Assembly (NCBI GenBank): GCA_029392055.1 | Contig: CP113928.1 | Span: 804,501 to 868,500, forward strand | From: Leuconostocaceae bacterium ESL0723 | GTDB taxonomy: Bacteria; Bacillota; Bacilli; Lactobacillales; Lactobacillaceae | Length of the DNA stretch: 64,000 bases | Direction: 5' to 3' | In this document: piece after piece, positions 1 to 64,000 of the stretch | How the letters are laid out: each line of letters starts with the position of its first letter | Position numbering within the stretch: the first letter of the stretch is position 1 | The notes under the pieces: generated by a model | The model's database searches: none | Seen by the model: the letters and a program-made list of their open reading frames with translations, nothing else | What the model was told of the DNA's origin: nothing | Translations under genes and position numbers: made by a program

Positions 1-1696
1 TGGTGAAACCGCCAAACTCCTGGTCCATGGCCAGCAGTTTCTGGTTGAGTTCTGGCTTTTGAATGAAGTCCATGAACTGGGCTAAGTCAAAGTCAGCACC
101 ATACTCCGCCTGGTAAACATCCACCAGCATCAGCAAGAGCTGATAATCGGGATGAACAAAGGCAAAGCCAGCAATTGACTTGACCTGGTTCATCACGGCC
201 GGCGACTTAATCATCGCCATCAACAGACCCCGCTCAGCCCGTTCAACCCGACTGATAACCGGCGGATTGGACGCCGCATCACCAAAGGGGTCGGGCACCG
301 GCTCATCAATCGGCGCCAGGGGGTCATCACTGACCCGCGGTTGGTACTCGGACTTGGGGCGCTTGGGACGGCTAGCCTTAGTCGACGGCAGCTGGGTCTG
401 GTCCAGCTGCTGCTTCAAGGCGGTCTTGTCGGTGCCAAACTCGGCACTCAGCTGACTCAGCTGGGCGTCCTGCTCAACCGGACCAGCCGCCTTTAAAATC
501 GGCATGACTGCGCGTAAGAAGTCCAGATACTGTGCCTGATTAGATAGGTTCTTACCAGAACGGGCCTGGTTGACCAAGAACTCAACCGGGGTCAAAATTC
601 CCTGCTCCAGCGCCTTTTTCAGGGCTGGCAGGCCGCGCTCCCGCCGCATCTCGTCCGGGTCCAAATTATCGGGCAGGCTAATTATCCCAATTTCTAACTG
701 GGGCGCCCGTTCCCGAATTAACTCGATGCTGCGCTTGGTTGCATTTTGACCGGCTTCATCGCCATCGTAAGCCAGTAGAATGCGGTCGGCCATCTTACTA
801 AGCCGGCGGACATGGTCCTGGGTCAAAGCGGTTCCCATAGTGGCGACCCCTAAGTGATCACCGGCCATGTTAGCCGAAATCACATCCATGAAACCTTCAA
901 AAATCATGGCGGTCCGGGCCTGGCGGATACTGGACTTAGCCAAATCTAAGTTATAGAGCAGCTTCCCCTTATCAAAGAAAGGACTCTCAGGACTGTTCAT
1001 GTACTTAATCCGATTATCCGGGTCAAGGGAACGACCAGAAAAGCCAACGACCTGGCCATTTTCATTCTTAATGGGCCACACCACCCGACCACCGAAGCGG
1101 TCCCGGTCCTGACCAGCCTCGTTTTTGATGAACAGGTTACTGGTATCAATGACCTTGCTATCGACCTTTTGCTCCTGGGCATAACGCCAAAGCGCATTAT
1201 CGGTCGGGGCAAAGCCAATGCCATACTCCTCAATCACGGCCGGGTCTAGCTGGCGTTCTTCGGTCAGATAGTGAAGGGCCTTCTCCCCCGCTGTCGTGTG
1301 CAAGAGAATGTGCTGATAGAGCCGTTGGGCGTCAGTATGCAACTGGTAAACCGCCTGGAAGCGTTGGTCGGCCCGGCTGCGGCCGGCGTTCTCATAACTC
1401 GGATCAACACTGAGTCCAGCACTCTCGGCCAGGTTCAAGATGGCTTGCGGATAAGTCAGCCCCTCCTTGTCCATGATAAAGGAAAAGACGGTCCCGGAAC
1501 GGCCACAGGAGAAACAGTGAAAGACCTGCTTCTCCTCGTTAACGAAGAGTGACGGGTGGCGGTCCTCGTGGAAGGGACAGGAGCCATTCCACTGCCGGCC
1601 CCGCTTAACCAGCTGCGTGTACTGCCCAATCACATCCACAATATTTACTTTTTGACGGACTTCATCAATGAAGGCTTGCGGAATTCGTTGGGCCAT
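1..1696 (-). CDS. dnaG: DNA primase DnaG (3' end cut by window edge)
   Basis: Synthesises RNA primers at the replication fork together with the replicative helicase. The 565 visible residues start at an ATG preceded by GAAGGGAAGG and run open to the window edge, so the C-terminal helicase-binding part is missing. Visible: an N-terminal CHC2 zinc-binding domain (Cys40, His43, Cys61, Cys64 in the NGSCPFHEDRHPS and FHCFSCGRSG segments), then the catalytic TOPRIM core with EGFMDV and LAYDGDEAGQ acidic motifs, then a Pro-rich linker near the edge. It has its own promoter and a hairpin leader. In many Firmicutes it sits by rpsU-yqeY and rpoD; here rpsU-yqeY lies about 62 kb away. Identification is secure. 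Confidence 0.97.
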   Translation of the reverse strand, partial: MAQRIPQAFIDEVRQKVNIVDVIGQYTQLVKRGRQWNGSCPFHEDRHPSLFVNEEKQVFHCFSCGRSGTVFSFIMDKEGLTYPQAILNLAESAGLSVDPSYENAGRSRADQRFQAVYQLHTDAQRLYQHILLHTTAGEKALHYLTEERQLDPAVIEEYGIGFAPTDNALWRYAQEQKVDSKVIDTSNLFIKNEAGQDRDRFGGRVVWPIKNENGQVVGFSGRSLDPDNRIKYMNSPESPFFDKGKLLYNLDLAKSSIRQARTAMIFEGFMDVISANMAGDHLGVATMGTALTQDHVRRLSKMADRILLAYDGDEAGQNATKRSIELIRERAPQLEIGIISLPDNLDPDEMRRERGLPALKKALEQGILTPVEFLVNQARSGKNLSNQAQYLDFLRAVMPILKAAGPVEQDAQLSQLSAEFGTDKTALKQQLDQTQLPSTKASRPKRPKSEYQPRVSDDPLAPIDEPVPDPFGDAASNPPVISRVERAERGLLMAMIKSPAVMNQVKSIAGFAFVHPDYQLLLMLVDVYQAEYGADFDLAQFMDFIQKPELNQKLLAMDQEFGGFT

Positions 1697-1710
1697 GCCA
1701 CCTTCCCTTC

Positions 1711-1745
1711 AAAACAAGAAAAGTCGCAAACCCAGCGTTGCGACT
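1711..1745 (-). terminator. Hairpin with T-rich tail in the dnaG leader (possible attenuator)
   Basis: On the minus strand AGTCGCAA and TTGCGACT form an 8-bp perfect stem around an 8-nt loop, followed by TTTCTTGTTTT. It lies between the dnaG promoter and its ribosome site, inside the predicted leader, so it could stop a fraction of transcripts before the gene. The T-tract is interrupted, so termination may be partial. Confidence 0.6.
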
Positions 1746-1767
1746 ATTGACGAATTAACTACACTAT

Positions 1768-1796
1768 ATGATACGTTTTTGGGGCAATTTTGTCAA
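1768..1796 (-). promoter_or_regulatory. dnaG promoter
   Basis: A consensus TTGACA (1791-1796) and TATCAT (1768-1773) are separated by exactly 17 bp. The predicted transcript starts near 1761 and has a leader of about 65 nt that contains the hairpin at 1722-1745. Confidence 0.75.
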
Positions 1797-1910
1797 GGGG
1801 TGCCTGCAGTTTAAAATCGCTCAAGAACAGGCCCTTTAACAATTTCATTTTTATGCTGCCCTGGATTATGTTAACTAGAATCGCTAATCAGTTTGCTCAA
1901 ATATTCCTAA

Positions 1911-1948
1911 ATGTAAGCGCTTGCAAAACAGAAAAATTTTGCTAAACT
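1911..1948 (+). promoter_or_regulatory. cre site overlapping the promoter of the organophosphate transporter
   Basis: ATGTAAGCGCTTGCA (1911-1925) fits the catabolite-responsive element consensus WTGNAANCGNWNNCW at every position. The -35 TTGCAA (1921-1926) is inside the right half of the site, with TAAACT (1943-1948) as -10 at 16 bp spacing. This geometry predicts repression by CcpA when preferred sugars are present. The rest of the 1750-2004 gap holds no gene that I can see. Confidence 0.75.
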
Positions 1949-2004
1949 AAAAAAGAAATAGCGCGATGTTTCAATTAAAAATTTATTTCTGGAGGTTCAT
2001 TCCA

Positions 2005-3354
2005 ATGTTTTCATTTTTGCAGCCGGCCGCCCCTGCGGCCCGAAAGGTTCCCCCGAGTCAAGTTGCTAGCAGTTACCGCCTGCACCAGGTTGGAGTCCTA
2101 ATTTCTTTGTCCTTAGGCTATATTGGCTACTACATTATCCGCCTGATTTTTGCTACCGAACAAAATGACATCATGGCCCAGTACGGTTTTACTACCGCTG
2201 AAATCGGCCTGGTCCTCTCCTGCTTTGGGATTGGTTACGGCACGTCTAAGTTACTGATGGGTGCTTTAGCTGATAAGAGTCACACGACTAGATATCTAGC
2301 AACCGGGCTGATTATTTCAGCCATCTTAAACATCGGCCTGGGTTCAACTAAGAACCTGTACCTGATGATGCTCCTGATGCTGATTATGTCGGTAGCCCAG
2401 GGCATGGGCGGCGCGGCCTGCCAACGGGGCATTCAGCTTTGGTGGGGTAAAAAGTGGCGTGGTACCATCTATGCCATCTGGGCTTCGGCCCACAATGCCG
2501 GTGCCTTTGCCTGCGTGGCCGTGGTCCAAATCGCTACCTTCTTTTTCACCGGGTCGATTGCAGCCGTCTTCTACACGGCCTCCGCGGTCTCAATCTTGAT
2601 TGCCATCTTGGTTCTGATTTTAGGGACCGACCGGCCGGAAGCGGTCGGCCTACCCAACGTGGCTAAGTACACCGGTGATAAGGTAGTTTTGAGTGATGGT
2701 CAGCTCAGTGAAGATGATCAGACTGACCAGCCAATGATGGCCGTCTTTATCCAGTACATCCTTAAGAACCCGATGGTCTGGGCGATTGCCCTGACCTCGA
2801 TGTCCCTGTACATTGTTCGTTACGGGATTATGAGCTGGATTCCCAGCTACCTAGTTGAAAACAAGGGCTTCTCGGCTGATTTTGCTAAGTGGTTGATTGG
2901 TATTTTCGAACTAGCGGCCGTACCCGGTGTAATTTTGATTGGCCTGATTTCAGACCTGCTCAAGGACCGTCGGGGGCTGGTTTGCCTGGTCTCAGTCATT
3001 GGCCTAATTGGTTGCCTAATGACCTACTTCACCAGTACGAACCATGGTCTCATCGTCGTCACCCTCTTTATCATGGGTACACTCATCTATGCGCCCCTGG
3101 CCCTGGTCGGCCTGATGGTTAACGAGGCCGTGCCTAAGTTTGCCGTAGGCACCTCGACTGGTTTTACTGGTTTCTTCCAGTATATTTTTGGTGAAACCCT
3201 GGCAACGGCTCTGATTGGCATCCTGGTACACCACTACGGCTGGATTGCCAGTGACATTGTCCTCTACTCGGCCGCTGGTCTGTCCGTCCTCCTGCTGATT
3301 TACATCACGATTAAGGAAGCCCGTGACCAGAAACGGGCCCGTCAAAGGACATAA
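2005..3354 (+). CDS. MFS transporter, organophosphate:phosphate antiporter family (UhpT/GlpT-like)
   Basis: Membrane carrier of about 12 predicted helices and 449 residues, likely importing a sugar phosphate or glycerol phosphate in exchange for phosphate. The N-terminal GYIGYYIIRLIFATEQNDI segment, with Arg in helix 1, and GIGYGTSKLLMGALADKS match the family layout. An upstream in-frame ATG at 1966 exists, but GGAGG at 1991-1995 sits nine bases before the ATG at 2005, so the shorter start is preferred. Monocistronic: its promoter carries a cre site and a terminator follows directly. Substrate cannot be decided; a hexose phosphate or glycerol-3-phosphate is most likely. No two-component regulator lies next to it. 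Confidence 0.85.
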   Translation: MFSFLQPAAPAARKVPPSQVASSYRLHQVGVLISLSLGYIGYYIIRLIFATEQNDIMAQYGFTTAEIGLVLSCFGIGYGTSKLLMGALADKSHTTRYLATGLIISAILNIGLGSTKNLYLMMLLMLIMSVAQGMGGAACQRGIQLWWGKKWRGTIYAIWASAHNAGAFACVAVVQIATFFFTGSIAAVFYTASAVSILIAILVLILGTDRPEAVGLPNVAKYTGDKVVLSDGQLSEDDQTDQPMMAVFIQYILKNPMVWAIALTSMSLYIVRYGIMSWIPSYLVENKGFSADFAKWLIGIFELAAVPGVILIGLISDLLKDRRGLVCLVSVIGLIGCLMTYFTSTNHGLIVVTLFIMGTLIYAPLALVGLMVNEAVPKFAVGTSTGFTGFFQYIFGETLATALIGILVHHYGWIASDIVLYSAAGLSVLLLIYITIKEARDQKRARQRT

Positions 3355-3358
3355 ATAA

Positions 3359-3388
3359 AAGCCACCCGCGACTAACGGGTGGCTTTTT
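3359..3388. terminator. Bidirectional terminator between the transporter and the trans-sulfuration gene
   Basis: GCCACCCG and CGGGTGGC form an 8-bp stem followed by TTTTTTA on the plus strand. On the minus strand the same stem is followed by TTTTATTT. It serves the two convergent genes. Confidence 0.85.
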
Positions 3389-3394
3389 TATGAA

Positions 3395-4549
3395 TCATTT
3401 TTCAGCAATCTGGAAGGCCTGTTCCAAATCCGCAATCAAGTCTTCGGGATCTTCTAAGCCAACTGACAGGCGAACCAGGCTAGGTGTAATCCCCACCTTT
3501 TCCCGCTCGGCCACTGGCAGTTCGACGTGGGTCATAAAGTATGGCAGCTCAATCAAACTTTCAACTGAACCAAGGCTCACAGCCAGCCAAATCAACTTGG
3601 TGTTGTTGACCAACTTCTTGGGATCAATCCGGTCGTTAACTTCAAAGCTAATCACGCCACCCGAGCCCTTGAGCTCATCTTTGGCAACGTCGGCATCCCC
3701 AAAGCGGCCGGGATAGTAAATTCGGTTAATGAAATCCGACTTGGTCTCCAAGTAGTCGAGCACCTTCTTGGCATTTTGCACGTGACGGTCCAAGCGCACC
3801 GACAAAGTCTTAATGCCACGAATAACCAGCATACAGTCTTCCGGCGCTAAGATACCACCAACTGCGTTTTGACAAAAGTAGAGCTGATCGCCGATTGCGT
3901 CGTCATTGGTTACAACTAAACCAGCAATGACATCGGAATGACCACCCAGATACTTGGTCGCTGAATGGATAACCACATCGGCCCCCAAGGTCAGCGGCTG
4001 CTGAAAATACGGCGTCAGGAAGGTATTATCCACAATCGTCAGAACGCCGTGCTTTTTAGCAATGGCCGATACGCCCTTAATACTAGTCACCTTCATGAAG
4101 GGGTTGTCAATTGGTTCGAAGTAAATCGCCTTGGTATTGTCCTGAATGGCGGCTTCGACCGCGTCCAAATCCTGGGTATCCACCTGTGTAAATTCAATGT
4201 CTAACTTCTTGAGATAGTCATTAATCAGGCGGAAAGTGCCCCCATAAATATTTTGACTGACAACGATATGGTCACCGGGCTTGAAATTAGTAAAGACGGC
4301 GTGGATGGCTGCACTCCCAGAAGCAAAGGCGTAACCATGCTTGGCCTCTTCTAGGACTGCGATTTGATCTTCCAAGTACTCCCGAGTTGGGTTTAACGAA
4401 CGGGAATAGTCGTACTTATTTTCTGCATCTATGTCATCAAAGGCAAAGGTAGTCGACTGGTAGATGGGCACGTTAACGGCCCCAGTATTGTTATCATGCA
4501 GCTGGTTCAGTCCCTTACCAAAAACTAATTTCGTGTTAAATCCGGTCAT
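3395..4549 (-). CDS. PLP-dependent trans-sulfuration enzyme (cystathionine gamma-synthase/lyase family)
   Basis: Cytosolic pyridoxal-phosphate enzyme of 384 residues from the Cys/Met metabolism family. The Schiff-base lysine is Lys199 in HSATKYLGGHSDV, the phosphate-contacting YDYSRSLNPTRE is near residue 46, and FASGSAAIHA near 75 is the cofactor loop. The family includes cystathionine gamma-synthase, cystathionine beta-lyase, cystathionine gamma-lyase and O-acylhomoserine sulfhydrylase, and these cannot be separated reliably by eye. The T-box leader with a probable methionine specifier favours a role in making methionine or homocysteine. Start is the ATG at 4549. It stands alone, with no met neighbour in the window, and ends at a bidirectional terminator. 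Confidence 0.9.
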   Translation of the reverse strand: MTGFNTKLVFGKGLNQLHDNNTGAVNVPIYQSTTFAFDDIDAENKYDYSRSLNPTREYLEDQIAVLEEAKHGYAFASGSAAIHAVFTNFKPGDHIVVSQNIYGGTFRLINDYLKKLDIEFTQVDTQDLDAVEAAIQDNTKAIYFEPIDNPFMKVTSIKGVSAIAKKHGVLTIVDNTFLTPYFQQPLTLGADVVIHSATKYLGGHSDVIAGLVVTNDDAIGDQLYFCQNAVGGILAPEDCMLVIRGIKTLSVRLDRHVQNAKKVLDYLETKSDFINRIYYPGRFGDADVAKDELKGSGGVISFEVNDRIDPKKLVNNTKLIWLAVSLGSVESLIELPYFMTHVELPVAEREKVGITPSLVRLSVGLEDPEDLIADLEQAFQIAEK

Positions 4550-4568
4550 AATTTACTCCTTTTTTATG

Positions 4569-4861
4569 CCAATAAAAAATCCCGCAGTCTAAAAATTTAG
4601 ACTACGGGACGCTCAAAAACGTGTTACCACCCTGGTTCTAGCCGGCATCACTACCGCCTACTCGACAAGTACGTCAACTAAATGGCCGAGATACTCTGAC
4701 GCGATAACGGGCGCACCCGAAACCGGCTAACCCACCAGGGTTCACCAATTTAAAACTCCGAGACCATCTTCGCTGCCCCTTCCCTGCCAATTTCCACCAC
4801 ACATTGGCTCTCTATCAGGATTGTGACACCTACTCATCTCATCAACGTTTAGGATAGGTGC
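4569..4861 (-). ncRNA. T-box riboswitch (probably tRNA-Met)
   Basis: The T-box sequence AGGGTGGTAACACG lies at 4620-4633. It is followed by a strong terminator whose arms are CCCGTAGTCTAAA and TTTAGACTGCGGG, then TTTTTTATT. Upstream is a Stem I-like region with GATAGAGAGCC and a GGC return arm. An ATG triplet at 4765-4767, in GCGAAGATGGTCTC, sits where the specifier codon is expected and fits the trans-sulfuration gene. Uncharged tRNA should stabilise the antiterminator. The T-box call is firm; the specifier is inferred. Confidence 0.9.
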
Positions 4862-4890
4862 AGTTTAGCATGAGAAAAATTCTGTGTCAA
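4862..4890 (-). promoter_or_regulatory. Promoter of the T-box/trans-sulfuration transcript
   Basis: TTGACA (4885-4890) and TAAACT (4862-4867) are separated by 17 bp. It lies downstream of the five-gene operon ending at 4941, with no clear terminator between, so read-through from that operon into the T-box is possible. Confidence 0.75.
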
Positions 4891-4940
4891 TTCTAATTAT
4901 TTGCTAATAAATTATGTATCAACTGTGCAGTAAAGGAAAA

Positions 4941-5984
4941 TTAGTTAAATTCACCATCCCAGGCAATGTCATCGACACTGGCCTGACGCAGATTAACGTG
5001 GTGCTGCTTGCCGTAACGGTACCAGTGCCAGACCTGGTCAATCTGCAACCAGGTCGGCCAGCTAACGCTGATATCAGAAAAGAAAGACTTTGATTCCCGC
5101 CAGGCCTGCCAGGTTTTAAGCGGGTGGCGGAAGAAATCCGGCACCAGAGCCAAATCGGTCCGCCGCGGCGTCTTCACTCGTAATGGTTGGCCATCCCAGA
5201 AATCAGCATTAAACAGCACTAAGCCACTGGTAGCCCGGGGGTTAATATCAATAAAGTACAGACCGCCAGTCTTAGCGCTTTCCATTATATCGGCCCCAAA
5301 AAAGCCGGTGTAATTAGTGTGCTCAATCAGACGGGCAGCCGCGTTAACGATGTCAGGTCGGTGGTGATTTTTAATCAGCACGCTGGACGAACCTTGGAAG
5401 TTAAAGGCCTTGTCATAGACCACGGCGCCGAGAACTTCGCCCTTTTCGGCCACCAGGCTCAGACACCACTCCTTACCCGTAATTTTTTCCTGGTAAAAAT
5501 GGGGCTGGTCCAGGTTGGCATCTCCCACGCTGGTAAAACGGGAGTAATCGTTCTTTAAAATTCGATCCGGACCAGGTTCATTATAGGCATGTGGTGCTAA
5601 CAAACCAGCGTCTTGCAAAACCTGGGCGTAGTGTTCCTTGTGGTGTAACTGGGCCATGGTCGCAAAGTCAGCCGCAAACAAGGGTGCCTTGAGCTGGTCA
5701 CGACCGCGACTCAACCAGAACGTCTCTTCGTTAGTTGGCACAATTAGGTCAATCTTAAAATCGGCAACCTGCTGGTTAATCTGATCCAGGTAGGTTTGAT
5801 TATCATAGCGGCAGGAAGCTGTTAGGGTAAAGGCCTGAATTCCTTTTAGAGACTTGCCAAGGGCAAAATCAACACTGTCAGTGGTCCAGACCTGCACGCC
5901 GGCATTAATAAATTCCTGCATCAGGGCTAGAGCAATCGGTGAACGTGCCCCGGTTACTAAGACTCGTTTCCCACGTAAATCCAT
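4941..5984 (-). CDS. ATP-grasp family ligase, last gene of the five-gene operon
   Basis: Predicted ATP-dependent carboxylate ligase of 347 residues; family members join an acyl phosphate to an amine, thiol or carboxylate nucleophile. An N-terminal Rossmann-like segment (VTGARSPIA, residues 10-18) precedes the ATP-grasp fold, with EKITGKEWCLSLV near 166 and the metal/ATP motif YFIDINPRATSG at 243-254. A longer in-frame reading reaches 6053, but it would overlap the preceding gene. GAAAGGTAGG just before the ATG at 5984 supports this start. It lies 7 bp after the PaaK-like gene. The substrate is unknown. The context suggests it couples an amino acid or similar group to the product of the other four enzymes, which is inference. 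Confidence 0.8.
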   Translation of the reverse strand: MDLRGKRVLVTGARSPIALALMQEFINAGVQVWTTDSVDFALGKSLKGIQAFTLTASCRYDNQTYLDQINQQVADFKIDLIVPTNEETFWLSRGRDQLKAPLFAADFATMAQLHHKEHYAQVLQDAGLLAPHAYNEPGPDRILKNDYSRFTSVGDANLDQPHFYQEKITGKEWCLSLVAEKGEVLGAVVYDKAFNFQGSSSVLIKNHHRPDIVNAAARLIEHTNYTGFFGADIMESAKTGGLYFIDINPRATSGLVLFNADFWDGQPLRVKTPRRTDLALVPDFFRHPLKTWQAWRESKSFFSDISVSWPTWLQIDQVWHWYRYGKQHHVNLRQASVDDIAWDGEFN

Positions 5985-5991
5985 GCTAATC

Positions 5992-7275
5992 CTACCTTTC
6001 TCGTACAATCTTACGCCGCTTTCCCATTTTAAAGTCGTAGTGGTAAGGCACATAGCTAACCGGCAGTGGCTCTAATCCCTGCTTTTCAAAGAAGTCTGCG
6101 AAACTTTGCGCCACCGCGTCCTGGTAGGCCGCATCGTCTAGGGCTACTTGGAGACTCCGGTCCTGCTTCTGTAAGATTTGATAATTTTGAATCCGGTTGT
6201 CGGCTTCCAACACCACCTTACGCAAGAAGTCGGGGAAGACCTGGCGCCGGTCGCCATTTACAGTGGTGAATTCTAGAACGTCATCTTCTCGGCCAATAAT
6301 CCGGTCTAGGGCCAAATAAGGTGACCCACAAGGACAGGGGGTAGCCCGTTCCTGCAAGACATCATTGAGCCGGTAACGGATTAGGGGCTGTGAATGCCGG
6401 TAAAAATCAGTAATCACTGGCGCAAAGAGGCGCTGTTCTCCATCCAAAACATCCTTTTCCACTAAGAGATTATCCTCATTCATGTGCAGGGTCCCATAAG
6501 CGCAGGTTGTCGCCAAAAAACCTTCAGTCGCCTGGTAAACCTGGTGAATGGGTTGATTGGTCGCCTGAGATAGCCAGTCCTGGTCTTCCGGTTCGAGGGT
6601 CTCCGCCACCGAAATAATCTTTTTAAAAGGCAATTCCAAGTTCTGATCTTGGTAGTAGCGCACGATTTCTAGGAGCATGGCTGGTGGCCCGACCAAGACC
6701 GTCGCTTCAAAGTCGCGTAAGGCCGCTAGATTCTCGGCCATTGGGGCCATTAAATCAAAGAACTTAAAGGTTAATTTAGCCGAACTCGTGGACTCATAGA
6801 GGTTATTATTAGCCCGCATGAAAAAGGCAATTTTTTGGTGACCCTTCGGCAGGCCGGGTAAGAGCTTTCCCAAAACTGCGCCAGCCCAGAGGCTCTGTTC
6901 GCGCTGGGTGGTCACAAAGACGCCCTGGTTCCCCGAGGTTCCAGAAGACAGACCAACACTGACACCCGGCTTGATTTCCTCGCTAAAGTCGCGGGTATTC
7001 TCCTGGTAACGGGCAAAATCTCGGGCCTGGTCAAAGTCCAGTCCCAGGGTATTAATCCGGTTAAAGTTCCCCATCCAAACCGACTTGTCACTGTAGGGAA
7101 CGGTATTCCAGGGCTGGTTTTTATAGCGGGCGTAGTAGTTACCAGCCGGTAACCAGTTTAACAACCGCTGTAGGCGGCGCTTTTGAACACGCTGTAAGTG
7201 CTTGCGCTTTTTGATAAAGGTGGCGTCCCAGCGGGTCTTAAGATACGACCCGGCCAAGGTGGCTAATTGAACCAT
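5992..7275 (-). CDS. PaaK/CapK-like adenylate-forming enzyme (F390 synthetase-related)
   Basis: ANL-superfamily enzyme of 427 residues that should activate a carboxylic acid as acyl-AMP. The phosphate-binding loop SSGTSGNQG is at 110-118, the aromatic/Glu motif YQATEG at 247-252, a PaaK-type CxCG (PCPCGSPY) at 313-320, and the hinge-like IIGREDDVL at 326-334. It belongs with phenylacetate-CoA ligase, CapK and F390 synthetase-related proteins rather than with fatty acyl-CoA ligases. The start at 7275 follows AGAGGAG and overlaps the 3' end of the hydrolase gene by 13 bp, indicating translational coupling. The acid substrate and the final acceptor (CoA, an amine or an intramolecular hydroxyl) are not visible from sequence. 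Confidence 0.83.
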   Translation of the reverse strand: MVQLATLAGSYLKTRWDATFIKKRKHLQRVQKRRLQRLLNWLPAGNYYARYKNQPWNTVPYSDKSVWMGNFNRINTLGLDFDQARDFARYQENTRDFSEEIKPGVSVGLSSGTSGNQGVFVTTQREQSLWAGAVLGKLLPGLPKGHQKIAFFMRANNNLYESTSSAKLTFKFFDLMAPMAENLAALRDFEATVLVGPPAMLLEIVRYYQDQNLELPFKKIISVAETLEPEDQDWLSQATNQPIHQVYQATEGFLATTCAYGTLHMNEDNLLVEKDVLDGEQRLFAPVITDFYRHSQPLIRYRLNDVLQERATPCPCGSPYLALDRIIGREDDVLEFTTVNGDRRQVFPDFLRKVVLEADNRIQNYQILQKQDRSLQVALDDAAYQDAVAQSFADFFEKQGLEPLPVSYVPYHYDFKMGKRRKIVRER

Positions 7276-8066
7276 TGGCTGCTCCTCTTTTCATGTGAAA
7301 GTATGATATCGTAGCCGTCTTTGCGGTACTGACGTAGCTTTTCCATGCTGGCCAGGTAATCATCCCAGGAATGCATGATAATGCCGGCGGCCCGAATTGG
7401 TCCGTCAGCCGGATCATCAATGGCTTCCTGAGTCCAAGAGGCATCAGCCCCCAGTAAGGTCGGTTTGCCGGTCCGCTGGTCAACAAAGGCCAGGCCAAAC
7501 ATACCCTGACTATGACCAGGTAGGTCAACCACGGTCAGTCCCCCCTCCTCAAAGGGTACCTGACCAGACCGGTCGTCGATTTCTTGGAAGCGTCCATCCA
7601 GAGGTTCAATCAAATCCTTCAAATAGCCATGACGAACCTGGTTAAAACCAGCTAGGGATTGCACAAACTCGTATTCTGACAGGTGTCCGACCAGCTCCTG
7701 GTCCATTAGGGGCCCAAGGCCGCCGACGTGGTCAGCGTGCAGGTGGGACAAAATCACCATCTTAACATCGGCCAGACTGATATCGTGCTGATTGAGCTGC
7801 TTTAAGACCGCCTGTTCGGGTTTAGTGCTAACCGGGGTCCCCCAGCGGTAAAAATGTTGGGGAAAGGCCCGGCTGGCTTCGAAAAACTGTCGGCTGTAGC
7901 CCGTATCAAAGAGAATGTAACCGTAGTCATCATGCCATAGCAAAAAAGCCAGGGCTGGAATCTTTTGAATGCCCAGCTGGCCGTGCTTTTTATTCATTAA
8001 ACGTCCGGGCGCAAAGGTGTGCCCGGTATCTAAGATGGCTTTCAGTCTAACCTTGCTGGTTGGCAT
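7263..8066 (-). CDS. Metallo-beta-lactamase-fold hydrolase (lactonase/thioesterase-like)
   Basis: Soluble dimetal hydrolase of 267 residues. All metal ligands are present: HLHADH with His108, His110, Asp112 and His113, then His185 in LPGHSQG, Asp208 in LGADASW and His258 in LSHEK. The overall layout resembles acyl-homoserine lactonases of the AiiA type, so a lactone, thioester or ester substrate is plausible. A TTG codon at 8072 also opens the frame, but AAGGAG sits seven bases before the ATG at 8066, so that start is chosen. It overlaps the upstream reductase gene by 20 bp and the downstream PaaK-like gene by 13 bp, placing it firmly in the operon. Confidence 0.85.
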   Translation of the reverse strand: MPTSKVRLKAILDTGHTFAPGRLMNKKHGQLGIQKIPALAFLLWHDDYGYILFDTGYSRQFFEASRAFPQHFYRWGTPVSTKPEQAVLKQLNQHDISLADVKMVILSHLHADHVGGLGPLMDQELVGHLSEYEFVQSLAGFNQVRHGYLKDLIEPLDGRFQEIDDRSGQVPFEEGGLTVVDLPGHSQGMFGLAFVDQRTGKPTLLGADASWTQEAIDDPADGPIRAAGIIMHSWDDYLASMEKLRQYRKDGYDIILSHEKRSSQWFN

Positions 8067-9039
8067 CCACAAACTCCTTAATCCCCTCTTCCACCGTTTT
8101 CACTGGCTGGTAGTGGAGCAAATCTTGGGCTTTTTTAATCGACAGGGTCTGGGTCCGACCTAGGACACTGGCCACGTAACGCGTCAGCAGTGGCTCCTGG
8201 TCCTTTTTAAAGTGCCGGTGGAAAACTTCATCCAAGTAGCCAACCCAGTACAAAAGCCGAAACGGAATGGCCTTAAATTTCAAGGGCACCCCCAACTGCT
8301 GGGTCAGAGATTCCAGCAGGTCATACATCCGGCGCGGATCACCGTTGGTGATGTTATAGGCCTGGTTAATGGCGTCCGGGTTGTTGGTTTCCACCGAGAG
8401 GCGGATGGCCTCAACGACATTATCAACATTAGTGACATCAACCCACTGCTGCTTACCCTTAGTTGGCATCGGAATCCCACCCTGGGCATTCCGTTCCAAG
8501 AGCGGCTTTAAAATGGTCTCGTCATGGGGCCCAAAAATTGCCCGGGGACGCAGAATAATATAGGGTAAACCACTCTGTCGGACTAATTCATCGGCTTCAG
8601 CCTTGGTTCGCGCGTACTCATTGGCAAAGACCGTTGGTAGTGGGTAGGTTTCGGTCACGTTTTGCGCCGTTTCGTAGCGGAAGTAAATCGAAGGAGAAGA
8701 AATCTGAATGAAGCGTTGCACGTCGGCCTGCTGACCAACGGCCAGCATGTTCTTCGTACCAACCACATTGGCCTCTTCAAACCACTCCTTGGGTCCCCAG
8801 TACTCTGACCGGGCGGCCGCATGGATAATCATATCTGGGGCCAGGTCGACTAGCTTTTTTTGGTCAGCCGGGGTCATTTTAGCCAAGTCCATGGCAATAA
8901 AGTGAACCGGGTACTTTTCCGTTAGTTCCTGCCCAATTTTCTGGTTACGGCCAATCCCGTATATTTCATATTGTGAGGACAGGTTGGCAATAAATTGCCG
9001 GCCTAGCAGACCGGTTGCGCCGGTTAGTAGTATTTTCAT
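8047..9039 (-). CDS. NAD(P)-dependent reductase/epimerase, extended SDR (OleD/3-beta-HSD-like)
   Basis: Extended short-chain dehydrogenase of 330 residues. It has the nucleotide motif GATGLLG (7-13), catalytic Tyr142-xxx-Lys146 in EYARTKAEAD, a conserved ISSPSIYF serine region near 113, and ILRPRAIFGPHDETILKP (162-179), the signature of the 3-beta-HSD/OleD branch rather than the sugar epimerases. OleD enzymes reduce the beta-keto acid made by an OleA condensing enzyme. Here the gene directly follows a KAS III-like gene (the two share base 9039), so reduction of that enzyme's product is the likely role. The equivalence to OleD is inferred from motifs and neighbourhood only. Confidence 0.83.
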   Translation of the reverse strand: MKILLTGATGLLGRQFIANLSSQYEIYGIGRNQKIGQELTEKYPVHFIAMDLAKMTPADQKKLVDLAPDMIIHAAARSEYWGPKEWFEEANVVGTKNMLAVGQQADVQRFIQISSPSIYFRYETAQNVTETYPLPTVFANEYARTKAEADELVRQSGLPYIILRPRAIFGPHDETILKPLLERNAQGGIPMPTKGKQQWVDVTNVDNVVEAIRLSVETNNPDAINQAYNITNGDPRRMYDLLESLTQQLGVPLKFKAIPFRLLYWVGYLDEVFHRHFKKDQEPLLTRYVASVLGRTQTLSIKKAQDLLHYQPVKTVEEGIKEFVDANQQG

Positions 9040-10040
9040 TAGTATTCAAAAACCAATCCTTGCATCGTCAAGCCGGCCGCAGTTCCAATCATCAGAACCT
9101 TGTCACCGCGCTTAATGTCGCCGCGGTCAATAGCCAAACTCAGGGCAGTTGGAATTGAAGCTGAAACCATGTTGCCGTGGTCGTTGATGATGTTATAGAA
9201 CTTTTCATCCGGGATATCCAGATGCTTTTTCATGATTTTCATGGCCAAACCACTCGCCTGGTGAGGAATCACCATGTCGATGTCGTCCATCTTCAAACCA
9301 GCTTCGTCCAAGAGGTTTTCTACAAAGGCTGGCACCTTCCGCATGGCCAGGCGGAAAGTCGCCTGACCATCCATGTGGAACATAAAGTCGGTCTTAGGAC
9401 GGTCTGGGTAGGTCTTAGGTGGGATGGCAGAACCACCACCACGAATTTCCGTGTCGTGAGCGCCCATGCCATAAGTAGCCATCTTGTTGGCATAAATCTT
9501 TGCCGGACCTTCTCCGTCCCGTTCCAGGATAGCGGCTGCCGATCCATCACCAAACAAAAGCGCGTTCTTAGGCTCGTCATAGTTCAATGACAGAGATGGG
9601 AGATCTGTGCTAACGACGGCTACCCGCTGGTACTTGCCCAGGTTAATCATGTTCGTCATCAGGTCAAAGGCGGTCGCAAAGCTAATGCAGGTCGCATTGA
9701 CATCATAGGCTGGAATGCCGGCTGCTTCTTCACCGTAGGCTGCCTGCAGTAAAGGCGCCGTTGCCGGAATGGCCTGGCTTGGTACCGCTGAGGCACAGAT
9801 AATCTGATCTAGGTCGGTCACCTTCAAACCAGCCCGGTCTAAGGCCTTGTCCAAGGCCGCCTTAGCTAGTTGAATACCTTCATCGTTAACGCCTTCTACT
9901 TCGGCGTAGCGCCGGGAATGAATCCCAGTTACGCGCTCAGCCCAGACTGGGTCAACGTTCATTTCCTTTGCTAAATCACTGGTCAAAACCACGTGGTCCG
10001 GTTCAGCAGTGCCCATACTTGCCAACTTCGTTGTGTACAT
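9039..10040 (-). CDS. KAS III/FabH-like condensing enzyme, first gene of the five-gene operon
   Basis: Thiolase-superfamily condensing enzyme of 333 residues. The catalytic triad is complete: Cys118 in DVNATCISFATAF, His260 in VIPHQASG and Asn290 in NDHGNMVSASIP. GIHSRRY near 39 matches the FabH substrate-tunnel arginine segment. There is no acyl carrier protein, malonyl transferase or other fab gene nearby, unlike the normal position of fabH, so this is probably a specialised condensing enzyme, comparable to OleA, rather than the housekeeping FabH. It heads the operon behind a promoter carrying an inverted repeat. It could still act on acyl-ACP from primary fatty acid synthesis. Confidence 0.87.
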   Translation of the reverse strand: MYTTKLASMGTAEPDHVVLTSDLAKEMNVDPVWAERVTGIHSRRYAEVEGVNDEGIQLAKAALDKALDRAGLKVTDLDQIICASAVPSQAIPATAPLLQAAYGEEAAGIPAYDVNATCISFATAFDLMTNMINLGKYQRVAVVSTDLPSLSLNYDEPKNALLFGDGSAAAILERDGEGPAKIYANKMATYGMGAHDTEIRGGGSAIPPKTYPDRPKTDFMFHMDGQATFRLAMRKVPAFVENLLDEAGLKMDDIDMVIPHQASGLAMKIMKKHLDIPDEKFYNIINDHGNMVSASIPTALSLAIDRGDIKRGDKVLMIGTAAGLTMQGLVFEY

Positions 10041-10086
10041 CGTGTGCCTCGCTTCTAATATTTTTTAGTTCTGAACTTACCTGGGT

Positions 10087-10119
10087 ATTCTACATTTGTT
10101 ACTAAAATATTTCAAATGT
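10087..10119 (-). promoter_or_regulatory. Promoter of the five-gene operon with inverted repeat
   Basis: TTGAAA (10110-10115) and TAGAAT (10087-10092) are spaced 17 bp apart. ACATTTG (10092-10098) and CAAATGT (10113-10119) form a perfect 7-bp inverted repeat with a 14-bp spacer that brackets the core promoter. This could be an operator. No regulator gene belongs to the operon. Confidence 0.6.
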
Positions 10120-10150
10120 TAATAATATGTTACACATAAATTTCAAAAAT

Positions 10151-10178
10151 AAAAAAGGATTCGATTAGAATCCTTTTT
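10151..10178 (-). terminator. Terminator after the DUF3278 gene
   Basis: AAAAAGGATTC and GAATCCTTTTT form an 11-bp perfect stem around a 5-nt loop. On the minus strand it is followed by a further T and TATT. It isolates the XRE/DUF3278 pair from the five-gene operon downstream. Confidence 0.8.
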
Positions 10179-10205
10179 GTTTACTCTTTGAAATTGTCAC
10201 GAATC

Positions 10206-10751
10206 TTAGTCCTGCTGGTCATCTTCTTTTGGATAGCCTGGAGTTTGACCGGGAACTGGATAGCGAAAGACACCGTACATTAAACCAGTCAGCAGGAGAC
10301 TGATTACTAGCCAAGTTAACAGGGCCCGCCAGGAGAAAATGTGCCCAAAGCGTACGCTAGCCCCATCTCCCCAGAACGTAAGGACAGGCATAAGTAACAA
10401 GAAGGCAAAGCAGCCAAGAAGGCTACCACGCAATGCGCGGTTAAAGGCCACTTTCTTGCTAGCTATTTTGTCAGAAACGTAAGCCTGATCCAGGTTCCGG
10501 TCTGTCACTATCCGGAACACTGCGATTAGTGTCAGACTCAAAACCAACAAGTCTAACCAGATCAGCCAGAGCAAGACACCAGTACCAAAGTTCAGGGCCA
10601 AAATCATCCCAATCAAGCTCGACAGGAAAGAGTAAACTGACAGGAAAATAAAGGCCACGTTACCAATCCGGCCCAGTCCCTGCTCCTTATATTCGTCTAA
10701 AACACCGTCCACACCGTAAAAGTGGCTGACTAACCAGTTATAAATTTTCAT
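10206..10751 (-). CDS. DUF3278-like membrane protein
   Basis: Small integral membrane protein of 181 residues with about four hydrophobic helices (roughly 29-54, 58-80, 108-126 and 143-160) and a charged C-terminal tail. Its sequence and partnership with an XRE regulator resemble DUF3278 proteins common in lactobacilli, whose function is not established. It overlaps the regulator by 14 bp, so the two are co-expressed. A role in envelope stress or in sensing for the regulator is possible, but nothing in the sequence shows it. Confidence 0.7.
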   Translation of the reverse strand: MKIYNWLVSHFYGVDGVLDEYKEQGLGRIGNVAFIFLSVYSFLSSLIGMILALNFGTGVLLWLIWLDLLVLSLTLIAVFRIVTDRNLDQAYVSDKIASKKVAFNRALRGSLLGCFAFLLLMPVLTFWGDGASVRFGHIFSWRALLTWLVISLLLTGLMYGVFRYPVPGQTPGYPKEDDQQD

Positions 10752-10944
10752 TTTGATTCTCCTCCCAAAACAGCGTGTTTAAATCAGTTCCCAGACAGTG
10801 ACAAATCCCAATGCAGAGGCTTAGGCTGGGATTATACTTGCCATTTTCAATCAGGTTGACCGTTTGGCGGGCAATGCCAACTGACTGGGCCAAATCTGCC
10901 TGGGTAATCCCCGCTAACTTGCGGTACTCACGCACTCGATTCAT
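10738..10944 (-). CDS. XRE-family transcriptional regulator
   Basis: A 68-residue, single-domain Cro/CI-type DNA-binding protein. The helix-turn-helix spans about residues 12-33 (ITQADLAQSVGIARQTVNLI), followed by ENGKYNPSLSLCIGICHCLG, typical of the short YozG-like subgroup. There is no sensor domain. A palindrome overlaps its own -35 box, suggesting autoregulation. The next gene, a membrane protein, overlaps it, a pairing seen repeatedly in lactic acid bacteria. The ligand or signal is unknown. Confidence 0.88.
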   Translation of the reverse strand: MNRVREYRKLAGITQADLAQSVGIARQTVNLIENGKYNPSLSLCIGICHCLGTDLNTLFWEENQNENL

Positions 10945-10965
10945 GTCCGGTCCCCCTTATCTGCT

Positions 10966-11006
10966 ATGGTATCGGTCCTAATAAATTATGTCAAATATAT
11001 ATGACA
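10966..11006 (-). promoter_or_regulatory. XRE gene promoter with putative operator
   Basis: TTGACA (10989-10994) and TACCAT (10966-10971) have a 17-bp spacer. TGTCA and TGACA arms (10989-11006, 8-bp spacer) form a palindrome covering the -35 box, the expected place for autorepression by the XRE protein. Confidence 0.65.
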
Positions 11007-11013
11007 AACAAGC

Positions 11014-11037
11014 TAAAAAAGAGCCCGCAGGCTCCAA
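11014..11037 (-). terminator. Terminator after the galactitol-type EIIC gene
   Basis: On the minus strand GGAGCC, a short loop and GGGCTC are followed by TTTTTT, six bases after the stop of the EIIC gene. Confidence 0.75.
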
Positions 11038-11042
11038 ATTAT

Positions 11043-12455
11043 TTATCCCTTTTCTGACCAGTTCTTGGCCGCCATGGTTTCTAAGTAGTGCCAAATTGCG
11101 CCTTGATGACGCCGCAACATAAATTGGGCAACCAAGTACAACACCACTAGGATTCCAATCAGGTAGAGATTACCCGTCATCCAAACCATGAAAATCAGGG
11201 TATTTAAGGGACGGGCCATGATATTGAAGCTAACCACCAAACTGGCACCAGTGGCTGCGATTACACCATAATGCGCCAGCGTCGCCGTATAAAAAGGCGC
11301 CATGTAACTGCCGGCGTACAGGCCCAGGCTCAGCCAAATCACCGCGGTCGCCAGTCCCTTGACTAGATTCCCCCGGTAAACGGCCATGACCGACTCCATC
11401 ATAAAGGGCAAGGCAATCAGGTCCACCACCGGCAGCATCCGGTTACCGGGTAGGATGACTGCCAGCACCAACATAATCGGAATTAACAGCATCCCCAGCA
11501 TCAAGCTAGCCGGTTCACCGTAGCCAATGCCATCATCTAAGGCCACAAACCAACGTTTCTTGGTGAAAATCGTCCGGCCGGCCCCATGTTGCTGGCGGTC
11601 GGTGATTTCACCGGTAATTGGCGTGAAAGCCTGACCAAAGAGCGAGGCAATCATCGGAAAGATGGTCATCACTGCGCCCAGCTGAATGGCAAAGAGCAAA
11701 ACCTGGCCCCAGGCCTTGACCGAACCCAGCTGGTTCAGATGAGCTAATAGACCCAAAACCAGCCCCAAAATAGCGCCGATAACCATTGGCTCACCAAGGA
11801 GGCCCAACTTTTTTTTCAAATTGGCTGGAGTTAAGTGCACCCGGTTTAAGCCAATCAGGTTCCACAGTGGATCAAGCAGAATAGCTGGCACCACATTTTC
11901 AATGTTATGGAGGGCGGCCACGGTGCTGTTTGGAATCTTAAAATAGTTGGCATAGCGGTCAGCTTGGACCTCGGCCAGCCAGAGCGTAATCAGCATCATA
12001 AAGACCGTTAGACTAAAGGACAGCCAGAAATTATGGGTAGCCACGTAGGCAATCGTCCCCCAAATCATAAAGCCCCAGTTTTGCCAAAGGTTGGTGGCAA
12101 AAAAGACCTTAGTGTAACCAACCAAGAAGAGCAGGATTTCCAAAATCAGGCCGACCATGAAAAAGCTAATGCCAACTGGAGAATCAAAGGCCACGATGGC
12201 GGCAGACTGCCAACCGGTATCCACAATCGACCGGTGCAGCCCGGTCATGGTTACGACCTGGTGGATGACCTTGGTAACGATTGGCGTGAAGTCAGTGATA
12301 ATCCAGGCAAAACCAGCCAGGGCGACACCAACCAAGATGGCACTGCGGACCGCCGTTGTCACCCGCACCCGCAGTCCTAAGGCCACCAAAAAAATCATGA
12401 TTGGAACTAGGACATTTTCACCCAGATCCGTAATAAAGTTTAAAAATCCCTGCAT
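11043..12455 (-). CDS. PTS galactitol-type EIIC permease (GatC-like), orphan
   Basis: Integral membrane transporter of 470 residues with about 11-12 hydrophobic segments. The sequence (NFWLSFSLTVFMMLITLWLAE, HNIENVVPAILLDPLWNLIGLN, GIGYGEPASLMLGMLLIP) fits the GatC branch of the PTS. Canonical systems need EIIA and EIIB partners, and none is encoded nearby, so it must borrow them from elsewhere or work in another way. Substrate, a hexitol or pentitol in the family, is not determined. It is divergent from the oxidoreductase gene at 12533. The 77-bp gap between them shows no convincing operator. Confidence 0.85.
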   Translation of the reverse strand: MQGFLNFITDLGENVLVPIMIFLVALGLRVRVTTAVRSAILVGVALAGFAWIITDFTPIVTKVIHQVVTMTGLHRSIVDTGWQSAAIVAFDSPVGISFFMVGLILEILLFLVGYTKVFFATNLWQNWGFMIWGTIAYVATHNFWLSFSLTVFMMLITLWLAEVQADRYANYFKIPNSTVAALHNIENVVPAILLDPLWNLIGLNRVHLTPANLKKKLGLLGEPMVIGAILGLVLGLLAHLNQLGSVKAWGQVLLFAIQLGAVMTIFPMIASLFGQAFTPITGEITDRQQHGAGRTIFTKKRWFVALDDGIGYGEPASLMLGMLLIPIMLVLAVILPGNRMLPVVDLIALPFMMESVMAVYRGNLVKGLATAVIWLSLGLYAGSYMAPFYTATLAHYGVIAATGASLVVSFNIMARPLNTLIFMVWMTGNLYLIGILVVLYLVAQFMLRRHQGAIWHYLETMAAKNWSEKG

Positions 12456-12532
12456 CTGCCTGTCTCCCCTACTAGCTGGTCCAAATAGGTGTATCCTTAG
12501 CTTGTAAAAACATTCTCAAAGGAGCTGCCCGC

Positions 12533-13108
12533 ATGAACATCTTGGTTATCTATGCCTACCCCAATCACACCGGTTTGAACTATGCCATCTTGAATCGAAT
12601 TCGAAAAAATTTAAATTCAAGGCATAAAGTTAAAATTTTAGACCTGTATGAAGATGACTTTAACCCGATTCTGGTCTTCAATCAAGCCCACCGGCGCCGT
12701 GACTTGGACCAGGAACCGGCCATGGCCCCCTACCGTAAAATGGTTCAGGAGGCCGATTTTCTCATTTTCGTTTATCCCATTTGGTGGGGTGGCATGCCGG
12801 CCATTTTGAAGGGCTTTATTGACCGGGTCTTTGTGAAGGGCTTTGCCTACCATTATCCCAACGGTGGCCTCCGACCGGAAGGACTCCTGCCAGGTAAGTC
12901 CGCCTGGATTGTCAATACCTGTGACACCCCTGGCTTCTATATTAAGCTCTTCCAGGAAGACTACGGCCGAATCTTAAAGCGCCAGGTCTTAAAGATGTGT
13001 GGCATCCGCGTGCAAAAGCACAGCCGCCTGAACTTTGTCCGCCGCTCTTCACTCGCTAAGCGGGAAAAGTTCCTGGACAAGGTTGGCAACTACGCCCGTG
13101 AAATTTAA
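12533..13108 (+). CDS. Flavodoxin-fold NAD(P)H oxidoreductase (MdaB/KefF-like), copy 1
   Basis: Cytosolic FMN or FAD enzyme of 191 residues, expected to reduce quinones or related electrophiles by two electrons. It opens with MNILVIYAYPNHTGLN, the phosphate-binding beta-loop of the family, and has the hallmark YPIWWGGMPAILKGFIDRVF near residue 81. AAAGGAG precedes the ATG. A close paralogue follows 295 bp downstream on the same strand with the same length and motifs, so this is a tandem duplication. Copy 1 is richer in G and C than copy 2. Its own terminator (13111-13140) and the second promoter mean the two copies are controlled separately. Confidence 0.88.
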   Translation: MNILVIYAYPNHTGLNYAILNRIRKNLNSRHKVKILDLYEDDFNPILVFNQAHRRRDLDQEPAMAPYRKMVQEADFLIFVYPIWWGGMPAILKGFIDRVFVKGFAYHYPNGGLRPEGLLPGKSAWIVNTCDTPGFYIKLFQEDYGRILKRQVLKMCGIRVQKHSRLNFVRRSSLAKREKFLDKVGNYAREI

Positions 13109-13110
13109 CA

Positions 13111-13140
13111 AAAAAAGCTCTGAATTCAGGGCTCTTTTTT
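13111..13140 (+). terminator. Terminator after oxidoreductase copy 1
   Basis: AAAAAAGCTCTGAATTCAGGGCTCTTTTTT contains near-complementary arms around a GAATTC centre, directly after the stop codon, followed by a T-run. Confidence 0.7.
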
Positions 13141-13254
13141 ATGCAGATGGACTCGAAAATTAGGTAGACCATTTCAAGGGCGAGGACTGCACGTTAAATA
13201 TGCCAAATCATTCTAAACTAGAAACAGTCTAAATTAGAAACGATAATCTAGATT

Positions 13255-13300
13255 AAAAAGAGCTAAAAAACCGGCAAATCGGCATTTTTTAGCTCTTTTT
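13255..13300. terminator. Long AT-rich hairpin in the gap between the two oxidoreductase genes
   Basis: AAAAAGAGCTAAAAAA and TTTTTTAGCTCTTTTT are perfect 16-bp arms around a GC-rich 14-nt centre. It can terminate in either orientation. It lies upstream of the second gene's promoter rather than in a leader, so it probably insulates that promoter. The remainder of 13141-13335 shows only short AT-rich direct repeats (CTAAACTAGAAAC, CTAAATTAGAAAC). Confidence 0.65.
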
Positions 13301-13335
13301 AGTCAAAAATTCTGAATTATTTCAGTTATTTTATG

Positions 13336-13371
13336 AGAATTTTCACCACAAATTCTAATTATGTGTATAAT
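13336..13371 (+). promoter_or_regulatory. Promoter and putative operator of oxidoreductase copy 2
   Basis: The -10 TATAAT at 13366-13371 has a TG extension (TGTGTATAAT). A weak -35 lies near 13342. AGAATTT (13336-13342) and AAATTCT (13350-13356) form a perfect 7-bp inverted repeat over the -35 region, suggesting control by a repressor encoded elsewhere. Confidence 0.65.
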
Positions 13372-13403
13372 GGCTACTATAATCTAACGAGGAGGATCTC
13401 GAC

Positions 13404-13973
13404 ATGAAAGTATTAGTCATCTATGCTTACCCTAACCATACCAGTTATAACTATGCAATTTTAGACCAGGTTAAGAAGAGCTTGGGCATTCATCACGAGG
13501 TCCAAGTCTTAGACCTTTATGAAGAAGACTTTAACCCTACCCTTTTCTTTGACCAAGAACACCGGCGTCACAACCTCAACCAAAATGAGGAAACCGCCAT
13601 TTACCGCGACATGATTAGCCAAGCCGATTTTCTGGTCTTTATCTACCCAATCTGGTGGAGTGGTATGCCAGCCATCTTAAAGGGCTTTATCGACCGCATC
13701 TTCTCCAAGGACTTCGCCTACAAGTATATTGGTGGCCATTCAATCGGCCTGCTTAAGGGCAAGGGCGCGTGGATTATCAATACCAGTGATTCCACCAACT
13801 TCTCCGCTAATTTCCTCCAGCAGGACTACGGCCAGGTCTTAAAGAAGCAAATCTTAAAAATGTGTGGTGTCAAAGTTCAACGCCACAGCCGCTTAAACTT
13901 TCTTTGTCGATCTACCCCAGACAAACGGGAAAAATTCCTCGACAAGGTTGGTCGCTACGGACAAAGAATTTAA
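13404..13973 (+). CDS. Flavodoxin-fold NAD(P)H oxidoreductase (MdaB/KefF-like), copy 2
   Basis: Paralogue of the gene at 12533, 189 residues, with the same start (KVLVIYAYPNHTSYN), the same YPIWWSGMPAILKGFIDRIF motif and the same C-terminal FLDKVGRYGQRI. Expected to be a flavin-dependent quinone or nitro reductase in the cytosol. GAGGAGG precedes the ATG with normal spacing. It has a good extended -10 promoter with an inverted repeat that copy 1 lacks, so this copy is the more likely inducible one. It ends at a bidirectional terminator shared with argF. Confidence 0.88.
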   Translation: MKVLVIYAYPNHTSYNYAILDQVKKSLGIHHEVQVLDLYEEDFNPTLFFDQEHRRHNLNQNEETAIYRDMISQADFLVFIYPIWWSGMPAILKGFIDRIFSKDFAYKYIGGHSIGLLKGKGAWIINTSDSTNFSANFLQQDYGQVLKKQILKMCGVKVQRHSRLNFLCRSTPDKREKFLDKVGRYGQRI

Positions 13974-14004
13974 TTTTTACTGGCCCATATCCTAATTAAC
14001 CCAG

Positions 14005-14036
14005 TAAAAAAAGCTGACCAACCGTCAGCTTTTTTA
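14005..14036. terminator. Bidirectional terminator between oxidoreductase copy 2 and argF
   Basis: AAAAAAGCTGAC, CAACC and GTCAGCTTTTTT form a 12-bp perfect stem with T-runs on both strands between convergent genes. Confidence 0.9.
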
Positions 14037-15101
14037 TTATGCCATTAAACTTAAATCACCCAGGGTCGCGACCATGATGGCCATGATGGCGTGTTTCCGG
14101 TTCTCAGCCTCGACAAAGTGCCGGGCCTGGGGACCATTAAAGACCTGGTTGGTGACTTCAATTCCGTCCGTACCAACCAAATCAGGGTACTTTTCATGGA
14201 GTTCCTGCGCGACTGTGGTCTTCAAATCGTGGAAGGCCGGCAGGCAGTGCAGAGTAATCAAATCCTTGCCATAGTGCTTAGAGAGCTTTAAGACTTCCTG
14301 GTTCACCTGGTAGGGCTTGAGCAGTTGCAAACGCTCAGCCCAGTTATGCTCACCCATGCTGACAAAGACATCACTGTAAATGACATTGGCGTCGGCCACG
14401 CCGGCCGCCACGTCGTCGGTAATCAGCAATTGGCTACCAGACATCCGGGCGTAGCGTTCGGCAATCCCAACCACATCTGGAGCCGGCTGCAGCGATTTAG
14501 GCGCCACGATATTGACGTTAATGCCTAGCATGGCCCCGGTCACTAGCAAAGAATTGGCCATGTTGTTGCGGCCATCACCAACAAAGGCCAAGGTAACCTG
14601 GTTGTCAATCTTGCCAAATTCTTCCTGGATAGTTAAGAAATCGGCAATCATCTGGGTTGGGTGCCACTGGTCGGACAGGCCATTCCAGACTGGAATCCGG
14701 TGACCTTCGTTGTTCACGGCATTAGCCGCCATCGATTCCATGTCATCCTGGGAGTAGCCCCGGTACTCAATGGCATCGGCCATGCCGGCAAAGACGTGGG
14801 CCGTATCGGCCACTGACTCTTTTTGACCAAACTGGCTGGCACTAGGATCAATGTAAACCGTGTTGGCCCCCAGCTCATCACCACCAATTTCAAAGGAAAG
14901 CCGGGTCCTAGTCGAGGTCTTAGCAAAGAGCAGGATTAAGTTCTTGTCGTGGAGGTACTTGGGTACCTTGCCACTGGCCTTCTTAGCCGCCTTAAGTTCA
15001 GCCGCCAAATCAACCAAAGTTTTTAACTCGGTCGGTGAAAAATCAACTTCCTTTAAGTAGGACCGTCCCTGTAGGGCGGCTACCGCTGCTTTACTGACCA
15101 T
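14037..15101 (-). CDS. argF: Ornithine carbamoyltransferase
   Basis: Transfers a carbamoyl group to ornithine to give citrulline. The 354 residues include the carbamoyl-phosphate loop STRTR (near residue 60), HPTQ (near 147) and the ornithine-binding HCLPAFHD (near 284), whose Cys separates it from aspartate transcarbamylase. It is slightly longer than typical. It is the last gene of argG-argH-argF, overlaps argH by 11 bp, and so completes an ornithine-to-arginine route. The sequence also resembles catabolic ArcB enzymes, and direction in the cell cannot be told from sequence, but no arcA, arcC or arcD is present here. Confidence 0.93.
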
Positions 15102-16494
15102 CGGCCCCTCCTTTCCGCTGGGACAACATTGCTTCGCCCCGCTTGACTTCGTTCAAGACATTCTTAACCGCGGTGCCGCCGACCGGTGTCCGCCGGTTAA
15201 CCGCCGTCTTGGACTTTAATTCTTCATAAATGTCATCTTCAATGGCGGGTGAAGCCGCCTGGAGCTCAGACAAAGGCATCTGGTTAAGGGCCTTACCCTC
15301 CTTGATACCCTTTAGCACCAGTTGACCGACCACCGCGTGAGCCTGACGGAAAGGCAGACCCTTTTGGGCCAGGTAATCAGCCAATTCAGTGGCATTGGAG
15401 AAATCATTTTCGGTAGCCTTGGCCATCCGGTCGGCATGGACCGTCAGGGTGCTGAGCATGCCGTTGAAGACCTTAATCGAGGCCAGGATAGTATCCATGG
15501 TGTCAAAGGTCGCTTCCTTATCTTCCTGCATGTCCTTGTTATAGGCCAAAGGCAGACCCTTCATCACCGTCAGCAGACCCATCAGACCGCCAAAGACCCG
15601 GCCGGTTTTACCGCGGACCAGCTCGGCAAAGTCGGCGTTCTTCTTCTGGGGCATAATCGAGGAACCAGTTGAAAATGAATCAGCCAGTTCAATGTAATTA
15701 AACTCGTAAGTTCCCCACAAAATCAGCTCTTCAGCCAGCCGGGAAAGGTGCATCATCAAAATCGAGGCATTGCTCAAGAATTCCAGGGCAAAATCCCGGT
15801 CCGAGACGGCATCCAGGCTGTTGTGGTAGAGATCATCAAAGCCCAAATCTTTGGCTACGGCCGAACGATCAATTGGGAAGGTCGTACCAGCCAGGGCAGC
15901 GGCCCCCAGGGGCAGGATATCGGTGTGCTTTTGGTTAAACTCAAAGCGCTCATAGTCCCGCTGCAGCATCTCAAAGTAGGCTAGCAGATAGTGGCCATAA
16001 CTAATCGGTTGGGCGTGCTGCATGTGGGTATAACCGGGCATGACCACTTCGGCATTTTCCTGGGCCAACTTTAGCAGGGTCTGCTGCAAGTCAGTTAACT
16101 CAGTCAAAACCTGGGGCAGGCGGTGCTTTAACCAGAGGTGAAAGTCGGTGGCAACCTGATCATTACGGGAACGGCCGGTGTGGAGCTTACCTGCAACTGG
16201 ACCAATCTTCTTGGTCAGCAGGGACTCAATGTTGAGGTGGATATCCTCGTTAGCAACAGAGAATTCTACCTTCCCCTGGGCCAGGTCATCTTGGATATCT
16301 TGCAGGCCGGCCTCGATTTGGTGGGCCTCGTCAGGGCTAATAATTCCCTGCTGGCCCAGCATTTTTACGTGGGCCAGTGAGCCTTCCAAATCTTCAGCGG
16401 CCAGTTGGTAGTCAAAGCCAATTGAGGCCCCAAACTCATCAACCCAGTCCTGGGCTTTACCCGTAAACCGGCCACCCCATAATTTATCTGTCAT
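15091..16494 (-). CDS. argH: Argininosuccinate lyase
   Basis: Cleaves argininosuccinate to arginine and fumarate; a cytosolic homotetramer of the fumarase/aspartase superfamily. The 467 residues carry the family signature [20 protein letters not shown] near 280, [13 protein letters not shown] near 107 and [17 protein letters not shown] near 155 with the catalytic His. Length is normal. It lies 15 bp after argG and overlaps argF by 11 bp, so the three genes form one transcript behind the T-box. Start at 16494 follows AAAAGGAG. Confidence 0.97.
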
Positions 16495-16509
16495 GCCGTG
16501 CTCCTTTTA

Positions 16510-17724
16510 TTACTTATCGTCGTCTGAGTGAACGTGGTTCACCTCTTCAAAGACCATGGTTGGCAAGCTCCAAAGCTTGATAAAGCCAGAAGCAGCCACC
16601 TGATCAAAGCTGTCAGCGGCCGTGTAAGTGGCCAGTTCTTCACTATACAGTGAGTTCTTCTCTGACTTCCGGGCCACTGCCTTGGTCTGACCCTTGTAAA
16701 GCTTCATCTTGACCGTACCGTTAACTACCTTTTGGGTCTGGTTAATGAAGGCCATCAGGGCGTCAAAGAGCGGTGAAATCCACATCGCGTTGTAAATCAA
16801 ATCAGTTAACTTCTGCTCAATGACGGGCTTGAAGTGGGCAACGTCCCGCTCCAAGGTCAGGTCTTCCAAATCCTTGTGGGCGGTCATGATAACTGCCGCA
16901 GCGGGAGCCTCATAGACTTCCCGGGACTTGATACCAACCAACCGGTTTTCAATCTTATCAATCCGGCCAATGCCGTGGTCCCCAGCAATCTTGTTGAGCT
17001 TGATAATCAGCTCAGACAGCTTCATTGGTTCCCCGTTCAGGGCCACTGGCAGGCCATCCTTGAACTCCAAGTCGAGGAATTCTGGCTTTTCCGGTGCCTT
17101 TTCTGGATCAACAGTCATACCCCAAGCATCTTCAGGGGCTTGGTTCCATGGGTTTTCCAGGATACCGGCTTCGTTGGCCCGGCCCCAGAGGTTTTCATCA
17201 ATTGAGTAAGGAGATTCCTTACCGATTGGAACGGGCACGTTGTGCTCCTTGGCGTAGTCAATTTCTTCTTCCCGTGACCAGTGGAAGTCCCGGATTGGGG
17301 CTTCGATATCCAACTTAGGATCCAAGGCGTGGATGGCCGCTTCAAACCGGACCTGGTCATTACCCTTACCGGTTGAACCGTGGGCGATGGCATGAGCGCC
17401 ATTTTCGTGGGCAACTTCCACTAACTTCTTAATAATCAAAGGCCGTGACAGGGCTGAAACCAATGGGTAACTACCCTCGTAAAGGGCGTTGGCCTTAATG
17501 ACCGGCGCAACGTATTCGTCCGCAAATTCGTCCTTGGCATCAATCACAATTGACTGAGTAGCCCCAACCTGGAGCCCCTTCTTTTGAATGGCCTGCAAGT
17601 CGCGGCCACCCTGACCAACGTCCAAGACCACCGCAATGACCTCGTAGCCCTTATCAATCAACCAGGGAATGGCCACTGAAGTATCCAAACCGCCCGAATA
17701 AGCTAACACAATTTTCTTCGTCAT
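16510..17724 (-). CDS. argG: Argininosuccinate synthase
   Basis: ATP-dependent ligation of citrulline and aspartate. The 404 residues start with the ATP pyrophosphatase motif [17 protein letters not shown] near residue 5 and contain the second signature [14 protein letters not shown] near 115. Length is normal for the bacterial enzyme. It is the first gene of the arginine operon, behind a T-box leader and an AAAGGAG ribosome site. With argH and argF it converts ornithine to arginine; genes that make ornithine are not in the window. Confidence 0.97.
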
Positions 17725-17770
17725 GTATCTGCTCCTTTTTTAAAATCATCCTAAAATTTTCCAATTAACA

Positions 17771-18040
17771 ATAAAAGCGCCCCTCAGTCTTTCGACTGAA
17801 GGGCGCTCTGTGACGCGGTACCACCTTACTTGATGCTAAAAATAGCATATCTCAATGTTCAATCCAAACTTCGAATTGTCAGCTCGATAATGGGAGCACC
17901 CAGTATGGTTTTGGTCGCATACACTTTTAGGTGACGTTCGTTCCGGACTGCATGTGCTTCACACCAACCAGCACTTCACTGAAATACAGCGACCCGAACT
18001 ACTACTTCCTAAACACGTTTTAGAAATCATTAATTGTTAA
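17771..18040 (-). ncRNA. T-box riboswitch of the arginine operon
   Basis: The T-box core AAGGTGGTACCGCG is at 17814-17827, followed by a terminator with AGCGCCC and GGGCGCT arms and a TTTTATT tail (17775-17807). Upstream is a Stem I region with an AGTAG motif and the apical GTGCTGGTTGGTGTGAAGCAC. The 3' side of Stem I reads GGAACGAACGTC, in which CGA or CGT would be an arginine specifier. The exact register is ambiguous by eye. Confidence 0.9.
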
Positions 18041-18044
18041 TGCA

Positions 18045-18072
18045 AGTATAGCACCTGTTTTTAAGAATGCAA
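18045..18072 (-). promoter_or_regulatory. Promoter of the arginine operon
   Basis: TTGCAT (18067-18072) and TATACT (18045-18050) are spaced 16 bp apart, upstream of the T-box. The stretch 18073-18135 shows nothing further, apart from being AT-rich and lying beyond the stop of the SemiSWEET gene. Confidence 0.65.
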
Positions 18073-18135
18073 CGGTTTTCGTTAAAATTCTTTAACTAAT
18101 TTGTCTCCCATCCTTATTTGCCCGGTCCCCGATTC

Positions 18136-18423
18136 TTACAGGGCCGTGAAGAAGGCAATCAGGCCGAAGATAATGCCTGGGAAATTAGCCAGCGCAATCG
18201 TATAATCCCGGTCCCGCTTAAAGAGTGCATAAATTGTCCACAGCGTGCAGTTCAGAGCGGCCACTAAGGGCTGGGCTGGGACGCCCTTGTTACCGGCTAA
18301 GTTGGCCTGAATCTGCGGAATATAAGAGACATACATCAACACGGCCAGGACCGTTGCCACCCAGCTCACATACTTAATTGTTTTTTCAAATTTTAAGGCT
18401 TGCTCATTCGTCATATCTGCCAC
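18136..18423 (-). CDS. SemiSWEET sugar transporter
   Basis: A 95-residue membrane protein with one triple-helix bundle, the bacterial half-unit of SWEET (MtN3/PQ-loop) sugar facilitators that works as a homodimer. Helix 1 carries the hinge proline pair YVSYIPQIQ (Pro36, Gln37). Helix 2 has the substrate-facing ALNCTLWTIYALF (Asn58, Trp62). Helix 3 has ANFPGIIFG with Asn80. These are the conserved binding and gating positions of the family. Length is normal. It is monocistronic with its own strong promoter. Which sugar it carries is not evident. Confidence 0.88.
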   Translation of the reverse strand: MADMTNEQALKFEKTIKYVSWVATVLAVLMYVSYIPQIQANLAGNKGVPAQPLVAALNCTLWTIYALFKRDRDYTIALANFPGIIFGLIAFFTAL

Positions 18424-18454
18424 CTCGTTTTTTACTTCATTACTTTATGCACTT

Positions 18455-18483
18455 AGTATATGTGATGTTTTTAACTAAGTCAA
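18455..18483 (-). promoter_or_regulatory. SemiSWEET promoter
   Basis: TTGACT (18478-18483) and TATACT (18455-18460) with 17-bp spacing, about 30 bp before the start codon. No operator or cre-like sequence was seen here. Confidence 0.7.
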
Positions 18484-18592
18484 GGAAAAGTTTAAAAGAT
18501 TGTTATTAAGCGGTTTTTATTATTTTACTGGTTTTAAAAATTCAAAAATAAAGCCTTAAAATTATCTATTTCACAAAAAACAACATAGAAAA

Positions 18593-18616
18593 ACTACCCT
18601 TGCGGGTAGTTGTCTT
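18593..18616 (-). terminator. Terminator after the ABC exporter operon
   Basis: ACTACCC, TTGC and GGGTAGT form a 7-bp stem; the minus strand continues with TTTTTCTA. It lies just after the stop of the ATP-binding protein gene. Confidence 0.75.
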
Positions 18617-18617
18617 T

Positions 18618-19295
18618 TCATTCTTTTTCCAGGGTAATCTTACCGTCAACCAGGTTATAAATCCGGTCAGCATACTCCTTTAACCGCAGGTCGTGCGTGA
18701 CCACGACCACGGCCTTGTCCTCCTTAACCGCAATGTCTTTAAAGAGTTGACCAACTTCAGTTACCCGGTGGCTGTCCAAGGCTGCCGTTGGTTCATCAGC
18801 CAGGATAAAGTCTGGGTTAGTATAGAGAGCCCGGGCGATTGCGACTCGCTGGGTCTGTCCACCAGATAGCTGGTTGGGAAACTTATTAAGTAACTGGCGG
18901 ATACCCAACCGATCAAGGTACTGGTCAAAACGCTTAGGATCAAGGTTACCGGCTGGCTTGACCTTATCAACCAACTTGAACTGGTCCCGGACCGTCAGGT
19001 AGGGCACCAGGTTATAGGATTGGAGGACAAAGCCGATGTGCTTAAGACGGAAGTCGTCGGCTGCCTCACCAGCCAGGTGGTTAATATTTTGGTTATTGAT
19101 AACCACCCCACCCTTAGTCGGTGTTTGCAGGCCACCTAGAATTGTTAACAAGGTACTCTTACCAGAACCAGAAGGTCCCAAAATCAGGGTCAATTCCCCA
19201 CTCCGGGCTTCAAAGTTGACCTGGTCCAAGGCCGTAACCTGGTTGGTGTCGTGGCCGAACTGCTTGGTCACATTTTTTAAAGTCAAAGTTTCCAT
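18618..19295 (-). CDS. ABC transporter ATP-binding protein (LolD/MacB type)
   Basis: Cytosolic ATPase of 225 residues that energises the FtsX-type permease encoded just upstream. Walker A GPSGSGKST lies near residue 40, the signature LSGGQTQRVAIARAL near 143, Walker B DFILADEPTAALD near 160 and the switch His in VVVVTHD near 195. Length is typical for LolD-like subunits. It is the last gene of tetR-permease-ATPase. Such pairs usually export antimicrobial peptides or lipids or sense envelope stress; the substrate here is unknown. Confidence 0.92.
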   Translation of the reverse strand: METLTLKNVTKQFGHDTNQVTALDQVNFEARSGELTLILGPSGSGKSTLLTILGGLQTPTKGGVVINNQNINHLAGEAADDFRLKHIGFVLQSYNLVPYLTVRDQFKLVDKVKPAGNLDPKRFDQYLDRLGIRQLLNKFPNQLSGGQTQRVAIARALYTNPDFILADEPTAALDSHRVTEVGQLFKDIAVKEDKAVVVVTHDLRLKEYADRIYNLVDGKITLEKE

Positions 19296-19300
19296 TATTT

Positions 19301-20353
19301 TTATCCTCCAATCACCGTTACCGGATCAATCTTGGCAATGATGCGAATTGGGATGATGGCCCCTAAGATACCCATTACCGTCAACCCCAAACCAGTTAAG
19401 CCGATTAGGTTAAAGTCGAAGTACATTGGCACGGCACTTGGAATCACCAGGCTGGTCAACAGGGCCAAAATCATGCTAGCAACCACTGCAATTAGCATAA
19501 TCAGAATCGTTTCCGCTAAAGTATTCTGAATTAGGTAGCGACTTGGCACGCCTTGGGCGCGCAGGACGGCGAAGTTTTGCAGCTTCTGGACGGTCAGGAT
19601 GTACAAGAAAATGGCGACAATCACCACTGAAATGATAACCAAGAAGGCAATCATGAAGGTGAAGGTACTATTTTGAGCACTATAGCCGGGCATCTTGTTG
19701 AAGAGTTGGCTTAAATTCAGGACCTGCAGGTTGCTGTACTTAGTATGAATCGTCTGCTTAGCTACTAGACCACTAGCAACAAAGTTACTGTTAACACCCT
19801 TGATGCTGTTCCATTGACTCCGGTCGCCGTAAACAACGGGGGCCATATTATATTCGGCATTCTTGGCAAAACCAACCACCGTATAGTTTTGGCTACCCAT
19901 GCCCATCTTGACGGTCTGTCCCAGCTTAAAGCCCTTGTCGGCTAACTTGTTGGACAGAACCACCTCATTACTGGTTTTCCAGTTGCGCCCCTGAGTGATT
20001 TGAATCTTACGATCAATCCGACTGCCAGCGTCAATGCCAATAAAGGTGGCCGCTTCGTGGCTGCTATTGTTTTTTAGAATTCCCTGGGCCAGGGCAACGA
20101 CGTCATTATCACTTTGCTTAGCCTGCTGGTAATCCTGGCTGGTTAGCATGGACTGGGTCAGATTTCCATCAGCATCCTTGCTCATCGCCACTGACTGCAC
20201 CTGCCAGCTTTTAACGGCCGTCGTATTTTCATTGGAAAGCCCCAAAGCCAGGGAACTCAGAATGAAAATCAGGTAGGCAATCATCATGATTACAGCGATA
20301 ATCAGGCCGTAACGCAACTTTTCTTTTTTAATTTCATTTATTGCTAAAAACAT
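19301..20353 (-). CDS. ABC transporter permease, FtsX/MacB type
   Basis: Membrane subunit of 350 residues. One N-terminal helix (about 15-38) is followed by an extracytoplasmic MacB-like domain of roughly 180 residues, then three C-terminal helices in the FtsX pattern (near 228-255, 282-305 and 318-342), with VLRAQGVPSRYLIQNTLAET as the cytoplasmic coupling loop. Such proteins act as mechanotransmission exporters rather than importers. It lies 5 bp from its ATPase and 1 bp after tetR, so all three are translated from one message. Confidence 0.9.
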   Translation of the reverse strand: MFLAINEIKKEKLRYGLIIAVIMMIAYLIFILSSLALGLSNENTTAVKSWQVQSVAMSKDADGNLTQSMLTSQDYQQAKQSDNDVVALAQGILKNNSSHEAATFIGIDAGSRIDRKIQITQGRNWKTSNEVVLSNKLADKGFKLGQTVKMGMGSQNYTVVGFAKNAEYNMAPVVYGDRSQWNSIKGVNSNFVASGLVAKQTIHTKYSNLQVLNLSQLFNKMPGYSAQNSTFTFMIAFLVIISVVIVAIFLYILTVQKLQNFAVLRAQGVPSRYLIQNTLAETILIMLIAVVASMILALLTSLVIPSAVPMYFDFNLIGLTGLGLTVMGILGAIIPIRIIAKIDPVTVIGG

Positions 20354-20354
20354 C

Positions 20355-20876
20355 TTACTTTTCTTTCTTGTACCACTTGTCTAATTGCTTTAATACGGCC
20401 ATGATATCGGCCTTGTTGTCCGGGGCTAAGAAGTAAGCCCGCACGAGTTGATGAATCGCAACTTCCCCCAGCCAGGCTGGTAGGTCCCGCTTGGCTAAAG
20501 CCAGGTTCAGACTGGCAGCCACATCACCTTGGTGGTGGGCTTCCAAAATCGCCTGGTTAATCACGTAGTAGTTGCTCAAAAAGTTGTAATACTTTTGACC
20601 TTCAACGTGGTTAACAAAATCAATGCTGGCTTGCACCGGGTCGTCCCCTGCTAAGCTTTCATGAATCTGTCCGAAAACCTCTTTTAATGACCAGAGGTAA
20701 GCATCGTCCATGTCGGCGAAGTAAGTGTAAAAGGAACCGCGGGCAATCCCGGCTGCTTTAACAATCCGGCCAACGTTGGCTTCTAGCAGGGAGTAGTTAG
20801 AAAATTCTTCAAATAGAATGTTAGAAATATTGTCCTGTTTGTGGGCGCTTAGGTTTAAAAATGTTTGCTTTGGCAT
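20355..20876 (-). CDS. TetR-family regulator of the ABC exporter
   Basis: A 173-residue DNA-binding regulator. The N-terminal helix-turn-helix lies at about residues 35-56 (VGRIVKAAGIARGSFYTYFADMDDAY), with the GSFYTYF recognition helix typical of TetR. The C-terminal ligand domain is short and not informative. It is the first gene of the operon, and three tandem palindromes cover its promoter, so it almost certainly represses itself and the exporter until a ligand binds. The inducer is probably a compound pumped or sensed by the transporter, which is inference. Confidence 0.9.
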   Translation of the reverse strand: MPKQTFLNLSAHKQDNISNILFEEFSNYSLLEANVGRIVKAAGIARGSFYTYFADMDDAYLWSLKEVFGQIHESLAGDDPVQASIDFVNHVEGQKYYNFLSNYYVINQAILEAHHQGDVAASLNLALAKRDLPAWLGEVAIHQLVRAYFLAPDNKADIMAVLKQLDKWYKKEK

Positions 20877-20889
20877 TGCTTTCTCCTTT

Positions 20890-20941
20890 ATGACGCTATG
20901 TCATCTTAATGACAGTATATCATTTTATGACAACGTGTCAA
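20890..20941 (-). promoter_or_regulatory. Three tandem TetR operators over the tetR promoter
   Basis: Three related 15-bp palindromes: ATGACgctatGTCAT (20890-20904), ATGACagtatATCAT (20909-20923) and ATGACaacgtGTCAA (20927-20941). Their centres are about 18-19 bp apart. The promoter TTGACA (20936-20941), 16 bp, TATACT (20914-20919) lies inside them. The arrangement predicts tight, possibly cooperative, autorepression. Confidence 0.85.
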
Positions 20942-20951
20942 TATTATGGCA

Positions 20952-20982
20952 AGAAAAAACTACTCAAAAATTTTGAGTAGTT
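20952..20982 (-). terminator. Terminator after PfoR-like gene A
   Basis: ACTACTCAAAA and TTTTGAGTAGT form an 11-bp stem around a single A. The minus strand continues with TTTTTTCTT, 35 bp after the stop of the gene ending at 21017. Confidence 0.8.
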
Positions 20983-21016
20983 CAAAATGCTGATAATACA
21001 GCGATTTATCATTTTT

Positions 21017-22183
21017 TTAAATCAGATCCAAGTGAGTTTCACCGGCCTTAATCCAGCCAAACATCCTAAAGACATGGTAAGTGACAAAGGCAATTACGGC
21101 TGGTAGCAGCACCCCGAAGGCCATATAAGACCAGAACATGGCGGGCTTATGAGTGGCCAAATCGATTGGCACAATCAGGGAGTTCAGTCCCAGTCCGGCC
21201 AGTTCAAAGGGCACCGTTACGTGGAACATCAAAGTGGCGATTGGTGCTGCAATCGCTGATCCCAACAGTGGTGGTACCAACAACCATGGGTTCTTAATAA
21301 TGTTTGGGAACTGAATCTTAGGGGTCACCAGGGTTTCAGCGATGATGGTCCCAATCTTGTTTTCATGCCAAGAAATGGCTGGATAAGCAGCAAAGGCTGC
21401 CGTAGTCCCAATCAGCATCGCGCCGGCTCCAACTGGCGAAGTTACGCCGGTCGCACCGATGGCGATGGCCAGCGCGGCGGAAGAAGCCGGTGTGAGCAAG
21501 AAGATGGCAAAGAGCATGGCGATGCAGGCCGTTCCAATCACGGGGTTCCAGGCAACACTGGAAGCAACCAGCTTACCCATGCCCACCAAAATTGGCGTGG
21601 TACCGATGGCCAGATAGTAACCGGCAATCGTTCCTAAGACCGTGGTCAGGGCCGGGACAATGATCATGTCCAAGGGTGTCTTACCCGTCAGCCATTTTCC
21701 AAAGAGCACGGCCACAATCGCGGCCATGATGGCTGAGATTGGCTGACCAGTGGTCATGATGGTCGAACCAGCCGCTTGGGGACTAGTAAAACCAGTAACC
21801 GTACTTAGCTTGGCTGGCGCCGTGGTGAAGAAGACGGCGTTGGCCCCGACCGTGGAAGCGGCCATGGCCGAAAACATAACCATGGTGTTGGTTTTTAACT
21901 GTGAGGCAACCGCCGCCCCAAAGGCAGCTGGCATCAAGACCTTGGTGATGGCCCCTAAGTGGTTAAGGGGTCCCCAGTGAATAAAGGTCGAGAAGGACTG
22001 CATCAGCAGGCCAATTCCAATCGTAACCAAGATGGCGTTAGAAACTGCGGCACTAATGTTGTAGGCAATCTCCTTAACGCTCTCTTTTTCAGTGCCCGAT
22101 TCCAGCGCCCGTTCTTCAGCCTTCTTGAAATCGGCAATATCTTCATCCTTATGTAGCCTTGCTACGCGACTATCTTCTGCCAT
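21017..22183 (-). CDS. PfoR-family EIIC-like membrane transporter A
   Basis: A 388-residue membrane protein of the PfoR/PTS_EIIC_2 group. About ten hydrophobic segments carry the conserved stretches MPAAFGAAVASQLKTNTMVMFSAM, GQPISAIMAAIVAVLFGKWL, GKTPLDMIIVPALTT, GATGVTSPVGAGAMLIGT and TPKIQFPNIIKNPWLL. There are no EIIA or EIIB domains or genes. The charged N-terminal 45 residues are cytoplasmic. It is a close paralogue of the gene at 22496-23674, just upstream in the same orientation. It has its own promoter, a leader peptide and a terminator before the start. The substrate of this family is not established. Confidence 0.8.
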   Translation of the reverse strand: MAEDSRVARLHKDEDIADFKKAEERALESGTEKESVKEIAYNISAAVSNAILVTIGIGLLMQSFSTFIHWGPLNHLGAITKVLMPAAFGAAVASQLKTNTMVMFSAMAASTVGANAVFFTTAPAKLSTVTGFTSPQAAGSTIMTTGQPISAIMAAIVAVLFGKWLTGKTPLDMIIVPALTTVLGTIAGYYLAIGTTPILVGMGKLVASSVAWNPVIGTACIAMLFAIFLLTPASSAALAIAIGATGVTSPVGAGAMLIGTTAAFAAYPAISWHENKIGTIIAETLVTPKIQFPNIIKNPWLLVPPLLGSAIAAPIATLMFHVTVPFELAGLGLNSLIVPIDLATHKPAMFWSYMAFGVLLPAVIAFVTYHVFRMFGWIKAGETHLDLI

Positions 22184-22225
22184 ATCACTATTCCATCCTT
22201 TTCATAGAAATCATTTTCAAACAAA

Positions 22226-22249
22226 AAGCCCCAACGCTCAGCGTTAGGA
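22226..22249 (-). terminator. Attenuator terminator before PfoR-like gene A
   Basis: On the minus strand CCTAACGC, TGA and GCGTTGGGG form the stem, followed by CTTTTTGTTTG. It lies 43 bp before the start codon and after the leader ORF. Upstream are two more hairpins: TAGCTC...GAGCTA, overlapping the leader stop, and GCCGCTT...AAGCGGC. TTTTAGGGG between them can pair with the CCTAA of the terminator arm, giving a possible antiterminator. Confidence 0.75.
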
Positions 22250-22315
22250 CTTCCTACGCCGCTTGCTAAATCAACCTTCTAGTAAGCGGCACCCCTAAAA
22301 CTAGCTCACAAGAAG

Positions 22316-22381
22316 TTAACTTGGCGAGCTAATAATGACGGCTTGAAAATGAGTGGTGTGGTTCAACATGTCTGCTTTCAT
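22316..22381 (-). CDS. Leader peptide A (21 aa) of PfoR-like gene A
   Basis: A short ORF beginning MKADMLNHTTHFQAV and ending ISSPS before TAA. GAGGGGG lies eight bases before the ATG, a strong ribosome site. It starts about 50 nt into the predicted transcript and ends inside a hairpin that precedes an intrinsic terminator. The second PfoR-like gene has a leader ORF at the same place with the same NHTT-H core although the rest differs, which argues that the peptide is translated and matters. It is probably a sensor of translation or of a ligand during synthesis, not a functional product in itself. Confidence 0.65.
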   Translation of the reverse strand: MKADMLNHTTHFQAVIISSPS

Positions 22382-22436
22382 TTTGAAATCCCCCTCATTA
22401 CCCTTTCGGGCAAAAGTTACTTAAAGCATGTTTAAA

Positions 22437-22465
22437 ATTATATAGATTAGAATTAGATTAGTCAA
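22437..22465 (-). promoter_or_regulatory. Promoter of PfoR-like gene A
   Basis: TTGACT (22460-22465), 17 bp, TATAAT (22437-22442): a near-consensus promoter in the gap after gene B. The strong promoter followed by an attenuator fits control by termination rather than by initiation. Confidence 0.8.
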
Positions 22466-22495
22466 CTAGCAAATTTTAATTAAAATCCATTCATT

Positions 22496-23674
22496 TTAAA
22501 TCATGTCCAGGTGGGTCTGTCCGGCCTTGATCCAGCCGGCCCGTCGCATAATCCAGTAAACCACGAAGGCAACCGCAGTCGGCACTACCACCCCAAAGAC
22601 CATGTAGGCGGCAAAGATACCGACGTTACTCTTCAGCAGGGCCAGCGGTACGATAAAGGAGTTAAAGCCGATTCCGGCGTATTCAAAGGAAACACTAACC
22701 TTAAAGATTAAGGTCGCGATTGGTGCGGCAATGGCCGCCCCAATCATTGGCGGGATTAACAGCAGTGGGTTTTTAATAATATTTGGGAACTGAATCTTAG
22801 GCGTTACCAGTCCCTGGGCAATTGTGGCCCCAATCTTATTTTCCTGGAAGGACATGGCTGGGTAGGCCACGAATACGGCCGTAGTGCCGATAATCATTGC
22901 CCCAGCAGCGGCTGGTGAAGTTACCCCAGTAGCACCAATGGCGACTGCCATGGCAGCGGCTGAAGCCGGTGTCATCGTCATCGCCCCGAAGGCCATGGCC
23001 ACGCAAGCTGTTCCAATGACTGGGTTAAGGGCGACACTACTGGTAATGAACTGGCCAATCGCAACCAGGATTGGCGTGGTCCAAATCGCTAGGTAGTAAC
23101 CAGCCACCGTCCCGACGATGGTGGTCAGAGCCGGCACGATAATCATGTCCAGTGGTGTTTTACCACTGAGCCACTTACCAAAGAGCACGGCCACCAGGCC
23201 AGCCAGAACAGCTGAAATGGGCTGACCAGTAGTCATCACTGCGGCTCCTGGTGCCTGGGCACTAGCAAAGCCAGTGACCGTGGACAGCTTCATGGCCGAA
23301 GTGGTAAAGAAAACCGCGTTAGCCCCAACCGTCGAAGCGGCCATGGCCGCAAACATGACCATCGTGTTGGTCTTCATTTGAGAGGCAATCGCCGCTCCAA
23401 AGGCGGCCGGTAACATAATCTTAGTAATCGCCCCCAGCTGGACCATCGGTGCCCAGTGGATAAAACCGGCAATTGTTTGTAAGAGCAGGCCCATGCCCAA
23501 GGTGACTAAGATGGCATTGGAAACTGCGGCACTGACGTTATAAACCATCTCCCGGACGGATTCCTTCCGATTATCACTGGCCATGGCCCGCGCTTCAGCG
23601 TCTTTGAAATCCTGGATATCTTCGGCTTGGTGGAACCGCGCTAGGCGGCTGTTCTTAATTTGACTGGCGTCCAT
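22496..23674 (-). CDS. PfoR-family EIIC-like membrane transporter B
   Basis: A 392-residue paralogue of the protein encoded at 21017-22183, sharing long stretches such as GKTPLDMIIVPALTT, TPKIQFPNIIKNP and the C-terminal WIKAGQTHLDMI. Same predicted topology and same lack of PTS phosphoryl-transfer domains. GAGAAAAG precedes the ATG. Like its partner it has its own strong promoter, a leader peptide and an attenuator, so the whole unit was probably duplicated. No terminator is evident after its stop, so transcripts may read on into the leader of gene A. The role is unknown; the leader codons hint at an amino-acid link. Confidence 0.8.
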   Translation of the reverse strand: MDASQIKNSRLARFHQAEDIQDFKDAEARAMASDNRKESVREMVYNVSAAVSNAILVTLGMGLLLQTIAGFIHWAPMVQLGAITKIMLPAAFGAAIASQMKTNTMVMFAAMAASTVGANAVFFTTSAMKLSTVTGFASAQAPGAAVMTTGQPISAVLAGLVAVLFGKWLSGKTPLDMIIVPALTTIVGTVAGYYLAIWTTPILVAIGQFITSSVALNPVIGTACVAMAFGAMTMTPASAAAMAVAIGATGVTSPAAAGAMIIGTTAVFVAYPAMSFQENKIGATIAQGLVTPKIQFPNIIKNPLLLIPPMIGAAIAAPIATLIFKVSVSFEYAGIGFNSFIVPLALLKSNVGIFAAYMVFGVVVPTAVAFVVYWIMRRAGWIKAGQTHLDMI

Positions 23675-23703
23675 ATTCTTTTCTCCATTGTTTTATTCTC
23701 AAA

Positions 23704-23735
23704 CAAAAAGGTCCTAGCAGTAATCTGCTAGGACC
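23704..23735 (-). terminator. Attenuator terminator before PfoR-like gene B
   Basis: GGTCCTAGCAG (23710-23720) and CTGCTAGGACC (23725-23735) form an 11-bp perfect stem around a TAAT/ATTA loop, followed on the minus strand by TTTTTGTTTG, about 30 bp before the start codon. Upstream is a second hairpin (CAGTTACTA...TTAGTAACTG). Its left arm TTACTAGGA can instead pair with CCTAGTAA near the leader stop or with TCCTAG of the terminator. Confidence 0.8.
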
Positions 23736-23807
23736 TTTTATACCTACGCAGTTACTAAGAAATAAATTTCCTAGTAACTGACATTGCAAAAAATCAACTT
23801 ACTAGGG

Positions 23808-23879
23808 TTAGCTTAGCAAGTTGCGCAACAAGGCGTTATGAGAATGGGTAGTAGTGTGATTAAAAACTGATTTAGTCAT
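23808..23879 (-). CDS. Leader peptide B (23 aa) of PfoR-like gene B
   Basis: A short ORF beginning MTKSVFNHTTTHSHNALL and ending NLLS before TAA. GAGG lies eight bases before the ATG. It shares FNHTT/LNHTT and a following His with leader peptide A and sits at the same distance before a hairpin-plus-terminator region. Asn, His and Thr are over-represented (three His and three Thr in seven residues after Asn). This would make translation sensitive to charged tRNA-His or tRNA-Thr, or it could be an arrest motif. Neither is shown by the sequence. Confidence 0.65.
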   Translation of the reverse strand: MTKSVFNHTTTHSHNALLRNLLS

Positions 23880-23921
23880 CTTGCTTACCTCAATTCCAAA
23901 AATTTGTTAATCAGTGCTTTG

Positions 23922-23950
23922 ATTATAAACATTTAATTTAAGGGCGTCAA
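23922..23950 (-). promoter_or_regulatory. Promoter of PfoR-like gene B
   Basis: TTGACG (23945-23950), 17 bp, TATAAT (23922-23927). The fhs terminator lies just upstream (23970-23992), so gene B is not simply the tail of the pur operon. Confidence 0.8.
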
Positions 23951-23969
23951 TCAAAACTTTTATAAAATA

Positions 23970-23992
23970 AAAAACACCATGACGGTGTTTTT
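23970..23992 (-). terminator. Terminator at the end of the pur-fhs operon
   Basis: AAACACC, a short loop and GGTGTTT form the stem; the minus strand continues with a T-run (TTTTTTATTTTA). It follows the fhs stop by about 10 bp. Confidence 0.8.
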
Positions 23993-24001
23993 AAAAATTG
24001 T

Positions 24002-25666
24002 TTAGAACAGGCCGGTAATATTACCCTTTTCATCAATGTCAATGTCAAGCGCAGCCGGATGCTTTGGCAGACCAGGCATGGTCAAAATTGAACCAGTTAG
24101 GGCCACCAAGAAACCAGCGCCCAACTTAGGCACGAACTCACGAATATGGATATCAAAGTCACGCGGTGCGCCCAAGAGCTTGGGATTATCAGAAAGCGAA
24201 TACTGGGTCTTAGCCATGATAATTGGCAGCTTGTCCCAACCGCGCTTAGCAAATTCAGCCAACTGCTTCTTCGCCTTGTCAGCCAGGACAACGCCGTGAC
24301 CACCATAAATCTGGGTCACAATCTTTTCCAGCTTGGTTAGGGCCGAATCATCGGGCTGGTAAAGTGGCTGAAAATCGCTACTCTCCTGAGTGGCAGCGAC
24401 CGCGGCCTGGGCTAACTCGGTAGCACCCGCGCCGCCCTTGGCCCAAACGTCAGCCAGGTAGGCCTGGGCGCCCTGTTCGGCTACATAGCGTTTAACTAGA
24501 TCAAGTTCGGCCTCAGTATCGGCCGTAAAGCGGTTAATGGCGACTAAGACCGGTACACCGTAGCGTTGCATGGCCGCCATGTTTTGACCTAGGTTAGCCA
24601 GGCCGGTTTGCAGGGCTTCCAAGTTCTCCTGGTTAAGGTCGGCCAAGGCCACTCCACCGTGGTGCTTCAGGGCCCGAACAGTAGCGACGACGACCACGGC
24701 ATCCGGGTGCTTACCCAGTTTAGGGACCTTGACGTCCATGAACTTTTCACCACCCAAATCAGCACCAAAACCAGCTTCAGTGACCACGTAATCAGCTAAC
24801 TTTAGGGCCGTCTTAGTAGCCAGAACCGAGTTCGTCCCCTGGGCAATGTTAGCAAAGGGACCACCGTGGATAATGGCCGGCGTGTGGGCCAAGGTCTGAA
24901 CCAGGTTAGGCTTAATGGCATCCTTTAGGAGCACGGTCAGTGCGCCCGCAACGCCTAGGTCAGCGACGGTTACCGGTTCCTTGTCATAGGTGTAGGCAAC
25001 CACAATCTGGTTGATACGCCGCTTTAGGTCCATCAAATCAGTCGACAAGGTCAAGATAGCCATCAACTCGGAAGCCACCGTAATATCAAAGCCATCTTCC
25101 CGGGGCACACCAGAGGTTGGACCACCCAGACCAATCGTAACGTGGCGCAGAGCCCGGTCGTTAATATCGACGACCCGCTTCCAGAGAACCCGACGGGGAT
25201 CAATATTTAAGGGATTACCCTGGTAGATACTATTATCAACCAAGGCAGCCAGGGTATCGTGGGCACTAGTCAGGGCATGAAAATCGCCAGTGAAGTGCAA
25301 ATTAATATCGGCCATCGGTACAACCTGGGCATAACCACCACCGGTAGCACCACCCTTTAAGCCCATCACTGGACCCAGGGAAGGTTCCCGGAGGGCAATC
25401 ATGGTCTTTTGACCGATTTGGTTAAGACCATCGGCTAAACCAACGGTAACGGTCGACTTCCCTTCTCCAGCTGGGGTCGGGTTAATCGAGGTCACCAAAA
25501 TTAACTTACCCAGGTCATTTCGATCATTTAACTGGGCATCCAGGTTAATCTTAGCCTTATCATAGCCAATCGGCTCAATTTCATCGGCTGTTAAGCCAGC
25601 CCGCTCAGCAATTTTACTGATGGGTTCAATCTGGGCTTCCTGTGCAATTTCAATGTCGGTTTTCAT
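24002..25666 (-). CDS. fhs: Formate-tetrahydrofolate ligase
   Basis: Makes 10-formyl-tetrahydrofolate from formate, THF and ATP. The 554 residues contain the ATP-binding loop [18 protein letters not shown] near residue 65, the family segment [14 protein letters not shown] near 108 and the substrate region [14 protein letters not shown] near 273. Length is normal. It is the twelfth gene of the purine operon, 29 bp after purD, and feeds the formyl donor needed by PurN and PurH, so its position fits its function. It ends at a terminator. Confidence 0.96.
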
Positions 25667-25695
25667 GTACGCTCCTCACCTAATCCCCTATTACT

Positions 25696-26955
25696 TTATT
25701 CTGCCAAATCCTTGGCCCAGTGGCCAATATCATGCCGGTAGACCAAATCCAAGTTCGCCTGGTCTAAGACCTGGTAAACCTTTTCCTGGGCCAGGAGGGT
25801 GTCGGCTTCATGGGCGATGACCGTGGCCACTCGTCCGCCACTGGCCACTAAGTGACCATCTTCGGCCTTAACACTGGCATAATCAACCGCCAAACCAGGC
25901 AAGTCGGCCGGACTGGGCACCACTGCCCCCGGTTGAGGGGCTTCCGGATAACCCGGTGATGCCAGGACAACGCCAAGATAAACCTGTCCCTTTTGCCAGT
26001 CAACCTGAGGTTGTTCACCAGCCAGCAAGTCGACAATCACCTGATAAAAATCACTGTTTAACTGGGGCAAAACGACCTGGGCCTCAGGGTCACCAAAGCG
26101 AACATTAAACTCAATTACCTTGGGACCAGCGTCAGTGAGCATGACCCCAGTATAAAGAACGCCGGTAAAGGGCAGCCCCCGGTCAGCCATGGCGGCGAGC
26201 AAAGGTTCTACCAGCTGACTAATGGCCTGCTGGGCATCCTTTTCCGGTAACCAGGATAAGGGACTATAAGCCCCCATGCCCCCAGTATTCGGACCACGGT
26301 CATGGTCGAAACGGCGCTTATGATCTTGGGCCATCGGTGCGTGAACTACCCGACCATCCTTACCAACCAAGGAGAAAATCGAAAATTCTACGCCGGACAG
26401 GAATTCCTCCATCACCAACTTGGCCTCAGGGTCACGTTGGTAAAGGTCGGCCAAATAGCGTTGGGCACTATCTAAATCTTGGATAATGGTCACGCCCTTA
26501 CCCAGAGCCAGTCCATCCAATTTAAAGACCACTGGTAGGTCAAATTTTTCAAGAGCCCGCTCAGCTGCCACCAGGCTGGTCACCGTAATGGCCCGGGCGG
26601 TTGGAATCTGGTTAGCGGTGAGGACCTCCTTGGCAAAGGTCTTGGACCCCTCCAACTGGGCCTGCTGGGCACGGGGACCAAAAATTTTTAATCCGCGGGC
26701 CTCAAATTCATCAACAATTCCTAAAATCAGAGGATCTTCATTACCAACAAAGGTTAAATCAACCCCCTGCTCTTCCGCTGCTTGGGCTAGACCCTGCAGG
26801 TCATTGGCCTTAATCGGCAACCGAGAAAGGCCGGCATCTTGCATGCCATCATTACCTGGGGCCACCAAGACCTGGTCAACTTGGGGACTTTTTAAGAAAG
26901 CTTTTGCCAGCGCGTGCTCGCGGGCGCCTGATCCGACTACTAGTACCTTAGCCAT
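25696..26955 (-). CDS. purD: Phosphoribosylamine-glycine ligase
   Basis: Second step of IMP synthesis: joins glycine to phosphoribosylamine using ATP. The 419 residues form an ATP-grasp enzyme: an N-terminal domain starting KVLVVGSGAREHALAKAF, KLDGLALGKGV near 145 as part of the ATP site, and IEFNVRFGDPEAQVVLPQL near 282 carrying the metal ligands. Length is normal. Located 22 bp after purH in the operon. Nothing unusual was noticed. Confidence 0.96.
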   Translation of the reverse strand: MAKVLVVGSGAREHALAKAFLKSPQVDQVLVAPGNDGMQDAGLSRLPIKANDLQGLAQAAEEQGVDLTFVGNEDPLILGIVDEFEARGLKIFGPRAQQAQLEGSKTFAKEVLTANQIPTARAITVTSLVAAERALEKFDLPVVFKLDGLALGKGVTIIQDLDSAQRYLADLYQRDPEAKLVMEEFLSGVEFSIFSLVGKDGRVVHAPMAQDHKRRFDHDRGPNTGGMGAYSPLSWLPEKDAQQAISQLVEPLLAAMADRGLPFTGVLYTGVMLTDAGPKVIEFNVRFGDPEAQVVLPQLNSDFYQVIVDLLAGEQPQVDWQKGQVYLGVVLASPGYPEAPQPGAVVPSPADLPGLAVDYASVKAEDGHLVASGGRVATVIAHEADTLLAQEKVYQVLDQANLDLVYRHDIGHWAKDLAE

Positions 26956-26977
26956 CCTATCTTCCTCTTAATGCTTA

Positions 26978-28504
26978 TTAATGCTTGAAGTGACGCCGAC
27001 CGGAAAATACCAGGGCAACACCAAGTTCGTTGGCCTTGTCAATGGAATCCTGATCCTTGATAGAGCCACCGGGTTCTACAATTGCCTTAATGCCGTGCTC
27101 AGCCGCATAAGCCACCGAGTCATCCATGGGGAAGAAGGCATCTGAGGCCAGTACCGCCTGGTCAAAGCCAGGCTTATCCTGGGCCTTAGTCACGGCCATC
27201 TTCACTGAATCAATCCGGTTAGGCTGGCCAGCACCAACCCCGAGGGTCTGACCAGCGCGGGCAACCACGATGGCGTTGGACTTGACGTGCTTGACTGCCT
27301 TTTGGGCAAAGACCATCGCCTCTAACTGCTCTTCAGTAGGCTGCACCTTAGAAACCACCCTAAAGTCGGTCGCATTTTCACTGAGCAAGTCCCGGTCCTG
27401 GGCCACTAGACCACCAAGAACACTGGTGACATCCAAACGGTTAGGAATATCAGTGGTAAATGGCAGCGTCAGCAGGCGCAGGTTTTTCTTCTTGGCCAAA
27501 ACTTCGTAAGCCTCAGGGGTGAAGCTAGGTGCAATGATGATTTCCAAGAAGATGGCGTGCATCTTTTCCGCCGTAGCCAAATCAACTTCCCGGTTCAGGG
27601 CCACAATTCCACCGAAAATAGAAATATCATCAGCCGCAAAGGCCTGGTCCCAGGCCGCCTCAATCGTCTTACCCTGGCCGATACCAGCCGGGTTCATATG
27701 CTTAACCGTTACCACAGTAGTCTCTGGGTATTCAGCAATAATCCGCAGGGCTGCATCGGCATCGCGGATGTTGTTATAGCTGAGCTGCTTGCCGTGCAAG
27801 ATTTTAGCACTCAATACTGAGTAATCTTCGGGCAGGGCTGACTGGTAAACCGCGGCCTCCTGGTCAGGGTTTTCACCATAACGCATGTCAGCCACCTTAT
27901 CGTTGGCCAGAGTCAGCTCATCTGGGAATTCCTGGTCAGTCAGGTAATCAGCAATCATGGCATCGTAGGCCGCCGTGTGCTGGAAAACCTTGGTGGCCAA
28001 GTTACGCCGGAAGGCCAGGTCAGCATCATCACTTTGCAGGTGGTTAATCACCTCGGCATAGTCCTTAGGATCAACGACAGGCAAGACCGCCGCAAAATTC
28101 TTGGCCGCTGAACGCAGCATGGAAGGACCACCGATATCAATGTTTTCAATCGCTTGCTCGTCAGTTACATCTGGCTTTTGAATTGTTTCCTTGAAGGGGT
28201 ACAAGTTCACGACCACCATATCGATTGGCGTGATGTTATGTTCCTTAAGGGTCGCCATGTGCTCAGGGATATCACGCCGAGCTAAGAGGGCGCCGTGCAC
28301 ACGGGGGTGGAGGGTCTTAACCCGACCATCGAGCATTTCTGGAAATTCAGTTACTGACTCAATGCCAATCACCGGCAGGCCAGCTTCTTCCAGCACTTTA
28401 TGGGTACCACCAGTGGAAACCAACTCAAAACCCAGGTCAACTAGTTGCTGGGCAAACGGCACCAAATCGGTCTTATCGGAAACACTAAGCAAAGCGCGCT
28501 TCAT
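26978..28504 (-). CDS. purH: Bifunctional AICAR transformylase/IMP cyclohydrolase
   Basis: Catalyses the last two steps to IMP, using 10-formyl-THF. The 508 residues show the N-terminal MGS-like cyclohydrolase ([35 protein letters not shown]) up to about 190 and the C-terminal transformylase, with [12 protein letters not shown] near 209 and [12 protein letters not shown] near 268. Length is normal. It overlaps purN by 4 bp, indicating translational coupling. Confidence 0.96.
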
Positions 28505-29103
28505 GAATGTAATTCTCCCTTTTCTAATAGCTGGGCCAAGACTGCTGGATACAGCCGGTGCTCGACCTCATGAATTCTTTCAGTTAAATCGGCCAAGGAA
28601 TCATCGGGATTTCTTGGCACTTCTGCCTGGGCAATCACCGGCCCAGTATCAATCCCGTCATCGATGTAGTGGACGGTAACCCCGGTCACTGGCACCCCGG
28701 CCTCATAGGCGTCTTCGATACTGTGACGTCCTGGAAACTTCGGCAAGAGGGCTGGATGGAGGTTAATAATCCGCTTGGGAAAGGCAGCCAACAGGGTGGG
28801 GGTGATAATCCGCATGTAGCCGGCCAGGAGAATGGCATCAACCTGGTGAGCTTTTAGCTCAGCCACGATGGCTTCTTCGGCGGCTGACTTACTTGGGTAA
28901 TCCCGGTAGGCCACCTTGAAGACTGGAATATCCCATTTCTTAGCCCGTTCGATTACCGGCGCATCAGCATGGTCAACGACTACCAAGACAATTTTGGCTG
29001 GCAGGTGCTGGTCAACAATCGCCTCCTGGAGGGCTGAAAAATTAGTCCCAGTTCCCGAGGCAAAGACAGCCAGGCGGACTTTTTTTTCACTTAAACTGGC
29101 CAT
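28501..29103 (-). CDS. purN: Phosphoribosylglycinamide formyltransferase
   Basis: Third step of IMP synthesis, formyl-THF dependent. The 200 residues include the phosphate-binding [16 protein letters not shown] near 13 and the catalytic triad region: Asn in [15 protein letters not shown] near 108, His in [17 protein letters not shown] near 140, and Asp in the same segment. Start at 29103 lies 13 bp inside the purM 3' end. Length is normal for this small family. Confidence 0.95.
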
Positions 29104-30146
29104 GGTGCCTCCCCTTCAAAGACAACTGCTGCTTGGTCAGGCTGGCCAGGAATAATCCGACCCACCTGGTAGGCAGGTTGTTGATTATCGGCCAAACTCT
29201 GCATCACCTGCTCGACCTGCTCAGGTCGGACAGCTAAGACCATGCCCAAACCATTGTTAAAGGTTAAGAGCATGTCAGCCAGTGACAGATCACCAGCAGC
29301 TTGCAACTGATTAAAGATCGGCAAAATTGGCCAAGAACCCCAGTTCAGCTGGGAGCTAACCCCTTCCGGCAATGCCCGTGGTAGGTTTTCCACCAGGCCA
29401 CCACCGGTAATGTGGGCCGCTGACTTAACTAAGCCCTGCTCAACCAGTGGCCAAACCGCCTTGGTGTAGAGCTTAGTTGGCGTTAACAAGGCATCTTGAG
29501 TGGCCTGATCCAACTTGTTAAAGCCGGTGGCATCATCCTTAATGCCCAGCACGTGGCGCACTAGGGAGTAACCATTAGAGTGGATACCTGATGAAGGCAG
29601 TCCAATGAGGACATCCCCCACGGCTACGTCCTTAGCATGGAGCAATTGACTGGCATCAGCCACCCCAACCGCAAAGGCCGCTAGGTCATAGTGGTGGGGC
29701 TGGTAAAGACCGGGTAATTCAGCACTTTCGCCACCAATTAAGGCAATCTGAGCTTCCTTGGCAGCTTTGGCAATCCCGGTCACAATCTCAGCCGCAACCG
29801 CTGGCCGCATCTTATCAACAGCCAGATAGTCCAGCATAAAGGCGGGCTTAGCCCCCTGGGCCAAAATGTCGTTAACCACCATGCCGACCAAATCCTGGCC
29901 AATTGTGTCGTGGCGGTTAGCGGCAATGGCTAGGAGTAGCTTCGTCCCCACGCCATCAGCCCCACTAATTAGGACCGGTTCTTTTAGGTTAGGGTCAAGG
30001 GCATAGGCTGCACCAAAACCACCAATCCCACCCAAAACATTGGGCGTGTAGGTGTCTTTAACCGCACTTGACATCATTTCAACGGCTTTATTACCCGCCT
30101 CAATGTCAACACCGGCCGCTTCGTAGGCCTTGGGCTCGTCTGCCAT
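29091..30146 (-). CDS. purM: Phosphoribosylformylglycinamidine cyclo-ligase
   Basis: Fifth step of the pathway: ATP-dependent closure of the imidazole ring to give AIR. The 351 residues carry the N-terminal YEAAGVDIEAGNKAVEMM, the ATP-site loop SGADGVGTKLLLA near 60, GGESAELPGLY near 137 and ITGGGLVENLPRALP near 248, all hallmarks of PurM. It touches purF by one base and overlaps purN by 13 bp. Nothing unusual was noticed. Confidence 0.96.
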   Translation of the reverse strand: MADEPKAYEAAGVDIEAGNKAVEMMSSAVKDTYTPNVLGGIGGFGAAYALDPNLKEPVLISGADGVGTKLLLAIAANRHDTIGQDLVGMVVNDILAQGAKPAFMLDYLAVDKMRPAVAAEIVTGIAKAAKEAQIALIGGESAELPGLYQPHHYDLAAFAVGVADASQLLHAKDVAVGDVLIGLPSSGIHSNGYSLVRHVLGIKDDATGFNKLDQATQDALLTPTKLYTKAVWPLVEQGLVKSAAHITGGGLVENLPRALPEGVSSQLNWGSWPILPIFNQLQAAGDLSLADMLLTFNNGLGMVLAVRPEQVEQVMQSLADNQQPAYQVGRIIPGQPDQAAVVFEGEAPWPV

Positions 30147-31690
30147 TAATTTACTCCTTCTGCCAGTTGCTCTTCCTGCTTAACCAGCATTTCATCCTGG
30201 TAGAAACTCGTTGGTTCAGGGGCAAAGGTCACTTCCCCAGCACGATAGGCATCGGCCAGTTCGGGACTGTAGTCATAAATTGGACTTGGATAATGCCCAT
30301 CAAAGTAGGCGGTCGTCAAACCGGTCCGATCGTCTGGCATCTTCAGGTTAATAGCCTCCACCAGACCGTCGGTACTGAGAAAGGCCAGGGAGTCGGCCTC
30401 AATCAGACGAGTCATTTCAGGTAAGGTATGGTTAGCCCCCATCAACTCTTCCCGGGTTTGAACATCGATTCCATAAAAGGCTGGGTACTTGAAGATTGGA
30501 CTTGCAATCCGCACGTGGACTGACTTAGCGCCAGCCTCTTTTAGCATCCGCACGATGTACATGGAAGTCGTACCACGTACCAGCGAATCATCGACTAGGA
30601 CCACATTCTTGTCCTTAACCACTGACTCAACGGCACTGAGCTTCATCCGCACAGCGCGTTCGCGCTTTTCCTGGCTGGCCTCGATAAAGGTCCGGGCAAT
30701 GTACTGGTTTTTAACCAGACCCATTTCATTGGGCAGACCAGCTGCTTCAGCGTAACCACTCGCCGCACTCAGACTAGAATTTGGCACACCGACCACGATG
30801 TCAGCGTTTAGAACCGGCTGCTCCTTGGCTAGGTTAGCACCCATCTTCTTGCGAGCCTGGTGAACATTGACACCATAGATGTCAGAATCTGGCCGGGCGA
30901 AGTAAACATATTCCATGACATCAATATTGACATCGGTCTTGTCCGTGTAATGGCTAATTGATAAGCCATCATCGTTAATCTTAATCAATTCACCGGGCTG
31001 TACGTCCCGGATAAACTTGGCCCCCACCACGTGGAGGGCCGCTGTTTCTGAGGTCACCACGTAGCTACCATTTGGCATCTGCCCCAAAACAAAGGGACGG
31101 AAGGCGTGGGGATCTAACATGGCATAAAGCGCATTAGGCGTCATCAACAAGAAGGCGAAGCCACCCCGCAGCTGGTTCAAGGCTTCCTTCAACTTACCCT
31201 CGAAGGTCTCAGCATGTGAGCGCCGGATTAGATGCAAGATAATCTCTGAATCTGATGAAGACTGGAAAATTGCTCCCTGCTCCTCAAGCTCATTACGCAG
31301 AGTCAAGGCGTTGGTCAAATTTCCATTGTGGGCTAAGGCCAACTGCATATCGTGAAAATTAGCCATCAAGGGCTGAATATTTTCAATCCCGTGCGAGCCA
31401 GAAGTGGCATAACGTACGTGACCAATGGCAGCGTCACCCTTAAGGTGCTCTAGCTTAGTTGGATCGCGGAAGACGTCGGCTACTAAGCCAAGTCCGCGCT
31501 CCTGCCAGAGGTGCCCCTCGTTATTAGCAACGATACCGGCCCCTTCTTGACCACGGTGCTGAAGGGCATGAAGGCCATAATAGGTCAACCCAGCCGCATC
31601 TTCACGGCCCCAAATACCAAAGATGCCACATTCCTCATTCAAAGAAGAAACGTTTTCATCCATTAAATCTGTCTGCATATTCGTATTCAT
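30146..31690 (-). CDS. purF: Amidophosphoribosyltransferase lacking Fe-S cysteines
   Basis: First committed step of purine synthesis, with an N-terminal glutaminase and a C-terminal PRPP transferase. The 514 residues begin with a short propeptide; Cys21 in LNEECGIFGIWG is the expected N-terminal nucleophile after processing. The PRPP loop VVLVDDSLVRGTTS is near 367. Bacillus-type PurF proteins with a propeptide bind a 4Fe-4S cluster through four cysteines. Here Cys21 is the only cysteine in the whole protein, and the C-terminal cluster region reads TGLTTAYFDGHYPSPIY. The enzyme must therefore fold without the cluster. It lies between purL and purM in a tightly packed operon. Confidence 0.95.
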   Translation of the reverse strand: MNTNMQTDLMDENVSSLNEECGIFGIWGREDAAGLTYYGLHALQHRGQEGAGIVANNEGHLWQERGLGLVADVFRDPTKLEHLKGDAAIGHVRYATSGSHGIENIQPLMANFHDMQLALAHNGNLTNALTLRNELEEQGAIFQSSSDSEIILHLIRRSHAETFEGKLKEALNQLRGGFAFLLMTPNALYAMLDPHAFRPFVLGQMPNGSYVVTSETAALHVVGAKFIRDVQPGELIKINDDGLSISHYTDKTDVNIDVMEYVYFARPDSDIYGVNVHQARKKMGANLAKEQPVLNADIVVGVPNSSLSAASGYAEAAGLPNEMGLVKNQYIARTFIEASQEKRERAVRMKLSAVESVVKDKNVVLVDDSLVRGTTSMYIVRMLKEAGAKSVHVRIASPIFKYPAFYGIDVQTREELMGANHTLPEMTRLIEADSLAFLSTDGLVEAINLKMPDDRTGLTTAYFDGHYPSPIYDYSPELADAYRAGEVTFAPEPTSFYQDEMLVKQEEQLAEGVN

Positions 31691-31703
31691 GATTATTATG
31701 CTC

Positions 31704-33947
31704 CTACTCTGCCATTAGCTTAGGAATTGCCGTTTGATAAATCTGCTTAGCTTCCGCCGTGCTAAGGGCAATTTGACCGTCTTGGGCCAAAATTTTTAGT
31801 TCAGGTTCCTGAGTCACTTCGCCCAAAGCCGTGACCGGCACATTGGCAGCTTCGACGAACTGGTCAAAGGCATCAACTTGATCAGGATGAACACTGAGAA
31901 CAAAGCGACCAGAAGTTTCTGAGAATAACTGGGCCATTGGGGACTTGATGCCAACCTTGATTCCTAATTCGTTAGGGAAGGCACTCTCGGCCAAGGCCAC
32001 GCCCAGGCCACCCTCACTCAAATCGTGGGCACTGGCCACTAGGCCAGCCTGGATGGCTTTTAGGACAAACTTCTGATTGGCAACTTCGGCTAAGGCATCG
32101 AAGTCAAAGAGACGGCCCGACACCTTACCAATTTGCATTTTTTGAATTTCACTACCGTTAAAGCTGTCTTCGGTTTTACCAACCAGATAAAGGCGGTCAC
32201 CGGGCTGCTTAAAGTCAAAGCGGGTAATATTTTGGTTATCTTCAATCAGACCTACCATGCCCACCATGGCGGTTGGTTCGATAGCCTGGTTATCAGTTTC
32301 ATTGTATAGACTGACGTTCCCAGAAATTACGGGCGTGTTAAGCTCCTTGGCCATGCTAGTCATGCCTTCAACGGCCTGGTGCAACTCGTAATAAACCTGG
32401 GGATTGTCCGGTGAACCAAAGTTTAGGCAGTCAGTCATGCCAATTGGTAGGCCACCAGTCGCCACGATGTTCCGTGAAGCTTCGGCCACGGCCATCTGGG
32501 CCCCCACGTAGGGGTCCAAGTAAAGATAGTGGGCGTTGACATCGGTGGTCATCGACAGGGCCTTTTTCGTTCCCCGAATCCGGGTAACGCCGGCATCACC
32601 ACCCGGCTTAATGACTGTGTCAGCGCGAACCTGGGTGTCAAAGTGCCGGAACAGGCTGGCCTTTGAGGCAATCGTTGGCTGCGCCAGGAGTTCCTTTAAC
32701 ACCTTAGTACCGTCTTCAACTACCGGCTGGTACTGGTTGGGATTGGCTCTCAGGATGCGCTCAGGCATCTCCTGGTCCAACTTAGGCTCAGGCGCATGGG
32801 TCAAGAAATCGATATCAACGTCGGTCACCGTTTCACCGTGATAGTCCAAACGGTAGCGGCCATCATCGGTCACCTGACCAACGGCTACGGCATCCAGGCC
32901 AGCCTGCTTAAAGAGGTCGATAACTGGCTGTTCTTCACCCTTTTTCACAACCAGGAGCATCCGCTCCTGTGATTCTGACAGCATCAGTTCATAAGGGGTC
33001 AGGTTCGCTTCACGTTGGGGAACCTGGTCTAAGTCCAAGCGGATACCAGTCCCGGCCTTAGAAGCCATTTCAGAACTCGAAGACAGGAGACCAGCGGCAC
33101 CCATGTCTTGGATACCAATGATACTGCTGCCGTACTTCTTGATGGCTTCAATGGTGGCATCCATAACCAGCTTTTCCAGGAAGGGATCACCCACCTGTAC
33201 GGCTGAACGATCCGCCGCCTCTTCAGTCGAGAATTCAGCACTGGCAAAACTGGCCCCGTTGATACCATCTCGGCCAGTCTTAGCACCGACGTAGATAATG
33301 GTATTCCCACTACCCTTGGCCTGACCAACCTGCATGGCATCCTGGTCAACTAGGCCAACTGACATGACGTTCACCAGTGGATTCCCGGCATAACTATCGT
33401 CAAAGGCAATCTCACCACCTAGGTTAGGAATGCCAATGGCATTACCATAACCGGCAATTCCAGCGATGACCCCATCCAGGATTTGGCGGGTCTTTGGGTT
33501 GTCTAGTTCGCCAAAACGAAGGGAATCGAGCACGGCAATTGGCTGGGCACCCATGGAGAAGATATCGCGTAAGATGCCACCAACACCGGTGGCTGCTCCT
33601 TCATAGGGTTCAACAAAGGAAGGATGGTTGTGACTTTCAGCCTTGAAGACTACTGCCTGGCCATCGCCGATGTCTAAGATACCGGCTCCTTCACCGGGAC
33701 CTTGCAGAACCCGGTCATTCCGGGACCAAAACTTGCGCAGGGCTGGCTTAGACTTTTTGTAGGAACAGTGTTCCGACCACATCCCAGAAAAGATACCCGC
33801 CTCCGTATAATTTGGTAGGCGGCCCAGGTGCTTAACGATCAGGTCAAATTCATGATCTGTCAAACCCCAGTCTGCATAGATTTTTTCAGCAGCAATGGTT
33901 TCTGGACTGGGCTCATTGGCCATCGGATTACTTGCTTGGGTACTCAT
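31704..33947 (-). CDS. purL: Phosphoribosylformylglycinamidine synthase subunit PurL
   Basis: Synthetase subunit of FGAM synthase, converting FGAR to FGAM with ATP and ammonia supplied by PurQ. The 747 residues match the small, Gram-positive form that needs PurS and PurQ, both encoded next upstream. Visible: [18 protein letters not shown] near 52, [20 protein letters not shown] near 101, and [21 protein letters not shown] near 446. Length is normal. It lies 26 bp after purQ and 13 bp before purF. Confidence 0.97.
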
Positions 33948-33973
33948 CCAATTCTCCTTTAAAGCTAACGGTT

Positions 33974-34642
33974 TTATACCTTTTGCTGGGTAGCAGCTAA
34001 GAGACTTTCAAAAAAGCGACGGCCACTATCATTACCGGTCAGAGGATCAACGGCCCGCTCCGGATGAGGCATCATCCCAAAGACATTGCCAGCGGCATTC
34101 ATGATGCCGGCGATTTGGTTCATGGAGCCGTTGACGTTGTCCTGGTAGCGGAAGACAATCTGGTGGTTGTTTTCTAACTCAGTCAGCGTCTCATCATCAG
34201 CAATATAATTTCCCTCACCGTGGGCAATTGGAATTTTGACAACATCCCCTTGGTTAAAGGCTTCCGAAAAACTCGTGTTGGCGTTATCAACCACTAGGTT
34301 GACCTCGTCACAGATAAAGCCAGGTTGCTCGTTAACAAGTAACTGTCCGGGCAGTAAACCAGCCTCAGTTAAAATCTGAAAACCATTGCAAATGCCAATA
34401 ACTAGTTGGCCATTTTCAGCCGCGGCCTTAACCGCATCCATGGCTGGTGAAAACTTAGCCACGGCGCCAGAGCGCAGGTAATCACCGTATGAAAATCCGC
34501 CTGGTAAAAAGATGGCATCATACTGTGATAGGTCCTGAGCCTGGTCATCTAAAAGGTCGACATCAACATCAAACGATTCCAGGGCGTAGTACATGTCCCG
34601 GTCACAGTTGGAACCGGGAAAGGTGATTACGGCTGCCTTCAT
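33974..34642 (-). CDS. purQ: FGAM synthase glutaminase subunit PurQ
   Basis: Class I glutamine amidotransferase that delivers ammonia to PurL. The 222 residues show the oxyanion region [15 protein letters not shown] near 46, the nucleophile Cys in [11 protein letters not shown] near 83 and the catalytic His in [11 protein letters not shown] near 193. It shares one base with the purS stop. Start codon follows AAGGAG. Length is normal for the separate subunit. Confidence 0.96.
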
Positions 34643-34902
34643 TACGCATCTCCTTTAATTTCATCGAGATCATAGCGGTAAGTTTCAGTGTTGTGATTAA
34701 TTAAGAGGGCTTCAACCAATGATTCCAGTTCATCAGCAACCGCTTGGCGGTTAGGCCCGTCCAACTTAATTTGGAAATACTTCCCCTGGGTCACTGATTC
34801 GATGCCCTGGTAATTCAGGCGCTCCAAGGCTGACTTAATCACGACCCCCTGAGGATCCAAGATTGAAGGTTTATAGGTTACATACACTTTGGCCAGATAC
34901 AT
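34642..34902 (-). CDS. purS: FGAM synthase subunit PurS
   Basis: Small third subunit (86 residues) that bridges PurL and PurQ and helps channel ammonia. The sequence KVYVTYKPSILDPQGVVIKSALERLNYQGIE is characteristic. Found only with the small form of PurL, which is present here. It lies 13 bp after purC. Confidence 0.95.
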   Translation of the reverse strand: MYLAKVYVTYKPSILDPQGVVIKSALERLNYQGIESVTQGKYFQIKLDGPNRQAVADELESLVEALLINHNTETYRYDLDEIKGDA

Positions 34903-34915
34903 CCGGTGGGCTCCT

Positions 34916-35668
34916 TTACTTCACATGCTCGCGCAAACGGTTTAATACATCCTCATAGCCGACTCGCAGGTCCCCTTCCTTTTTACGGAAGACATCCTTA
35001 TCAAGTGACTTACCAGTAGCCTGGTCAACCAGGCGCATGGTATCGGGTGAAATCTCATCAGCCAGGATAATCTGACCGTCCTTTAACCGGCCAAATTCCA
35101 ACTTAAAGTCAACCAGCGTAATCTTAACTTCATCAAACAACTTCACCAGGGCGTTATTCACCTGGTCAGCCATGGCAAAAATCTGGTCTAATTCAGCCTG
35201 TCCGGCGATTTTCAAAGACAGGGCCTGAGAGTTGTTCATAAAGGGGTCATCCAGGGGGTCAGACTTGTAGTAAAGTTCTTGAACCCGTGGTGACAACTGC
35301 ATCATTGGCTTAACATCAAAGCGACTAACGAAGTGTCCCGCACTATAATTACGCGTTACCACTTCCAGCGGAATGATTTCCACTCGCCGAACCAGCTGGT
35401 CGGTTTCAGAGATTTCAGTTAACCAGTGATGGGCAATCCCCTGCTGGCTGAGATAGGCAAAAATTAAATCCGAGATAATGTTATTAAAGTGACCTTTACC
35501 AGCAAAGTCTTCTTTGACCTTGCCGTTTAAAGCCGTTACCTGGTCCATGTAGTGGAGCCAGAGAATGTCGGGGTCGTTGGTCTCAAAGACCTGCTTGGCC
35601 TTACCCTCATAGGCCAAGGGGCCGCGGGTAATCGTTTCACCGTTGTAGACAACCTGATTGTCACTCAT
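34916..35668 (-). CDS. purC: Phosphoribosylaminoimidazole-succinocarboxamide synthase
   Basis: SAICAR synthetase: joins aspartate to CAIR with ATP. The 250 residues include YEGKAKQVFETNDPDIL near 19, the family signatures VVTRNYSAGHF near 103 and LVDFKLEFGR near 186, and ILADEISPDTMRL near 202. Length is normal. It overlaps purK by 4 bp. The N-terminus is about ten residues longer than some homologues (MSDNQVVYNGETITRGPLA). A later start is not excluded, but no in-frame Met follows soon after. Confidence 0.96.
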   Translation of the reverse strand: MSDNQVVYNGETITRGPLAYEGKAKQVFETNDPDILWLHYMDQVTALNGKVKEDFAGKGHFNNIISDLIFAYLSQQGIAHHWLTEISETDQLVRRVEIIPLEVVTRNYSAGHFVSRFDVKPMMQLSPRVQELYYKSDPLDDPFMNNSQALSLKIAGQAELDQIFAMADQVNNALVKLFDEVKITLVDFKLEFGRLKDGQIILADEISPDTMRLVDQATGKSLDKDVFRKKEGDLRVGYEDVLNRLREHVK

Positions 35669-36807
35669 TTCTTATCCCTTTCATTTAAATGCTTTGCGTA
35701 TTCACTTAATTTCTGCTGGTTCTCCTGACCGACCACGGTAACGTGGCCCATCTTACGTCCTGGCTTTATCTGGGCCTTGCCGTAATCATGGAAGTGCCAG
35801 TCCGGCTCCTTTTGAAAGTCAGCTCGGGCCAAGGTCAGTTCATCTCCTAGTAAGTTGGTCATTAAAGCTGGCCCAATCAGTTCAATTTTAGGCAGGGGCA
35901 AACCGACAATGCTGCGGATATGCCCTTCAAACTGGGAAACGTTGCAGGCCTCAATTGTGTAATGGCCAGAATTATGAGGGCGGGGGGCTAGCTCGTTCAC
36001 CCACACCTGCTGGGTGTCACGGTTGACAAAGAGCTCAATCCCTAACACCCCTCTCAAATTCAAGGTCTCAGCAATTTTTTTAGCAATGCCATGAATTTTC
36101 TGGTCTAGTTCAGGTGAAATATTAGCTGGTACGGTGCTGGTTCGTAAGATATGATGCCGGTGCACGTTTTCAGCGACTGGCCAGGTAGTCAGTTCCCCAG
36201 TAGCTGAACGGGTCACCATGATGCTGACCTCCTGGGTAAAATCAATCTTTTCTTCCAAGATTAGTTCACCACTGGGAAAGTCTTCCATAATCTGGACAAA
36301 GTCATCTTCACCATTAATGTCAAACTGGCCATGCCCATCATAGCCACCACTGACTGTTTTCAGAATGGCCGGGAACCCTACCGTTGATACGGCCTTAGAA
36401 AGATCCATTGGATTTTCAACCGTAGCAAACTTGGCAACTGGCACCTGGGCCTGGTCACGAATGAAGGTTTTTTCTTTAATCCGGTTACTAGTAATCGTGA
36501 GTAAGTCAATTCCCTGTGGAAGGTAGGCATCGTGCAACTGTGCCAGAGCGGTTTGGCTAACGTTTTCAAACTCGTAAGTTAGAACATCCGAACGAGTAGC
36601 TAAATCTTGTAAGGCTGCTTGGTCGTCATAGTCGGCGACAATCTGTTCATCGGCAACCTGCCCAGTCGGACAGTCAGGGGTCGGATCTAAGACCAAGATG
36701 CGGTAGCCCATGGCCTTAGCTGACAAGGCCATCATTTGCCCCAATTGACCACCACCGATGATGCCAATCGTGCTGCCCGGTTCAATGTAAGTGTCGGCTT
36801 GAGTCAT
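35665..36807 (-). CDS. purK: 5-(carboxyamino)imidazole ribonucleotide synthase
   Basis: ATP-grasp enzyme adding bicarbonate to AIR to make N5-CAIR, which PurE then rearranges. The 380 residues start with TIGIIGGGQLGQMMALSAKAMGY, have the ATP-site KTVSGGYDGHGQF near 150 and the C-terminal VNELAPRPHNSGHYTIEACNVSQFE near 268. Length is normal. Overlaps of 4 bp on both sides (purE and purC) show tight coupling. Confidence 0.96.
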   Translation of the reverse strand: MTQADTYIEPGSTIGIIGGGQLGQMMALSAKAMGYRILVLDPTPDCPTGQVADEQIVADYDDQAALQDLATRSDVLTYEFENVSQTALAQLHDAYLPQGIDLLTITSNRIKEKTFIRDQAQVPVAKFATVENPMDLSKAVSTVGFPAILKTVSGGYDGHGQFDINGEDDFVQIMEDFPSGELILEEKIDFTQEVSIMVTRSATGELTTWPVAENVHRHHILRTSTVPANISPELDQKIHGIAKKIAETLNLRGVLGIELFVNRDTQQVWVNELAPRPHNSGHYTIEACNVSQFEGHIRSIVGLPLPKIELIGPALMTNLLGDELTLARADFQKEPDWHFHDYGKAQIKPGRKMGHVTVVGQENQQKLSEYAKHLNERDKK

Positions 36808-37292
36808 ACTAAGTCCTCCTCGCTGTCAATCGAGGCCTGGGTTTGGCGCTGGCGGTAGTCCGTCAAAGCCTGAGCGACACCTTCATCCTGAAGTCCGAGG
36901 ATTGAAGCGGCATAAAGGGCGGCATTTTTAGCACCAGCGGGACCGATTGCCATGGTACCAACCGGCACACCCGCGGGCATTTGTACAATACTCAATAATG
37001 AATCAAGTCCATTTAAGTTGCTGGACTTCATGGGTACCCCAATTACTGGTAGGGTCGTGTTAGCGGCTAACATCCCAGGTAAGTGGGCCGCACCACCAGC
37101 CCCGGCGATAATAATCTTTAAGCCTTGGTCACGAGCAGTTTGACCAAATTCTTGCAATTGGGCGGGCATCCGGTGGGCTGAAATTACATGCTTATCGGCT
37201 GTAATGCCCAATTCCGCCAATAATTCAAAGCAGTTCTTCATGACTGGCCAATCACTGGTTGACCCCATCACCACGGCAACACGTGCTGTCAT
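36804..37292 (-). CDS. purE: N5-CAIR mutase, first gene of the pur operon
   Basis: Class I PurE of 162 residues, converting N5-CAIR to CAIR. Conserved elements: VMGSTSDWPVM near 8, SAHRMPAQLQEF near 39 with the catalytic His, and AGAGGAAHLPGMLAA near 66. It heads the operon purEKCSQLFMNHD-fhs behind a region with three PurBox-like sites. GGAGG lies upstream of the ATG. The C-terminal tail after about residue 145 is acidic and variable, as is usual. Confidence 0.96.
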   Translation of the reverse strand: MTARVAVVMGSTSDWPVMKNCFELLAELGITADKHVISAHRMPAQLQEFGQTARDQGLKIIIAGAGGAAHLPGMLAANTTLPVIGVPMKSSNLNGLDSLLSIVQMPAGVPVGTMAIGPAGAKNAALYAASILGLQDEGVAQALTDYRQRQTQASIDSEEDLV

Positions 37293-37310
37293 TTCCGGAT
37301 AACCTCCATT

Positions 37311-37410
37311 AATGTTCGTGTTTTTCGCATGAAAATTAATTCATTGCAATACATAGTTCGTTTTATGAACCCATGATAACAAAATCAGGGGTACTTGTGT
37401 TCGTTCTTCA
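37311..37410 (-). promoter_or_regulatory. Three PurBox-like sites and pur promoter
   Basis: On the minus strand three sites carry the CGAAC core in AT-rich context: near 37397-37410 (GAACGAACACA), 37353-37366 (ATAAAACGAACTAT) and 37311-37324 (AAAACACGAACATT). They resemble the PurR box AWWWCCGAACWWT except that C4 or C5 varies. An extended -10 TGTTATCAT (37373-37381) lies between the first and second sites. PurR would sense PRPP here. Confidence 0.65.
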
Positions 37411-37520
37411 ATAATATTTTTCTCATAATTAGAACTAAAAGCTTGAGAAAAATTATTCTTGTTAAAGATGCCAAGAATACCGCCTTAAAAGGCCACTAAC
37501 ACCCCTTTAAAACTGTTTTT

Positions 37521-37529
37521 TGATATGAT
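37521..37529 (+). promoter_or_regulatory. Extended -10 promoter of the subtilase gene
   Basis: TGATATGAT matches the TGnTATAAT extended -10 pattern, about 60 bp before the preferred start codon at 37591. No good -35 is visible. The 230-bp gap shared with the pur operon also holds AT-rich inverted repeats, but no site I can assign with confidence. Confidence 0.55.
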
Positions 37530-37590
37530 AAGAGTGTCAGTAAATACCTATTTAGTTGAATGGGCCCCTAGGCCTGTTAGGAACATATTC

Positions 37591-40500
37591 ATGACCGATC
37601 AATTTCAAACTTTTACCAATCAGTTTTCTTCTATCGAAGTAAAGGGCCATCCCCACTACCGGACTGCAGCAACCTTGGCTGCTCTGACTGGTGGTATCAT
37701 CATGGGTTCCCATATCCAGGCTGAAGCTGACACGGTTACAACAACCAGTTCGGCTAGCAGTACTAGCCAAAGTCAGACTGCATCCACGAGTCCAGCCAGC
37801 ACTGCAGCAAGCACGAGTACAACCGCTACGTCAACCTCAGCGGTTAGCACAACTGCCCAAAGTAACGCTAGCAGTCAAGGACAACCAGCCAACCAGACCG
37901 ATCTGAACAAAATTAACGTTCAGCAGGCATGGCAGGATGGCTACCGTGGTCAGGGGACCGTGGTGGCTGTGATTGACACTGGTATCGATGCCAGTCATCC
38001 GGCCCTGCGTTTGTCCAATCCAGCCACGGCGGCCATCAGCCAAAGTCAGGCCCAAGCTAAGATTAAGTCTCTGGGGTATGGCGAGTACCTTTCAGACAAG
38101 ATTCCCTTTGCCTACAACTATGTAGCTAACTCTTCAACCAAGATTGTCAACGATGCCGACCCCCACGGTCAGCACGTGGCCGGCACGGTAGCGGCGAACG
38201 GTGCTGGCGATGGGCAGCAAGAATACACCCAGGGGGTTGCGCCAGAGGCCCAAATTTTGGCCATGCGAGTAGCCGACAATGGTAATAATCTGGACGCCAT
38301 CGTTCAGGCTGCCCATGATGCGGTGACCTTAGGCGCCGACGTGATTCAAATTTCCATCAGTGCTAATTACAGTGCTCAACAAAAAGAAAACATCCAGCAG
38401 CGCGTGGTCGATTACGCTAATGCCCACGGCGTCTTAGTTGTGGTTTCAGCTGGTAACGGTGGTAATGCTGGCTCAATTGCCAGTGATACGAACCCTGATG
38501 CCGGTACTAACCAATTGGCTTATCAGCCGCTGAACACCGGCACGATTGGTGACCCAGGTACAGCGGCTGGTGCCATTACCGTTGCCGCTGAAAATAGTCA
38601 GACTGGCAGTGGCGACCAGATGCTAGACCAGTCCTCCTGGGGTCCCCTCCCCGACTTAACCCTGAAGCCTGATATATCGGCACCAGGCGTTTCAGTCGTG
38701 TCTACCTGGAACCAGGGCCAGTTTAAAACTGGAACCGGAACCTCGATGGCGGCCCCCCATGTTGCCGGTGCTGGGCTTCTAGTACTTGAGCACCTGAAAA
38801 CTTTGACCGACTTAGCAGTCGACCAACGCGGTCAGGTTGCTAAATTAGCCCTAATGAACACCGCCACTGTCAAAACTGACCCTGACTATGGCAATTACAT
38901 TTCCCCTCGTCGCCAAGGTGCTGGCGGCTTAAATGCGGCCGCAGCTGTTCAAACTGATGTCGTTGTTCACAGCGCCGATGACCAGGGTAGTCAATCTCTC
39001 CACCAAATCGGTCAGAAGACCACCTTTACCCTCACCTTGGACAATTATGGTGACCAGGACCACCAGTACCAGGTCAGCAGCCTTGGTTCACCAATGACTG
39101 ACCATATCGATAGTAGTCGCAATAACCAGAGTTATGACGCAGCTATCCCCGGCGCCCAACTAACTGCTGATCAAGACACTATCACGATTCCTGCCCATGG
39201 TAGTCGCACCGTAACCTTTACCCTATCCCTGCCTGACACCACTCAGACAGGTAACGTAGAAGGTTTCCTCCAATTCAAGAGCCTCGATGGGCAGCCCGAT
39301 TTATCAGTGCCTTATTATGGCTATTATGGTGACCCAACTTCGGAACAGGTCTTCGATACGCCAGCCAACCAAACCGGCTCCCTTTTTGGTGGTAACTACC
39401 TACTCGATAACCATAATTTTCCGTTGGGAATTAGTGATCCTTACTCACTAAAATCACTACTCAGCCACTCCGAAAATTACAATTGGCAGCAACTAGCCAA
39501 GCTGGCGCAAGACGGCAAGGTTGCCTTTTCACCAGACAGTACTGACCCAACCAAGGTAATACGTCCTTACGAATTTATTAAGGAAAACTTGGAAGATTTG
39601 AAGGTCGAAATCCTTGACCGGACTGGCCAGGTGGTCCGGGTTATCTCTGATAACCGGAACGTGGCTAAATCTAGCTATAATGCTGATGTTTTGGGTACCA
39701 CCAACGTCGATTTGGGCCTAAACATCGGTGACAGTCAGTTGGACTGGGATGGCACCCTCTATAACCCCACAACGGGCCAGTCTTATGTGGCACCAGACGG
39801 TCAGTACACCTACCGCCTAGTTGGTACGCTGTGGAATCAGGGTAAGTCCCAGGTTCAAAATGCTGACTACCCAATCGTGATTGACACCACTGCACCTGAG
39901 ATTACTCAGCTGAGTTATGATGCCACCAAACACCAAGTTGACGTCAGTTATCAAGACAGTGGCTCTGGTTTCACTGACTATTCCCTGGCCAAAATTCTGA
40001 TTAACAATCAGGTGATTACCTTGCCCCTCAAGGGTACTTTCACAAATGACCAGCGCCTGGCCGGACACATTACCTACACCCTAACTGATCATGACTTGAG
40101 CGAACTGGGTGATGCCACTAATTTGATTAGCGTGGCAGTCAGCGATGTGGCCAACAATACCGGCGTCAAGACCATCAGTACTGATCCGGTGACTGGTCAT
40201 ACCCCAGTGGTCTTATACAATGTCATCGAAAACGTCCCACTTGATCAAAGTTCCGACAGCTACAATGCCAAGACGGGCACTTACCTAGTACAGGGCTCTA
40301 GCAGCTTAAAGCGTTTCTACCTGAACAACCAGCTCGTTGAAGTCGACCAACAAGGGCACTTTACTGCCCCAATTTCGGTCAACAGCACCCAGCTCACGGT
40401 TCAAACCGCTGCCAATCAGCCAGCCTTGATTAATTTCAACCTAGGCTACCCCGCCCCTAGTTTCGCCTGGGAAAAGAGTGTTGTTGACCCAGCTGATGCT

Positions 40501-41829
40501 AACCAAATCATTGTTACGGCCCAGGTCAACGCCCCCACTGATTCACAAACCACGGCCTTTGCCCGTGACATCCAAACCAACCAGGTTTACGAGGGCACCG
40601 TGGATGGCCAAACAGGCCAGGTAACCTTCACCCTTCCTCGCCCAGCAGCCGATGGACGCCTGAGCTTAGATGGCTGGTCCAAGATTCTCCTAGACGACAG
40701 CACCAGTATCCACTCTGGTCTGAACACAATTTCTATCCCAGGCGTTAATCCCGAGACCGATTTGACGAACGATACTGCCGGTCAAAATACGGCCACCAGT
40801 GCTTGGGTTGTCCAGGATCCAGCCCTACCCGGTCGAGTGCCTAGCACCAAGGCCAGCCGATCAACTTCTTTGACTAATAGCTGGGTTTACTTTGATAATG
40901 TTCAGCCAAATGGACTGTCTAAATTCAACCAATCTGCTATCAGTCAGGGTTACTACAATGCCAGTACCGGTCGTTTCACGGTTACTGGCCAGGTGGCCGA
41001 TGACGTAACCAGCTTGGTAGTCTTGAAAAACAGTTCCTACCCAACTGATCCAGCAAACCAGGTTCAATTAGATAGCAACCACCACTTTAGCTTTGACTTT
41101 CCCTTGGACCCTACCCAGTTAAAGGGCGTTAGTTATATTTTGACCAATAAGGCCGGCCAAACAAAGCAGGGCATGTTCCAGGTTCTCCTTGACACCCAGT
41201 TACCAACCTTAACCTTGGGCCAACTGAGCAGCACCGGCTCAACCAGTGTGTCCGGCGATAGTCTGATTGTGAACACGAACCAGCCTGTCCTCAACTTAAA
41301 AGGCCAGGTTGACGACAATGTCGATGGTTACCGCCTCTTTGTGAATGGCAGCAACATCTACACTGAATATAAGGTCGGCGGCTACAACGCTATCAGTGGG
41401 GTCAATGACCAGACTACTGGCAGTGTTAACCCCTTCCCGGCCCATCAATTTAGTGAGGACTATCCATTAAGCCAGCCAACCGATGCCACTGGCCCAACAC
41501 AACAAATCTTAACGGTTAAAGTTGTTGACCAGTTGGGTAACCAGGTGGCCAAACAAATCATCGTTAACTACTGGAAGCGCGACCTTACGGCCCCTACCTA
41601 CGTCATTAACGGCCAAACTTTGACTGTCCTAAATCCTAGTGATACAACCCAGTACTCACTGGACCAGGGCCAAAGTTGGCATACTTACCAGCAGGGTGTC
41701 ATCCTGACTGGTCAAGAACAGGTTCTGCTGCGTAACCAAGACCAATACGGCAACACTTCCAGCACAGTTACCGCAAGCCAAACAACTAATAACACCAGCA
41801 GTGGTCAACAAATTATCCTACCCAGCTAA
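37591..41829 (+). CDS. Secreted subtilisin-like protease (lactocepin-related, no PA insert, no anchor)
   Basis: Extracellular serine protease of 1412 residues, probably degrading proteins outside the cell. A hydrophobic signal segment (TAATLAALTGGIIMGSHI, about 26-43) ends near AEA-D, then a Ser/Thr-rich stretch to about 95. The S8 catalytic domain has Asp129 (AVIDTGID), His192 (PHGQHVAG), oxyanion Asn289 (SAGNGGN) and Ser385 (GTSMAAPHVAG). His and Ser are only 193 residues apart, so the protease-associated insert of lactocepins is missing. An Fn3-like domain and several beta-rich repeats follow. The protein ends in QQIILPS with no LPXTG, membrane helix or S-layer domain. The ATG at 37525 overlaps the promoter; TAGGA favours 37591. 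Confidence 0.9.
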   Translation: MTDQFQTFTNQFSSIEVKGHPHYRTAATLAALTGGIIMGSHIQAEADTVTTTSSASSTSQSQTASTSPASTAASTSTTATSTSAVSTTAQSNASSQGQPANQTDLNKINVQQAWQDGYRGQGTVVAVIDTGIDASHPALRLSNPATAAISQSQAQAKIKSLGYGEYLSDKIPFAYNYVANSSTKIVNDADPHGQHVAGTVAANGAGDGQQEYTQGVAPEAQILAMRVADNGNNLDAIVQAAHDAVTLGADVIQISISANYSAQQKENIQQRVVDYANAHGVLVVVSAGNGGNAGSIASDTNPDAGTNQLAYQPLNTGTIGDPGTAAGAITVAAENSQTGSGDQMLDQSSWGPLPDLTLKPDISAPGVSVVSTWNQGQFKTGTGTSMAAPHVAGAGLLVLEHLKTLTDLAVDQRGQVAKLALMNTATVKTDPDYGNYISPRRQGAGGLNAAAAVQTDVVVHSADDQGSQSLHQIGQKTTFTLTLDNYGDQDHQYQVSSLGSPMTDHIDSSRNNQSYDAAIPGAQLTADQDTITIPAHGSRTVTFTLSLPDTTQTGNVEGFLQFKSLDGQPDLSVPYYGYYGDPTSEQVFDTPANQTGSLFGGNYLLDNHNFPLGISDPYSLKSLLSHSENYNWQQLAKLAQDGKVAFSPDSTDPTKVIRPYEFIKENLEDLKVEILDRTGQVVRVISDNRNVAKSSYNADVLGTTNVDLGLNIGDSQLDWDGTLYNPTTGQSYVAPDGQYTYRLVGTLWNQGKSQVQNADYPIVIDTTAPEITQLSYDATKHQVDVSYQDSGSGFTDYSLAKILINNQVITLPLKGTFTNDQRLAGHITYTLTDHDLSELGDATNLISVAVSDVANNTGVKTISTDPVTGHTPVVLYNVIENVPLDQSSDSYNAKTGTYLVQGSSSLKRFYLNNQLVEVDQQGHFTAPISVNSTQLTVQTAANQPALINFNLGYPAPSFAWEKSVVDPADANQIIVTAQVNAPTDSQTTAFARDIQTNQVYEGTVDGQTGQVTFTLPRPAADGRLSLDGWSKILLDDSTSIHSGLNTISIPGVNPETDLTNDTAGQNTATSAWVVQDPALPGRVPSTKASRSTSLTNSWVYFDNVQPNGLSKFNQSAISQGYYNASTGRFTVTGQVADDVTSLVVLKNSSYPTDPANQVQLDSNHHFSFDFPLDPTQLKGVSYILTNKAGQTKQGMFQVLLDTQLPTLTLGQLSSTGSTSVSGDSLIVNTNQPVLNLKGQVDDNVDGYRLFVNGSNIYTEYKVGGYNAISGVNDQTTGSVNPFPAHQFSEDYPLSQPTDATGPTQQILTVKVVDQLGNQVAKQIIVNYWKRDLTAPTYVINGQTLTVLNPSDTTQYSLDQGQSWHTYQQGVILTGQEQVLLRNQDQYGNTSSTVTASQTTNNTSSGQQIILPS

Positions 41830-41859
41830 GCCTGGCTAGCGCGTTAATGAGACCAACAG

Positions 41860-41892
41860 AAAAGGACAGTACCATCTGGTACTGTCCTTTTT
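41860..41892. terminator. Bidirectional terminator between the subtilase and hydrolase genes
   Basis: AAAAGGACAGTACCA, TC and TGGTACTGTCCTTTT form a 15-bp perfect stem with T-runs on both strands, between convergent genes. Confidence 0.92.
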
Positions 41893-41895
41893 AGT

Positions 41896-42687
41896 CTAGT
41901 GACTCTTCAAGAAATCAATCACCACTGAATTAAAAACTTCTGGCTGCTCCAATTGTGGCAAATGGCCACTGTCCTTGACCATCTCCAGAGAAATCGGTGA
42001 TTTCAAATCCTGTACACAGAACTGGGCATAACCTGGTCGCCATAACGGCGACTGTTCACCGGCAATCATTAATTGCGGCATGGTTAAATCCTGCCAAGTT
42101 CCCCGCCAATCTTGTAACAGGTGGTCGAGCAATAATGGCCTTACCAAAGCTGAATCAAAGGGATTTTCCTGCTTGAACCCTGCTAAATAACGCTTCAGAT
42201 GGCGGTCAACCGGACTAACGGTCATCCGATGCTGGACGACTTCGGGGCCAACCTGCCAAAAGTTATCCCAGTCCAGGTTATAAATACCGTTGGTCCAGTC
42301 CTGGTCATTCAACAATTTGGGTGACTCGTCTACAATCACAAAACTGCGGACTGGTTCTTGACCAAAGAGGGATAGGTAGGCCCAGGCAACGGCAGCACCC
42401 ATCGAGTGGGCCACCATCGAAAAGCGCTCTACCGATTGCCCTTGCAGTAATTCATGTAAGTCCGCTGCCAAGCGGCTAATTCGGAGATTCCTGGCGGTCC
42501 GCTCCGACTGCCCATGGCTGCGCCAGTCCAAACGGATTACCCGGAATCCTCGATCAGTCAAGGCTTCAAGCTGGTTCACCCATTCCTCCTTGATACCCGA
42601 ATAACCAGTCAGCAAGACCACAACTGGTCCCTCCCCGCCGGTATCATCAAAGGAAATGTTCACTTGGTCACTTGTTTTAAATTGCAT
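41896..42687 (-). CDS. Alpha/beta hydrolase
   Basis: Cytosolic alpha/beta-fold hydrolase of 263 residues. The oxyanion region is VVLLTGYSGIKEEW near 25, the nucleophile Ser lies in MVAHSMGAAVAW near 92, and the catalytic His in KDSGHLPQLEQPEVF near 242. The family covers esterases, lactonases and peptidases, and the substrate cannot be called. Two Met codons are adjacent; AGGAG is four bases from the first and seven from the second, so 42687 is chosen. It stands alone and ends at the terminator shared with the protease. Confidence 0.85.
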   Translation of the reverse strand: MQFKTSDQVNISFDDTGGEGPVVVLLTGYSGIKEEWVNQLEALTDRGFRVIRLDWRSHGQSERTARNLRISRLAADLHELLQGQSVERFSMVAHSMGAAVAWAYLSLFGQEPVRSFVIVDESPKLLNDQDWTNGIYNLDWDNFWQVGPEVVQHRMTVSPVDRHLKRYLAGFKQENPFDSALVRPLLLDHLLQDWRGTWQDLTMPQLMIAGEQSPLWRPGYAQFCVQDLKSPISLEMVKDSGHLPQLEQPEVFNSVVIDFLKSH

Positions 42688-42826
42688 CATCGCACTCCTA
42701 TTAAATTCTATTTTAGCCGTTTTAAGTCAGTGCTGGCAATCCAAGCACCATTTTAATATCTATCACCATTTGACTTCATAATTTAAAATTATTCTAAACA
42801 ACCCATCAGCTTGTTAAAAATTGGCT

Positions 42827-42855
42827 TTGCATTTCCAAAAAGTCGGTCGTATAAT
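42827..42855 (+). promoter_or_regulatory. Promoter of the SorC-family regulator gene
   Basis: TTGCAT (42827-42832), 17 bp, TATAAT (42850-42855). The predicted leader is about 110 nt, long for a regulator gene. I see no strong hairpin in it. Confidence 0.75.
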
Positions 42856-42969
42856 TTTTATAGTTAATTAATGAGCAATAATGACCTACCAGTCAATCGC
42901 TGGCACCAAAATGCTTAGATTAAAATTTACGACCTGACCGTCAAAAAATTTAGCCTAGGAGATAATGCC

Positions 42970-43908
42970 ATGACAGATAATGCCTTGATGTCTCAAATTG
43001 CCGAAGATTACTACCTCAACAAATTATCGTTTGGTGAGATTGCTCAAAAATATCAACTTAGCCGTTACCTGATTAATAAGTATCTCAGCAAGGCGGTTGA
43101 GTATGGCATTGTTAAAATTGAAATTGCTGCGAGCGCGGACCGTAACGCCCAGCTCGAGCAAATTTTTAAAGACCAGTTTCATGGGGTCCAGCCCTACATT
43201 ATCCAAGACGCGGCCACCCCGGTGCGGACGACTGATCTCCTATCCAACTATGCGGCTAACCTAGTGGTCCAGCATCTCCAGGACAGCAACCACATTGTTG
43301 GTATGACCTGGGGTGACACCGTTTACAGCATGGTTGACAGTATCAGCTGTCCCCCAATTAACAACATTAAGTTCACTCAGTTTCTGGGCGAAAACATGCG
43401 CTACAATTCCAACGCTGGCTCAGTCCGAATTGTCGAACGGGCGGCTAAGAAAATGGCCGGGGAATTTCTCACCTTGCCAGCGCCTCTGTACATCGCTAAC
43501 GATCAGGTGCGCACCGGTCTTTACCAGGATGATTCCCTATCCACTACCTTAAACCTGGCTCAGCGAATGGACACCATTTTAACGGCGGTGGGCACGGCGG
43601 ATTCCCTGTACACGATTGATGTTTGGCAAAAACAGCTGAGCCAAATCTTCCCCACCGTCGATTTTGATAACGTCGCCGGTTTCATCTATGGTCGGCCTTA
43701 TGATATCAACGGCCACTTCCTAAACGACCAAAGCGACAAGGTCGTCGGTGTCAGCCTGGCCAATATCCTGCAGGTTCCAAAGCGGATTTGTTTGGTCCAC
43801 AACCCCCATAAAAAGGCCGCAATCATCGGTGCGCTCAAGGGCCAGCTGATCACTGACCTAGTGCTCAACGAATCCCTAGCCTATGAAATTTTAAATGCGG
43901 ACGCATAA
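42970..43908 (+). CDS. SorC-family sugar-sensing transcriptional regulator
   Basis: DNA-binding regulator of 312 residues. The N-terminal helix-turn-helix (IAEDYYLNKLSFGEIAQKYQLSRYLINKYL, about 10-40) is of the SorC/DeoR type and is followed by the sugar-phosphate-binding domain with GMTWGDTVYSMVDSI near 115. The family responds to phosphorylated sugars or polyols. Its target is not obvious: alsS is convergent and separated by a terminator, and no sugar operon adjoins. TAGGAG precedes the start. Autoregulation is common in the family, but no operator was identified. Confidence 0.88.
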   Translation: MTDNALMSQIAEDYYLNKLSFGEIAQKYQLSRYLINKYLSKAVEYGIVKIEIAASADRNAQLEQIFKDQFHGVQPYIIQDAATPVRTTDLLSNYAANLVVQHLQDSNHIVGMTWGDTVYSMVDSISCPPINNIKFTQFLGENMRYNSNAGSVRIVERAAKKMAGEFLTLPAPLYIANDQVRTGLYQDDSLSTTLNLAQRMDTILTAVGTADSLYTIDVWQKQLSQIFPTVDFDNVAGFIYGRPYDINGHFLNDQSDKVVGVSLANILQVPKRICLVHNPHKKAAIIGALKGQLITDLVLNESLAYEILNADA

Positions 43909-43938
43909 AAAGACCAACCGTGAGGTTGGTCTTTTTTT
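43907..43938. terminator. Bidirectional terminator between the SorC regulator gene and alsS
   Basis: AAAAAGACCAACC, GTGA and GGTTGGTCTTTTT form a 13-bp stem with T-runs on both strands. Confidence 0.92.
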
Positions 43939-45619
43939 AATTTAATTCACTTTCAATCAGGTTGGTAGCCAATTCTTGGTTACGTGAGTAATCAACTGGC
44001 ACATCGATGACCGAGACACCCTCGTAAGCAAAGGCCTGGTCAAAGGTCTGAGCCAGCTGACTGCTGTCCTCAACCTTGAAGCCCTTGGCCCCGCAAGCTT
44101 CAGCAAACTTTACCAAATCAATATTACCGAACTTAACACCGGCTGACTGGTTGTTATACTTCAGCTCTTCTTGGAACTGGACCATGTTGTAGTAACTGTT
44201 ATCATTCCAAACGATGACTACCAGGTTCATGTTTTGACGGACGGCCGTTTCCAACTCAGCAGCTGAGAAGAAGAAGCCCCCGTCCCCAACCACGGCAACA
44301 GACTTGTATTCCGGACGAACCAAGGCCGCAGACATCGCCCAAGGCAAGCCAACACCTAACGTCTGCATCCCATTACTAATCAACAAGTGACGGGGCTTGT
44401 AACTCCTGAAGTGGCGGGCCATCCAGATGTAGTGGGAACCAATATCCAGCGAAACCGTCATGTCATCATCAACATGATCCTGGGTCGCCTTGATAATGGA
44501 AAGTGGGTGGCTCAGATGGTTGTCAGATGGAATGTACTTAGGCTTATCAGCTTCAGCCATCTGCTGACGGAATTCATCCAACTTTACCTGGGTGTCAGGG
44601 CTAACACTGACATCCCCCAGGGTTTCAGCCAGGTGGTCCAGACTTTCACCGATATCCCCCAGCAACTGCTTTTCTGGGAAGAAGTTATTATCTAACTGAG
44701 CTGGTACCGTATCTAAGGTAACAATCTTAAGGTCCTTGCCAGCATTCCAGAAACGGGGCTCGTACTCGATTGGGTCATAACCAACCGTAATGACCAAGTC
44801 ACTGGCAGCCAAAATCCGGTCCCCTACCTGGTTATGGAAGAGACCGACCCGGCCAAAGAAGGACCGGTCAGCCAGGTCCCGAGAAATAACCCCAGCACCC
44901 TGGAAAGTTTCAACCACAGGCATTGGTACGTGCTCTAATAAGTGGTGCAGCGCTGCAGCAGCCTTTGGATTAGAACCGCGCATCCCAACCAACATCACTG
45001 GGAGCTTGGCATCTTTAATCCGCTGTGCCAGGTCGTTGATTTCATCAATTGGGGCCGGACCCATCTGAGCAGGCTGAACCTTAGGCAGGGCCGGAACAGT
45101 TACCTCGGCCTCATCGATGTCTTGGGGCAGACTAACAAAGCTGGCACCGGCCTTAGGACCGTAAGCTGCGACAAAGGCATTGTTTAGAATTTCAGAAACC
45201 GTGTTAGGGTCCTCAATTTCAGCACTGTAGCGAGTAACTGGTTTCAACAATTCCTTAGAAGGCACACTCTGGTGGGTCAAGCGGTACAAATCTTTACGGG
45301 GAACCTGACCGCCAATGGCAACCACTGGATCATTCTCAGCACTGGCCGTCATCAAGGCCGTGGTCAGATTACCGACCCCCGGACCAGAAGTGGTAATCAC
45401 CACGCCAGGCTTACCGGTCAAACGGGCCATTCCTTGGGCCATAAAGGCCGCATTCTGCTCATGACGCATGACAATTAACTTGGGCGTTGGCTGCCCATTT
45501 TCAGGGTGTTCCAAGCTTTCAAACAACTGATCGACCTTGGCACCTGGAATACCAAACACGTAGTCAACCCCATAGTTATTTAAGGTATCAATTATAATTT
45601 CAGAACCTTTTTTTGTCAT
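43937..45619 (-). CDS. alsS: Catabolic acetolactate synthase
   Basis: Thiamine-diphosphate enzyme of 560 residues condensing two pyruvates to alpha-acetolactate, the entry to acetoin and a relief for excess pyruvate. The catalytic Glu lies in MRHEQNAAFMAQG near residue 52. The TPP motif VVGDGGFFFSAAELETAVRQNMNLVVIVWNDNSYYNMV is near 441. The layout fits the FAD-independent AlsS group more than the anabolic IlvB. No ilvN or alsD lies nearby. It has its own promoter (TTGATT 45713-45718, 18 bp, TACAAT 45689-45694). Confidence 0.93.
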   Translation of the reverse strand: MTKKGSEIIIDTLNNYGVDYVFGIPGAKVDQLFESLEHPENGQPTPKLIVMRHEQNAAFMAQGMARLTGKPGVVITTSGPGVGNLTTALMTASAENDPVVAIGGQVPRKDLYRLTHQSVPSKELLKPVTRYSAEIEDPNTVSEILNNAFVAAYGPKAGASFVSLPQDIDEAEVTVPALPKVQPAQMGPAPIDEINDLAQRIKDAKLPVMLVGMRGSNPKAAAALHHLLEHVPMPVVETFQGAGVISRDLADRSFFGRVGLFHNQVGDRILAASDLVITVGYDPIEYEPRFWNAGKDLKIVTLDTVPAQLDNNFFPEKQLLGDIGESLDHLAETLGDVSVSPDTQVKLDEFRQQMAEADKPKYIPSDNHLSHPLSIIKATQDHVDDDMTVSLDIGSHYIWMARHFRSYKPRHLLISNGMQTLGVGLPWAMSAALVRPEYKSVAVVGDGGFFFSAAELETAVRQNMNLVVIVWNDNSYYNMVQFQEELKYNNQSAGVKFGNIDLVKFAEACGAKGFKVEDSSQLAQTFDQAFAYEGVSVIDVPVDYSRNQELATNLIESELN

Positions 45620-45688
45620 CTTAACTCCTAATTTTTACCCAGACGGGCTTTATTTTTAAGCCGGGCAAAGCCGCTTAGTGATATTTTC

Positions 45689-45718
45689 ATTGTAGTCTCA
45701 TTACAACCTAAAAATCAA
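45689..45718 (-). promoter_or_regulatory. alsS promoter
   Basis: TTGATT and TACAAT with an 18-bp spacer. A short inverted repeat TTGTA-N7-TACAA covers the -10 region (45689-45705) and may be an operator. Confidence 0.5.
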
Positions 45719-45755
45719 ATTAAAAGCGACGCTTTAAACCCATTAAAACGCCAAT

Positions 45756-45790
45756 AAAAAGGCAGCCCATGCGGGCTGCCTTTTTAAAAA
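45756..45790 (-). terminator. Terminator after the thiamine-precursor ECF operon
   Basis: AAAAAGGCAGCCC, GCAT and GGGCTGCCTTTTT form a 13-bp stem, 20 bp after the stop of the EcfT-like gene. Confidence 0.9.
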
Positions 45791-45809
45791 CTTGACGATA
45801 TTCTAAAGA

Positions 45810-46478
45810 TCACCACCAGTGACCTTGGAAAACAGCGAGTTGGACTAAGACCAAAATCAAGGCCATAATCAACCAACCTAACAGTGGTAACCGGTCTTGG
45901 CGGTAATGCGTTCGTGGTGCGCCCTCCTGAAAACCATGGGCCGTCATCGCCTGGGCCAGGTTTTCCGACCAGGCCAGGGACTGAATCAAGGCCTTGGCAT
46001 AGAGGGTCGGTGACCAAACGTGCAAACTCTGACCACGCATCTGGGCCACCGCCAAGACATTTTTCAAAGCGGTTTTAAACTTGGGCAGGAAATTCAAAGC
46101 CCCTAGAATGCCATATACAAAGGTTGGCGATAGCTTGAAATTTTGCTCCAGGGCCGTCATCAAAACGTAGGGATTAACGGTCTGGGCAAACCAGGCTCCC
46201 AGGCTGATGAAGGCCAGTAAACGGGTGCTCATCACCCAGGCAATGTGCCCATTGCTGGCAGCGTTGCCGGAGCCATAGAACCAGAAGGATAAAAACGTTC
46301 CCAAAACTGGGATCACGGCCACACCCAGATAAAAGAGCAACCGGCGCCAGCTAACCCGGGCAACCACCATGGCCACCAAACACACCCCCACGACAATGAG
46401 GTTCAAGGTCGCCGACTGGGTAAAGGCCAACTCCAGGGAAAGTAGGAGTACCAAGATTAGTTTTTGCGAGGCATTCAT
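45810..46478 (-). CDS. ykoC: ECF transporter transmembrane subunit (YkoC-like)
   Basis: EcfT-type membrane subunit of 222 residues with five or so helices that couples ATPases to the substrate-binding component. The cytoplasmic coupling region contains AVAQMRGQSLHVWSPTLYAKALIQSL near 142, including the Ala-Arg-Gly-type motif, and AMTAHGFQEGAPRTHY near 187. It overlaps the ATPase gene by 4 bp. Together with YkoD and YkoE it forms a dedicated transporter under TPP control, so the cargo should be thiamine or its pyrimidine precursor HMP. Confidence 0.88.
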   Translation of the reverse strand: MNASQKLILVLLLSLELAFTQSATLNLIVVGVCLVAMVVARVSWRRLLFYLGVAVIPVLGTFLSFWFYGSGNAASNGHIAWVMSTRLLAFISLGAWFAQTVNPYVLMTALEQNFKLSPTFVYGILGALNFLPKFKTALKNVLAVAQMRGQSLHVWSPTLYAKALIQSLAWSENLAQAMTAHGFQEGAPRTHYRQDRLPLLGWLIMALILVLVQLAVFQGHWW

Positions 46479-47875
46479 GAAACCACCTCCCCCTGATAGG
46501 TCAGGCCAGCCCGACTAAAGGCCAAGTGGTAGTCCACCAGGGACCAGATGACCTCAGTTTGGTGGGAAATTATAATGATGGTGAGGCCCAAATCCTGCTG
46601 GACTTCCTGGATGATGTCACGTACCTGCACCAAACTATCCTGGTCCAAACCCGCGAAGGGTTCATCCAAGAGCAAGACTGGTGGGGCCATCACCAACATT
46701 AACAGTAATTGTAATTTCTTCTGTTGACCACCAGACAGCTGATAAACCGACTGCTGACCACAATCCGCTAGGCCAAGCCGCCCAACGGCTTGGTGGATTC
46801 GTTTGGCATCCCAGTAGTCAGCCTGGTAACTAGCCCTTTGTACTTGCTGCAGTTCGTCTTCAACGGTTACGTTTAAAAACTGGTCCCGTGGATTTTGAAA
46901 AACCAGGCCAACCTGATGGTAATAGATCCGAGAACGAATTTTTTGAACTTCCTGCCCAGCTAGCTTGAGCTGACCCTGGTAAGGTTGCAGTTTAGCCAAC
47001 ACTCGTAACAAGCTAGACTTCCCCACCCCGCTAGGACCAGTAATCAGGGTGATCCGGTTCTTGGCCCAGGATAAATCACTGTTAGTCAAAATGACCTGGT
47101 CCCCGTTTTTAAGGCTCAGCTGTTCCTGTTTAAAGATTGTTGACTGGACTGGCAGCGTGCCTGGGACAGGATGGGTCTGACTTGGTTTGGCATAGTCAGT
47201 CCAGTCCCCCGGCTCCACCAGCACCAGCGCTGACCCTTTAACCTGGTAAAAGTCAGTCATGATTTCCTGGTAGCCGTCAAAGTCATGGTCGCTGATGATA
47301 ATACCAAAGCCAGCCTTAACCAGGTCCCCTAGCAAGGCTTGCAGACTTTGCCGGCTCTTGGCGTCCACTGCCGCAAAGGGCTCATCCAGGATTAAGTAAT
47401 CCGCCCCCAGGGCCAGCGTTTCCGCCAGGGCAATCTTCTGTAATTCCCCACCGGACAGAGTAGCCAGTTGCCGGGGACCAAAGTCGGGTAAGCCAACGGT
47501 TTTTAAAGCCCAATCAATCCTGGCCGCCATTTTTTCAGGCGCATACTCAATATTTTCTAGGGCAAAGACTAATTCTTCCTTCACCGTCGGCATGGCAAAT
47601 TGTTGATCAGGCTGTTGGAAAAGCATGGTGACCGCTTGCGCCCATTGATTAGCCGGCAGGTCAGACACGGACTGGCCGTCAACGGTGACCACCCCACTGA
47701 CCTGTCCACCATACTGGGGATAAAGACCGGCCAAGGCCTTCAACAAAGTCGACTTACCACTACCGGAAGGTCCCATCAATAGCATCAAGTCACCTTTTTT
47801 TAAGGTTAAGTCAACATTTTCTAAAACCGGCCGGTCCGGATAACCGACCGTTAAGTTCTGTGCACTTAAAGCCAT
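46475..47875 (-). CDS. ykoD: ECF transporter double ATPase (YkoD-like)
   Basis: A 466-residue fusion of two ABC ATPase domains. The first has Walker A GPSGSGKST near 36, signature TLSGGELQKIALAETL near 138 and Walker B YLILDEPFAAVD. The second has GPSGVGKSS near 279, LSGGQQKKLQLLLML near 382 and VLLLDEPFAGLD. Other ECF transporters use two separate proteins, while the YkoEDC type uses one fused chain. It lies 15 bp after ykoE. The protein sits at the inner membrane face. Confidence 0.92.
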   Translation of the reverse strand: MALSAQNLTVGYPDRPVLENVDLTLKKGDLMLLMGPSGSGKSTLLKALAGLYPQYGGQVSGVVTVDGQSVSDLPANQWAQAVTMLFQQPDQQFAMPTVKEELVFALENIEYAPEKMAARIDWALKTVGLPDFGPRQLATLSGGELQKIALAETLALGADYLILDEPFAAVDAKSRQSLQALLGDLVKAGFGIIISDHDFDGYQEIMTDFYQVKGSALVLVEPGDWTDYAKPSQTHPVPGTLPVQSTIFKQEQLSLKNGDQVILTNSDLSWAKNRITLITGPSGVGKSSLLRVLAKLQPYQGQLKLAGQEVQKIRSRIYYHQVGLVFQNPRDQFLNVTVEDELQQVQRASYQADYWDAKRIHQAVGRLGLADCGQQSVYQLSGGQQKKLQLLLMLVMAPPVLLLDEPFAGLDQDSLVQVRDIIQEVQQDLGLTIIIISHQTEVIWSLVDYHLAFSRAGLTYQGEVVS

Positions 47876-47890
47876 CGCGTTTTACACCGA

Positions 47891-48466
47891 TTACAGTTTA
47901 AACAGCTGTGACTTGGCCAACAGGGCGACAATTGCCTTGACCAAGACCCCAGCAAACAAGAAGATTGAAGCAAAACGGACGACAAATAAGAGCACCAATA
48001 GTCCGGGTTGATAGTGACTGTAACCAGCCACAATCAGGGACCAGGCAAAGGTCACGACCGTACCCGTCAAAGTTGACAGCCACAGGCCCAGCTGCCAGTT
48101 CCGGTAGCCAGTCAGGGCAAAGCCCAATTCTGAACCAATTCCTTGCACCAGACCAGACAGCAGGTTGCTAGCCCCAAAACTACTACCCAGCAACATTTCA
48201 CCAGTAGCAGCCAGTAACTCACCAATCAGGCCGGCACCAACCCGCCGTAACAGCAAGGAAGCCAAGGGCGCGGCCATCATCCAAGGGCCCAGGGTCACCT
48301 CATCATTAAGGGCCTTTAAGCCGACCGCACCGAGCAAAGCACCACTGAGCTGGTAAACCCAGTCCATCAGCCAGTATATTAGGCCAAAGGCAATGCCGAC
48401 CAGGGCCAAAAAAATAACATCACGCAGTGACCAGCGCCAACTGCTTCCGGTTGTTTGTGTTTCCAT
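47891..48466 (-). CDS. ykoE: Thiamine/HMP ECF substrate-binding subunit (YkoE-like)
   Basis: Membrane S component of 191 residues with about six helices (RDVIFLALVGIAFGLIYWLMDWVYQ at the start). It determines substrate specificity of the YkoEDC importer for HMP or thiamine. Family membership rests on sequence character, operon position before the double ATPase, and the TPP riboswitch just upstream. Of two adjacent Met codons the one at 48466 has the better six-base spacing from AGGAGG. Confidence 0.87.
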   Translation of the reverse strand: METQTTGSSWRWSLRDVIFLALVGIAFGLIYWLMDWVYQLSGALLGAVGLKALNDEVTLGPWMMAAPLASLLLRRVGAGLIGELLAATGEMLLGSSFGASNLLSGLVQGIGSELGFALTGYRNWQLGLWLSTLTGTVVTFAWSLIVAGYSHYQPGLLVLLFVVRFASIFLFAGVLVKAIVALLAKSQLFKL

Positions 48467-48493
48467 CATTAACCTCCTAGAGGTCGTCGGATA

Positions 48494-48618
48494 TCAAAAA
48501 AACTGACCTTGTATATTGGCGTACAAGGTCAGTCTTAAAACCAGTTTCATCTCCCTACGCAGGTATTAACCTGACAGGTTCAATGGGTTTAATCTCAACC
48601 AAACGGTACCCCAGATAA
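48494..48618 (-). ncRNA. TPP riboswitch with terminator
   Basis: The minus strand carries the thi-box elements GGGGTACCG, TTGAGA, ACCCATTGAACCTGTCAGG and TTAATACCTGCGTAGGGA (48550-48613). A terminator with ACTGACCTTGTA and TACAAGGTCAGT arms and a TTTTTTT tail follows (48494-48534). It should shut off ykoEDC when thiamine pyrophosphate is plentiful. Confidence 0.95.
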
Positions 48619-48673
48619 TCTATTTATTTAACAACGTCCCTATCTTACTGGAATTCAACCGGCCTGACAAGGG

Positions 48674-49528
48674 TTAATTAGGCCACAAGAAGTTACCAAC
48701 AAATTGATCAACCGTAGTATTCTCATGCAGGCGGCTGTGCTGACCATCTGCGCCATGAATTGCTTTTTCCTGGTAAGAGCGGGCCCGGTCCCCTACTAGG
48801 TAGGCCAGCGATTGACTAGAAACGTTGGTCACCGAGCCATCAGAATCACTGCCATCATCCAAATCACCATAAATATTTAGGATATCAATCTGGTTTTTAG
48901 GGAACTGATCCTGGTGGTCCAACAGGTACTGGTAGTAGGAATGAATAATGGCCGGCCGGCCATCAGGAAGCAGGTAGTTTTGATGGACGGGATCATCAAT
49001 GGCCCGAATGCCATCAAAATGCCCAGCCAGGGCCACGTAACGAGCTAATTGGGGCAGGCGCTGGTCCTGACCATAATCCGCCAGATAGTACATCAGACTG
49101 AGATTGCCCATCGAGTGGGCGACCACGTTGAACTTTTTGAAATGATACTCGTCGGCAGTCTTAGCCACCACGTTCTTAAACCAGGTCCCCGCAGTTTTAA
49201 AGTCAGAATTCCGGTTATTTTCATAAACCACCTGAATAATCGGGCGCTTGGTACTAGCCGTCCAGGGATGGTTAAAACTAACCTGGCCCTTGGCATCCAC
49301 CCGGGCCACAATCACCTGGGTAGCCCCATAGTGTTTCCTGGCATAGGCAATCATATTCTTAGTGGAATTAGCACTGCCACCATAGCCGTGTAGGTAAAAG
49401 GTCGGCGTCGTCTCTGCCGGATTAATCTTAGGTGGCTGGGCCTGGGTGGCTAGGTACAAACCTCCTCCACCCAAAATGGCCACCAGCAAGGCAGTGCCCG
49501 CCAGCGTGAGGATTAGTTGTTTCGTCAT
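48674..49528 (-). CDS. DUF915-family alpha/beta hydrolase, membrane-anchored or secreted
   Basis: A 284-residue protein with an N-terminal hydrophobic segment (LILTLAGTALLVAILGGGGLYLA, about 5-27) that anchors it or exports it. The hydrolase core has FYLHGYGGSANST near 44 as the oxyanion region, nucleophile Ser in VVAHSMGNLSLMYYL near 138, and a C-terminal His in KAIHGADGQHSRLHEN. It resembles the DUF915 lipase-like family of lactic acid bacteria, whose substrates are poorly known. It is a single gene between the TPP-controlled operon and the glycosyltransferase pair. Confidence 0.83.
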   Translation of the reverse strand: MTKQLILTLAGTALLVAILGGGGLYLATQAQPPKINPAETTPTFYLHGYGGSANSTKNMIAYARKHYGATQVIVARVDAKGQVSFNHPWTASTKRPIIQVVYENNRNSDFKTAGTWFKNVVAKTADEYHFKKFNVVAHSMGNLSLMYYLADYGQDQRLPQLARYVALAGHFDGIRAIDDPVHQNYLLPDGRPAIIHSYYQYLLDHQDQFPKNQIDILNIYGDLDDGSDSDGSVTNVSSQSLAYLVGDRARSYQEKAIHGADGQHSRLHENTTVDQFVGNFLWPN

Positions 49529-49587
49529 TGGTCAGCGCTCCTATTGTTGATGGGCTTATTTTAGCCAAATCGTCCCCCTTTTACCAG

Positions 49588-49618
49588 CAAAAAAGCCACC
49601 GCGAAGCGGTGACTTTTC
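49588..49618 (-). terminator. Terminator after the glycosyltransferase pair
   Basis: GTCACCGC, TTC and GCGGTGGC form the stem on the minus strand, followed by TTTTTTGC. It lies just after the GT2 stop codon. Confidence 0.85.
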
Positions 49619-49625
49619 CAAAATG

Positions 49626-50660
49626 TTAATTACCAACGGCCGAGTGGCCTTCAGTACTAGCGTCGTAAATTGAAACATCTTTTTGAATGTTAGGAGCCTT
49701 ATTACCGGCCACATTTTCAATTTGGAAACGGGGACGTTGCTTAACTTCGGTAAAGATCTTACCGATGTAAATCCCAACTACGCCAATAGCGACCAAATTC
49801 AAACCACCCAGCAGCCAGATGGAAATCATCAAAGATGACCAACCAGCCTGGGCGTGGCCCAGCATTTTTTGAACCAGGGTGTACAAAATTTGTACACCGG
49901 CAATCCCAACTACTAAGACCCCGAGGTCAAAGAGGAAACGGATTGGCTTAACACTGAAGCTGGTGATTCCATCAACGGCGAAACTAAGCATCTTCTTAAG
50001 TGGATACTTGGTCTTACCACCGTTACGGACACCACGCTCGTAGAAGACTTCAGTAGAGGGGTAACCCAAGAGGGGTACCATCGCCCGCAAAAAGACATTG
50101 CGTTCGGGTAAAGCTAACAGGGCGTCCACTGAAACCTTGCTCATTAAGCGAAAGTCAGCGTGGTTAGGGATAATTTCAACACCGAGGAAACCGGCCAACT
50201 TATAGAAGGCCATGGCCGTGTTGCGCTTGAACCAGGTATCCTTTTTCCGGCTGGAACGGACGCCATAGACAATGTCGTAACCTTCATTGTAGCGGTCCAC
50301 CATTTCAGAAATCACATTTGGACTGTCCTGCAAGTCGGCATCCAGGGTGATGACAGCGTCGGCGAGCTTGTTGGCTTCAGTCATCCCAGCTAGCAGCGCT
50401 GACTGGTGACCAAAGTTACGGGAGAGCTTAACCCCCAAGATGTTCTGGTCTCGGCTTTGAGCCTCGCGAATCAATGGCCAGGTCCGGTCCTTAGAACCGT
50501 CGTCAACAAACATGATAAAGCTATCATCGGTGATTTTACCAGCCTTAATCATCTCTGAACGAATAATTTTTAACTTCGTTAGGGTGGTCTTTAAGACTTC
50601 TTCTTCGTTGTAGGCTGGTAAAATCAGTCCCAGCCTGGGTACGTGTTGCCTGACAATCAT
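49626..50660 (-). CDS. GT2 polyprenyl-phosphate glycosyltransferase (YkcC/CsbB-like)
   Basis: Membrane glycosyltransferase of 344 residues, likely charging undecaprenyl phosphate with a sugar on the cytoplasmic side. The GT2 domain begins GLILPAYNEEEVLKTTL near 12, with FVDDGSKDRTW near 50, the DADLQDSP metal-binding motif near 104 and the catalytic QxxRW-like region replaced by VFLRAMVPLLGYP near 184. Two C-terminal helices (about 235-260 and 272-296) give the GtrB/DPM1-like layout. It lies 12 bp after a GT-C membrane transferase gene, and together they should form a lipid-linked sugar transfer system for the cell envelope. Confidence 0.88.
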   Translation of the reverse strand: MIVRQHVPRLGLILPAYNEEEVLKTTLTKLKIIRSEMIKAGKITDDSFIMFVDDGSKDRTWPLIREAQSRDQNILGVKLSRNFGHQSALLAGMTEANKLADAVITLDADLQDSPNVISEMVDRYNEGYDIVYGVRSSRKKDTWFKRNTAMAFYKLAGFLGVEIIPNHADFRLMSKVSVDALLALPERNVFLRAMVPLLGYPSTEVFYERGVRNGGKTKYPLKKMLSFAVDGITSFSVKPIRFLFDLGVLVVGIAGVQILYTLVQKMLGHAQAGWSSLMISIWLLGGLNLVAIGVVGIYIGKIFTEVKQRPRFQIENVAGNKAPNIQKDVSIYDASTEGHSAVGN

Positions 50661-50672
50661 AGACGTTCCTCC

Positions 50673-52823
50673 TTACTTGCTAGTATCGGCATTTGATAGG
50701 TCGTAAAGGCTCGAGGACTGGTTACCACCCATCATGCCCATACCGCCACCCTGACGGGTGTTGTTGGTCGTAGTGCTGGTGGTACTAGTGCTTGAACCGT
50801 CGTAGTTAACCTTCTTACCGTTTTCTTCAACCCAGGTCAAAATCTTACCGATTTGACCAGTTGAAGACTTGCCCCGTCCGCCGATCACGAAGTACTTAAT
50901 CTGTCCTTCAGCGACCAGCTTCTTGAACTGGTTCAAGGTCATGGTTGGGTCAGTTCCGTTAAAGCCACCCAGGGCCATCACGGCCTTACCCGACTTAATA
51001 ATATATCCGGATGCCGTACTTGCATCACTAACACCGAAGAGGTACTTGGCGTTACCCTGGTGCTTTTCAGTGTAATCTAAGAGCTTAGTATCAACGCTTG
51101 ATCCCATGCCGCCAGCCATACCAGAGCTCTTCTGGCTCAATAGGCTAGGTCCGGCAAACGGAATCTGGGCTGAACTGTGAGCAATGGTTGGCGTCAGGGC
51201 CCACCATGCTGGCAGTACCAGCACCGTCAGGGCTGAAAGAATCATCCGTGACAGGCGTAGCTGAGGCTTTTCTGGTTTAGGCAGCCACCACCAAACTGAA
51301 AGGGCGACAGCGATGACAACCAGGATAGCCGCCAAAACTGGGTAATATGACCAGGCGTAGTATACCTGCAAGGCTGAAGTTCCCACCAGACCAACGGTAA
51401 TCATACCCTTGGCCAGGTAGTTCTCCTTCTTAGACTCGCCGAGCATCTTCTTAGCCGCAACCACACCGATAGCAGTCAGTGCCGCAATTGCGGGTGCCAG
51501 CATAATCGTGTAGTAAGGGTGGAAGAAACTAGCAACGGAGAAGAAGCCATAAATAGGAACTAACCAACCAGCCCAAAGGACAACGTTCTTTTGCTGGTCA
51601 CTCAGCTGGTACCACTTAGCCTGGCGACGCCGGTAAGCAATCAACCCAGCCAAAGTACCTAAGATTGAGAGTGGTAGGAACCAACCAATTTGTGAACCAA
51701 GATCAACTTGGAACAAACGGAATGGTCCTGGGTTACCGATGGCAAAGGCTGAGCCCATACCACCGCCGCCCATGCCACCACGACGACCGTTCATTCGGCC
51801 AGGACCACCGTTACCGGTTGGCCGCTGACCTCCTTGACCACCAGGGCCTCCGGCAGGCATTTGACCGCCGCCTTGACCACCAGCTTGACCGGGTGCACCG
51901 GCCTGGTTGTTGTTCGTCGCGTTTTGATTATTGGTGTTATTAGCGTTGTTAGTATTATTAGTGTTGTTGTTCCTAGTTGTGGTGGTTTTCTTCTTGTTAC
52001 CCATTCCTGGGAAAGCACCACCCGTACCAGTTGACTGGCCTAGGAGACGTTCAGAACCGTTGTAGCCAAAGGCCAGTTCCATCAAGGAATCGGTCTGAGA
52101 ACTACCAATGTAAGGACGGTCAGCCTTGTTGACGGAGTCAACTGACATTGGATAAGCCAGGGTGAATACACCCAGAGAAACCATGCCGGCGGCCAACCAG
52201 GCCAGCCGCTTCTTCCAAGGAACCTTGATGGCAATCCAGTAGAAGACCAGCATGGCTGGCAAAATCATGAAGGCCTGGAGCATCTTAACGTTAAAGCTGA
52301 TGCCCACAATGGCAAAGCTTAGTAAGACTAACCAGAAATTCTTCTTCGCCACGGCCTTGGTCAAAACATACACTGCCAGAAGCAGGAAGAAGACCAGGAT
52401 GGCATCCATGTTGTTGGTCCGTTCGTTGGCAACTACCGTAGGGGTAAGTGCCATCACCAGGGCGGCAATCCGTCCTGCCCAGAGACCAAACTTAGGCGCA
52501 ATCAGCTTATACATTAGATAAACTGAAGCAATCCCAGCTAAGACACTGGGCAAGACCACCGACCAACCATGGACCCCAAAGATCTTGGCTGAGATGGCCA
52601 TGAACCAAAGGGCAACTGGTGGCTTGTCGACTGTAATGAAGCCGGCTGGATCAAGGGATCCATACCAGAAGTTATGCCAGCTTTGAACCATGGAGGTAAT
52701 GGCCGCCGTGTAGTAGCTATTCGCACTACCGGCATCCCAGATACCCCATCCAAATAAGAATGCGCTGATGACCAGTATCCCTACGAGATACCAGTCAACC
52801 CGCCTTGTTTTTTTCATTTCCAC
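50673..52823 (-). CDS. GT-C (PMT/YkcB-like) membrane glycosyltransferase with low-complexity insert
   Basis: A 716-residue membrane transferase that should move a sugar from a lipid carrier onto an envelope target outside the membrane. An N-terminal PMT-like domain has DAGSANSYYTAAITSMVQSW near 29 and ITVDKPPVALWFMA near 63, with about a dozen helices. An Asn/Thr-rich tract followed by a Gly-rich tract (about 278-366) interrupts the helices, and the C-terminus has a further Thr/Gly/Met-rich tail. A soluble domain with FVIGGRGKSS precedes the tail. The GTG at 52823 lies seven bases after GGAGG; an in-frame ATG at 52817 is the alternative. It is co-transcribed with the GT2 partner. Confidence 0.87.
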   Translation of the reverse strand: MEMKKTRRVDWYLVGILVISAFLFGWGIWDAGSANSYYTAAITSMVQSWHNFWYGSLDPAGFITVDKPPVALWFMAISAKIFGVHGWSVVLPSVLAGIASVYLMYKLIAPKFGLWAGRIAALVMALTPTVVANERTNNMDAILVFFLLLAVYVLTKAVAKKNFWLVLLSFAIVGISFNVKMLQAFMILPAMLVFYWIAIKVPWKKRLAWLAAGMVSLGVFTLAYPMSVDSVNKADRPYIGSSQTDSLMELAFGYNGSERLLGQSTGTGGAFPGMGNKKKTTTTRNNNTNNTNNANNTNNQNATNNNQAGAPGQAGGQGGGQMPAGGPGGQGGQRPTGNGGPGRMNGRRGGMGGGGMGSAFAIGNPGPFRLFQVDLGSQIGWFLPLSILGTLAGLIAYRRRQAKWYQLSDQQKNVVLWAGWLVPIYGFFSVASFFHPYYTIMLAPAIAALTAIGVVAAKKMLGESKKENYLAKGMITVGLVGTSALQVYYAWSYYPVLAAILVVIAVALSVWWWLPKPEKPQLRLSRMILSALTVLVLPAWWALTPTIAHSSAQIPFAGPSLLSQKSSGMAGGMGSSVDTKLLDYTEKHQGNAKYLFGVSDASTASGYIIKSGKAVMALGGFNGTDPTMTLNQFKKLVAEGQIKYFVIGGRGKSSTGQIGKILTWVEENGKKVNYDGSSTSTTSTTTNNTRQGGGMGMMGGNQSSSLYDLSNADTSK

Positions 52824-52900
52824 ATGCGTGCCTCCATCTGTTGATGTTTATAGAATAACCCTTTTGAATTAAAATTGCGTTAATCCAAGATAAAATCAAA

Positions 52901-52932
52901 ATAAAAACCGACCTAAATCTTAGGCGGTTTAT
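52901..52932 (-). terminator. Terminator after the GNAT gene
   Basis: AAACCGCCTAA, ATC-type loop and TTAGGTCGGTTT pair with one mismatch, followed on the minus strand by TTATTTTGATTTT, just after the GNAT stop codon. Confidence 0.75.
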
Positions 52933-52942
52933 TCTAGGTTTA

Positions 52943-53512
52943 TTAAAGTTTCCTTTGGAGATGGCTGTATGAATGGCTGCCAATTTGGACTTTTTTATCA
53001 AATTCAAAGCCCTGGGCCAAATATAACTTCTTGGCCCGTGGGTTCAAATCATCAACGTTTAAACCAATAATCTTGAAGCCGGCCTGGCCAGCCGCTTGGG
53101 CAGCATAGTTTAGTAGCTGACCCCCAACGCCTTGGCCGCGGGCCTGGTCACTAACGACAATCGAATCGAGGTACCACTCTTCTCCCTGCCCTTCTCGGTC
53201 AAGAAAGACCCAATCATGATAATCGTAACGATCAGCTACGATCGCTTGCAGGGTTTGGTCCAACTCAACTTCGTACTGAGCCGGATAACCAAAGGCGACC
53301 CCGACTACGGTCCCATCGTCTTGACGGGCAACTAGAGCGTGCCGATAACCGTAGTGGCTATCTGGGTCTATCAGGGAAGCCTCTCTAACGGCCGCCTGGG
53401 TCGCCCGCTTACCAATGACCTGGTAAGCGGGCACGTCCATGTCATCTAAAATCGTCTGTTCTAAGTCTAAAATCGCGGTTTGGTCAGTTGACCGCGCCGG
53501 TTCGAATTGCAT
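52943..53512 (-). CDS. GNAT-family N-acetyltransferase
   Basis: Predicted acetyl-CoA-dependent acetyltransferase of 189 residues. Motif A with the acetyl-CoA loop is IVVSDQARGQGVGGQLLNYAAQAA near 124-147, and LNVDDLNPRAKKLYLAQGFEF near 157 is motif B. The acceptor is unknown. It lies between the hup terminator and the glycosyltransferase pair, with its own terminator, and nothing in the context indicates its target. Confidence 0.85.
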   Translation of the reverse strand: MQFEPARSTDQTAILDLEQTILDDMDVPAYQVIGKRATQAAVREASLIDPDSHYGYRHALVARQDDGTVVGVAFGYPAQYEVELDQTLQAIVADRYDYHDWVFLDREGQGEEWYLDSIVVSDQARGQGVGGQLLNYAAQAAGQAGFKIIGLNVDDLNPRAKKLYLAQGFEFDKKVQIGSHSYSHLQRKL

Positions 53513-53550
53513 AAATCCTCCATATAAGGGTAACGGGCAATAAAATGGTT

Positions 53551-53578
53551 AAAAAAAAAGACATCTGAAATGCCTTTT
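53551..53578 (-). terminator. Terminator after hup
   Basis: AAAGGCAT, TTCAG and ATGTCTTT pair with one G-T wobble on the minus strand, followed by a nine-T run. Confidence 0.75.
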
Positions 53579-53585
53579 ACGTCAA

Positions 53586-53861
53586 TTACTTGACTGCATC
53601 CTTCAAAGCCTTACCAGGCTTGAATGCGGGAACCTTTGATGCAGGGATTTGGATTTCTTCCTTAGTCCGTGGGTTGCGACCCTTACGAGCTGCGCGCTCA
53701 CGTACTTCGAAGTTACCAAAGCCAATCAATTGAACCTTCTCACCCTTTTGCAAGGCTTCTGAGATTGAGTCCAACACTGCGCCAACTGCCTTGTCAGCAT
53801 CCTTCTTAGTTAATCCAGTCTTCTTAGCTACTGAATCGATCAATTCTTGTTTGTTAGCCAT
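53586..53861 (-). CDS. hup: DNA-binding protein HU
   Basis: Nucleoid protein of 91 residues that bends and compacts DNA as a dimer. The entire sequence from [18 protein letters not shown] to [13 protein letters not shown] is typical, including the [18 protein letters not shown] beta-arm signature near 47. The frame extends upstream to 53942, but AGGAG with seven-base spacing selects 53861. It has its own promoter (TTGCTA 53980-53985, 16 bp, TATGCT 53958-53963) and a leader of roughly 90 nt. Confidence 0.97.
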
Positions 53862-53957
53862 TCTTATTCTCCTAAAGAGTAAATTTGTCCTGCCCGAAGA
53901 TTTCACGAAAAACTCAGGCGATGAAATCAGCCGGAACATCATTCATAACAATAGGAT

Positions 53958-53985
53958 AGCATACCCACTCACAAAAGTGTAGCAA
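53958..53985 (-). promoter_or_regulatory. hup promoter
   Basis: TTGCTA and TATGCT with a 16-bp spacer, about 97 bp before the HU start codon. The leader contains no clear gene. Confidence 0.65.
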
Positions 53986-54035
53986 TTTCGCCATTTTTCG
54001 CCGATTTAAAGCCATTTTCATCGGATTTAGGTGCC

Positions 54036-55346
54036 CTACTTCCGCTGACGAACGATGATTTTAATCGGGGTTCCTTCAAAGTCAAAGGCCGACCGAATCT
54101 GATTTTCCAAGAAACGCTGGTAGGAAAAATGCATCAGCTCGACATCATTGACAAAGACCACAAAGGTTGGCGGCTGGATAGCCACCTGGGTGGCGTAATA
54201 GACCCGCAACCGCCGGCCGTTATCAGTGGGTGTAGGGTTGATGGCAATCGCGTCCATCAAAACGTCGTTTAACGTCGATGATGGGATTCGCTTGCGGTGG
54301 TTTTCGTCAACCTTCTTAATTAAGTCCGGCAGGCGGTCTAGGCGCTTACCAGTCTCAGCCGAAACAAAGACAATCGGTGCGTAGTCTAAGAACTTAAACT
54401 GCTGCCGGATACTTTCTTCGAACTCAGTCATGGTGTGGGTGTCTTTTTCAATCAAGTCCCACTTGTTGACCACAATGACCATCGCCTTACCGGCTTCGTG
54501 GGCATAACCAGCCACGTGCTTATCCTGGTCACGGATGCCGGCCTGGGCATCGAGGACCATCAAAATGACATCACTGTCTTCAATCGCCTTCATCGCCCGC
54601 ATCACGGCGTACTTCTCAGTCTTTTGGTAGACCTTACCGCGACGCCGAATCCCAGCCGTATCGACCATGACAAATTCGTCCCCTTCTGGGGTGACAAAGC
54701 GGGTATCAACGGCATCGCGGGTAGTCCCCTCAATGTTGGAGACAATCATCCGGTCCTCACCCAGCATGGCGTTGACAATCGATGACTTACCGACATTGGG
54801 CTCACCGATAATACTAAAGCGGATAGCATCATCTTCCTGTTCAGCCGCTTCATCGGGGAAGTGGGCCACGATTGCATCCAAGAGATCACCCAATCCAATC
54901 CCATGAGAACCAGAAACTGGGTAAGGTTCGCCCAGTCCCAGGGCGTAGAAATCATAGATATCAGCGCGCATCTCGGGATTATCGACCTTATTAACGGCCA
55001 AAACGACCGGCTTATTAGTCTTATAGAGCATTTTAGCCACGACCTGGTCGTCCTCGGTCAGGCCTTCCCGTCCAGAAACCACCATAACGATGACATCGGC
55101 TTCATCCAGGGCTAACTCAACCTGGGCCTTAATTTCAGTTAAAAAGGGTTCGTTCCCCAGCTCAATCCCGCCAGTGTCAATCAGGCGAAAATCATAGTTT
55201 AACCACTCCGCCGGGGCATAGAGCCGGTCCCGGGTAACGCCGGGAATATCTTCAACGATGGCCAACCGCTCACCAACCATTCGATTAAATAAGGTGGACT
55301 TACCGACATTGGGTCGGCCAACCACCGCTACCATGGGTGCTGCCAT
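54036..55346 (-). CDS. der: Ribosome-assembly GTPase Der (EngA)
   Basis: A 436-residue GTPase with two tandem G domains, needed for 50S subunit maturation. G1 loops are [12 protein letters not shown] near 10 and [12 protein letters not shown] near 184. The DTGG and DTAG switch motifs and NKVD/NKWD specificity motifs are present in both halves. The C-terminal KH-like domain follows from about 352. Length is normal. It sits between rpsA and hup, the usual neighbourhood in these bacteria. Confidence 0.98.
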
Positions 55347-55367
55347 GTTTACTCCTTATCCTAACAA

Positions 55368-55398
55368 TAAAAAAAGACCGGAAAACCCAGCCTTTTTC
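55368..55398 (-). terminator. Terminator-like hairpin between rpsA and der
   Basis: AAAGGCTGG, TTTT-rich loop and CCGGTCTTT pair with two G-T wobbles on the minus strand, followed by TTTTTATTG. It would separate rpsA from der, unless read-through supplies der. Confidence 0.65.
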
Positions 55399-55404
55399 AT
55401 TTAA

Positions 55405-56595
55405 TTATAGCTTATCACCGAAGATGTCACCAAGCGTTGCGCCACCTTCATCGTCTTGCTGGAAGGCTGCAACATCGGCACGGGAAGCACCGCGGTTATC
55501 CTCATGACGATCACGTTGGTTGGCAGGCTTTTCTTCCAAAGCCTTCATGGATAGAGAAATCCGCTCTTCAGCAGGTTTAACATCCAACACCTGAACCTTA
55601 ACCTTGTCCCCAGACTTCAACACGTCAGCTGGATTTTCAACCCGCTTGTGTGAAATTTGAGAAACGTGAACCAAGCCTTCGATACCAGGGAAGATCTCAA
55701 CAAAGGCACCAAAGTCCTTAACCCGCTTAACAGTTCCTTCCAGAACCGTACCAGCTGGGGCCTTTTCAGCAACCTCGTCCCAAGGACCAGGCTGCGTAGC
55801 CTTGATTGACAGTGAAATCCGTCCGCGTTCCTGATCCAAGGCCAAAATCTTAACCTTGACAGTTTCGCCCTTAGTCAAGACATCGGCTGGATCCTTAACC
55901 CGTTCGTGGGAAATTTCAGAAACGTGTACCAAACCATCAATACCACCGAGGTCAACAAAGGCCCCGAAGTCAGTCAGGCGGGCAACCTTACCTTCAACAA
56001 CATCACCTACGTTGAGGCGGTCGAAGGCTTCAGCTAACTTTTCAGCACGCTCTTGGGCAGCCACTGCCTTACGAGAAAGAATCAAACGGGCCTTGGCAGG
56101 GTCGATTTCGATTACCTCAGCCTTGATGTCTTGTCCCTTGAACTGGTTCAAATCAGAAACGAAACGTTCTGCGACCATTGAAGCTGGCACGAAGCCACGG
56201 ATGCCATCAACGTCAACAATCAAACCACCGCGAACGGCGTTGATTACCTTGGCATCAACTACATCACCTTCAGCAAAGTTGAGGTGTTCCCAAGCCTTGC
56301 GGGCTTCCAAACGCTTCTTAGAAAGGAGGTATGAAACCCCATCCTTGTCGCTGCTAACATTTGAAACTACGACAGTTTCGAGAGTATCACCGACCTTCAA
56401 GTCGTCGGCCAAGTTCAGATTCCGATCGTCAGAGTACTCACGCGCTGGCACAACTCCTTCTTCACCGGTATGCAAACCAATCACGGCCTGGTTGTCGTTG
56501 TCAATTGCCAGCACTTCGCCAGTAACAACATCCCCTACCTTAATTTGATCAGCACTTTCGAGAGCCGCTAATAGCTCGTTGTTCGTATCACTCAT
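55405..56595 (-). CDS. rpsA: 30S ribosomal protein S1 (Firmicutes four-repeat form)
   Basis: RNA-binding protein of 396 residues with four S1 repeats, starting near VGDVVTGEVLAIDND, GDVVDAKVINAVRGG, GDVVEGKVARLTDFGAFVDLGGIDGLVHVSEIS and GTVLEGTVKRVKDFGAFVEIFPGIEGLVHVSQIS. It helps mRNA binding to the ribosome, although S1 is less central in Gram-positive bacteria. The frame runs upstream to 56643, but the MSDTNNELL start at 56595 matches homologues. The AGGAGG is unusually far (about 11-12 nt), with the palindrome GACGTTTAACGTC between, possibly a structure that shortens the spacing or allows autoregulation. Confidence 0.96.
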   Translation of the reverse strand: MSDTNNELLAALESADQIKVGDVVTGEVLAIDNDNQAVIGLHTGEEGVVPAREYSDDRNLNLADDLKVGDTLETVVVSNVSSDKDGVSYLLSKKRLEARKAWEHLNFAEGDVVDAKVINAVRGGLIVDVDGIRGFVPASMVAERFVSDLNQFKGQDIKAEVIEIDPAKARLILSRKAVAAQERAEKLAEAFDRLNVGDVVEGKVARLTDFGAFVDLGGIDGLVHVSEISHERVKDPADVLTKGETVKVKILALDQERGRISLSIKATQPGPWDEVAEKAPAGTVLEGTVKRVKDFGAFVEIFPGIEGLVHVSQISHKRVENPADVLKSGDKVKVQVLDVKPAEERISLSMKALEEKPANQRDRHEDNRGASRADVAAFQQDDEGGATLGDIFGDKL

Positions 56596-56673
56596 GACGT
56601 TAAACGTCCTCCTACCTTTACACTTATAGGAGAATTCTAACAAATTTTAGTACTTTTGCATAGGGCAAAAGCA

Positions 56674-57369
56674 TTATTTAACCGAATGATTTTGCTGTTT
56701 TTTTAAAATAATATTAGTAATTTCAGAAACGACCTGGTCGATACTTTTAGAAGTTGTATCAACTTCAATTGCATCGGCTGCCTTGGTCAGGGGACTGAGT
56801 TTGCGGTGCATGTCCTTGTAGTCCCGCTCTTCGATGTCCTTGGTCAAGGTCGCCAAATCAACATCGATGCCCTGTTCCAAGTTTTCCCGGTAACGGCGCT
56901 GAGCCCGTTCGGCCACACTGGCCACCAGGTAAATTTTAACCTGGGCGTGAGGCAAAACCGTGGTCCCAATGTCACGACCATCCATGACCACGCTGTGCTG
57001 GGCGGCAATCTCACGCTGCTTGCCCAGTAAGAACTCACGTACCTTAGGAAAGGCTGCTACCTGGGAAACATTGTTCGTAATTTCTGGCTGCCGGATGGCC
57101 TCAGTAACCTCTTTTCCATTCAAAAACACCCGCTGGAGGGGTGTTCCCGGTTCGAAGGTTATCTGCAAATCTGGTAAAAGCTGGGCAATGGCGCCTTCAT
57201 CACTGTACGATAGGCCAGCCTGATGGGCGGCCAGAGTGATGGCCCGGTACATCGATCCAGTATCAACATAAACATACTGGAAATTATGGGCCAAAATTTT
57301 AGCAATGGTGGACTTACCCGCTGAAGCGGGTCCGTCAATCGCAATTTGAAAGTGAGCGTTTGCCGTCAT
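56674..57369 (-). CDS. cmk: Cytidylate kinase
   Basis: Phosphorylates CMP and dCMP. The 231 residues have the P-loop [16 protein letters not shown] near 9, the substrate-binding [12 protein letters not shown] near 34, and [23 protein letters not shown] near 127. Length is normal. It is followed by rpsA, the common cmk-rpsA pairing, and preceded within 6 bp by the LysM protein gene, so these genes are probably co-transcribed. Confidence 0.97.
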
Positions 57370-57374
57370 AGTGC

Positions 57375-57959
57375 TTAACGAATCCTTAGTTCTTGGCCGG
57401 CGTACTGTGAATAGTTATTAACCGTAACCCCAGGGTTGAGATTAATAATCTGCTGGGTCGTCGAACCATGTGAAATAGCGAAGTTATACAGGGTCTGCCC
57501 TGGTGACAGAACCGCCGTGTTAGCGTTCGCAGCTGAAGCTGCAGCTGAGGAAGCATCGGCGGCCTGCTTGCTGCTCTCTTCGGCAGCGGCCTTGCTACTT
57601 GCGTCAGCAGCCTTACTGCTTGCGGCTGCTTCACTACTGCGAGCATCCGCTTCGCTCTGGCTACTGTCGGCCTTGCTATCCTTCTTGTCCTTGCTCTCGC
57701 TAGAACTCTTATCACTACTGTGCTTGCTTGACGAACTAGATGAACTCTTGGTGATGCCATTAGTTTTAGCATCATCAGAGCGGTTGTTGCTAGCCCAACC
57801 ATAAACCGGCACACTGGCGACAATTAAGACCGTCAACAAGCCCAAAAAGAACTTTAAACCGCTGTGGCGGCTGGCCTTAGAACGGCTGCGTTCATTTCCC
57901 TGATCTGGCTGTTGGTTTTCTGTAGATTGGTGCGTTGAATCTTGTCCATTTTCTTGCAT
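57375..57959 (-). CDS. LysM-domain membrane-anchored protein
   Basis: Bitopic envelope protein of 194 residues: a charged cytoplasmic N-terminus, a helix at about 34-51 ([19 protein letters not shown]), a Ser/Lys/Asp- then Ser/Ala-rich spacer of roughly 80 residues, and a C-terminal LysM domain ([28 protein letters not shown]) that binds peptidoglycan. The Ala/Ser spacer resembles a flexible wall-spanning stalk. The TTG at 57962 also opens the frame, but GGAGG with eight-base spacing selects the ATG at 57959. Its place just before cmk is common in related bacteria. Function beyond wall binding is unknown. Confidence 0.85.
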
Positions 57960-58053
57960 CAAAATGGCCTCCGACTAAATATTCTATCAATTGGTATAAA
58001 ACCCTTACGGCCAGTTTACCACAGTCAATCTGGCTATAGATAGTAACCTTTAC

Positions 58054-58635
58054 TTAAGATTTAAAGTTTTTCCTAAATGGCAGTAAGAGGGCCACCACTA
58101 TACCGCTGGCGAAATTCCACAGGAGACCCTGCAGGAGGTTAAATGGTAAGACCATCCCCCACAGGTAAGGTCCTAAGCCCAAGATCTTTTTGATATCAAA
58201 GTGGGCAAATTCCTGGTAGAGCGGGATGGCAATCCAGAGGTTGACTAAGATGGCCACCACCGTAATCCCAACCGTGGTTACCACCAGGGCCAGGCCCTTA
58301 GCGCCCCACTGGCCTTGACGCTCAAAGTGCGGCAAGACCAGGGCTAGGAGACCAATAAAGGTCAGGGCCACCGCCAGGTTAATTGGCAGACCCAGGTAGG
58401 TATTTACCCCTTCGTTGAAGAGAATTAACTTCAAAACGGTCCGCAGAATCAAAACCCAGAGGGCGGCCCCAAAGTTCATCCAGTACAGGGCGAGGACCGC
58501 TGGCACAATTGAAAAGTCAAACTTCAAAAAGGTTGCCCCTGGAATCAAACTAAACTGGGGCACAATCATTAAAACAAAGGAAACGGCGGCTAGAATACTA
58601 ATCACCGTCACCTGCCTGGTACGTAACTGGTTCAT
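58054..58635 (-). CDS. ribU: Riboflavin ECF transporter substrate-binding subunit RibU
   Basis: Membrane S component of 193 residues with six helices that imports riboflavin with the shared ECF energising module, encoded elsewhere. The sequence TVISILAAVSFVLMIVPQFSLIPGATFLKFDFSIVPAVLALYW is characteristic of RibU. The frame extends to 58692, but GGAGGAG lies six bases before the ATG at 58635, matching homologues. An FMN riboswitch upstream confirms the substrate class. The N-terminal extension seen in the longer frame is riboswitch sequence, not protein. Confidence 0.93.
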   Translation of the reverse strand: MNQLRTRQVTVISILAAVSFVLMIVPQFSLIPGATFLKFDFSIVPAVLALYWMNFGAALWVLILRTVLKLILFNEGVNTYLGLPINLAVALTFIGLLALVLPHFERQGQWGAKGLALVVTTVGITVVAILVNLWIAIPLYQEFAHFDIKKILGLGPYLWGMVLPFNLLQGLLWNFASGIVVALLLPFRKNFKS

Positions 58636-58840
58636 TGCTTTCTCCTCCCGGAACATAAAAAAGGCTGCTCTTTTGCCTCCGGGGGAACACAAAAAAACAG
58701 CACAAACGTGTTTTTCAACTTCTTTATACCCGACTTTACGGTCGGCCCTGGAATCTCACCAGATCAGCTGCTTGCGCAGGTCGCGGGCTTGTCGTTAAAA
58801 CGCATCACCGCCGGTTAGGACTTTCACCTGACCCCGAAGT
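58636..58840 (-). ncRNA. FMN riboswitch upstream of ribU
   Basis: The RFN aptamer (about 58718-58840) has the conserved elements CTTCGGGGTCAGGTG, AAGTCCTAACCGGCGGT, GCCCGCGA, GATCTGGTGAGA and CAGGGCCGACCGT. Downstream, CCCCCGGA can pair with TCCGGGAGG, masking the ribU ribosome site. AAAAACACGTTTGTGCTGTTTTTTT is also terminator-like. FMN binding should reduce riboflavin uptake. Confidence 0.95.
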
Positions 58841-58896
58841 TATTTGAATAAATTGTATTGTAACATGTTTCTTTTGAAAAAACAGCTACCCCGGTT

Positions 58897-59646
58897 TTAC
58901 TTGCGCCGCAGAGTCCGGTAGTCACCCTGCTTAAGCCGACTAACCTCTTGGTGGCTCAAAGAGCGAAATTCACCCGGTTGTAGGCCAACCAGGTCCAAGA
59001 AGGCGTAGCGTTCCCGCTTTAACTTCTGGACAGGCAGGCCCACCTTGGCCAACATCTCCTTAACCTGGTGGTGGCGACCTTCGTGAATCGTAATCCGGAC
59101 CCAGCTGTTTTTCTTGCCGGCATCGACCCGTTCCACCTCAACCTGGGCGGGGGCGGTTTTGTGGCCGTTTAGGACCACACCGGAACGCAAGGGCTGCAAC
59201 TGGCTTTCGGTTGCGATTCCCTGCACTTTGGCCACATAGACCTTGTCTACCCGGCCCTTAGGGTGCATAAGCTGGTTGGCCAGGGTGCCATCGTTAGTTA
59301 GCAGGAGGGCCCCGGTCGTGTCATAATCTAAGCGCCCCACCGGATAAATCCGCTCCGTTACCTCCGGCAGTAAATCAATCACGGTGGCCCGTGCCTTTTC
59401 ATCGTGGTTGGTGGTCACGACTCCGCGAGGCTTATTAAGCAGGTAGTAAACTAACTTCTCGCGGCCTTCGATGGGAACCCCATCGACACTGACCTGGTCA
59501 CCAGGCCCAACCTGGGTGCCTAGGGTGGTGACCACCTGACCATTAACCGACACGCGACCGTCGGTGATTAAAGTCTCGGCCTTCCGCCGCGAAGCCAGGC
59601 CCGCCTGGGCGATAACCTTTTGTAAACGTTGATTGGAACTTACCAT
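58897..59646 (-). CDS. rluB: 23S rRNA pseudouridine synthase RluB
   Basis: Modifies 23S rRNA near the peptidyl-transferase region. The 249 residues include an N-terminal S4 RNA-binding domain (LQKVIAQAGLASRRKAETLITDGRVSVNG, about 8-36) and the catalytic Asp in YPVGRLDYDTTGALLLTND near 101-119. The C-terminal YAFLDLVGLQPGEFRSLSHQE fits RluB/RsuA. It follows scpB by 3 bp, the usual order scpA-scpB-rluB. Start MVSSNQRLQ at 59646. Confidence 0.95.
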   Translation of the reverse strand: MVSSNQRLQKVIAQAGLASRRKAETLITDGRVSVNGQVVTTLGTQVGPGDQVSVDGVPIEGREKLVYYLLNKPRGVVTTNHDEKARATVIDLLPEVTERIYPVGRLDYDTTGALLLTNDGTLANQLMHPKGRVDKVYVAKVQGIATESQLQPLRSGVVLNGHKTAPAQVEVERVDAGKKNSWVRITIHEGRHHQVKEMLAKVGLPVQKLKRERYAFLDLVGLQPGEFRSLSHQEVSRLKQGDYRTLRRK

Positions 59647-59649
59647 GGC

Positions 59650-60255
59650 TTAATCCCTTTCTTTTGGTGTCGTCGTTTCGCCCTCCCGGGCAAAGAGATT
59701 GGCTTCCTGGCCATCTTCCAGCTGAAAATCAGTGGCGGCCTGCAGGTCTTGAATCTCTGGTAACTCGGGTAGCTCGGCCAAGTCCTTGAGACCAAAGTAG
59801 TCCAAAAAGGCTGGCGTTGTCCCGTAAACAATCGGCCGGCCAATTTCATCGAGTCGGCCGACGGCTTCAATCAGCCCCTGCTGGACTAACTTTTGAATGG
59901 TGCCGGCCGACTTAACCCCGCGGATTTGGTCAATTTCAGTCCGGCTAATCGGCTGCCGGTAGGCAATAATCACTAAGCTCTCCAGCTGGGCCGTACTGAT
60001 TTTTTGGTTCAGATCCTGGTCAAAATAACGCCGGACCACTTTGCCGAGGGCTGGCTTAGTCACTAGGGCATAATCAGCACCACTGTGACGAATCATCAGG
60101 GCTGAAGGACCGTCCTGGTAACGCTGGGCCAAAACCTCTAGCAGCTGCTGGACGGCTGGTTTTTCAAAACCAGTTAGCTGGCATAAATCGGCCAAGGTCA
60201 TTCCCTCGTCACCGGCCACAAATAAGAGGGCTTCAATTTGACTAATGTTATCCAT
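59650..60255 (-). CDS. scpB: Segregation and condensation protein B
   Basis: Subunit of the SMC-ScpAB condensin complex that organises and segregates chromosomes. The 201 residues begin ISQIEALLFVAGDEGMTLADLCQLTG and contain AQLESLVIIAYRQPISRTEIDQIRGVKS near 89-116, typical of the tandem winged-helix ScpB. The C-terminal 30 residues are acidic and variable. It overlaps scpA by 8 bp. Confidence 0.96.
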   Translation of the reverse strand: MDNISQIEALLFVAGDEGMTLADLCQLTGFEKPAVQQLLEVLAQRYQDGPSALMIRHSGADYALVTKPALGKVVRRYFDQDLNQKISTAQLESLVIIAYRQPISRTEIDQIRGVKSAGTIQKLVQQGLIEAVGRLDEIGRPIVYGTTPAFLDYFGLKDLAELPELPEIQDLQAATDFQLEDGQEANLFAREGETTTPKERD

Positions 60256-60997
60256 GCTTCACCGCTTTAATCAAAATATCGTCGTCTTCATGGGCCTGCC
60301 AGATTTCCACCTGACCGGCCTTACTCAGCTCCAAGAGCCCTAAAAAGACCATGACCAACTTGGTCCGGGTCGGCAGGGCCGTAAAGAGCCCCGTGAAGGT
60401 GTGCTCCCGGTCCTCAGCCAAATGCTGCTTCAGATAGGCAATCCCGTCTGCAATCGTAAATTGCTCGGCCACCACCCGGCGGGTAACCGGGGCCTGGTCG
60501 CGGTGGCGGGCTAGGATGGCCGCAAAGGCCAGCTGCAAATCAACCAACTGTAATCCGGGTGTTGGCTGGGTGGTCCCAGCTGTCTCCTGGTCAATGGTCA
60601 CCGGCCGGACAAAGGACTGCTGGTCCCGGTCTTCCCGCTCAGTAAAGAACTGACTGGCCGCCTGGATTTGTTGATAAACCAGGAGTTGATTAACCAGTTC
60701 ATCGCGGGGATCCTGGTAGTCGTCTTCCTCATCTTCGACCTGGGGCTGGGGCAGCAAGTCCACCGACTTTAATCGAATTAAACTGGCTGCCATGACCAGG
60801 TAGTCACTGGCAATGTCTAAGGCCAAGTCCCTTTGCTGGTGCAAAAAGGCCAGGTACTGCTCAGTCACCTTAGCAATGGGCAGGTCAAAGATGTCTAACT
60901 CATTCTTCTTAATCAGGTGTAAGAGCAGGTCCAAGGGCCCCTCAAAATCCGTAATTTTAATTGTTAAACCAGCGTCTACGATTGAAACTTTCTCCAC
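60248..60997 (-). CDS. scpA: Segregation and condensation protein A (kleisin)
   Basis: Kleisin subunit linking the SMC heads. The 249 residues carry the N-terminal ITDFEGPLDLLLHLIKKNELDIFDLPIA near 14-41, ASDYLVMAASLIRLKSVDLLP near 63, and the C-terminal winged helix with VMVFLGLLELSKAGQVEIWQ near 215. It overlaps the RibT-like gene by 22 bp; a later start is possible, but residues before the ITDFEGPL motif are usually present in homologues. Confidence 0.95.
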   Translation of the reverse strand: MEKVSIVDAGLTIKITDFEGPLDLLLHLIKKNELDIFDLPIAKVTEQYLAFLHQQRDLALDIASDYLVMAASLIRLKSVDLLPQPQVEDEEDDYQDPRDELVNQLLVYQQIQAASQFFTEREDRDQQSFVRPVTIDQETAGTTQPTPGLQLVDLQLAFAAILARHRDQAPVTRRVVAEQFTIADGIAYLKQHLAEDREHTFTGLFTALPTRTKLVMVFLGLLELSKAGQVEIWQAHEDDDILIKAVKHG

Positions 60998-61341
60998 TGA
61001 TTAATGATATTTTGGGTCTCAATGGTGCCCATGATAAAACAGTTCGGATACTGCTCCTGGAATTCACCAAGCATGTTGTAGTAAAACTTGGGTTGGCGCA
61101 CCGCCGGCGTTAGAACAATGTGGCGGATTACCGCCAGGTCTTCTTGGTAAAACTCAACGCCCAAGACACCCTGGACCTGGTTCTCACCGCGCCGTTGCCA
61201 GACAAAGAGCTGGCGTTTACCAGCATACTGACGGTAATCGTTTAATTCACTCCGTAAATGTGAAATTTCTTTTAGGCCCGGCCACAGGGACAAAATTCCC
61301 ATGACCGTCTTTTCATCATCATGACGGGCAATTCGTAACAT
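60976..61341 (-). CDS. ribT: RibT-like GNAT protein
   Basis: A 121-residue protein of the N-acetyltransferase fold resembling RibT of Bacilli, which in Bacillus is linked with riboflavin genes. In lactic acid bacteria this gene is commonly found between xerD and scpA, as here. Visible: VLGVEFYQEDLAVIRHIVLTPAVRQPKFYYNML, with the expected acetyl-CoA-site beta-strand, but without a classic Q/RxxGxG/A loop. Substrate unknown. It lies 9 bp after xerD. Confidence 0.78.
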   Translation of the reverse strand: MLRIARHDDEKTVMGILSLWPGLKEISHLRSELNDYRQYAGKRQLFVWQRRGENQVQGVLGVEFYQEDLAVIRHIVLTPAVRQPKFYYNMLGEFQEQYPNCFIMGTIETQNIINQWRKFQS

Positions 61342-61350
61342 AGCTTCCTC

Positions 61351-62253
61351 CTAAGCGCGGGGGTGGTACTGATCGTAGACCTCACTGAGCCGCTTCTTGG
61401 AAATGTGGGTATAAATCTGGGTGGTCGAGATGTCGGCATGGCCCAGCAGTTCTTGGACAATCCGCAAATCGGCCCCGTTTTCTAGGATATGGGTCGCAAA
61501 GGAATGGCGGAGCGTGTGGGGCGAAACATCTTTTTGAATGCCGGCCTGGGCCACCAGCTTCTTAATAATTTTCCAGACCCCCTGGCGCGACAACTGCCGG
61601 CCGTGGTCATTTAGGAAAACATAGGGATTCTCCCGGCCCTTGAGTAGGACGGGACGGGCCTGGTCAAAGTATTGTTCAAACCAGTCGACGGCCACCTCCC
61701 CAATCGGAATAATCCGCTCCTTGTCCCCCTTCCCCAGGGTCTGAATTAACCCTAGGTCTAAGTGCAAGTCGGCCATCTTTAAGTTCACCAGTTCGCTGAC
61801 CCGCAAACCGGTTGCATAGAGCACCTCAAGCATAGCCCGGTTACGGATACCCAGCGGTGTTTTGTCCGTGGGTACCTGCAAGAGGGCGTCAATTTCAGCC
61901 ACACTCAAAACGGCAGGCAGGTGTTCCGCCTTTTTCGGTGGTCGCACATTGGCCATCGGGTCATGGGCGATGGTGCCAGCCTGCTTTAAAAAGGCAAAGA
62001 ACTTGCGCAGGGAGGTCACCATGTGAATGACGGAGCTGTTGGATTTACCGGCCTGCCGGAGCTGGTTAAGCCAGTCGAGGACATGCACATAATCCACCTG
62101 GTCTAAGGTCAGCTGCTCACGCTGTAAGTACTGGGCAAATTGGTGTAAATCCTGGCGATAACTCTTAATCGTATTTAAGGACAGCCCACGCTCAATTTGA
62201 ATATAGTGCAGATAGTCTGCAATTGCATCGGTCAAGTTAACAGCCATAATCAC
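61351..62253 (-). CDS. xerD: Tyrosine recombinase XerD
   Basis: Site-specific recombinase of 300 residues that resolves chromosome dimers at dif together with a partner Xer. The N-terminal SAM-like core-binding domain covers about 1-90. Catalytic residues are visible: Arg in LYATGLRVSELVNL near 150, the HTLRHSF box near 246, His in LGHADISTTQIYTH and the following Tyr nucleophile near 281. Length is normal for XerD. The start overlaps the cvfB stop by 4 bp. No phage or integron features surround it, so this is the housekeeping enzyme. Confidence 0.95.
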   Translation of the reverse strand: MIMAVNLTDAIADYLHYIQIERGLSLNTIKSYRQDLHQFAQYLQREQLTLDQVDYVHVLDWLNQLRQAGKSNSSVIHMVTSLRKFFAFLKQAGTIAHDPMANVRPPKKAEHLPAVLSVAEIDALLQVPTDKTPLGIRNRAMLEVLYATGLRVSELVNLKMADLHLDLGLIQTLGKGDKERIIPIGEVAVDWFEQYFDQARPVLLKGRENPYVFLNDHGRQLSRQGVWKIIKKLVAQAGIQKDVSPHTLRHSFATHILENGADLRIVQELLGHADISTTQIYTHISKKRLSEVYDQYHPRA

Positions 62254-63110
62254 TGAACCAAACGAATGCCGTCATCAACCTGCTCAATCAGGCGCTCCTT
62301 GTACAGGCGGCCCAAGGCCCGCTTAAACTGGCTTTTACTAAAGCCAAACTGAGCCTTAATGGCGGCTGGTTCACTTTTATCGTTAAAGGGCAGGAAGTGG
62401 TCGGCGCGCCGCTGCAACTGCAAGAGCAAGAACTGGGCATCTTCGTCCATAGTCTTATAGGCCAAGGGCTTAGTCGACAGGTTCAAAACACCGCGATCAC
62501 TAATCCCAACCACGCGAGTTTTAAGCACCTCACCCAGACGGGGTTCATCATCCCGCTGGCTGGGGTGGATAAAGCCGAGCTGGTACTGATCAGTCAACAC
62601 CAGGGTACCAGCCATCTTGTTCCGGTAAACCGTGGCGGTTACACTGGTTCCCTTTTCCCGTTCTTGGGGCCGACGAGCTACTGCGGCAAAGATATCGCTT
62701 TGAGCCAATTCACCCCAAAGGCGGCCCTTGCGGTCCTCCTTTAAGGCTAGCATCAGCCGGTCACCCTGCTGGGGCCAGAGCTGCTTAATAGTTGGTAAGT
62801 CATCCAGGGAGACGGCAATGTCCTTATTGGGCAGCCCAATGTCGACAAAAATTCCCAGGTCGTGGCGACTCGCAACCACCTTACCCCAGGCAAACTGGTC
62901 CTTTTGGACCTTGGGTACCTGCTTAGTAATTTGGAGCTGATGGTCCTCATTAGTGTAGGCAAAACCAGTCACCTGGCCCCCAACCTTAAGGGGCTTTTTC
63001 AACTCTGCCTTGTCAATTTGGTAGGTGTAACCGTCAACCTGGGCAAAAAAATACGCCGCATTTTCGTCGGTCACCTGTGCCCTTATATTGGTACCAATTA
63101 CCGCACTCAT
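62250..63110 (-). CDS. cvfB: CvfB-like S1-domain RNA-binding protein
   Basis: Cytosolic RNA-binding protein of 286 residues with S1-like domains and a C-terminal winged helix. S1 features: FAWGKVVASRHDLGIFVDIGLPNKDIAVSLDDLPT near 73 and VTATVYRNKMAGTLVLTDQYQLGFIHPSQ near 147. The C-terminus AAIKAQFGFSKSQFKRALGRLYKERLIEQVDDGIRLV is the winged helix. CvfB proteins influence virulence gene expression in staphylococci; the role here is unknown. Promoter: extended -10 TGCTACAAT (63142-63150), about 35 bp before the start. It is translationally coupled to xerD. Confidence 0.9.
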   Translation of the reverse strand: MSAVIGTNIRAQVTDENAAYFFAQVDGYTYQIDKAELKKPLKVGGQVTGFAYTNEDHQLQITKQVPKVQKDQFAWGKVVASRHDLGIFVDIGLPNKDIAVSLDDLPTIKQLWPQQGDRLMLALKEDRKGRLWGELAQSDIFAAVARRPQEREKGTSVTATVYRNKMAGTLVLTDQYQLGFIHPSQRDDEPRLGEVLKTRVVGISDRGVLNLSTKPLAYKTMDEDAQFLLLQLQRRADHFLPFNDKSEPAAIKAQFGFSKSQFKRALGRLYKERLIEQVDDGIRLVQ

Positions 63111-63176
63111 CGCCGGCCCCTTTCACATGATTTCTGCTTTTATTGTAGCACGGCCTAAGACCGCCAAAAAGTGGCC

Positions 63177-63626
63177 TTACTTGTTCGCCAAAAGCTTTTT
63201 GACTTCATCGGCCACTAACTTACCGTCGGCCCGTCCCTTAACTTGCGGGGTAACCACGCCCATGACCTTACCCATGTCCTTAGGAGACTGGGCCCCGGTC
63301 TGCTGGATGGCCATCTCGATGATGGTCGTGATTTCTTCTGGCTTTAACTGGGCTGGCAGGTAGCGGTCCAAAACCTTCAGTTCCTTTTCCAGGTTCTCCA
63401 TCAAATCTGGACGGTTGGCCTCCTTGAATTCCTGCAAGGATTCCTTACGCTGCTTAGCTTCCCGGGACAAAACGGCCAGTTCTTCGTTCTCTGACAGGTC
63501 GTGGTTAAGCTTAATCTGCTCGTTCATCACGGCTGACTTCAGCATCCGGATTAGTGCCAAAGTCTCCTTATCCTGGGCCTTCATAGCCGTTTTCATATCA
63601 TTTTGCAAATCAGTTAGTAAACTCAT
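63177..63626 (-). CDS. yqeY: YqeY/GatB-like protein
   Basis: A 149-residue cytosolic protein of the YqeY family, related to the C-terminal tail domain of GatB, the tRNA amidotransferase subunit. Sequence from MSLLTDLQNDMKTAMKAQDKETLALIRMLKSAV to VKGRADGKLVADEVKKLLANK is typical along its length. It may act on tRNA, but the function is not established. It follows rpsU by 61 bp with a terminator between, the standard rpsU-yqeY pair. Confidence 0.93.
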   Translation of the reverse strand: MSLLTDLQNDMKTAMKAQDKETLALIRMLKSAVMNEQIKLNHDLSENEELAVLSREAKQRKESLQEFKEANRPDLMENLEKELKVLDRYLPAQLKPEEITTIIEMAIQQTGAQSPKDMGKVMGVVTPQVKGRADGKLVADEVKKLLANK

Positions 63627-63658
63627 TTCTTACCTCAGTATTTATTGACTTTAAAGAA

Positions 63659-63683
63659 AAAACGTCACCTAAGTGACGTTGGC
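63659..63683 (-). terminator. Terminator between rpsU and yqeY
   Basis: AACGTCAC, TTAG and GTGACGTT form an 8-bp perfect stem followed on the minus strand by TTTTCTTT. It may act as a partial terminator, adjusting yqeY relative to rpsU. Confidence 0.8.
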
Positions 63684-63687
63684 CAAA

Positions 63688-63879
63688 TTAACGGTTCTTC
63701 TTTTTCTTGTTGTTGCGCTTACGAGCAGCTTCTGACTTCAACTTGCGTTCAACAGAAGGCTTGATGTAAAACTCGCGCTTCCGGTATTCCTGGAGAGTAC
63801 CGTCCTTTGAGACACCACGCTTAAAACGGCGCAATGCATCATCCAAAGATTCATTCTTACGAACTACGACCTTTGCCAT
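63688..63879 (-). CDS. rpsU: 30S ribosomal protein S21
   Basis: Small basic ribosomal protein of 63 residues, [21 protein letters not shown] through to a Lys/Asn-rich C-terminus ([10 protein letters not shown]). It binds the 3' end of 16S rRNA in the platform. GAAAGGAGGG precedes the ATG. Its promoter is TTGACC, 17 bp, GATAAT. In many bacteria it leads into dnaG; here yqeY, cvfB and many other genes follow instead. Confidence 0.97.
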
Positions 63880-63940
63880 TTCGATTCCCTCCTTTCTCGC
63901 ACTTTATTTCGCGATAACGACATGCACTAAATACCTCATA

Positions 63941-63969
63941 ATTATCCCAAATTTTTACCGGCTGGTCAA
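63941..63969 (-). promoter_or_regulatory. rpsU promoter
   Basis: TTGACC (63964-63969), 17 bp, GATAAT (63941-63946), about 60 bp before the rpsU start codon. The rest of the window to 64000 shows no complete gene. Confidence 0.75.
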
Positions 63970-64000
63970 GCAGAAACTTGCTTAGAGGTCCGGTTCATAG

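Follow-up and report, generated by a model that had tools for sequence, protein, structure and literature searches.

Which pathway is served by an operon that joins a condensing enzyme, a reductase, a hydrolase, an adenylate-forming enzyme and a ligase? We examined this question for a locus in a 1.43-Mb Lactobacillaceae genome near Convivina, within a stretch of 64,000 nucleotides (the window). A sequence-only reading had described five close-packed genes on one strand, with intact catalytic residues and without acyl carrier protein (ACP), fab or polyketide genes beside them, all of which held. The five genes lie on the minus strand, at the position it had claimed, and encode a KAS III-like condensing enzyme of 333 amino acids (9039–10040; PF08545/PF08541), an OleD-like extended SDR reductase of 330 (8047–9039; PF01370/PF01073), an MBL-fold hydrolase of 267 (7263–8066; PF00753), a TIGR02304 adenylate-forming enzyme of the PaaK superfamily of 427 (5992–7275) and an ATP-grasp ligase of 347 (4941–5984). 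The KAS stop and the SDR start have one base in common (TAATG), the SDR and MBL genes overlap by about 20 nt if the ATG at 8066, with AAGGAG before it, is taken as the MBL start (the open reading frame list has TTG 8072 instead), the MBL and adenylase genes overlap by 13 nt, and a gap of 7 nt separates the adenylase gene from the ATG of the ATP-grasp gene at 5984. Within the window, the operon has no ACP, fab or PKS gene beside it; the fab cluster of this genome and a further FabH lie roughly 0.4–0.5 Mb away, and its three PP-binding proteins are all encoded away from the operon.

The G+C content of the operon (51.5%, compared to 50.2% for the window) and its GC3 resemble those of its surroundings and thus give no compositional sign of recent transfer, and we rejected a foreign base composition. 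On the same strand, a promoter-like TTGAAA-17-TAGAAT (10115–10087) that agrees with 10 of 12 consensus positions overlaps an inverted repeat, ACATTTG-N14-CAAATGT, with 7-nt arms at 10092–10098 and 10113–10119 and 14 nt between them, the whole spanning 10087–10119. The promoter and perfect inverted repeat of the sequence-only reading therefore exist as sequences, but they are near chance level: promoter scans returned 7 sites compared to 7.5 in shuffles, and the 181 AT-rich bases contain ten inverted repeats, this one included. Both elements recur in the sister genome and are missing in Convivina, where the repeat was sought upstream of the operons and not found, and we rejected it as a conserved operator. 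An 11-bp terminator-like stem-loop (10152–10178, no strand assigned) separates the DUF3278 gene from the operon.

Whether the five genes form a unit was asked of 72 loci gathered via the adenylase alone, which were picked by likeness to the query and come mostly from Bacillota. All four of KAS, SDR, MBL and adenylase are present in 65 of these, usually overlapping (median gap between core genes −11 nt) and with an almost fixed SDR–MBL–adenylase order; in the window, this quartet is the four adjacent genes at 5992–10040. Its spread covers Bacillota, Bacteroidota, Actinomycetota and other phyla, with copies in Streptococcus, Paenibacillus, Brevibacillus and Lachnospiraceae, and it is patchy, reaching 2 of 40 genera of the host family. 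One in eight complete E. coli genomes (672 of 5,426) carries it between narI and tyrTV/purU. For the four genes, pairwise distances are correlated with one another (rho 0.69–0.86, where the best of 300 permutations reached 0.21), which is the pattern expected under joint inheritance. Candidate phage copies were rejected, as the SDR matches comprised an annotated YbjS (H31) plus other records that were short or lacked annotation, and the one inspected held no quartet.

The fifth gene varies: an ATP-grasp gene accompanies the quartet in 46 loci, another 15 have an EryCIII/GT28-like glycosyltransferase, and no locus has the two together; this exclusion follows phylogeny, with four changes on the tree sufficient per label. 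Sulfotransferase genes lie near the quartet in the Alphaproteobacteria Ketogulonicigenium and Paracoccus and in Crocinitomix, and the E. coli quartet neighbours PAP2, FA_hydroxylase and FA_desaturase genes. These alternatives fit one acyl core with varied decorations. In a crude motif scan for a carrier protein near the quartet, 10 of 91 loci gave matches, all of them short and implausible frames. Co-occurrence in other genomes thus extends far beyond the host, over a spread, E. coli included, that the sequence-only reading had missed; as for its five-gene unit, the quartet is the real unit and the ATP-grasp gene is one of several alternative accessories.

The ATP-grasp protein matches PF02655 above cut-off and PRK06849 with 149 bits (cut-off 406), and keeps K144 and N248-P-R250 invariant, of which K144, N248 and R250 are presumably ATP- and metal-site residues. 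Its AlphaFold2 model (pLDDT 89.2) is closest to PylC and also near an L-amino-acid ligase. The fold and the conserved residues fit the ligase label, and the model is similar to amide ligases. Among 60 Lactobacillales genomes, full-length strong matches come from the host genome and only two others (G001 and G007), both of which carry the quartet without a glycosyltransferase.

The condensing enzyme retains C118, H260 and N290, as do its relatives, and scores 344 bits against PRK07204 (cut-off 402) and 204 bits against the TIGR00747 fabH model (cut-off 292). It is not the sole FabH of the genome: two others exist, one in the fab cluster with an ACP, so that we rejected a housekeeping FabH identity for the operon's KAS III. 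The reading as a dedicated pathway is supported. The nearest solved structures to the KAS are MxnB and CorB, which match over the whole length, with FabH also close; MxnB reaches 226 bits, compared to about 50 for the OleA chains, which match at the C-terminus only. Where OleA (E117) and PpyS (E105) carry a glutamate base (PMC4578411), the window enzyme has Ile91, and Ile or Leu occurs in 73 of 73 sequences, a hydrophobic residue as in MxnB (Val94). A close analogy to OleA is not supported, and the replacement of this base leads us to expect an activated extender.

In an MxnB/CorB-like route, two beta-ketoacyl thioesters would be joined into an alpha-pyrone that the remaining genes then tailor. 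Such a route would agree with both the whole-length structural match and the hydrophobic residue. Yet pyrone formation needs no reductase, and the SDR is present in 70 of 72 loci; nor does an ACP or, in the window, a PKS gene adjoin the operon, and we consider this route very unlikely.

The SDR, in which Y142 and K146 are intact and kept across relatives, has the OleD model as its best family match (163 bits, below the equivalog cut-off of 580). In the MBL hydrolase, the dimetal set H108xH110xD112H113, H185, D208 and H258 is complete and kept across relatives; HxHxDH-H-D-H is invariant in the alignment, and the checked residues are kept in 73 of 73 sequences. Its nearest structures, by sequence and by predicted model (pLDDT 90.6), are AHL lactonases, whereas against curated AHL lactonase models the best score, 77 bits for AttM, does not reach the cut-off of 390. 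One alignment for structure prediction left out the E. coli row. In AHL lactonases, the catalytic Tyr sits three residues after the bridging Asp; this position is Tyr in the aligned AhlX and GcL, Trp211 in the window protein and Trp in 73 of 73. The hydrolase is lactonase-like but without the lactonase tyrosine.

The sequence-only reading corresponds to an OleABCD-like route, in which the KAS would join two acyl chains head to head, the SDR would reduce the resulting 2-alkyl-3-keto acid, the adenylase would act like OleC in closing a beta-lactone, and this ring would be opened by the lactonase-like MBL. The nearness of the SDR to OleD models, the nearly fixed gene order, the lactonase kinship of the MBL and the fusion of two long chains by MxnB and CorB would all be in keeping with it. 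The missing glutamate base, the weak, C-terminal likeness to OleA, the Trp in place of the lactonase Tyr and the PaaK/TIGR02304 line of the adenylase argue in the other direction, and we regard the route as unlikely. An earlier analogy to OleABCD survives for the reductase only.

The adenylase belongs to TIGR02304 (422 bits, above the cut-off of 251.9), with a conserved SSGTSG motif and C-terminal Lys419 (nine sequences). Phenylacetate-CoA ligases are its nearest relatives, and it falls far under the TIGR02155 PaaK cut-off (26.5 bits compared to 646). NCBIfam names TIGR02304 'F390 synthetase-related protein', which assigns no function, and the F390 synthetase link is very weak (19 bits, compared to 459, for a relative).

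In PQS synthesis, PqsA makes the aryl-CoA, PqsD adds malonyl and PqsE is an MBL thioesterase. By the same logic, the adenylase could load an aromatic or unusual starter, to be extended by the KAS III, with the MBL as thioesterase and the SDR reducing the ketone. The enzyme classes are the same, PqsD and PqsC structures match the KAS, and phenylacetate-CoA ligases are close to the adenylase; nevertheless, the PqsD/PqsC matches (72–78 bits) are far below that of MxnB, and fatty-acid desaturase or hydroxylase genes accompany the copies in E. coli and Crocinitomix, which suggests alkyl chains. We think such a starter rather improbable. A horizontally acquired operon for catabolism or detoxification, for example acyl-lactone breakdown, would agree with the same phenylacetate-CoA ligase kinship, with the lactonase-like MBL and with the patchy spread. 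KAS III enzymes, however, work in the synthetic, condensing direction, and the sulfotransferase, glycosyltransferase and desaturase partners likewise point to synthesis, which makes breakdown a highly improbable role.

We favour, tentatively and at somewhat less than even confidence, the view that this operon represents, for the Lactobacillaceae, a widespread and apparently uncharacterised module for acyl biosynthesis, running through acyl activation, condensation, reduction, release and capping. Gene content, intact catalytic residues, conserved linkage, alternative accessories and the family of each enzyme were observed, and the folds of the MBL and ATP-grasp proteins predicted; we infer each chemical step, the sequence of the steps, and which substrates and product they involve. 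The PaaK-like enzyme would adenylate a carboxylic acid and pass it on as a thioester, which the KAS III-like enzyme would join to malonyl or another beta-carbonyl-activated thioester to give a beta-keto thioester, and the OleD-like SDR would reduce this to a beta-hydroxy acyl group; the adenylase could also act after the reductase instead of before the KAS. The MBL hydrolase would then cleave the thioester, or a lactone, to free the hydroxy acid; as it is closer to lactonases than to thioesterases, the thioester-cutting step may be wrong. Here, the ATP-grasp ligase would couple the core with an amine, for which an amino acid is the probable candidate, and elsewhere a glycosyltransferase or sulfotransferase may cap it. 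The lack of a linked ACP, the phylogenetic pattern of the ATP-grasp/glycosyltransferase exclusion and the Bacillota-heavy choice of loci count against this reading.

The quartet product is most likely a fatty-acid-like molecule. A further proposal, slightly less probable than the module reading above, is that the quartet makes an undescribed class of beta-hydroxy-acyl lipids that spans several phyla and whose head group, be it an amino acid, a sugar or a sulfate, depends on the exchangeable accessory enzyme; the operon of the host clade and the narI–tyrTV island of many E. coli would then make different members. The sequence-only reading knew of no characterised product, and we found no described pathway or paper on the gene set in the open-licence literature, which is weak evidence of absence; useful background came only from the MxnB, CorB and OleA literature. 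A four-enzyme module shared across phyla, and by so many E. coli, is apparently without an assigned product. The natural swap of ATP-grasp, glycosyltransferase and sulfotransferase offers a built-in handle on the head-group step, and a lipid or signal, if found, would belong to bacteria that are common in the gut, the mouth and the urinary tract.

Among known systems, the OleABCD olefin/beta-lactone pathway likewise unites in one operon a thiolase-fold condenser and an OleD-like SDR, along with a hydrolase and an AMP-forming enzyme. The window condenser is instead FabH/MxnB-like and lacks the OleA glutamate, the places of OleC and OleB are taken by a PaaK-type adenylase and a lactonase-like MBL, with no counterparts of the OleC beta-lactone synthetase and OleB alpha/beta-hydrolase families in the operon, and quartet loci add an accessory ATP-grasp, glycosyltransferase or sulfotransferase. 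For that ATP-grasp, PylC and L-amino-acid ligases are the nearest folds to the model, at 14–17% identity and a TM of about 0.5–0.6. The closest solved KAS relatives, the stand-alone ketosynthases MxnB and CorB of myxopyronin and corallopyronin, share its hydrophobic residue, whereas the window operon has a reductase and neither a megasynthase nor evidence of a pyrone. In the pqsABCDE alkylquinolone pathway, KAS III enzymes cooperate with an acid-CoA ligase and an MBL thioesterase, whereas the window combines a PaaK-type ligase, an SDR reductase, an ATP-grasp enzyme and a KAS III of another subgroup.

The sequence-only reading described a five-gene operon encoding a KAS III-like condensing enzyme (KAS), an OleD-like reductase (SDR), an MBL-fold hydrolase (MBL), an adenylase and an ATP-grasp ligase; this operon stands (window 4941-10040, minus strand), the adenylase belongs to TIGR02304, and the catalytic residues are intact and conserved in relatives. 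Adjacent genes overlap or are separated by a 7-nt gap, the MBL start codon is most likely the ATG at 8066, and a promoter-like site with a 7-nt inverted repeat lies 5' of the operon. The Convivina operons lack both upstream elements of the window; instead, direct repeats of the type GTTATATTTGTAGCA, which the window does not have, lie 5' of their KAS genes (L041 and L042). Downstream of the operon, a T-box leader (4602-4854, minus strand), whose 94.1 bits narrowly exceed the threshold, precedes a Cys/Met PLP-enzyme gene (3395-4549) and divides the operon from it. Elsewhere in the window, a TPP riboswitch (48535-48623, minus strand) precedes an apparent ECF-type transporter operon, an FMN riboswitch (58713-58845, minus strand) lies before the gene of a small membrane protein that is probably a riboflavin transporter, and an apparent tandem duplication (12533-13973, plus strand) comprises two NAD(P)H-oxidoreductase-like genes that resemble each other (191 and 189 aa).

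The host genome is one contig of 1.43 Mb, and its closest named relative in the searched collection, Lactobacillaceae bacterium L1_55_11, has operon proteins that are ~97-99% identical. The operon KAS is not the sole FabH, a possibility that had been raised against a dedicated pathway: the genome encodes two others, one of them inside a complete fab cluster with ACP, and the operon KAS is therefore dedicated. TIGR02304 occurs in 4 of 301 Lactobacillaceae genomes and 2 of 40 genera, only the window's genus and a second one, recognised as Convivina from matching coordinates, where the five-gene order is kept.

An adenylase alignment, run against a single genome from each species, gave at least 557 relatives, of which the best 80 were kept; once loci from whole-genome searches were included, 72 had enough flank. 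The genes co-occur well beyond the window genome, with KAS near the adenylase in 68/72, SDR in 70/72, MBL in 67/72 and all three in 65/72. Core-gene gaps have a median of -11 nt, and across the four proteins pairwise distances are correlated (rho 0.69-0.86 versus a permutation maximum of 0.21). This quartet is almost certainly one conserved module. Two genomes (L050 and L051) lack the quartet but have a TIGR02304 adenylase that is more remote (~34% identical) and is followed in both by a protein of ~404 aa.

Three layouts recur: KAS, ATP-grasp, SDR, MBL, adenylase in Bacilli, often with a conserved protein 3' of the adenylase (of four members tested initially, one matches a GNAT domain); glycosyltransferase (EryCIII/GT28-like), SDR, MBL, adenylase, KAS in Clostridia, Streptococcus and relatives; and KAS, SDR, MBL, adenylase, ATP-grasp in the window and Convivina. 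ATP-grasp alone is found in 46 loci, the glycosyltransferase alone in 15 and both in none (Fisher p ~7e-9), a value that overstates independence because both labels are clade-like, with 4 changes each on the tree. Lactobacillaceae copies cluster there with ATP-grasp Bacilli (Lederbergia lenta), apart from the streptococcal glycosyltransferase type of their own order, a position that carries the program's long-branch warning and suggests horizontal gain.

The quartet adjoins a sulfotransferase on Ketogulonicigenium (L135:4542-10272) and Paracoccus (L152:2426-8146) plasmids, which also share a divergent TetR regulator; a sulfate ABC transporter comes next in Paracoccus. A Pontibacillus plasmid has it with ATP-grasp, Crocinitomix with a sulfotransferase and desaturase nearby, and Pseudomonas sp. 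Leaf58 has MBL and adenylase only. In Escherichia coli it sits between narI and tyrTV/purU together with genes for PAP2, FA_hydroxylase and FA_desaturase (for example L137:6001-12882 in ABU 83972, NC_017631.1; also L134). Of 5,426 complete genomes, 672 have a match to this seven-gene stretch, and in 671 the match covers at least 80% of it. In strain KE48 it lies on a 386 kb plasmid record, where nar, purU, galU and hns genes flank it.

Against solved structures, KAS scores highest with MxnB (226 bits) and CorB (210), then FabH (153), and OleA chains match weakly, at the C-terminus only. The residue that serves as base in OleA and PpyS (PMC4578411) is Ile or Leu in 73/73 KAS sequences, and Val94 in MxnB; by analogy, the extender should have an activated alpha carbon, as in malonyl or beta-ketoacyl thioesters. 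The SDR is OleD-like, scoring far under the OleD equivalog cut-off. MBL has a lactonase fold by sequence and predicted structure, and because Trp replaces the lactonase Tyr in 73/73, it is probably inactive on homoserine lactones. The adenylase, in the PaaK superfamily, retains the P-loop and C-terminal Lys. For the ATP-grasp AlphaFold2 model (pLDDT 89), the top structural matches are to PylC and to a carbamoyl-phosphate-synthase-like protein, and an L-amino-acid ligase ranks fifth; profile searches also gave 2pn1 and AMdnB, which we take to be a microviridin ligase.

The simplest reading, which we put forward tentatively, is that the quartet makes a beta-hydroxy-acyl core that lineage-specific enzymes cap. 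The adenylase would act before or after KAS, MBL would cleave a thioester or lactone, and the glycosyltransferase, sulfotransferase or ATP-grasp ligase would modify the core; such enzymes target hydroxyl, carboxyl or amine groups, and a beta-hydroxy acid would provide part of these.

No publication on the gene set was found in open-licence full text, the only text searchable, and databases name the proteins only piecemeal ('F390 synthetase-related', 'MBL fold'); the operon in the window thus adds a new member to a module that is apparently uncharacterised. The quartet fails the defining OleABCD features that were tested; in logic, it is related to OleABCD, PQS and MxnB chemistry alike.
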